A stretch of 25,659 nucleotides of DNA, taken from IMG/VR virus record IMGVR_UViG_3300028883_000128, positions 1 through 25,659 of that record; one strand, written 5' to 3'. Within the stretch, counting starts at the first letter, position 1, and every line of letters begins with the position of its first letter. This document shows positions 1 through 25,659 of this stretch, piece by piece. Under the pieces are notes generated by a model. The model was not told the origin of the DNA, searched no databases, and saw only the letters and a program-made list of their open reading frames with translations. The position numbers were made by a program, and so were the translations under genes. This DNA is from a virus.

Positions 1-708
1 TTGGAGGATTACTCACTCAAACACTTCGTGGATCTGCTGGAGCAGAAGGAACCCTTCTCATTCGCTAGATATGGTAACGGCGAGTGGGGTTGCATCCTGC
101 GTACCGCTAAACGAACTGGTACAGGCTCACAAGCGCTCGATATCAGAGAGTTGCGATATGGTCTGGAATCAAGTATAAAGCGCCGAGGAAATAAGCCAAA
201 CTACTATCTCGGTATGCAATCCGTTAGGTACCTTGAGAGGCAGGAGATGTGGGGCGACATAACCAATTGGCTCCAGAAGAACGCCAGAAAGTCTCGTTGG
301 TGCAATGGTGAAGTATGGGTTAAGGCCAGCATTCATGGACACCTATTCCAGCTGCTAGATCAGCTGCGGCGAATGTTGGTGGTCGTAGTTGGACCTCCTT
401 GGCTGAGGGCCCTATCGCACGAAACTTTCACTTACGTTAAGTTCATCGAGGTCAGTCCGACGGATTGTTTCAAGGACTACAGGAATATTTACAATCAGGT
501 TCTAGATTGCCCTCGTGGCGCAGTTTTCTCGATTAGCGCAGGCCCTACCACGAAGGTCCTTATTCACGATGTCTTCGATCAGATAGGGCATCACAGTTGG
601 CTAGTTGATTTCGGCTCGTTGTGGGACGTCTATGCAGGAAGGAATACGAGGCGTTACCACGCACGCATAAAAGGCGACCTGTTGCGCCTTAACCTGAGGG
701 GGAAATAA
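1..708 (+). CDS. GT-D fold glycosyltransferase-like protein, possibly 5'-truncated
   Basis: Predicted cytoplasmic sugar transferase of the GT-D (DUF1792) type. The N-terminus reads FSFARYGNGEW (residues 19-29), the place where this family has RYGDGEW with a metal-binding D-x-E motif. The C-terminal part, ISAGPTTKVLIHDVFDQIG followed by a VDFGSLWDVYAGR stretch, matches the family's conserved end. At 235 residues it is near the usual domain length. The first aspartate of D-x-E is Asn26 here, so metal binding may be altered. The frame is open to the window edge; the TTG at position 1 could be the start or an internal codon. It is the first gene of a tightly packed cassette, one base upstream of a methyltransferase gene. 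The family call is from motif memory; acceptor and sugar are unknown. Confidence 0.72.
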   Translation: MEDYSLKHFVDLLEQKEPFSFARYGNGEWGCILRTAKRTGTGSQALDIRELRYGLESSIKRRGNKPNYYLGMQSVRYLERQEMWGDITNWLQKNARKSRWCNGEVWVKASIHGHLFQLLDQLRRMLVVVVGPPWLRALSHETFTYVKFIEVSPTDCFKDYRNIYNQVLDCPRGAVFSISAGPTTKVLIHDVFDQIGHHSWLVDFGSLWDVYAGRNTRRYHARIKGDLLRLNLRGK

Positions 709-709
709 A

Positions 710-1267
710 ATGGAGAAATCTGAACTCTGGAGAACAGTTCCCGCTCGTCTTACGATGACCGACAGGAGGGCGCTTAAGACCTTAGCGTCAGTGACAGCTA
801 TCAGTTTCGGCGATCCGGTCATAGTCAACATCGGGATCTGGAAGGGCGGCAGCATGTATTGCCTCCGCGCAGGCGCTCCTGAGGCGCAGCTCATCGGAAT
901 AGACGTTCGGGTTCTTGACCCGAGGCTGCCTGAAAAGCTAAACGCGAGGATCATAAAGGGTTCGAGTTGCAAGGTTGCTGATTCCGTACAGGCACCAGTA
1001 CACCTATTGTTCATAGATGGGGATCACCACTATGAAGCTGTCAAGTGTGACATCTCAGCGTGGGTACCTAAAGTCCCTCCAGGTGGGATTGTGGTGATTC
1101 ACGACTATAACCCTCCTCCTGAGAGTTTAGCAAAACCGGCTTTGTACCACCTAGCAGATGTCAAGAGGGCTGTTGACGAATGGCAAGCTGTTGAGGGCGA
1201 TAACTGGGACGTCTTCTACGAACAGGACTCAACGGTAGCTTTTCATAGGGTAGAGGAATTAGAATGA
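710..1267 (+). CDS. Class I SAM-dependent methyltransferase (Methyltransf_24-like)
   Basis: Predicted methyltransferase using S-adenosylmethionine. Motif I is VNIGIWKGGSM (residues 39-49), followed by an acidic strand end (LIGIDVR) and the family hallmark FIDGDHHYEAVKCDI near residues 101-115, then PPGGIVVIHDYN. The set is typical of the Methyltransf_24 / cephalosporin-hydroxylase-like group, often found next to glycosyltransferases and acting on sugars. At 185 residues it has a full catalytic core and no added domain. A GAGGGGG ribosome site precedes the ATG. The stop overlaps the next start (ATGA), implying translational coupling with the GT-B gene. The substrate is not readable from sequence; a glycan is the most likely target given its neighbours. 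Confidence 0.8.
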   Translation: MEKSELWRTVPARLTMTDRRALKTLASVTAISFGDPVIVNIGIWKGGSMYCLRAGAPEAQLIGIDVRVLDPRLPEKLNARIIKGSSCKVADSVQAPVHLLFIDGDHHYEAVKCDISAWVPKVPPGGIVVIHDYNPPPESLAKPALYHLADVKRAVDEWQAVEGDNWDVFYEQDSTVAFHRVEELE

Positions 1268-2214
1268 TCTCCTTGATTGCTGTTGACCCCTCCTTTGGAG
1301 GGTCCTATAACCTAAAGAAAGCCTTTCAGGCGATCGATGATGTAGCACTTATTTGTACGCACCTTGACAAGTGGAGGAAGCGCGAGCCAGGCACGATCGA
1401 CTACGTTGTAGGGCCAAAAGGTAACGATGTAGTAGAGGCCTCCCAAGTCGTACGTAACTCACGACTCGTGTTCTTCGTAGGAGGGACTGCAATAGATGTT
1501 GCTAAGCATCTTGACCTATCGGAGAACGAGTGGGGACGCTTGAACACAGCGGCGTGGTTTACAGACACGCCCTTCTCCTGGCGGTACGACGAGATACTTA
1601 ACTTCCACGACGATATACGCACGAAGAAGTATTTCGTGCTCGTCGATTCAAACTATTGGGGATACTGTCCAGAGGGAACGATCCCACTGGAACATGCTAT
1701 CTCGATCGCAACTAAAGGACGTAGGGCTAGCAGGTTAACTGTGGTTCATTCGCCAGGTACAGTTCATAAGCGTCCTCAGAAGGGTAGCGATGAAATCGAA
1801 CAGGTCATAAAGAGGTTACATCGTCTTTACGACTTCGATTACAAATGCCTGATGAAGTTGCCGCATGAGGAATGCCTTAAAGAGAAGGCGCAGGCGCATA
1901 TTGTCATTGATAAGATAATAGGGTCCTACGGTTCGGACGCGCTCAGCAAGTCAGCGCTTGAGGGGATGGCGATGGGAGCAGTTGCGTTTTGCCCCTTCCC
2001 TCCGAATGCATCTGTTATCACGACGTTCTCGGAGCCTCCTATGTTCAAACCTAGAACTCCAGAGGAATTGGAGATGGCGTTAAGTTACGCGTTGTCTGGT
2101 CCTAGGGAAGAACTGGAACGTCTTGGCGACGAAGGGCGTCGTTGGATAGAAAAGTACTGGGCCCTAGAGAACGGGGCGTGGCTACGATACTTCACGAGGT
2201 TCGTTGATCTATGA
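1264..2214 (+). CDS. GT-B fold glycosyltransferase (GT4-like)
   Basis: Predicted glycosyltransferase of GT-B architecture, 316 residues. The N-terminal half looks like an acceptor domain. The C-terminal half begins with LTVVHSPGTVHKRPQKGSDE (residues ~158-177), the usual HxPS...KG-type loop of GT4 enzymes, and continues to YGSDALSKSALEGMAMGAV (residues ~220-238), equivalent to the E-x7-E donor-binding region with its G.S..EGMA..G pattern. There is no signal peptide or membrane helix, so it is probably cytoplasmic. Both ends overlap neighbours by ATGA, placing it in one coupled unit with two methyltransferases. Donor sugar and acceptor are unknown. Confidence 0.75.
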   Translation: MISLIAVDPSFGGSYNLKKAFQAIDDVALICTHLDKWRKREPGTIDYVVGPKGNDVVEASQVVRNSRLVFFVGGTAIDVAKHLDLSENEWGRLNTAAWFTDTPFSWRYDEILNFHDDIRTKKYFVLVDSNYWGYCPEGTIPLEHAISIATKGRRASRLTVVHSPGTVHKRPQKGSDEIEQVIKRLHRLYDFDYKCLMKLPHEECLKEKAQAHIVIDKIIGSYGSDALSKSALEGMAMGAVAFCPFPPNASVITTFSEPPMFKPRTPEELEMALSYALSGPREELERLGDEGRRWIEKYWALENGAWLRYFTRFVDL

Positions 2215-2765
2215 AGAAGAAACTTGACAACTCCTGGCAAAGATACTACGGACCTGACTATCCTGAGTTGGTAGAACGCTACGACAAAACAGTCGAGCTC
2301 GTCGTACCACCAGCACTAATCGATATAGGGTGCGCCCAAGGACTTCTTCCCTTTCTAGTAGGGGAACGACGTGAAGGGTTTACTAAACTCGTAGGGATAG
2401 ACAATTGCGAGGAAGTTCTTAACGAGGGCCTTAAGTGCCTTATCGAGACGCCCAACACAGTTCGCTTGTTCAAGATGAACGCAGAGGATGTTAAGTTCGA
2501 AGATGGTAGGTTTTCAACCGTATCACTCTGCGAGATACTTGAACACGTCGAAGATGTTGAACCAGTCGTACGAGAAGCCTTACGCGTGCTGCGTCCTGGC
2601 GGACGACTCATAACGAGTGTCCCTGTTGAGCTGACTTTATCGCGAGCACATGTCAGGGTCTTCAGATCCCTGGAAGAACTGACAGATCTTTTTGACGGTT
2701 ACATTGACTGGAAAGGTGGATACCAGCTGCGTAGGTGGTACTTCGCATGGGGAGACAAGAAGTGA
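2211..2765 (+). CDS. Class I SAM-dependent methyltransferase (Methyltransf_11-like)
   Basis: Predicted SAM methyltransferase of 184 residues. Motif I is LIDIGCAQGLLPFLVG (residues ~37-52), the acidic residue after strand 2 is in VGIDN, the motif around FKMNAEDVKFEDGRF gives the adenine-side acidic residue, and FSTVSLCEILEHVEDVEPVV plus LRVLRPGGRLITSVP are classic Methyltransf_11 signatures. It is at the short end of the family and lacks an obvious substrate-recognition insert. It starts inside the preceding gene by ATGA overlap and its 3' end overlaps the next gene by 19 bases. It is a second methyltransferase of a different subfamily from that at 710, suggesting two distinct methylations on the product of this cassette. 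Confidence 0.82.
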   Translation: MKKKLDNSWQRYYGPDYPELVERYDKTVELVVPPALIDIGCAQGLLPFLVGERREGFTKLVGIDNCEEVLNEGLKCLIETPNTVRLFKMNAEDVKFEDGRFSTVSLCEILEHVEDVEPVVREALRVLRPGGRLITSVPVELTLSRAHVRVFRSLEELTDLFDGYIDWKGGYQLRRWYFAWGDKK

Positions 2766-3640
2766 AGGATCTGTGTTTCCTTTCAGCAGTGAATGAAGGT
2801 TACGAACAATTCGTTCCTATCTTCCTGTACTCTATCAATGAGGCGTATCCTGAGGCGGGTGCGCGTATCTTCCTCGAAACTTCAGGGGAGGGCGTGAAAC
2901 CAGCACTCGAGTTGTTTGACAACGAGAACTTTAAAGTGATACCTAACGCATTCGAGGGTTATGCCGGACATGGCAGGTCACCTGCGATGTGGAGGTATTT
3001 GACGTTGGCTCCTCCCTTTTATGGTGATCTGGAAGGGTACAAGTACTACTACATAACCGATTGCGACTTTATAATCTGCAGGGAAGAACCTACCCTTAAG
3101 GAGCAACACCTAGCCCATTGCGAAGTGTTAGGTCTGAATTATTCAGGACATGTCAGACACTACCTCCCGAAGCTGGTATGTGGAAGGTTTTTCTTCAAGC
3201 ATGAGTTGTTTGCAAAGGTTGAGCGCGTAGCGGACATGTACAACGTACTAGTCCGGGATGAAGGCGAGGATGTATTCAGGAACAACCCTAGGCATCCTGA
3301 CGAGCATCTTTTGCACTGCATGATTGTCGAGAGCGGTAACGCCGAATTGCCAATCTTAGAGGAAGGGTCTGCCTTGACAGACGCAGAACTCCTTGACCCT
3401 TCTCGTTGCAACGAGCTATTATTCAACCCGCATCATGGAGTTCATTTAGGAATAGGCCGAGGTAAACTGGCTAGGATACAGAGGAAGTACGGAGAACTTC
3501 TCAGAACGTCATATTACGCAGAGTACCTTGAACATCTATTTGTGCTGTATGCTGATCCGATCTTCAGGGAGGTACTCACATTAACGCCTGGATCAGAGTT
3601 GTTACAACAGACCATTTTAAGGATGCTCGAGGTGGCTTGA
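2747..3640 (+). CDS. GT-A fold glycosyltransferase with DxD motif
   Basis: Predicted nucleotide-sugar transferase. YYYITDCDFI around residues 101-110 carries a D-C-D motif at the end of a hydrophobic strand, as in GT8-like GT-A enzymes where DxD holds the divalent metal and donor. The N-terminus (FLSAVNEGYEQFVPIFLYSI) resembles the first strand and helix of GT8-type folds. HPDEHLLHCM and FNPHHGVHLGIG further on could supply active-site acids and a metal-binding histidine. I chose ATG 2747 because AGGTGG lies eight bases upstream; a GTG at 2735 in the same frame is less likely. It overlaps the preceding methyltransferase by 19 bases and its stop touches the next start. Donor and acceptor are unknown. 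Confidence 0.72.
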   Translation: MGRQEVKDLCFLSAVNEGYEQFVPIFLYSINEAYPEAGARIFLETSGEGVKPALELFDNENFKVIPNAFEGYAGHGRSPAMWRYLTLAPPFYGDLEGYKYYYITDCDFIICREEPTLKEQHLAHCEVLGLNYSGHVRHYLPKLVCGRFFFKHELFAKVERVADMYNVLVRDEGEDVFRNNPRHPDEHLLHCMIVESGNAELPILEEGSALTDAELLDPSRCNELLFNPHHGVHLGIGRGKLARIQRKYGELLRTSYYAEYLEHLFVLYADPIFREVLTLTPGSELLQQTILRMLEVA

Positions 3641-3798
3641 TGTTAGACTGGATCTGCAGGGCAGTGTTGCTTCTCGTAGTGCTAGTAGCAATGTACCAGA
3701 CTTTCTATGAGCTGCGTAAACATCGAGAAGGTATGGCGATCGTTTGTCTCTGTACGACGTTGATCGCTTTCGTAGCTTTCGCGTTATCGTTCATGTAG
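3640..3798 (+). CDS. Small two-helix membrane protein, function unknown
   Basis: A 52-residue ORF starting at an ATG that overlaps the stop of the GT-A gene, with GAGGTGG about five bases upstream. The product has two hydrophobic segments, residues ~8-19 (VLLLVVLVAM) and ~33-51 (AIVCLCTTLIAFVAFALSF), separated by a basic loop (ELRKHREG), so it should be a hairpin in the inner membrane. It could be a small holin-like or superinfection-exclusion-like protein, or an anchor for the neighbouring glycan enzymes. Nothing in the sequence decides between these. The strong ribosome site and tight spacing on both sides support it as a real gene. Confidence 0.6.
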   Translation: MLDWICRAVLLLVVLVAMYQTFYELRKHREGMAIVCLCTTLIAFVAFALSFM

Positions 3799-3807
3799 GA
3801 GATTGAG

Positions 3808-4476
3808 ATGGCAGCGTACGCAACCGTAGCGCAATTGAAGATAAGAGTTCCAATAACTTCAACCCTCACAGCCGACGAAGAAGAGATGTATGAGGAGATG
3901 TTGGATGCCGCCTCACGCTTGATCGAAGGTATGTGCGGAAAAGAGGAAGACGGCTTCGTCGGCGATACAGTTGCTGAGGATAGGTATTATCCTGCAGATG
4001 GTGAATCGTATCTGCTGATAGACCCCTGCATCGATATCGAGACTGTTGCTGTACGTGAGAGTACGACTGCCACGACCTACACCGACTGGACGTCACCAAC
4101 AACTCCGATGGCTGGAGATGGCGACTGGATCCCTTGCACAGGATCGCCTGAGACACCTGTATATAGTAAGCTTCCCTATACTATTATACGCATAGATCCA
4201 AACGGCGATCACAACGAGTTCATAGACAGCAGCGGCGCCCCTGTGGTCAAAGTTACCGCGAAGTGGGGTCGTAGCGTGGCGTGCCCTGGTGATATTAGGG
4301 AAGCCACAATAATGCAGTGTTTACTGTGGCGCAAGAGGTATAGCGGTGCAATGGCGAGTCAGCTAGGATCACAGGAACTGGGACAGCTGCTATATCGAAA
4401 GTCCCTTGACAGCGCTGTCGTGCAGATCCTAGTAGACGGTGGGCACTATGTTCCATTATACGGAGGTAGGGTTTAA
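3808..4476 (+). CDS. Head-tail connector protein (gp6-like)
   Basis: Predicted head-tail connector that joins the portal to the tail neck. The N-terminus (YATVAQLKIRVPI, then a helix MYEEMLDAASRLIEGMCGK) is typical of Phage_connect_1 / HK97 gp6-like proteins. The central part is beta-rich, with paired positions such as RYYPADGESYLLIDPC and IIRIDPNGDHNEF. The C-terminal helix PGDIREATIMQCLLWRKRY is the usual membership signature (P..I..A.....A..W..R). At 222 residues it is typical of the longer members with an inserted beta domain. TAGGAG precedes the ATG. It begins the standard neck-tail gene order and shares one base (TAATG) with the next gene. Confidence 0.8.
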   Translation: MAAYATVAQLKIRVPITSTLTADEEEMYEEMLDAASRLIEGMCGKEEDGFVGDTVAEDRYYPADGESYLLIDPCIDIETVAVRESTTATTYTDWTSPTTPMAGDGDWIPCTGSPETPVYSKLPYTIIRIDPNGDHNEFIDSSGAPVVKVTAKWGRSVACPGDIREATIMQCLLWRKRYSGAMASQLGSQELGQLLYRKSLDSAVVQILVDGGHYVPLYGGRV

Positions 4477-4952
4477 TGCTACGTGAAGGCGACATCGTAG
4501 TAGAAATAACTGGCGATGAAGAGTTAGCAGCAGAACTCTACCGGATCAACTCAGAACTGAAAGGTCAGCGGCTCGAGGACCTCTGGGTTTCTGCTATAGA
4601 AGTCGTGTCGGAACCAGTTCGTGAACAAGTTCCCCGCGACTTAGGGTACTTAGCGGCTAGCATTGAAGAAGAAGTTGTTCATCAGGAGGATGATATTGTA
4701 GGGGTCATCTATTCTGATAGTCATTACGCGGCCCCTCAGGAACGTGGTACTGATCCTTACTTTCCTAACCTCGACGCCCTTGAAGATTGGGCTGAACGTC
4801 ACGACACTACAGCGTGGGTTGTTGCCTTAGCAATACAACGACGTGGGCTCATTCCTACTAACTACTTGAAGGACCCTCTCGAACAACGTGCTGATGAAGT
4901 GTTCGAGATCATTGGTGAGGGGGTAGGTGTAATAATCGAAGGAGGGTACTAA
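4476..4952 (+). CDS. HK97 gp10-like neck / tail completion protein
   Basis: Predicted neck protein acting at the head-tail junction. It has an N-terminal helical part with the pattern VREQVPRDLGYLAASIEEEV (residues ~49-68), corresponding to the P...G.L..SI segment of HK97 gp10-like proteins, followed by the hallmark strand-turn GVIYSDSHYAAPQERGT (about 75-91) and a final P-x-x-Y-L-K-D-P-L-E motif (IPTNYLKDPLE). At 158 residues it has normal length. It overlaps both neighbours by one base (TAATG). Gene order between connector and tail terminator agrees. Confidence 0.82.
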   Translation: MLREGDIVVEITGDEELAAELYRINSELKGQRLEDLWVSAIEVVSEPVREQVPRDLGYLAASIEEEVVHQEDDIVGVIYSDSHYAAPQERGTDPYFPNLDALEDWAERHDTTAWVVALAIQRRGLIPTNYLKDPLEQRADEVFEIIGEGVGVIIEGGY

Positions 4953-5425
4953 TGGCAATAGGGTCTTCAACCATAAGTGTCGCTGCTGTCCTGGATGCAG
5001 TTGAGGGGACTCTCGGAGCCGCACCGAGCTTGCGCGCATCGTGCTCCTATGATGAACTACGCGAGGGCTTTGAGAGTATCGACTGTCCTCTTCTAATGAT
5101 CCATCCTGCTGGAGGAGATTGTCGTCCTCCAGGTGCAACTCAGCAGCAGACGTTCGGTGGAGGCGTGCAGCTCACAGTGTTAGAAGTCATCGCTGACCTC
5201 TATGCGCGTGAGCGTTCTATCATGAAAGAGGATATGCAGGTCACTGTCGAGATGATTGATGAACTTATCACTATCCTGCAAGATCAACGTAGACCACCAT
5301 TCTTCGGTATAACTCCGGCGAATGCTATCAAGGCGTATACGTGGAACTGGCGTCGCATAACCTTCATCACAGCTGGAAAGAAGTACATGGGTGCGCGTTT
5401 TCGTATATGGCTTAGATTGTTCTAA
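4952..5425 (+). CDS. Tail terminator-like protein
   Basis: Assigned mainly from position: between the gp10-like neck protein and the tail tube gene, where siphophages carry the tail terminator. The 157-residue protein has the expected mix of an N-terminal helix (VAAVLDAVEGTLGAAPSL), a beta segment (GGVQLTVLEVIADLY), a long central helix with MIDELITILQDQRRPPFFGI, and two C-terminal strands (AYTWNWRRITFITAGKKYMG, then ARFRIWLRLF). Similar helix-strand plans occur in lambda gpU-like and HK97-type terminators. I see no signature motif that would make it certain. Confidence 0.6.
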   Translation: MAIGSSTISVAAVLDAVEGTLGAAPSLRASCSYDELREGFESIDCPLLMIHPAGGDCRPPGATQQQTFGGGVQLTVLEVIADLYARERSIMKEDMQVTVEMIDELITILQDQRRPPFFGITPANAIKAYTWNWRRITFITAGKKYMGARFRIWLRLF

Positions 5426-5436
5426 GAGGAGGTGCG

Positions 5437-5781
5437 ATGATATATAAAGCCTTGGATCGAATCAAGTTCGAGGATGGACGCGTTCTTGACAGAGGCAAGA
5501 CGTCTCGGTTGGCAGGTATTCGCCCGAAGGCGATACAGTTCCTGATTGACCGTGGAGCCCTGCACGAAGTACAGACGCCTCCACTCGAGATACTTCCTGG
5601 TTGGGAACGAAGGGCTAAGGTGCTGAAGGAGCGGGCGGGAATCACCTTCGCAGCGGAGCTCGTCACGGCCAATCTCGAAGAAGTAGCAGAGAAGACGCGC
5701 ATCCCGATGCGTGCCCTGAGGGCAGCTCGTAAGGATGCGCTGCAGTACGTCGAATACGACGAGGAGGTTTCAAATGCCTAG
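5437..5781 (+). CDS. Small helical protein with helix-hairpin-helix-like C-terminus
   Basis: Unrecognised 114-residue protein. The first part, IKFEDGRVLDRGKTSRLAGI then KAIQFLIDRGALHEVQTPPL, resembles the short beta-hairpin plus helix found in small phage tail-region proteins. The second half, WERRAKVLKERAGITFAAEL followed by VTANLEEVAEKTRIPMRALR, has the repeated helix-turn-helix pattern of tandem helix-hairpin-helix or DUF4332-like domains. AGAGGAGGTG precedes the ATG at 5437 and the stop overlaps the start of the tail tube gene by eight bases, so it is co-translated with tail genes. A role in tail assembly is only an inference from location. Confidence 0.6.
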   Translation: MIYKALDRIKFEDGRVLDRGKTSRLAGIRPKAIQFLIDRGALHEVQTPPLEILPGWERRAKVLKERAGITFAAELVTANLEEVAEKTRIPMRALRAARKDALQYVEYDEEVSNA

Positions 5782-6235
5782 AACAACCGAAGGTCTATCT
5801 TTTGTAGCATGCGACGTCGAAGTGTCGCAAGATGGCGTGACCTGGGTGGAGCTTGACGACTATGGTTCGAGCGTCGCTGCCTCTGGTGGTGACCGCAGAA
5901 CTGGAGAAGTCAACGTCTTCTCCGACGAGCGCCCAATCGTGAAGGCCGGCAAGAAAGCGTCACAGGACCTCGTGATCCGTTACGCATACACTGAAGAGGT
6001 CGGTGGGCCCTTCGCAACGATGCGTACCTGGGATGACACAGAAGGTGGAGTCATCTATGCGCGGTACTGGCCGGCAGGTCGCGTCGCAGGGAACTTCGTC
6101 TTCGAGACGGGGAAATCGATCATCACGCGCTTCCTAGATCCAGGAGGCGAGGCAGGGTCTGGTGATCCAGTGTTGTGCGAGATCGGGATCAAGACCGAAG
6201 AGCTCGAGAAGAGCATCTGGGGTCCGACGTCTTAA
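5774..6235 (+). CDS. Major tail (tube) protein
   Basis: Predicted tail tube subunit that polymerises around the tape measure. The 153-residue product is almost wholly beta, with alternating strands, e.g. VACDVEVSQDGVTWVELDDY and ASQDLVIRYAYTEEVGGPF, and ends in a strand (VLCEIGIKTEELEKSIWG). This fits the phage major tail protein fold, and the gene lies directly before the frameshifted chaperone as in lambda and HK97. I chose ATG 5774 over an in-frame ATG at 5735 because GGAGG (5763-5767) sits six bases upstream and the extension would be a non-protein-like read-out of the preceding gene. It is likely among the most abundant virion proteins. Confidence 0.78.
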   Translation: MPRTTEGLSFVACDVEVSQDGVTWVELDDYGSSVAASGGDRRTGEVNVFSDERPIVKAGKKASQDLVIRYAYTEEVGGPFATMRTWDDTEGGVIYARYWPAGRVAGNFVFETGKSIITRFLDPGGEAGSGDPVLCEIGIKTEELEKSIWGPTS

Positions 6236-6261
6236 CGTAGAAAAGGTGAAGGAGATAAGCA

Positions 6262-6570
6262 ATGTCTAAACGTAAGAGTGTACGAGTCTATGAGACGGAC
6301 GACTTACAAGGCGAGGGGTCTTTCGTGAAGTTGTCGGCAGTCAAAGTCCGTGAAGTACGCAAGGCCCGAAAGCTTGCGAAGGATGCTGAAGTCGACGCCT
6401 TCATGGAAGGCCTGAAGATGTTGAAGGACCACGTCTTGGCCTGGAACTGGGTAGATGACAACGATGAACCGTTACCGCTACCTAAGGACCAGCCGGATGT
6501 TCTCGATGAGCTTACCAACGAGGAAGTAGAATTCCTCGCTGGTATCCTGATGGGCGTACCAAAAAACTAG
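6262..6570 (+). CDS. Tail assembly chaperone, short form (gpG-like)
   Basis: Predicted tail assembly chaperone that binds the tape measure and recruits tail tube subunits; it is not expected in the mature virion. The 102-residue protein is charged and helical (VREVRKARKLAKDAEVDAFM), with a tryptophan-rich turn (LAWNWVDDNDEPLPLP) and a final helix LTNEEVEFLAGILMG, the usual plan of this family. AAGGAG precedes the ATG. The last codons before the stop (CCA AAA AAC TAG) form a canonical -1 slippery site, so a fraction of ribosomes should make the longer gpGT-type product listed separately. Confidence 0.82.
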   Translation: MSKRKSVRVYETDDLQGEGSFVKLSAVKVREVRKARKLAKDAEVDAFMEGLKMLKDHVLAWNWVDDNDEPLPLPKDQPDVLDELTNEEVEFLAGILMGVPKN

Positions 6571-6761
6571 AGAACCGGGTCACCCTGTATCTATGGACTA
6601 AACAGGGTGACCCGCCCTGGGAACTCACATCTTATGTCCTGCGCCGGGACATCTATCACTGCTTCTCCGAAGAGTTAGAAGAGGCTGATTGGGAAGGTGT
6701 CGCGGACGATATCTCTGTTCGTAACGCGTTAGCTAGAGTAAGCAAGGCAGCTACCTGGTGA
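6262..6761 (+). CDS. Tail assembly chaperone, frameshifted long form (gpGT-like)
   Basis: Predicted -1 frameshift product of 166 residues: the 102 residues of the short form followed by 64 residues read in the -1 frame from 6567 to the TGA at 6759-6761. The extension begins LENRVTLYLWTKQGDPPWEL and continues through a helical part ending KAATW. It has no start codon or ribosome site of its own, which supports fusion rather than a separate gene. Its stop overlaps the GTG start of the tape measure gene (GTGA), as expected for the T part of the chaperone pair. In lambda the G:GT ratio is set by slippage and is needed for tail length assembly; the same role is inferred here. Confidence 0.82.
6561..6614 (+). 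promoter_or_regulatory. Programmed -1 frameshift signal: A AAA AAC heptamer plus 13-bp stem-loop
   Basis: The heptamer AAAAAAC (6561-6567) is in the X XXY YYZ phase relative to the chaperone frame. After an eight-base spacer, CGGGTCACCCTGT (6576-6588) pairs perfectly over 13 bp with ACAGGGTGACCCG (6602-6614), with a 13-base loop. Slippery site, spacer and stem-loop together are the classic arrangement that stalls and shifts the ribosome. The zero-frame stop lies directly after the heptamer. Confidence 0.88.
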
Positions 6762-9700
6762 ACACAGAACACGCAATCCAAATACTAATAAAAGGTCAGT
6801 ACTTAGCCGAAGATGCCTTCGAGAAGGCTGGCGGCTGGTTGCAACGACTTGCCGATTGGGGAACGAACCTAGGTAAATCCCTTCTTGAGATGGGAAAGTT
6901 AGGTACGGCTGCCCTAGGAAAAGGTTTGGCGATACCCGCACAGGCTGCCGTAGTAGCCATAAAGGCCCTCTGGATGGGCATACAAGTATTGACGACTGTG
7001 CTAACGGCTGCGCTCGCGGCAACGGCAGCTCTAACTGCAGGGCTTGCCGCGCTAGCAGGATCTATAACTGCGGGGATTGTGGCTGCTACCGAGTACGCAA
7101 TGCGCCTCGAGAACATGTACAATGCTATGTGGGGAATCCAGGGTGAAGCTGCTCCTGCTATGATGGACGCCCTCAAAGAAGCGTCTGCCTTCATGGTCAC
7201 GCAGGACCAACTCTTGCGGCAACATAACCAGTCGTACATGCTCCTCGGTAAGACACTTACCGACCGGCTTCCTGAGGCGTACAGATACCTTACAAAAGTA
7301 GCACAGGCAACTGGTGACGACGTCAGCTTCCTGGTAGAGCGTTTGACGCGGAGTGTTGGTCGTCTATCCACTCGGTGGATGGCTTACGTTGGTACTGTTG
7401 TGTCCCTCGAGGAAGCTATACAACACGGAACAGAAATGTTCAATAAGCAGGCTGAAGCCTTGACGTACGAAGAGAAGCAGGCAGCCATGCTTGATCGCGT
7501 GTTAGAGAAGCTTGAGGCAAGAACCGCAGCGCTACCAGACGTGGTAGGTACAGCGAACCAGATGTGGATGAAGTTCGCTACCACGATGAAGAATACGTGG
7601 ATAGACGTCGGTCGCATCTTCCTACCAGCGGCACAGAGCCTAGGAAAGGTAATTAACAGAGTCGCAGATTCGCTCGCTCGTACGGTTCATGAGGGCGGTG
7701 TGCTATATCCTACTCTACGCAAGCTGTCAGCTACCTTCACTGTGCTGTTCGAAATCCTAGGAGAGGTCGTCGAAAAGCTCCTTGGTGTTGAGGAAGAAGT
7801 TGGTGGAAGGTTCGAATCCTTCCTCGACAAGATTATGCACATCGCCTGGGAAGCATTCGAGTGGGGAGCTAACATAATCACGAACCTCGCAGCCGGTATC
7901 ATCGGCGGAGCCTCAGATGCTCTTACGAAGGCAATGAACTTCGTCTCGGGCCTCCTCGAGTGGTGGTTAGCTCCTGGGTCACCTCCACGTATTGCTTCTA
8001 ACCTTCCAGATTGGGGCGCGTCAGCCTTCACGTCATTCCTAGAAGGTTTCTCGAATGCCCAATTCGATGTCCTCGAGAAGGTACAGCAACCTTTGAAGCA
8101 GGCCTTGTCGATTCTTACCGATCTCGAGATGCTCGGAGAGATCGAAGGTTTCGAGATGTTCCTTAGCTTGTCTGAGGACATGGCTGCCGCAATGGACGAG
8201 TTCGCGAAAACAGGAAATCTATCATCTGACATCTTCGCCAAGTTGGGTCAAGTAGGCGGCGGTTACGGTGAGGCCCTAGCCGAACTATTCAGACGCCAGC
8301 TAGACGTTGCCTCGGCAACTGAGATTGCTGCAAAGGCAGAGGAACGCCTCAACCGCGCACGCGAACAAGAAGAGACAGCCAACAAGAAGTTGTCGAAGGC
8401 AGCTAGAGAGTACAACAAGATGGTTCGTGAGGGCGCCGATCCAGCACTATTGAAGGCAAAACTCGCAGAAGTAGAGGCATCATATGATTCACTCGTAGCT
8501 GCACGTGAAGAGACGGAACAAGCCGAGGAAGCGAAGAAGCAGGCTGATGAAACGTTGAAGCAAAAACGCGAGCAGGCCCGCGAACAGGAACGCTTGTTAG
8601 CACAGCTCATCGAGATGGGGCGGATGATGGCGAAGCTGGCTGCAGCGCGTAAGAAGGAGGAGGAAGAAGGGTATACCCTTCCTGAGATCGAATGGCCTGA
8701 GCTGCAACCGCCTAACATTGATGAAGCGTTCGAAGAATTAAAGAGGAACATCCGCGCCAAGTTTGAGGAACTATGGGCTAGCTTGGTCGAGGTGTGGGAG
8801 GAATCAGGCGTAGCGAAGTCGATCGAGGCCCTCGGAGGAGCCTGGGAACGCTTCAAGGAAGCGATGCAGCCGGTACTTGACTTCCTTCAAAGATGCTGGG
8901 ATATCCTTGCAGGTTGGGTAGCCGACGAGGCGTGGCCTTGGGTCCTTGAGCAGTGGGATAACTGGAGATCCTGGTGGGAAGAGAACGGTCCTATTATTGG
9001 CGGCTGGCTAAAGGGAATAGGACAAACCGTAGCCGACTGGGTCACTGACGAAGCGTGGCCTTGGATACAAGGCGTCTGGGAGGGTTGGAAGAGCTGGTGG
9101 GAGGAGAATGGCCCTGAGATTAAGGAAGGATTGAGCGGCCTGCGTGACACTGTTGCTGAATGGATGACTGACGAAGCTTGGCCCTGGGTCCTTGAGGAAT
9201 GGGGTAAGTGGAAAGCATGGTGGGAAGAAGACGGCCCAGAAGTCGAGAAAGCGATCAACATCTTCTTTGAAGCTTGGAAGCTGGGCTCCCTGAAGCTCCT
9301 GCACTGGGCTCACATTTCCTTCGAAGGATTCAAACTAGGGCTTGAGCTGTTAGGCATCGACATTGATCAGTGGCTTATAGACCTAGAAAACTGGTTCACA
9401 GGTGGCACTGGTAGATGGCCTACCATCTGGGAGATGGCGAGAGGAACCTTCTACATCTGGTGGCATCAGCTGTCTACCGCAGCCTCCGGAGGGATGTCTG
9501 TACTAAGGACCACTATAACTACCCTAGCTCTCGGAGTGCAAGGTGACTGGCAGGGCTTCGTTGAAGGTCTTCGAGACATCTGGACTACCGTTTTCGATAC
9601 CTTAGATGAGCTACTGTTTGGGGCCCTCAGCGACGCAATCGCCTCGGCTTACCTAAAGTGGCAGGAATTCTACGACCTAGGTTCTTCAATGGTTAATGCT

Positions 9701-10090
9701 ATAACGTCTTCGATAAGTAACGCGTACTGGGATTTGAGGGATTCCCTGGAAGGTGTAATCGGAGACGTAATCAGTGACATCAAGAACTTCTTAGGGATAC
9801 ACTCGGAATCAACTGTTTTCTATTCAATAGGCGAAAACATGGTCTCAGGGCTTGCGGCAGGTATTGCTGACTCTGCCGCTATGTCAATGTCAGCTATGAC
9901 CAACGTTGCAGCTGGGCTCTCTACTGCTGCCGCAACTGCAGGGCCAGGTGGCGCCGCCGCCCCTGTGTCCATAGTTGTGCACAACCACTTCGGTAGGGAC
10001 TCGGTGCGTAACGAGCAAGACATAATTCGTATCAAGGAAGATATAGAACGTAGCATGCGACTTCGCGGCGTCAGAGACGTCGTAGGTTAA
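6758..10090 (+). CDS. Tape measure protein
   Basis: Predicted tape measure, 1110 residues, which sets tail length and is delivered with DNA at infection. It has a long hydrophobic Ala-rich stretch at residues ~47-112, a predicted coiled coil rich in Ala, Glu, Lys and Arg at ~517-637, three Trp-rich 41-residue repeats at 719-841, and a C-terminal IHSESTVFYSIGENMVSGLA segment typical of tape measures; a related APGSPPRI segment occurs near residue 407. The GTG start overlaps the stop of the frameshifted chaperone. I see no clear peptidase or transglycosylase active site. At about 1.5 angstrom per residue, the length predicts a tail of roughly 160 nm; this scaling is general knowledge, not measured here. 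Confidence 0.9.
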   Translation: MNTEHAIQILIKGQYLAEDAFEKAGGWLQRLADWGTNLGKSLLEMGKLGTAALGKGLAIPAQAAVVAIKALWMGIQVLTTVLTAALAATAALTAGLAALAGSITAGIVAATEYAMRLENMYNAMWGIQGEAAPAMMDALKEASAFMVTQDQLLRQHNQSYMLLGKTLTDRLPEAYRYLTKVAQATGDDVSFLVERLTRSVGRLSTRWMAYVGTVVSLEEAIQHGTEMFNKQAEALTYEEKQAAMLDRVLEKLEARTAALPDVVGTANQMWMKFATTMKNTWIDVGRIFLPAAQSLGKVINRVADSLARTVHEGGVLYPTLRKLSATFTVLFEILGEVVEKLLGVEEEVGGRFESFLDKIMHIAWEAFEWGANIITNLAAGIIGGASDALTKAMNFVSGLLEWWLAPGSPPRIASNLPDWGASAFTSFLEGFSNAQFDVLEKVQQPLKQALSILTDLEMLGEIEGFEMFLSLSEDMAAAMDEFAKTGNLSSDIFAKLGQVGGGYGEALAELFRRQLDVASATEIAAKAEERLNRAREQEETANKKLSKAAREYNKMVREGADPALLKAKLAEVEASYDSLVAAREETEQAEEAKKQADETLKQKREQAREQERLLAQLIEMGRMMAKLAAARKKEEEEGYTLPEIEWPELQPPNIDEAFEELKRNIRAKFEELWASLVEVWEESGVAKSIEALGGAWERFKEAMQPVLDFLQRCWDILAGWVADEAWPWVLEQWDNWRSWWEENGPIIGGWLKGIGQTVADWVTDEAWPWIQGVWEGWKSWWEENGPEIKEGLSGLRDTVAEWMTDEAWPWVLEEWGKWKAWWEEDGPEVEKAINIFFEAWKLGSLKLLHWAHISFEGFKLGLELLGIDIDQWLIDLENWFTGGTGRWPTIWEMARGTFYIWWHQLSTAASGGMSVLRTTITTLALGVQGDWQGFVEGLRDIWTTVFDTLDELLFGALSDAIASAYLKWQEFYDLGSSMVNAITSSISNAYWDLRDSLEGVIGDVISDIKNFLGIHSESTVFYSIGENMVSGLAAGIADSAAMSMSAMTNVAAGLSTAAATAGPGGAAAPVSIVVHNHFGRDSVRNEQDIIRIKEDIERSMRLRGVRDVVG
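8912..9280 (+). repeat. Three tandem 123-bp repeats encoding Trp-rich 41-residue units
   Basis: Within the tape measure gene, three consecutive units begin GWVADEAWPW, DWVTDEAWPW and EWMTDEAWPW at residues 719, 760 and 801. Each continues as a Trp-rich helix with WW-E-E-[ND]-G-P in the middle. The spacing is exactly 123 bases between equivalent codons (8927, 9050, 9173). The DNA has diverged at third positions while the protein pattern is kept, so the repeat is under protein-level selection. Confidence 0.9.
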
Positions 10091-10101
10091 GGTGAAGTGA
10101 G

Positions 10102-13100
10102 ATGGCGTTAGAGCTGCTAATAGGCCTCACGGGGTCAGAGGTAGATCATATCTCATATCTCGTCTGGGAGACGTTGACTGTCGAACAGAGGGCTGATTCC
10201 TTCGTCTCAACTGCGTCGTTCCAACTTATAGATGAGACAGGGGCTGCGATACAGATAGCTGAGAAAGATTCGGTTATCCTTCAGGACGGACCTACAAAGT
10301 ACTTTGCTGGTGTCGTCGCGAATATCGATTCCGTGAACTTTGCTGATGGTAAGGAGTCCGTCCTCTACACCATCAGTTGTCAGGACTACAACATCCTCGT
10401 CGAAGAAGTAGTTATCGATCAAGTTGAGACGTACGGAGGCGTTCTAGATTCTACGATTATCGATGACTTGTTCGATAAATATCTCCCTGAAATCAACTCT
10501 CATACGCCTGGTGGTGCCCCTCCTGGTTACGTGCAGTCCCTGCACGTCTTCCCTGAGATAGAGTTCGTGGACTGTTCATTGCGCGAGGCACTCGATCGCA
10601 TCGCTACAGAAGTCGAAACGACGGCACTGGCTGGGTATTGGTACATCGACTACGATAAATACCTCCACTACTTCAACGAAGAAGATAACTCTCCTGGTTG
10701 GGGCCTAAGTGATACTCCAGACAATGTAACAACCTTCGATTATCACAGTGCGGTGGCTAGACATCGGGAGTCATCTTCCCTCGTTAATCGCATTCTGATT
10801 GTAGGAGCTGACGTAGCACTCCTCGTGCAGGATTGGGATAGCTATTACTACTACGGTAAATGGTTCGAAGCTGTCGTCCGCGACAATACGCTCCTAGGGG
10901 TAGAGGATGTAGTAGCTCATGGTTATGGCCTGTTAAGTAAGTGGGCCTTCCCTGACGAGTACTTTGAAGTAAGCACCGACAAAGAAGGTCTCCGAGCCGG
11001 GATGAATCTCGAGTTCGAGAACTCTCTGTTCGGCACTGGTGTACGCACGAACCTCTGCGAGAATCCTTCGTTCGAGAACAACGTCGTCGACTTCTGGAAC
11101 TTCTTTCAAGCAGGAGCTGGAGGATCTGCAGCTCAGGACAATACTCATACCCTTAGGGGTACGCAGGCGTGTTTGTTAACGGCAGATGATGTAGACAATT
11201 CTCGGCAGGTTACAGATGTAGTTACAGTTGCTGATGGGGAGACGATAACTGTACATACTAACATCTACAGGGAAGACGACGTCTCTGCTCGTGTTGGCCT
11301 CTATGACTCAACGAATGCAGTGACACGTGCTACTGAGGATGCTGCCGTTACAGATGTCTGGGAACCGATCACTTTATCGTGGACTAATGATACTGGCCTA
11401 AATGCAGACGTTAAGCTAGTAGTCTGGAACCTCGAGGGTGATGGAGCAAGTGCTTTTTGGTTTGATGCCTGCGTTATTGAGCTTGATAAAGGTCCAAGAC
11501 CGATAGTATATATAGACGGAACTATGCCGTACTGTGACTGGAACGGTGCTGCACATAACAGTACGAGCTATCGCAACTCGTACTATATGGTTAAACAACT
11601 TACCATAACCTGGCCTGATGGTTGTCCTCCAGAACCTAGATTCGCTCTGCAGCTAGGAGGGCAGACAGCATCCTCGTCTCTGATAAAAGGTCGATTGGCA
11701 GCCGACAAGTATTCGTCCGGTATAGGTCCTGTTGAACCTGGGCAGCTGCCAATCTGTTCCAAAGGGTGGGCGCACGACCTGGTTTTCTCCGCGACGGATC
11801 ACGATACTGTTGAGTGGGATGCAGGGGCTATAACCACAGCGGACGGGACGGTCTACAGTATCGGTGCTGGCAATACTGGAAATATGGCTGCGGCGACAGT
11901 GTACTACATCTACCTAGATGTAGATACCTCTGAAGTTGCCTTACAAGTCACAGGCATGGGTCCAGCCGTAGGGCGCAATATAATACTTGTAGCTGTTGCC
12001 TTCCCGAACGCAGATGCCACGAAGGAAGCTGAATTCCAGGTCTTTGGCGGTCAAGGCGTAAATACGTTCATTACAGCAGATAACATCGCCGCGAACACGA
12101 TCACTGGTAATGAGATTGCGGCTAACACCATTACCGCTGGAAACATCCAGGCAGGGACTATAACCGCAACGGAGATCGCTGCTGAGACGATAACTTCAAA
12201 CGAGATCGCGTCTAATACTATAACAGCTGACAAGCTCACAATCGGTGAACTTTTGTTCAGTAGCGCTGATGGTTTGCTGCTATTCGGGCCTGCCAATAAG
12301 ATAGATCAGAACTACTGGTACGGTACTCGCAATACCTTAGGTACTATCTCAGGCGCCTTCCACAGAGAACAAGGTAGGTGGGTAGGTACAAGAGGTCTTG
12401 TGATCGAACGAACTACGACGAACCACATTGCGAATCCATCCTTTGAAGTTGACAACTCAGAGTGGGCAGGGCAGCTTGGCGCGGCGGTGGCCAGAGTTGC
12501 TACGAACCCCGTCTTTGGAACAGCGTGTGGGAGCGCTACTTGGCCTGCTGTAAATGGTACGTTGATTTACTCTGGCCCCTCTGCGGCAGGAACCTTCCTC
12601 CAGGATGATTTAGTTTCGGTATCCGTATACCTGAAGTGGGTCTCAGGAACGAAACAGGCTCAGCTAGGATTCTTTGAGTACACTGCCGCAGACGCCTGGC
12701 TTAAGACGCAACAGACAGCAATAACGCTTACGTCACAGTGGACGAGGTACACCTTCACGCACGCCTGCGACGAGGCTACCTGCGATCACGTTCGCATGTT
12801 CATAGGTGAGTCTGATGATACGGCTACTAACTTCTTGATGGACGCGGCTCAGCTGGAGAAGTGGTCCTGGCCGTCGAGCTACTGTGACGGCTCGTTAGGC
12901 GAGGGATATTCCTGGGCAGGGACCGCACACGCTAGTACCTCAACCCGCACTGCAACCTATGTTAACTTAGATGCGAATATCGGTTTGATCGATGGAAAGA
13001 ATACGGTATCGCATGCACTCAGGGTACGTATGCCTTTCGATCACGACGTAGCCCCAACTGAAGCGGGGATGACTACCTTCTTCTTAATGACATACCGTGA

Positions 13101-16002
13101 CGACGCGACCTTAGATCAAGTCCTGCTTTATTACAATACTGCCGACGATAAGTTCAAGGTAAATGTCAACGGCAATGCCCTTGCCAGCCTTGAGAGCAGT
13201 GCACAGACCTTCTCAGAAGGTGACGAGATCCTGTTCGTCGTTACCCTCGATTATGCAGCAGACGACTACAACCTGTATATCGATGGCGTGCTTGAGGACA
13301 ACGCTACGGGAGCTGAGACAGCCCCCTCGGGAATAGATCACTGGAATCTAGGTTCCGAGGAAGATGACGGAGCATTCCCGAATCCTCTTGGAGGTTGTTA
13401 CTCTGAGTACGCAGTCTTCGATTCTATCTTATCTGCCTCCGACGTTGGAAACCTCTACAATCTACAACGACCTCTCGTAGATATGGCACCTACTACGAAG
13501 CCTGGTATCTACATCTATGATGGACAGTTCGTAATAGCTAGCTCAATAAGCGGTGAGAGGGTCGAGATTACCTCAGACGGTATAGTTGGATATAATGACG
13601 TAGAGGAGACCTTCATCCTAAATACTGATGGTTCAGGGCAAATAGGTGCCTCTAGCTATGAACCTATCACTTGGGATACTACGGGGCTGATAGCCAAGCT
13701 CAAAGCTGTTCAGATGGATATCGGGCAGCCGATAATAGACAGTGACAGCTGCATAATGCTTCTAGGACCTTATAACCTAACTGATACTGATACCTGGTTA
13801 GGTTCACGCGGAGAGATCGCAACGATCAGCGGGGCATTCCACACCGAGCAAGGTTACTGGGATGGATCACGCGCCCTGGTGATCGAAGAAGCGACGACGA
13901 ACTACGAGTTGGCTCCTCGAATGCTAGATGATGATTCCTCGGGCTTTGCCGATGGATGGGGCTACTGGGACAACTTCGGTTCTGGTGGATCTGCGACCCT
14001 GACTGTAGGAGCGCATCCTATCACAGAGCGTGGGTGGTTACAAAGGGTACAGTACACAGGCGCAGCCGGTGATGTCGATGACCAAGCCCTCATAACTGAC
14101 CTTACAAGCGTCGGCTCATTTGCGCAGGGTGACGACGTAACTATAAGCGCCGACTTGAAAGGCGACTGGTCAGGGTGCAATGTGCGGCTGTGGATACGTG
14201 AACAAGGTGGCGCTGCGACAACGCACAATGGCCCAGCTCTTACACCTTCCTGGACGCCTAAGCGAGTGTCGTTTACGACCACGATGGTAGACGCGGGTTG
14301 CACGCACGTATTCGCTGGCCTTCACATCTACAACGTTGACAACGGCGACGAAGTAGACGTCTACTTCGGAGCAGTGAACATCGAGAAAACAGATCATCCA
14401 ACTAGTTTCTGCTGTGGCGCATTGGATTGGTGCTCCTGGTCAGGTGCCGCAGACGCAAGCACGTCGACGCGTACAGCTACAGAAGTAAACTTAGACGCAT
14501 ACGCAGATCGCCTGGCCGATCTTGACACGATGTCCTTCGTCATCTGGGCACAGATGCCTTACGATCACGATGCCGCTTGGCCCAACGCGACGTTCAACTA
14601 CTTTATGTACGTATACGACTCCGGAGGAGACGTACGCCTAATCCTAGCATACAACGCTACAGACGAAGAGTTCCAAATTTACGTAGACAATGCGTGGGTT
14701 TCTAATGGCCCTACAGAGACCTTCAGTGCTGGTGACTGGAAACTCTTAGTGTTCACGGTTGACTACGCTAATGACGAGTACGATCTATACATCGACGGAG
14801 AACTAGGCGCGTACTCGACAGATGCGCAAGCCTCAGGGGACGTCGAGCAATGGAACTTAGGATCTCGATACAACGCGATATACCCTACAAATTCTACCTA
14901 CGGCTACTATGCAGTGCTAGATCGCGTCTTAGAACCGGATGAAATATCTCGCATCTGGAATACCGCACAGGCTCCAGTAGATATGGGCTCTGCAGAAAAG
15001 CCTGGTATCTACATTCTCGACGGACGATTCAAGATGGCTTCGTCAGCTACAGGTAACCGCATTGAGATAACGGGCGACGAAATTGCAGGTTACGATAGTG
15101 CCGGTACGAAACAGTTCTACATTCAGGCCTCAGATGGTAGAGGCTACTTCGGCGGAGGAGACTGTATTCTCGACGAGGACGGTCTGCTTCTTTCATTAGG
15201 GGAAGCTGACAAGAACAAAGTAAGATGGGGATCCCTAACTTACATCTACGCCTATGATGACGGAGTTTCTACCTTCAATGCCCTAGCCTCCTGGGTCTCT
15301 GAGGCTGCCGACGGAAACCACTATGGCGTAATATACCTAGGGGCTCTCGGGTCAGGTGCTAACAACCCTTCTGAGGTGCGTCTCGTTTCAGGTAAAACTG
15401 GCGACAACACCCCACAGATAGACATCTTGACAGATACTATAAATCTACAGAACGTCGGAGGCGGCAGCTTCGCGATGAACTGTGACACTGACTTCTACTT
15501 CGATGTAACTTCAGGAGACATTTATATCGACTGTGACGACTGGATGATCTTCGAAGTAAGTGGAGGATCTATAGATGGTTTGCGTCCTGATGTAGACGAG
15601 ACAGGGTTTGTTGGAAGTGGAGCTATCGGCTGGTACGATATGAATTCGAAGGACTTTAGTGATATCGGATGCCTTGGTGACTTCTCCAACGGAGTAAAGA
15701 TAGGTCCTGGATTCAGCCCTCAACGAGCAGAAGATGCCGTACAGTTGTTATTCGCAGACGAAGGTGAGGTTGTCTCTGCGCTAGAAGCGTTACAACGGAT
15801 CAAGGTAAGTACGAAGGGCGAACGAACGATGTACGATACACCACGCCTGGATTACTCAACCCTACCAGCTGCGGCATACAAGCCGTGGTACGACGATGAC
15901 GGAAACTTTGTGCGTGACAGGGCTAGTCTTACGGCCCTGATAAGTATTCTCATGCAAGCGGTGAATGAGCTAACAGATAAGGTGAAGGAGTTAGAACAAT
16001 GA
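10102..16002 (+). CDS. Tail tip / receptor-binding fibre protein, modular
   Basis: A 1966-residue tail protein. Residues ~1-310 resemble the hub-like N-terminus of siphophage tail tip proteins (a D-x-V-x-L-Q-D-G strand, then YFAGVV). Residues ~315-500 hold a carbohydrate-binding-like jelly roll starting CENPSFENNVVDFW. Decapeptide repeats of NTIT type occupy ~657-713. Two large paralogous blocks follow (~722-1183 and ~1214-1685), each with a jelly roll and a LamG/concanavalin-like module containing LYIDG and WNLGS strands. The C-terminus ends in a helix (ALISILMQAVNELTDKVKEL) suited to trimerisation. The role is host recognition and baseplate structure. The ATG is preceded by AAGGTGAAG. Domain limits are read by eye; glycan binding is inferred. 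Confidence 0.8.
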   Translation: MALELLIGLTGSEVDHISYLVWETLTVEQRADSFVSTASFQLIDETGAAIQIAEKDSVILQDGPTKYFAGVVANIDSVNFADGKESVLYTISCQDYNILVEEVVIDQVETYGGVLDSTIIDDLFDKYLPEINSHTPGGAPPGYVQSLHVFPEIEFVDCSLREALDRIATEVETTALAGYWYIDYDKYLHYFNEEDNSPGWGLSDTPDNVTTFDYHSAVARHRESSSLVNRILIVGADVALLVQDWDSYYYYGKWFEAVVRDNTLLGVEDVVAHGYGLLSKWAFPDEYFEVSTDKEGLRAGMNLEFENSLFGTGVRTNLCENPSFENNVVDFWNFFQAGAGGSAAQDNTHTLRGTQACLLTADDVDNSRQVTDVVTVADGETITVHTNIYREDDVSARVGLYDSTNAVTRATEDAAVTDVWEPITLSWTNDTGLNADVKLVVWNLEGDGASAFWFDACVIELDKGPRPIVYIDGTMPYCDWNGAAHNSTSYRNSYYMVKQLTITWPDGCPPEPRFALQLGGQTASSSLIKGRLAADKYSSGIGPVEPGQLPICSKGWAHDLVFSATDHDTVEWDAGAITTADGTVYSIGAGNTGNMAAATVYYIYLDVDTSEVALQVTGMGPAVGRNIILVAVAFPNADATKEAEFQVFGGQGVNTFITADNIAANTITGNEIAANTITAGNIQAGTITATEIAAETITSNEIASNTITADKLTIGELLFSSADGLLLFGPANKIDQNYWYGTRNTLGTISGAFHREQGRWVGTRGLVIERTTTNHIANPSFEVDNSEWAGQLGAAVARVATNPVFGTACGSATWPAVNGTLIYSGPSAAGTFLQDDLVSVSVYLKWVSGTKQAQLGFFEYTAADAWLKTQQTAITLTSQWTRYTFTHACDEATCDHVRMFIGESDDTATNFLMDAAQLEKWSWPSSYCDGSLGEGYSWAGTAHASTSTRTATYVNLDANIGLIDGKNTVSHALRVRMPFDHDVAPTEAGMTTFFLMTYRDDATLDQVLLYYNTADDKFKVNVNGNALASLESSAQTFSEGDEILFVVTLDYAADDYNLYIDGVLEDNATGAETAPSGIDHWNLGSEEDDGAFPNPLGGCYSEYAVFDSILSASDVGNLYNLQRPLVDMAPTTKPGIYIYDGQFVIASSISGERVEITSDGIVGYNDVEETFILNTDGSGQIGASSYEPITWDTTGLIAKLKAVQMDIGQPIIDSDSCIMLLGPYNLTDTDTWLGSRGEIATISGAFHTEQGYWDGSRALVIEEATTNYELAPRMLDDDSSGFADGWGYWDNFGSGGSATLTVGAHPITERGWLQRVQYTGAAGDVDDQALITDLTSVGSFAQGDDVTISADLKGDWSGCNVRLWIREQGGAATTHNGPALTPSWTPKRVSFTTTMVDAGCTHVFAGLHIYNVDNGDEVDVYFGAVNIEKTDHPTSFCCGALDWCSWSGAADASTSTRTATEVNLDAYADRLADLDTMSFVIWAQMPYDHDAAWPNATFNYFMYVYDSGGDVRLILAYNATDEEFQIYVDNAWVSNGPTETFSAGDWKLLVFTVDYANDEYDLYIDGELGAYSTDAQASGDVEQWNLGSRYNAIYPTNSTYGYYAVLDRVLEPDEISRIWNTAQAPVDMGSAEKPGIYILDGRFKMASSATGNRIEITGDEIAGYDSAGTKQFYIQASDGRGYFGGGDCILDEDGLLLSLGEADKNKVRWGSLTYIYAYDDGVSTFNALASWVSEAADGNHYGVIYLGALGSGANNPSEVRLVSGKTGDNTPQIDILTDTINLQNVGGGSFAMNCDTDFYFDVTSGDIYIDCDDWMIFEVSGGSIDGLRPDVDETGFVGSGAIGWYDMNSKDFSDIGCLGDFSNGVKIGPGFSPQRAEDAVQLLFADEGEVVSALEALQRIKVSTKGERTMYDTPRLDYSTLPAAAYKPWYDDDGNFVRDRASLTALISILMQAVNELTDKVKELEQ
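12070..12240 (+). repeat. Decapeptide repeats (NTIT type) in the tail tip gene
   Basis: Residues ~657-713 of the tail tip protein repeat a unit close to N-I-A-A-N-T-I-T-x-x about five to six times (e.g. DNIAANTITGNEIAANTIT, then GTITATEIAAETITSNEIA). Such short beta repeats are known from tail fibre and lambda J-like central regions, where they form an elongated trimeric rod. Here they separate the hub-like part from the binding modules. Confidence 0.8.
12265..15156 (+). repeat. Large internal duplication in the tail tip gene (two ~1.4-kb copies)
   Basis: Copy 1 (about 12265-13650) and copy 2 (about 13741-15156) encode the same order of elements: a GTISGAFHREQGRW or ATISGAFHTEQGYW strand, GLVIERTTTN or ALVIEEATTN, a jelly roll, STSTRTAT, a LamG-like module with LYIDG, WNLGS, then KPGIYIYDGQF or KPGIYILDGRF and a final beta segment. 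Amino-acid similarity is clear throughout while DNA identity is patchy, so the duplication is old. Confidence 0.85.
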
Positions 16003-16352
16003 AACTACAGTTAACTGTTTGGGAAAGGATCAAGTTATGTATGGTCGTCGGAAGCATCCGAGGAGTAAACATGGCTACGATCCGCAAGGCCGACAAGGCC
16101 CTGGACGTCCTCGAACTATCCGAGGAAGAAGAGAAAGCGATCGGTCTAGTTTACCTGCCTACAGGAAAGATTCGCTGGAAACCTGATACGGACGTAGAAT
16201 ACGTCCTAGAGATCAAGGACAAAGAGGCAGCACATCTTGTACGCAAGGCGTTCGACGAGTACTCTAACTGGGATACAGCGGATCGCAAGCTGATCCTCCG
16301 GCTCGAAGAGAAGCTCGGCGCTGCGCCGAAGACCAAAGGAGAGGAGGGATAG
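15999..16352 (+). CDS. Conserved small phage protein, function unknown
   Basis: A 117-residue protein. The opening LTVWERIKLCMVVGSIRGV, then a helix (MATIRKADKALDVLELSEEE) and a GKIRWKPDTD turn, matches a pattern I have seen in phage proteins that follow tail genes (ER..L....G....L.....L..SEEE...G...W), but I know no function for it. It is fully helical apart from the short strand. I kept the ATG at 15999, which overlaps the tail tip stop (ATGA) and has AAGGAG upstream. The internal ATG at 16071 also has a good GAGGAG site but would remove the conserved opening. Confidence 0.65.
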   Translation: MKLQLTVWERIKLCMVVGSIRGVNMATIRKADKALDVLELSEEEEKAIGLVYLPTGKIRWKPDTDVEYVLEIKDKEAAHLVRKAFDEYSNWDTADRKLILRLEEKLGAAPKTKGEEG

Positions 16353-16354
16353 AC

Positions 16355-16981
16355 ATGGACTTCCCAGAGATTACCCTGAAGTGGGAACCTAGATACCCAG
16401 TCGTAAAAGACGTAGTCGTGGTCGTGGCCGCCTGTGAACAAGGTCTCTCCAATGTCAAGCTTACCGCTTCGAAGCCAGACGGCTCAGTACTATCTAGGGG
16501 CCCCGTACAGGTAGGCAAGGTAGGAGATCTACATACGTGGACTTACGAGCTATCACCAGTGCAAGTGCGCGGCGTCTATGAACTAAGGTTCACTGCCGAC
16601 GACGTACCTGATCTAGTACAAACGATGCTCGTTCAGACAGGTCTGCCACGTGCACAGTACGAACGAACCTACGTCCTACTTCCTCCTGATGCTGATGCTG
16701 AGTGGGCGAAGGTCATCGTTGAGGAGACCTGGAACGAGAAGCGGTTTACCGTAGGATCCAGTGCCGATGATGCTGGAATAGGCGACTTGGACGTACGGAA
16801 GATCATAGCTATCAATGCAGGTCACTGGTCAAGCGCAGGCGATCCGCAAGACCCGCAGGATCTGATAGACTTCTATAAGGAGAATTACCCCGGAGTTGAG
16901 CTGGTTTGCCTCACGGCCGAGACACCAGAACAACTGCGGGGCAGGTTTCAGGCCGACCTCGCTTTTACAGTGGCAATGTAA
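16355..16981 (+). CDS. Ig-like N-terminal part of a tail-associated hydrolase; frame ends early
   Basis: Encodes 208 residues. Residues ~1-95 are a beta sandwich (ITLKWEPRYPVVKDVVVVVA through YELSPVQVRGVYELRFTADD) of Ig or fibronectin type. Residues ~100-200 form an alpha/beta segment (RTYVLLPPDADAEWAKVIVE, KRFTVGSSADDAGIGDLDVR, NYPGVELVCLTAETPEQLRG) that I do not recognise as a named domain. The frame ends at TAA 16979-16981 exactly where a peptidase domain begins in the +1 frame, and the last residues (ADLAFTVAM) do not look like a natural domain end. A GAGGAGGG site precedes the ATG. I think this is the N-terminal part of one larger protein continuing at 16896-18278. Confidence 0.6.
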   Translation: MDFPEITLKWEPRYPVVKDVVVVVAACEQGLSNVKLTASKPDGSVLSRGPVQVGKVGDLHTWTYELSPVQVRGVYELRFTADDVPDLVQTMLVQTGLPRAQYERTYVLLPPDADAEWAKVIVEETWNEKRFTVGSSADDAGIGDLDVRKIIAINAGHWSSAGDPQDPQDLIDFYKENYPGVELVCLTAETPEQLRGRFQADLAFTVAM

Positions 16982-18278
16982 TCCGCTCTGGCGCGGAATA
17001 AAGATTGCTGGAAGGTACTGTAGCAGCACAATCTGTAGCCTCGGCTGCTGGATAACCTGCTGCGCAATGACCTTGTGCTTCTTCGGGATAGATCCTGGCG
17101 CGACACCAGAGACGACGAACTCCAAGCTAGGACCTGACGGCTTCTCAGGCTGCGATTGTCTGTGGTCGGCCATGAAGAGCAAGTTGGGTTTAGAGGTTTT
17201 GCAGAGAACCTCCAACCCAGGTGCTGTCGAAGCACACTTGGACACAGGCGGCGTGGCGTTCGCAGAAGTACGTTTACACGGTCACGAACACTATGTGCTC
17301 ATTACGTCCTGGTCAGATGGCAAAGGTTTCAATATGCTTGATCCCTTCCTCAACGTAGAGGGGCAACTTAACAAATACTACGAACCAGTTAGCTACAGGC
17401 TAATACGACCAGTGGCGCCCTCGCCTCCTCCGCCACCAGTCCCTCCCGCCCGCTTCCTACGCGGCTTACATGATAGGGCGGGAGGTGACTGGTTGGAGCA
17501 GGAACACCTAGATGGTTACTGCGTCATACCAGTTTATCATGAAGGGTTGAAGGGCGTGAGATTAGAACTGAGCTTCGGTCGGGTAGTCGCGCTCGTGAAC
17601 CTGCGATATAGTTATGCCGTTGATGATGGCGGCCGAGGGACTATGCCTGCTAAAAACGATCTGTCACAATTTGAAGAGGCATGCCTCAATACGATCAGGC
17701 TTAATCCTCACGCGGAGGCCTTCATTTACGGAAACGAGATGAACAATCGCAGGGAGTGGCCGAAAGGAATAACAGCACTTTCGCCGGAGTACTACGTTGA
17801 GTCCTATAACCGGCTCTGGTTCGATGCTCCCGAGGGGACGCAACTTATACCAGGGGCGATAGATCCCTACAACCCTGGTTGGGGAGATTGGCGTAAGGCC
17901 TGGAGGTATGTCCTAGACAACATCGCAGACGCCGACGGAATAGCATTGCATGCTTATTCGCACGGCGTCGAGTTCGAAGAGGACAAGGTTTTTGGGGATG
18001 ATCCTTTGAAGGGAGTTTACTACAACCTACGGGTGATTGAATCCCTGCAGGAAGTAATACCGCCCCGCTTCAGGGATTTGCCTCAGTATGTAACCGAGAC
18101 AAATCCCTTAGCTGACGGCTCGCGGGAGTGGCCCAACGCGCCCCTGTGGGTAAGGTCAGCGTATGAGTACTTCAAGACGCGTGGGGTAGCGACGGCCTGC
18201 TTGTTCAGGTTCAATCATCGCGACTGGTCTATGGGCCATCTCGTTGAGATCCTTGACGTTCTTCGTCAAGAGCCTTGA
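16896..18278 (+). CDS. C39-like cysteine peptidase fused to a clan GH-A-like glycosidase
   Basis: Predicted cell-wall or capsule hydrolase. Counting from the TTG at 16896, residues ~26-165 form a C39-like papain-fold domain: Q-x-Q-x-NPLW, then SLGCWITCCAMTLCFFGI with candidate nucleophile Cys51, His132 in HEHYVLITSW and Asp149 in LDPF. A Pro-rich linker (APSPPPPPVPP, ~174-184) leads to a TIM-barrel-like domain (~187-460) with YGNEMNN (Glu281, acid/base) and VTETNPL (Glu401, nucleophile), the spacing of GH5/GH39-like enzymes. The TTG start is poor, and residues 1-24 look like out-of-frame reading, so the true N-terminus is probably supplied by the 16355 gene through a +1 shift. Placed after the tail tip gene, it may be a tail-bound lysin, a depolymerase or an endolysin. 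Confidence 0.72.
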   Translation: MSWFASRPRHQNNCGAGFRPTSLLQWQCNPLWRGIKIAGRYCSSTICSLGCWITCCAMTLCFFGIDPGATPETTNSKLGPDGFSGCDCLWSAMKSKLGLEVLQRTSNPGAVEAHLDTGGVAFAEVRLHGHEHYVLITSWSDGKGFNMLDPFLNVEGQLNKYYEPVSYRLIRPVAPSPPPPPVPPARFLRGLHDRAGGDWLEQEHLDGYCVIPVYHEGLKGVRLELSFGRVVALVNLRYSYAVDDGGRGTMPAKNDLSQFEEACLNTIRLNPHAEAFIYGNEMNNRREWPKGITALSPEYYVESYNRLWFDAPEGTQLIPGAIDPYNPGWGDWRKAWRYVLDNIADADGIALHAYSHGVEFEEDKVFGDDPLKGVYYNLRVIESLQEVIPPRFRDLPQYVTETNPLADGSREWPNAPLWVRSAYEYFKTRGVATACLFRFNHRDWSMGHLVEILDVLRQEP

Positions 18279-18417
18279 GTGCTTTTGTGAGGGCACGCCC
18301 TGCGTCCCTCACATGCTCCTTCACCTTGGAGGGGGCCTGGCTTGCGTACACACGCGCGAGTCGGGCCCTCTCCGCTCTAAGCTTCCTCCGTACTTGATTC
18401 GATCTGTAAGGTTTCAT
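18229..18417 (-). CDS. Small basic helical protein, function unknown
   Basis: A 62-residue very basic protein (KPYRSNQVRRKLRAERARLA, then KEHVRDAGRALTKALKALDE) predicted to be two helices, which could bind nucleic acid. The ATG at 18417 overlaps the stop of the upstream gene (ATGA) and has GGAGGG about ten bases upstream. Its last 50 bases overlap the 3' end of the plus-strand hydrolase gene, making it the end point of the leftward transcript. I recognise no family. Confidence 0.55.
   Translation of the reverse strand: MKPYRSNQVRRKLRAERARLARVYASQAPSKVKEHVRDAGRALTKALKALDEERQGSQRDGP
18286..18313 (+). terminator. Hairpin just after the convergent plus-strand stop
   Basis: TGTGAGGG (18286-18293) pairs with CCCTCACA (18306-18313), and inside it ACGC pairs with GCGT around a three-base loop, leaving one bulged C. 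It starts eight bases after the plus-strand stop at 18276-18278, and a smaller hairpin (CTTGACG/CGTCAAG, 18252-18270) precedes it. There is no U-tract on either strand, so an intrinsic terminator for the late transcript is only a possibility. It also lies inside the minus-strand gene at 18229-18417. Confidence 0.35.
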
Positions 18418-18605
18418 AGTAGATCATCCCTCCAACAGTCGTTGTACCAGAAGTGAAAGTCGACATACCGTTGCTGCCACGCTGCTCGTTCCAGCCAACG
18501 TGTCTGCTTAATATCCCCGTCGAGTTCCAGGGGGCAGGTAACTGGGAAGATTAGGAACTTCCTTTTAACCCTCTCCTGACCGACGCGCGGGTGTAAGAAC
18601 TTCAT
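18414..18605 (-). CDS. Small conserved phage protein, function unknown
   Basis: A 63-residue protein with the pattern KRKFLIFPVTCPLELDGDIK then RWLERAAWQQRYV and a Trp-rich end. Short phage proteins with F-x-x-x-P-x-T-x-P-L ... R-W-L-E-x-A are familiar to me as unnamed accessory genes; no function is known. AAGGAG sits about eight bases before the ATG at 18605. It is coupled to the following gene by ATGA overlap. Confidence 0.6.
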   Translation of the reverse strand: MKFLHPRVGQERVKRKFLIFPVTCPLELDGDIKQTRWLERAAWQQRYVDFHFWYNDCWRDDLL

Positions 18606-18637
18606 TTGCTAAACTCCTTTCAACTAAGGTCTACCTA

Positions 18638-18811
18638 TTATCCTTCACGTTTTACTTCTTTCTGTCTACTTAGCTGAATGACGAGAAATACCAGCAAGGT
18701 AAGGGCTAGGTCCTGCGAACTGAGCCCAAGTTTGCCGTAACACCAGGCGAGTATGCCTGCAGCCATTGAAGCTAGTAGGACATCGAGCACGATAACAGAG
18801 CTTATCTTCAT
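18638..18811 (-). CDS. Small two-helix membrane protein, holin candidate
   Basis: A 57-residue ORF with an excellent GGAGGTG site six bases before the ATG at 18811. It has two hydrophobic segments, residues ~5-24 (SVIVLDVLLASMAAGILAWC) and ~35-47 (LALTLLVFLVIQL), and a basic C-terminal tail (SRQKEVKREG). Size, two helices and charged C-terminus fit class II holins, but there is no adjacent endolysin on this strand and many small phage membrane proteins look like this. Holin is only one option. Confidence 0.55.
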   Translation of the reverse strand: MKISSVIVLDVLLASMAAGILAWCYGKLGLSSQDLALTLLVFLVIQLSRQKEVKREG

Positions 18812-18823
18812 CTGTTCACCTCC

Positions 18824-18862
18824 TTACTGGCTCAACTTACTGGCTCAACTTACTGGCTCAAC
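18824..18862. repeat. Three perfect 13-bp tandem repeats
   Basis: TTACTGGCTCAAC occurs three times without a gap. On the minus strand the unit is GTTGAGCCAGTAA, so each copy carries the TAA stop; the first copy met in that direction supplies the last codons (Leu-Ser-Gln) and stop of the 76-residue gene. The array fills the gap up to the ribosome site of the next gene. It looks like slippage expansion. Confidence 0.95.
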
Positions 18863-19080
18863 TCGTCATAAGCTTCGCAACACCACGTAACGCAGTCGCA
18901 ATAACTCTCGCTAGGGGTGTACCGACCATTACACAGATCGACACACCCTTCAAGGAATACCAGCTCGTCAGTGCGTGATTGCTGCAGGGCTGCACCGACC
19001 GCCAACGATAGCATCAGCGCAACTAGAACCAGCAAGACCATCCCTCTCGTACCGTTCGGCTCACAGTTTACTTTCTTCAT
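18850..19080 (-). CDS. Single-pass membrane protein with Cys-rich outer domain
   Basis: A 76-residue protein: a positively charged start (MKKVNCEPNGTRG), one hydrophobic helix (MVLLVLVALMLSLAVGAAL, residues ~14-32) and a C-terminal domain with six cysteines arranged C-x3-C-x10-C-x-C-x3-CC (residues 46-68). The domain would face outside the cytoplasm, where the cysteines could form disulfides. GGGAGGTGAGGG precedes the ATG, which overlaps the preceding stop (ATGA). I recognise no family; spanin-like, exclusion and host-envelope roles are all possible. Confidence 0.6.
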   Translation of the reverse strand: MKKVNCEPNGTRGMVLLVLVALMLSLAVGAALQQSRTDELVFLEGCVDLCNGRYTPSESYCDCVTWCCEAYDELSQ

Positions 19081-19280
19081 CCCTCACCTCCCTCTTCTCC
19101 GCCGAAGCGTACGCCGTACCAGTACCGAGCTTCTTCAGTATCTGGTAAGGGTTCTATTGTCGGAGGAGCTGGAACTCCTCCCTTTGCTCCACGGCTGCTC
19201 ACCCAGGCATACAGCGCGCAAATAACCATCAGCGCTCCGACTGCCATATACAACAACATCTGTATTCTCTCAGGGTTCAT
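19077..19280 (-). CDS. Single-pass membrane protein with Pro/Glu-rich tail, function unknown
   Basis: A 67-residue protein with one membrane helix (residues ~8-27, MLLYMAVGALMVICALYAWV) and a polar Pro/Gly/Glu-rich tail (APPTIEPLPDTEEARYWYG). I chose the ATG at 19280 because AAAGGAG lies about seven bases upstream; the longer frame to 19334 would read through the AT-rich hairpin region. It is the first gene after the palindrome-rich gap and is coupled by ATGA overlap to the Cys-rich membrane protein. Function unknown. Confidence 0.58.
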   Translation of the reverse strand: MNPERIQMLLYMAVGALMVICALYAWVSSRGAKGGVPAPPTIEPLPDTEEARYWYGVRFGGEEGGEG

Positions 19281-19334
19281 TGTCTTACTCCTTTGGGACT
19301 TTATGTTGGGTTTTGGAAAAACCCACTTTTCCAA

Positions 19335-19350
19335 TCGAACATATGTTCGA
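19335..19350. promoter_or_regulatory. LexA-like (SOS box) palindrome
   Basis: TCGAACATATGTTCGA is a perfect 16-bp palindrome. Its core CGAAC-ATAT-GTTCG fits the Bacillus subtilis LexA/DinR consensus CGAACRNRYGTTCG at every position. It lies 55 bases upstream of the start at 19280 and abuts a second perfect palindrome. Binding by host LexA or a phage repressor is inferred from motif identity only. Confidence 0.55.
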
Positions 19351-19411
19351 CCCCCAGATCTGGGGGTTCGCTGGTCGTTTTTCGTGCAAAAACCACCAGA
19401 TCTGGGGGTTC
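19350..19411. promoter_or_regulatory. Palindrome and paired 16-bp direct repeats in the 181-bp gap before the small genes
   Basis: The gap 19281-19461 has no gene. It holds the 18-bp perfect palindrome ACCCCCAGATCTGGGGGT (19350-19367), and CCAGATCTGGGGGTTC twice (19354-19369 and 19396-19411), exactly 42 bp apart, close to four helical turns. Between them lies an imperfect hairpin (GGTCGTTTTT/AAAAACCACC). A further hairpin, TGGGTTTT/AAAACCCA, is near 19303-19322. The layout suggests paired operator sites or a replication origin; I could not identify convincing -35/-10 boxes. Confidence 0.55.
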
Positions 19412-19461
19412 CGAGATCTTTGTCACTTTTCCGTTAAATTGCAAATTTCAATAGCCCCCTC

Positions 19462-21954
19462 CTAGGATGCCTCGGACAAATTGTCTAGTACCTTCACATC
19501 AGCCTTGAAAGGTACATCAGGGAAGAAGTCGTGCGCTGTACCTACCATCGTGTCGTGCATCTCCTTTGCCACCCCGTCGACCTTGCTCTCTATCACCTCC
19601 ATCACTATCGAGTCGTGGATTAACAGGATCACGTTCACCTCTGGATCTGTCAAATACTTACGATACAATCTCGTAGCGCTGATGAGGTTAAGATCGGACA
19701 CAGCCGACTGAATAGGCGCGTTGTAGGAGATCCGTTCTGCCTTTCCGACGTTATCCCGAGTAAGTAGCAGCTGCCTTCTCCTCCGGCAAAAGCGGCTCTC
19801 GACGTAACCCTGCGAACGCATCAGCCTCGCCTGGTTATTGCGCCACTCAACTACTCCCTTAAACATCTGATCCCACTCAGCTGCGAAGCGTTGTGCTACA
19901 GGGCCCTCGAACTGCAAGGCGTTCATTGCTATCTCGTACACGTTTCCGCCATACAGCCAACCGAAGGTCAGACGCTTACAGGCCTGTCGATCATCGCGCC
20001 CGAAGTCCTCTCCGTACGCTGCGCGTGCGACTTCTGAGTGGTAATCAGCGCCCTCTGACCTAAACGCCTGCAACATAAACTCGTCTTGCGCCAAGCAGGC
20101 AGCAACCATCAACTCAGCCTGCGAGAAGTCGGCGTACAGCAGTTTGTATCCTGGACGAGCTACATGGGCCTCTGCAACCATTACGCCCCACTTCTCCGTG
20201 ACCTTGCTCGGGATCGTCTGCATTGGAGGATCTTTCGAACTCAGCCTCCCGGTGACAGTTCCACGGAGTAGGAAGGATGTATGCACTCGTCCATCCGTTC
20301 CCCTGTACTTACGCCACTTCCGTATATAGGATCCGAGGATCTTTCGTACGTGCCTGTACTCGTTCAGCTTCTCGATGAAAGCCAAGGCCTCTGGCGTCAT
20401 AGGCAACTTGCCAATCTCGCGGAGTTTCATCCAGCCATCCACGACAGCCTGTTGCGACGAGCGCTTCTTAATCCTCTTGCCGGCCGCTCTCGTTCGGACC
20501 TCGATGATCGGGAACTTAAACTCGTCGTAGATTATGTCGTTGACCCTCTGCGAGCTGAGGGGATTCAGATCGGGATGACCGCTGATCTCACGCAACTCCG
20601 CGCGTAGCTTCTCGAGTTCCGGTTCGATCTCTTCTACCTCATTCTTGTCAAGGAGATCCCATCTGATCTGCATTCCGACGAGTTCGGCGTTGAGCAGCAT
20701 TGGCAATGCTTCCATCATCGGGAACATGAAGGGTTGCTCATACAAACCCTGCTGTTTCAACTCCCGTTCAAGAGCATATGCGAGGCGCAAAGTCAGCTCT
20801 GTATCCATAGCGTTATACTGATATAGCACCGGCCTCGGTATTCTACTGTATCTAGCCGACTTCTTGGTGATATAGTTGAATAGGGTAGCTTCGTAGTCAC
20901 CAGAATCAAAGTAGTCGTCAGCCAGCGGTTTAAGACCGTGACCGCCCTTGCGCTCGTCCAGCGCATAGTGCGCAACGATGGTGTCGAAGTCCACATGTGC
21001 ATTCTCAACTCCTAGCTGTCCGATAAGGAACCGCAAGTCGAACTTTGCGTTATGTCCTACCCAGCGATAGCCAGGCACTGCAAACAACTGATAGAGTAAT
21101 CTTACAGTGCGTTCATCTGGCTTTAGGTACTCTCCGGTATGATACCGGAAGTCGTCTAGGAACCTCGCTTGCACCCTCTTCGTCCAAGAGCCGGTGTAGA
21201 ACTCCTTACCATCCTCATACAATAAGCTGTCTGGTATGATGTAGGCTGTACCGAAGTTGAAGGAGACGCTCATGCACAGGATACGGTCTCGCTGGAAGTC
21301 GACCTGATCTGTCTCGAGGTCGAACGCTACAAAGTTTCGATCCTCAGGCTTTACGCGTGCTGCCTGATGCAGAAGATCCACGAGACCCTCAAGAGTATCT
21401 ATGATCACAGGGGCGACGATGGGTGCCTCCAATCTCCCACGCTTGAGACGTTGCAGATCCTTTACGAACATAGGTGCTTGATCGGGATTGTAGTTGTAGT
21501 AGGCAGGATGCGCCATTACGTAAACCCAGCGCTCACCCAGCCGCCGCCAACCCCTAGACGCCATAATGCCGCTCTTGTCGTTCGGCCAGATCGCCTCTTT
21601 AGCGATCCCTCCCATAACTGCTATTTGTGCGTCAGGGTTCGTCTCGGCAACCACTCTCAACTCGTCAGCAAGTTCATGTCGGCATACTGCAAGGGCGCGG
21701 GAATAGCCACGTTTCTCACGCGGCAAGGAACATTTGATGGCGTTCGTTAAGTAGCAATCTCCACGGTTTATGCCAGCACGCCTTAAGAACGCCATTAGCA
21801 GCCGGCCTGTCTTGCCTATGAAGGGGCGCCCTTTACGAACCTCGTCGTAGGCAGGCGCCTCGCCTATCAGTATGTACTTAGCCGTACTCGGATCGCCCTC
21901 AGGTGGTACTCGAGGGCGACCCTTGTACGGACAAGTCGAACAATATTCAGTCAT
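19462..21954 (-). CDS. Uracil-DNA glycosylase (family 4-like) / DNA polymerase I fusion
   Basis: An 830-residue replicative polymerase. Residues ~1-170 are a family 4 uracil-DNA glycosylase-like domain: Cys5, Cys8, Cys75 and Cys91 fit a 4Fe-4S cluster, GEAPAYDE (31-38) is motif 1 and HPAYY (149-153) is motif 2. Residues ~205-400 are a 3'-5' exonuclease with DLET (Asp212, Glu214), HNAKFD (Asp306) and YNAMD (Asp384). Residues ~410-830 are the family A polymerase with motif A DFSQAEL (Asp609), motif B R656/K660/F664/Y668 and motif C HDS (780-782), where most relatives have HDE. Phage polymerases with an N-terminal glycosylase-like domain are known (SPO1-type). Phe664 matches E. coli Phe762. The start overlaps the preceding gene by eight bases. 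Confidence 0.93.
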   Translation of the reverse strand: MTEYCSTCPYKGRPRVPPEGDPSTAKYILIGEAPAYDEVRKGRPFIGKTGRLLMAFLRRAGINRGDCYLTNAIKCSLPREKRGYSRALAVCRHELADELRVVAETNPDAQIAVMGGIAKEAIWPNDKSGIMASRGWRRLGERWVYVMAHPAYYNYNPDQAPMFVKDLQRLKRGRLEAPIVAPVIIDTLEGLVDLLHQAARVKPEDRNFVAFDLETDQVDFQRDRILCMSVSFNFGTAYIIPDSLLYEDGKEFYTGSWTKRVQARFLDDFRYHTGEYLKPDERTVRLLYQLFAVPGYRWVGHNAKFDLRFLIGQLGVENAHVDFDTIVAHYALDERKGGHGLKPLADDYFDSGDYEATLFNYITKKSARYSRIPRPVLYQYNAMDTELTLRLAYALERELKQQGLYEQPFMFPMMEALPMLLNAELVGMQIRWDLLDKNEVEEIEPELEKLRAELREISGHPDLNPLSSQRVNDIIYDEFKFPIIEVRTRAAGKRIKKRSSQQAVVDGWMKLREIGKLPMTPEALAFIEKLNEYRHVRKILGSYIRKWRKYRGTDGRVHTSFLLRGTVTGRLSSKDPPMQTIPSKVTEKWGVMVAEAHVARPGYKLLYADFSQAELMVAACLAQDEFMLQAFRSEGADYHSEVARAAYGEDFGRDDRQACKRLTFGWLYGGNVYEIAMNALQFEGPVAQRFAAEWDQMFKGVVEWRNNQARLMRSQGYVESRFCRRRRQLLLTRDNVGKAERISYNAPIQSAVSDLNLISATRLYRKYLTDPEVNVILLIHDSIVMEVIESKVDGVAKEMHDTMVGTAHDFFPDVPFKADVKVLDNLSEAS

Positions 21955-22213
21955 GGTTGCCGCCTACCCGAGGCGCCGACTTAACGATCTTTGAGAGCGC
22001 ACTGATCATCTCCTCCGCAGTGTCGTCACGTGCGGCCTGTACTGCTCCGTGTACGAGCACTGTGATGGCGAGAGAACCTAGCAGGAAGACGAGGCAGACA
22101 GGCCAGGTCCGCCCAGGGATTCTCCCTAGGATAAGCAGCCATGTCGACAGAAAGAAACTAGCCCACCACGCTGCTGCGAGCAGGCGTCCAGATAGTAAGT
22201 GGTTGTTACACAT
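21947..22213 (-). CDS. Small two-helix membrane protein, function unknown
   Basis: An 88-residue protein with two hydrophobic helices, residues ~9-29 (GRLLAAAWWASFFLSTWLLI) and ~36-57 (TWPVCLVFLLGSLAITVLVH), and a charged C-terminal tail (RDDTAEEMISALSKIVKS). GAGGAGG lies about seven bases before the ATG at 22213. It overlaps the 3' end of the transglycosylase gene and the start of the polymerase gene by eight bases each, so it is translated in the same unit. I do not recognise it. Confidence 0.68.
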   Translation of the reverse strand: MCNNHLLSGRLLAAAWWASFFLSTWLLILGRIPGRTWPVCLVFLLGSLAITVLVHGAVQAARDDTAEEMISALSKIVKSAPRVGGNHD

Positions 22214-23222
22214 TTATAACCTCCTCGTGATCTAACGGCTTCTCATTGTCCTCGAGGGGTCGCAGATGCTTCTCGCGTCTCGTCGCGTTTCGGCCCTTTC
22301 GAGATCCCCTTGTAAGAGCGAACTTACCCTTCAGGCCGACAGCCTTCAGAACGTCCTCAAGTGGACAGAAGCCCTCTTGGTAGTACTTCAGCCATCGCTG
22401 AGCAGTACTTCGAACTATATGTGTAGGAACTACCTCACTTCCCTCGCCTTCGGCTACCCAATGTTCAAGGATAGCACGATTCAGGTATATGAGGCGTTTG
22501 CTGTTCGTCGGCAACAGGTCATAGGAACCTGGAACCCTTAGGAACTCTTTCGGCTGCTTCATCGTCAACAGCTTTCCTGAAGCACCTAACGCGAAGGCTG
22601 TCGAGGAGTCGACGCCACGAACTCCGCACGATAGAGCTACCGGGAGCTCCTCTTCGCCGAAGACGCGCGGGCTTGCGATTCCGAGAAGATGCACCGGGTA
22701 AGCGGTTTTAGCCGCCTCTATCATCTGCTGTGGTCTGGTACCTTGTATGGCCTTCCGGTCCTCAGGATTACGCAAAGATGAGATTCCGATTGTCAGGGTG
22801 TACACATCAGCCCAATCCGAGTGCTCCCACCTTGAGATCCATGCCTGCAGGCATTTAGCCCACTCCTCATGCGTAGCTCCCTGAGGAACAAACACGAGGC
22901 GATTCGTTGCGATCTTCCCTAAGGCAGTCCACGAGCGGTGTAAAGTAGCTTTCGGATCGCCCTGAACATCAGGTAGTACTACCTCATCTGCGCAGACACG
23001 GCGCGCAGCTTCGTTGAGCTGGTCGAGCGTTACCTGTTCGCCTTCGAAGACGCCATTATCCAGAAGGATGAAAGGCGAATCTGGTGCAAGCGCTCTGGGG
23101 CTCCCCTTCATTGTAGCTGCATACCCCGGATAGCCGAGGACCCAGTGAGCAAGGACCATCCGGTAGGAGCCCTTAGGAAAGATGCCTGCCCAGCCAGGAG
23201 GTACTATGTGTGATACTTGCAT
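22206..23222 (-). CDS. dpdA: DpdA-like tRNA-guanine transglycosylase family protein (7-deazaguanine DNA modification)
   Basis: Predicted base-exchange enzyme that replaces guanine in DNA with a 7-deazaguanine such as preQ0. The 338-residue protein has the TGT-like barrel signatures seen in phage DpdA proteins: HMVLAHWVL-type opening (RMVLAHWVLG, 21-30), FILLDNGVFEGE (51-62, with a conserved Asp55), DEVVLPDVQGD (79-89) and GVRGVDSSTAFALGASG (200-216, Asp205 a candidate nucleophile). A basic C-terminal extension (~KFALTRGSRKGRNATRREKH) could contact DNA. GAGGAGG precedes the ATG. It lies three genes downstream of FolE in one leftward unit, which supports DNA rather than tRNA modification. Family recognition is from motifs; the exact base is not predictable here. 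Confidence 0.78.
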   Translation of the reverse strand: MQVSHIVPPGWAGIFPKGSYRMVLAHWVLGYPGYAATMKGSPRALAPDSPFILLDNGVFEGEQVTLDQLNEAARRVCADEVVLPDVQGDPKATLHRSWTALGKIATNRLVFVPQGATHEEWAKCLQAWISRWEHSDWADVYTLTIGISSLRNPEDRKAIQGTRPQQMIEAAKTAYPVHLLGIASPRVFGEEELPVALSCGVRGVDSSTAFALGASGKLLTMKQPKEFLRVPGSYDLLPTNSKRLIYLNRAILEHWVAEGEGSEVVPTHIVRSTAQRWLKYYQEGFCPLEDVLKAVGLKGKFALTRGSRKGRNATRREKHLRPLEDNEKPLDHEEVINV

Positions 23223-23225
23223 CGC

Positions 23226-23555
23226 TTATCCCTCCTCTAGTAATAGACACAGGGCGCCGATGTAGAGCATGTAGTTCGCTGCATCCACGCACTCCTCAAT
23301 AACCGCTTCACGCATCGACTTCTCTCTTTCCCAAGCGGGTTGTGAGAGGATCGATTCGATCCTTCGCGTCTTGGCTTGTGCGATTGCCAGCATCGTGCTT
23401 GGCGACTGCCTGTGATGTATTGGAGACCCGACATCGCGCTTCTGCCCTTTGCGTTCGTAGGTTGCGAGCATTGTCTCCAGGAGGCCCGTAAAGAGTTTCG
23501 CGAACCTCGCTTTCGTCAACTTGAACTGTTCCTGTTCCTTCTTCGTGTAGATCAT
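23226..23555 (-). CDS. Small helical protein, possibly nucleotide-modification-associated (Nmad1/MazG-like)
   Basis: A 109-residue all-helical protein. The N-terminal helix FKLTKARFAKLFTGLLETML is followed by a polar loop and a helix (IAQAKTRRIESILSQPAWE), and the C-terminus AVIEECVDAANYMLYIGALC resembles the E-x-x-x-D-x-A-N-Y helix of DUF1599 (nucleotide modification associated domain 1) and related all-alpha NTP pyrophosphatases. The first metal-binding E-x-x-E/D motif is not obvious, so catalysis is uncertain. AAGGAGG precedes the ATG and only three bases separate it from the DpdA-like gene. The operon context agrees with a part in nucleotide or DNA modification; the family call is tentative. 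Confidence 0.45.
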   Translation of the reverse strand: MIYTKKEQEQFKLTKARFAKLFTGLLETMLATYERKGQKRDVGSPIHHRQSPSTMLAIAQAKTRRIESILSQPAWEREKSMREAVIEECVDAANYMLYIGALCLLLEEG

Positions 23556-23572
23556 ATGTAACCTCCTTAAGG

Positions 23573-24208
23573 TTAGAAATGTACCTTCGACTTATCAACG
23601 ACCTCTTCCCAGATACCAAGAGGAATCTTGACATCGACGAGGGACATCACTGCCTCGTCTACCATGTCGAAGTCATCCAGACAATCCGGGAAGGGCAACA
23701 TCCAGGACTCCTCACCAACAGATCCGAGCAATTCGACGCTCGTTCCGAAGTTCGCTCTGAGGCCCCTCGAGCTCTTTGACAAGAGCAGGCTATCGAGATC
23801 GAACTGATCCCTATGCGCCTCTTTTGACCGCACGACTGCGTTAGGGTCCCTATGCATAATCAGGAACTTGTCCTGGTGTGGCCTGAACTTGTGCCAGATT
23901 GAGACGAACACAGGGTTCATGCATAGGTAGCTGAACTTGAGGACCTTATAATCCATCTGCGAAAACATCACTGGCAGGAGTCCTTGTGAGATCTCACCTG
24001 GCCCATACTTCCCATAAGGAGCTCCGATGAACGGGAAGGAGTCGTCTCCGAGCCAGTAGCGATAGAACGCGCATGCGAGGAGGTTCTCGTACCCGCCCTG
24101 TACTGTCTCGTCAAACCAGTAAGAGCCAAGGTCGTAGCCCATCTCGATGAACAGCTTAGCTATCGCAGACGTACCTGAACGTTGCGTACCAGTGATCACT
24201 AATGCCAT
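23573..24208 (-). CDS. Sulfotransferase-like P-loop protein
   Basis: Predicted PAPS-dependent sulfotransferase fold. The N-terminus LVITGTQRSGTSAIAKLFIE holds the 5'-phosphosulfate loop (G-x-Q-R-S-G-T-S), and MHRDPNAVVRSK in the middle is the 3'-phosphate-binding R-D-P...S segment. At ~211 residues it is shorter than most sulfotransferases, and the C-terminal part is poorly conserved. ATGs at 24211 and 24208 are both possible; I chose 24208 because AGGAGG is six bases away from it and only three from the first. The start overlaps the FolE stop by one base (TGATG). Phage-borne members exist but substrates are unknown. A kinase-like or adenylyl-transfer role by the same P-loop cannot be excluded. 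Confidence 0.65.
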   Translation of the reverse strand: MALVITGTQRSGTSAIAKLFIEMGYDLGSYWFDETVQGGYENLLACAFYRYWLGDDSFPFIGAPYGKYGPGEISQGLLPVMFSQMDYKVLKFSYLCMNPVFVSIWHKFRPHQDKFLIMHRDPNAVVRSKEAHRDQFDLDSLLLSKSSRGLRANFGTSVELLGSVGEESWMLPFPDCLDDFDMVDEAVMSLVDVKIPLGIWEEVVDKSKVHF

Positions 24209-24885
24209 CATACACCTCCTTTGTCTATCCCACTCAACTTCAAGAACTCCGCCCTCGCCCTATCGGATTCCTTGAACTTCCCGTACATCACTGAGAAGGT
24301 CATCTTGGGAACTGGTGGGCCCTGCAGGTCAAGCATCTGACAGGTATGCGTCCCCACTGTGACCAAACCTAGTGCCAGGGGATCTGACTTCTCGATCAGG
24401 ATGTCGGCCAACCTCTGAGTCATGTGCTCCTGCACCCAGGGCCTCGCGCAGAATTCCTTCGCTAACAAGGGTATCATGCTGAGACCTATGAGTTTGTCCT
24501 TCGGGATGTAACCGAAGTAGATCTTCCCGAAGAAGGGCAACATGTGATGCGAGCACACTGCCCAGTAGTCGATGGGATCGACGCACACGACCTGGTCGAC
24601 CTTAGGGTCTACGTTCTCGAAGGTCGTGAAGCGTAGTTCCTTCTGTGGCCTGAACCAGTACGATAAGTAGTGGGCTAGGCGATACGGCGTCATCATCTGA
24701 TGCGGATGCGCTGGAACCTCTGCCACACTAAGTCCCTCGTATTTGCGTGCAGCGAGAGGCATCCCGCAATGTGCCAGGAGCCTGAACGCGTAGCCCACTG
24801 TTCCGCTACCCACCTTATCATAGGGAGGGTACGGGTCTACTGCGTCCTCGTACGTCGTCATCTGTGTCCTTCTTACTGTTGTCAT
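24208..24885 (-). CDS. folE: GTP cyclohydrolase I, FolE-like
   Basis: Converts GTP to dihydroneopterin triphosphate, the first step shared by folate and 7-deazaguanine synthesis. The family core is intact: AVCSHHMLPFFGKIYFGYIP (residues 109-128) with Cys111 and His114, LIGLSMIPLLAKEFCARPWV then VQEHMTQRLADIL, and THTCQM with His180 and Cys182. Cys111, His114 and Cys182 match the zinc ligands of E. coli FolE (Cys110, His113, Cys181). At 225 residues it has normal length. I chose ATG 24885, with GGAG about seven bases upstream; an in-frame ATG at 24861 also has a site. It heads a four-gene unit ending in a DpdA-like gene, so its product most likely feeds phage DNA modification. Confidence 0.9.
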   Translation of the reverse strand: MTTVRRTQMTTYEDAVDPYPPYDKVGSGTVGYAFRLLAHCGMPLAARKYEGLSVAEVPAHPHQMMTPYRLAHYLSYWFRPQKELRFTTFENVDPKVDQVVCVDPIDYWAVCSHHMLPFFGKIYFGYIPKDKLIGLSMIPLLAKEFCARPWVQEHMTQRLADILIEKSDPLALGLVTVGTHTCQMLDLQGPPVPKMTFSVMYGKFKESDRARAEFLKLSGIDKGGV

Positions 24886-24927
24886 ATCTATCTCCTTTTT
24901 CCTTTCAAAAGTTTTAGCGCATTGTAT

Positions 24928-24948
24928 GAGGAACGGTGCAGGTTCCTC
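24928..24948 (-). promoter_or_regulatory. Leader hairpin upstream of folE
   Basis: On the minus strand GAGGAAC pairs with GTTCCTC around a seven-base loop in the 102-base gap between the secreted-protein stop and folE. It is followed by ATACAATGCGCTAAAAC, not by a U-tract, so it is a poor intrinsic terminator. The shape, a stem followed by an A-rich tail before a 7-deazaguanine pathway gene, recalls preQ1 riboswitches, but the loop does not match the preQ1-I consensus. The 10-bp palindrome TGTTCGAACA (24968-24977) also lies in this gap. Confidence 0.4.
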
Positions 24949-24987
24949 TTACACTAGATCAAAGACGTGTTCGAACAGCTGCGAGCG

Positions 24988-25659
24988 TTACGGGCAGCTA
25001 TAGGATCCTGCATGACAGTCTGCCCATCTCCACTGGGCATTGCTGTTGTTGAAGTAGGTGTTGAGCCACGGGAAGTTGGTATACTGTTGGAAGCCGACGT
25101 TCTGATTGGCGTAGTTGCCATACCAGTTCACGTAAGCTTCCTGGCCCCCATAGGACCAGTATTCTGTCTGCTCTGCGTAACCTGGCGACGGGAAGGGGTA
25201 GTCCCACCAGTCGTTGTCGTACTCCTCGTCGGTCGTGAAGTTGGCCCCGAAGTAGTAGTCATCCTCGATACAAGGTCCTCCAGAGCCCCCACAACCAGAG
25301 TCAGAGTTGAAGTACCCATTCGCCCAGTATAGGAAGTATTCAGGGTCGAAGCCGAAGCCTGAATCTGGATCACACCAGTAGAGGTCGATGGAAGAACACT
25401 CGTTCACTAGGTGGCTGGAGGCTAAGGGGCAGGAATAGCATGCGTCGATGTCATCTACGTCGCGGATAGTAAAGGCTGCCCCGCCCAGGTTCTCGTGAAC
25501 AACTCCGACAATGTAGCACTTGGAGACTGGAGGTTCTGTAGGCGTAGCGTCGAGCAGAGGCATAGCGGAGCTGTCAGGCGGCGTCATCAAGAGCATACTT
25601 GATGCCGTGATGCCGACAAGCACGAGCAGGATCGTAACGGTAGGTAGTAGTTTTTTCAA
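24988..25659 (-). CDS. Secreted Tyr/Asn/Trp/Gly-rich, Cys-containing protein, possibly 5'-truncated
   Basis: A 223-residue frame open to the window edge; it begins at TTG 25659, so the true start may lie outside. Residues ~1-25 form a signal peptide or signal anchor (KKLLPTVTILLVLVGITASS). The rest is predicted to be exported and is rich in Tyr, Asn, Trp, Gly and Asp, with about a dozen Cys (e.g. CYSCP near 74, GCGGSGGPC near 122-130 and a terminal SYSCP). Segments such as EAYVNWYGNYANQNVGFQQY look low in complexity and structure-poor. I recognise no family. Secretion from a phage early region suggests action on the host envelope or outside the cell, which is an inference. Confidence 0.6.
   Translation of the reverse strand: MKKLLPTVTILLVLVGITASSMLLMTPPDSSAMPLLDATPTEPPVSKCYIVGVVHENLGGAAFTIRDVDDIDACYSCPLASSHLVNECSSIDLYWCDPDSGFGFDPEYFLYWANGYFNSDSGCGGSGGPCIEDDYYFGANFTTDEEYDNDWWDYPFPSPGYAEQTEYWSYGGQEAYVNWYGNYANQNVGFQQYTNFPWLNTYFNNSNAQWRWADCHAGSYSCP

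Follow-up and report, generated by a model that had tools for sequence, protein, structure and literature searches.

Several described systems approach the locus analysed here. Modular phage endolysins and tail-associated lysins are multi-domain enzymes carrying C39-like, M23, amidase or glycosidase domains. In Gordonia phages, split lysin A genes are annotated, with a C39 gene beside a GH or peptidase gene (PMC12821328, PMC10868165), and some endolysin genes have internal, in-frame starts, the two products sharing a stop codon (PMC9430671). Among phage structural genes, +1 frameshifting is described for cps and tsh of Listeria phage PSA; the known phage +1 sites are CCC_UGA and ACA_CCC, with CCC before a stop or a pseudoknot, and phage Ig-like domains are often joined via frameshifts (PMC5009743).

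Locus layout and reading frames

The window, meaning the whole stretch of DNA analysed, is a virus record of 25,659 bp. Its lysin locus comprises two overlapping open frames, ORF A and frame B, with an offset of +1 by direct reading of the sequence, and contains the following features.

15999-16352, plus strand: 117-aa protein directly upstream of ORF A, resembled by a protein in the corresponding position of a syntenic relative (L261), judged by position and by-eye similarity of the translations
16355-16981, plus strand: ORF A, from ATG at 16355 to TAA at 16979-16981, 208 aa, read directly
16355-16636, plus strand: Ig-like or CBM-like beta-sandwich, frame A residues about 1-94, from the AlphaFold2 model, Foldseek and relatives
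16640-16954, plus strand: conserved unnamed module, frame A residues 96-200, from 46 non-redundant ORFs (alignment A4)
16869-18278, plus strand: open frame B, opening directly after TGA (16863-65) and TAG (16866-68) and closing with TGA at 18276-18278
16876-16882 and 16896-16898, plus strand: TAAGGAG and, after a 13-nt spacer, TTG, the sole candidate start if frame B were translated separately
16936-16963, plus strand: interval of the switch from frame A to frame B, a one-base discrepancy (+1), from the pooled alignment of four unbroken homologues
16971-17420, plus strand: C39-like cysteine peptidase domain in frame B, from alignments A2 and A3, Pfam matches in relatives and the model
17046-48, 17289-91 and 17340-42, plus strand: C39-like residues C, H and D, respectively, from alignment
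17445-18275, plus strand: GH-A-clan TIM-barrel glycosidase in frame B, from alignment A1, a profile match and Foldseek
17736-38 and 18096-98, plus strand: GH-A glutamates, the acid/base E (in GNEMN) and the nucleophile E (in TETN), both invariant in A1

An earlier sequence-only reading had given the ORF A stop at 16981, frame B in the +1 frame and the stops at 16863-16868 upstream of it, and direct reading returned the same coordinates. It had also named a poor TTG as the sole upstream start. TTG 16896 is indeed the only ATG, GTG or TTG in frame B ahead of the peptidase domain, but it is not devoid of signal, as TAAGGAG ends 13 nt upstream. The peptidase domain had been taken to start right after the ORF A stop; this requires correction, since the WQC(N/D)P peptidase motif starts at 16971 in frame B, 8 nt before the ORF A stop codon, and the frame switch must therefore lie upstream of that stop.

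Codon statistics favoured frame A before the joint (+94 bits, 16355-16940) and frame B past it (+200 bits, 16970-18278). Frame B runs for more than 430 codons free of internal stops and keeps the expected catalytic residues, and has thus not undergone long decay.

Elsewhere in the window, a GT-D-fold glycosyltransferase-like protein (below the Pfam cut-off) and two methyltransferases (1-2765) precede the head and tail genes. Two ORFs in different frames (5437-5781 and 5735-6235) overlap by 47 nt slightly upstream of the tape-measure gene (6758) and represent a possible tail-chaperone frameshift. Two small proteins (18638-18811 and 18850-19080, both minus strand) in which hydrophobic stretches are visible by eye adjoin the lysin and are possible holin or spanin candidates. 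Further downstream are a family A DNA polymerase with an N-terminal uracil-DNA-glycosylase domain as well as a 3'-5' exonuclease domain (19462-21954, minus strand), which has a homologue in L261, and a GTP cyclohydrolase I (24208-24885, minus strand) with a weak QueF-like match, which could belong to a deazaguanine-type pathway.

Identification of relatives

ORF A and frame B had no match in Pfam, NCBIfam, PHROGs or GenBank phages. When viral contigs were scanned directly for 8-mers of A and B, no relative emerged, and tblastn against GenBank phages returned none for A, B, the module of L260 or L261. Relatives came only from degenerate patterns combined with alignments: the first were obtained with a degenerate GH-A-motif pattern and the set was extended by alignment A1, while a DDAGxGDL pattern from ORF A retrieved a large viral set. 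Early low-score matches to ORF A (L114, L055, L049 and others) were set aside as chance. Thermoflexales/Anaerolineae genomes (L046-L052) also encode proteins whose C39-like and GH-A domains belong to the same families; these proteins have about 1130-1150 aa, or 911 aa in L050.

Domains of ORF A

The AlphaFold2 model of ORF A placed strands at residues 5-94, with pLDDT of about 59-84 across most of this domain, and Foldseek returned weak matches to CBM4-type sandwiches for the Ig-like part. For the whole chain, no convincing PDB counterpart of the model was obtained. Residues 6-195, Ig-like domain included, share 39% identity with L177/L189/L263.

Between the Ig-like part and the peptidase lies a conserved unnamed module of about 100 aa, which the earlier picture of the locus did not contain. 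Its signature is RTYVLLPPDADxEWA..GGSADDAGIGDLDxR..FYxEHYPGVE, identity in alignment A4 is 46-68%, and the C-terminal half of ORF A is 63% identical to L260/L225 over 100 aa (E about 1e-37). The module was predicted to be alpha/beta in the model and had no significant match in Pfam, PHROGs, NCBIfam or PDB sequences; it is a candidate for a new domain family among phage cell-wall enzymes. Besides the window, module-bearing ORFs include L260, L261, L263, L264 and L256, and across related ORFs the module neighbours CBM, Ig-like, lysozyme, C39, M23, amidase or GH-A domains.

In 35 of the 46 non-redundant ORFs, the module is followed in the same frame by a catalytic domain, assigned partly by eye as C39-like, M23-like, amidase or GH. 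The other 11 end after or within the module, one of them at a contig edge, and in none of these 11 does a catalytic domain continue in another frame at the joint. A short module ORF in L271 (3698) was considered as a second frame break and rejected, the module not being continued in another frame; a DNA-methyltransferase-like ORF begins across the stop of that ORF. In a search of 300 Chloroflexota genomes (the phylum of L050), the module was found in one genome, not accompanied by the C39 and GH-A half.

Domains of frame B

In the C39-like domain, C28, H109 and D126 are invariant in alignment A2. The window domain by itself had no Pfam match; it is 29-40% identical to the alignment members, 4 of 6 of which match PF13529, and relatives in the C39 alignment match Pfam Peptidase_C39_2/Peptidase_C39 (PF13529/PF03412). 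For the GH-A domain, the profile match was to GH5 mannanase 8d89 (E 8e-6), Foldseek returned PslG, GH26, GH128 and GH39 structures with probability 1.00, and frame B is 49% identical to L261 over the 277 aa of the GH part (E 1e-71). The frame-B model had a mean pLDDT of 89, with values of about 90-91 from the first modelled residues (16962 on); a model confidence of about 91 there is consistent with frame B encoding genuine protein from roughly that point.

Position of the frame switch

Four viral proteins have the module and the C39-like domain fused within a single frame: L215/L254 (574 aa), L194/L253/L275 (799 aa), L255/L289 (808 aa) and L188 (840 aa). When the window was aligned to each of the first three with frameshifts freely allowed, exactly one +1 step was introduced each time, at 16955, 16961 and 16964, with scores of 563, 436 and 382, compared with 301, 281 and 268 when a shift was forbidden. 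In the pooled forced-position alignment to all four, the last frame-A base was best placed at 16951, and positions 16936-16963 fell within 8 score units. A switch at the ORF A stop (16979) was rejected, scoring 64 units worse. Codon statistics were in broad agreement, although their best change point was 16979, later than the homology interval; it is broad, 16922-17037 lying within 4 bits.

The alignments bear out the proposal that a single broken or shifted frame connects the Ig-like part with the C39-like peptidase and the GH-A-like glycosidase, and that one base would account for it. Comparison with unbroken homologues, put forward as a check of that proposal, recovered the predicted join; instead of homologues always encoded as two genes with a ribosome site for the second, single-frame homologues were found. 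The frame-B residues ahead of QWQCNPLW, described previously as unlike protein, amount to about 25 with no counterpart in homologues.

In syntenic L261, the module and GH-A domain lie in one intact ORF. Its local order is that of the window, with the 117-aa protein (by eye), the lysin and then the polymerase on the opposite strand; the upstream 117-aa proteins gave no match at E<=1e-6, their likeness being by eye only.

Interpretation of the break

The most probable reading, and a likely one on the sequence comparisons above, is that A and B are one ancestral single-frame modular lysin gene with a non-programmed one-base break. Related viruses carry the same parts unbroken, so a sequence error or recent mutation is more plausible than a decoding trick. 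Because frame B has no internal stop and keeps its catalytic residues, the break would have arisen recently, reflect an assembly error, or be tolerated by way of some decoding route. An assembly indel is the form that we would tentatively favour, and a recent non-programmed mutation is a reasonable if less probable one; both ratings are matters of judgement and not of measurement. The homopolymers pointed out earlier, GGGG at 16938-16941 and TTTT at 16963-16966, are present, and the longest run in the interval is four bases, so this is not a classic homopolymer-error site. Unlike the frames, the homology, the location of the break and the conservation of residues, which are observations, the non-programmed nature of the break is something that we infer.

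The product of the unbroken gene would have about 640 residues, comprising the Ig-like domain, the unnamed module, the C39-like cysteine peptidase and the GH-A glycosidase, with the single-base break falling at the module/peptidase joint (about 16936-16963). From its domains and gene position, the enzyme was probably an endolysin or tail-associated lysin. By family, the peptidase would cut peptide cross-links and the GH-A barrel cell-wall glycan, while the Ig-like domain and module may serve in binding or positioning.

It is unlikely, although the best of the alternatives, that the locus encodes a split lysin, in which A (Ig-like domain and module) ends at 16981 and translation of B (C39 and GH-A) begins within A, at TTG 16896. 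In ten other module ORFs the stop falls within the module, at its end or shortly beyond, still inside the contig; in three relatives (L260, L265 and L267) a separate C39-like gene follows downstream; split lysin A genes are annotated in the Gordonia phages cited above; and TAAGGAG lies upstream of the TTG. Yet the start would be a TTG at 13-nt spacing, and the AAG GAG of TAAGGAG encodes Lys-Glu in the conserved frame A. The roughly 25 frame-B residues ahead of the peptidase would have to be translated, whereas it is in frame A that the same DNA is conserved. An overlap of 86 nt would be needed, exceeding other overlaps between the main genes of the window. The separate C39 genes of L260, L265 and L267 open 270-1200 nt past the stop of the module gene and have their own N-terminal stretch, while here the peptidase motif begins before the ORF A stop.

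Less probable again is a programmed +1 ribosomal frameshift at 16936-16963, yielding a short protein of Ig-like domain and module and a full-length lysin in a fixed ratio. The frame relation is +1, both sides are intact, and such shifts occur in phage structural genes and at Ig-like domains. However, the frame-A codons at 16937-16966 (CGG GGC AGG TTT CAG GCC GAC CTC GCT TTT) place no CCC or CCU codon and no stop in the interval, from which CCC_UGA and ACA_CCC are absent, and a shift at the stop itself would, besides its poorer alignment score, lose conserved WQC residues. The ACA after TTT (16964-66) is not rare: it was counted 88 times, while the other Thr codons range from 81 to 125 (counts carrying a small error). 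Downstream RNA (120 nt) is only mildly more stable than shuffles (z -1.82, 8 of 200 shuffles as stable). The 35 fused relatives are plain in-frame fusions, none of which shifts, and no other frame break at the joint occurs among the 46 module ORFs, so no conserved shift arrangement was found. Of the sequence-only reading's three options, error and mutation thus stand better than a programmed +1 shift. That a non-canonical programmed shift, lacking a proline codon and a stop, sets the ratio of binding-only to two-activity lysin is accordingly improbable; a programmed switch would make this a +1 site in a lysis gene lacking the known determinants.

Transcriptional slippage at GGGG or TTTT, restoring the frame in part of the mRNAs, is very improbable, for these four-base runs, although located inside the interval or at its edge, are far shorter than productive slippage tracts, which usually have about nine A or T.

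If, as is most likely, the break is ordinary, the appropriate annotation for the record is a single modular lysin with an interrupted frame. The locus is ordinary apart from the unnamed module. In the ORF A half, that widespread module marks cell-wall enzymes in phages and in one genome of the Chloroflexota phylum.

Comparison with known systems

The Listeria phage PSA shift resembles the window in occurring in a phage gene with a +1 relation; PSA uses CCC before a stop or pseudoknot, whereas the window interval has no such codon or stop (PMC5009743). As with endolysins having internal starts, two polypeptides per locus are possible, but those are in frame and here the frames differ (PMC9430671). 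In the Gordonia split lysin A, as here, C39 lies near a second catalytic activity after structural genes; there a gene of its own encodes C39, apart from the second activity, whereas in the window a single frame holds both C39 and GH-A, and the break comes ahead of C39, with no evident gene start (PMC12821328, PMC10868165). In the Thermoflexales/Anaerolineae proteins, too, the C39-like domain precedes a GH-A domain of the same family; they differ in being encoded in one frame and in a stretch of about 400-450 additional residues, which looks SH3-like by eye and separates the two domains, and no module was found in them. With modular phage lysins, the window shares a multi-domain architecture, a position just after the tail genes and the pairing of peptidase with glycosidase; it differs in its unnamed module, in a GH-A barrel lacking its own Pfam match and in a frame broken at the module/C39 joint.
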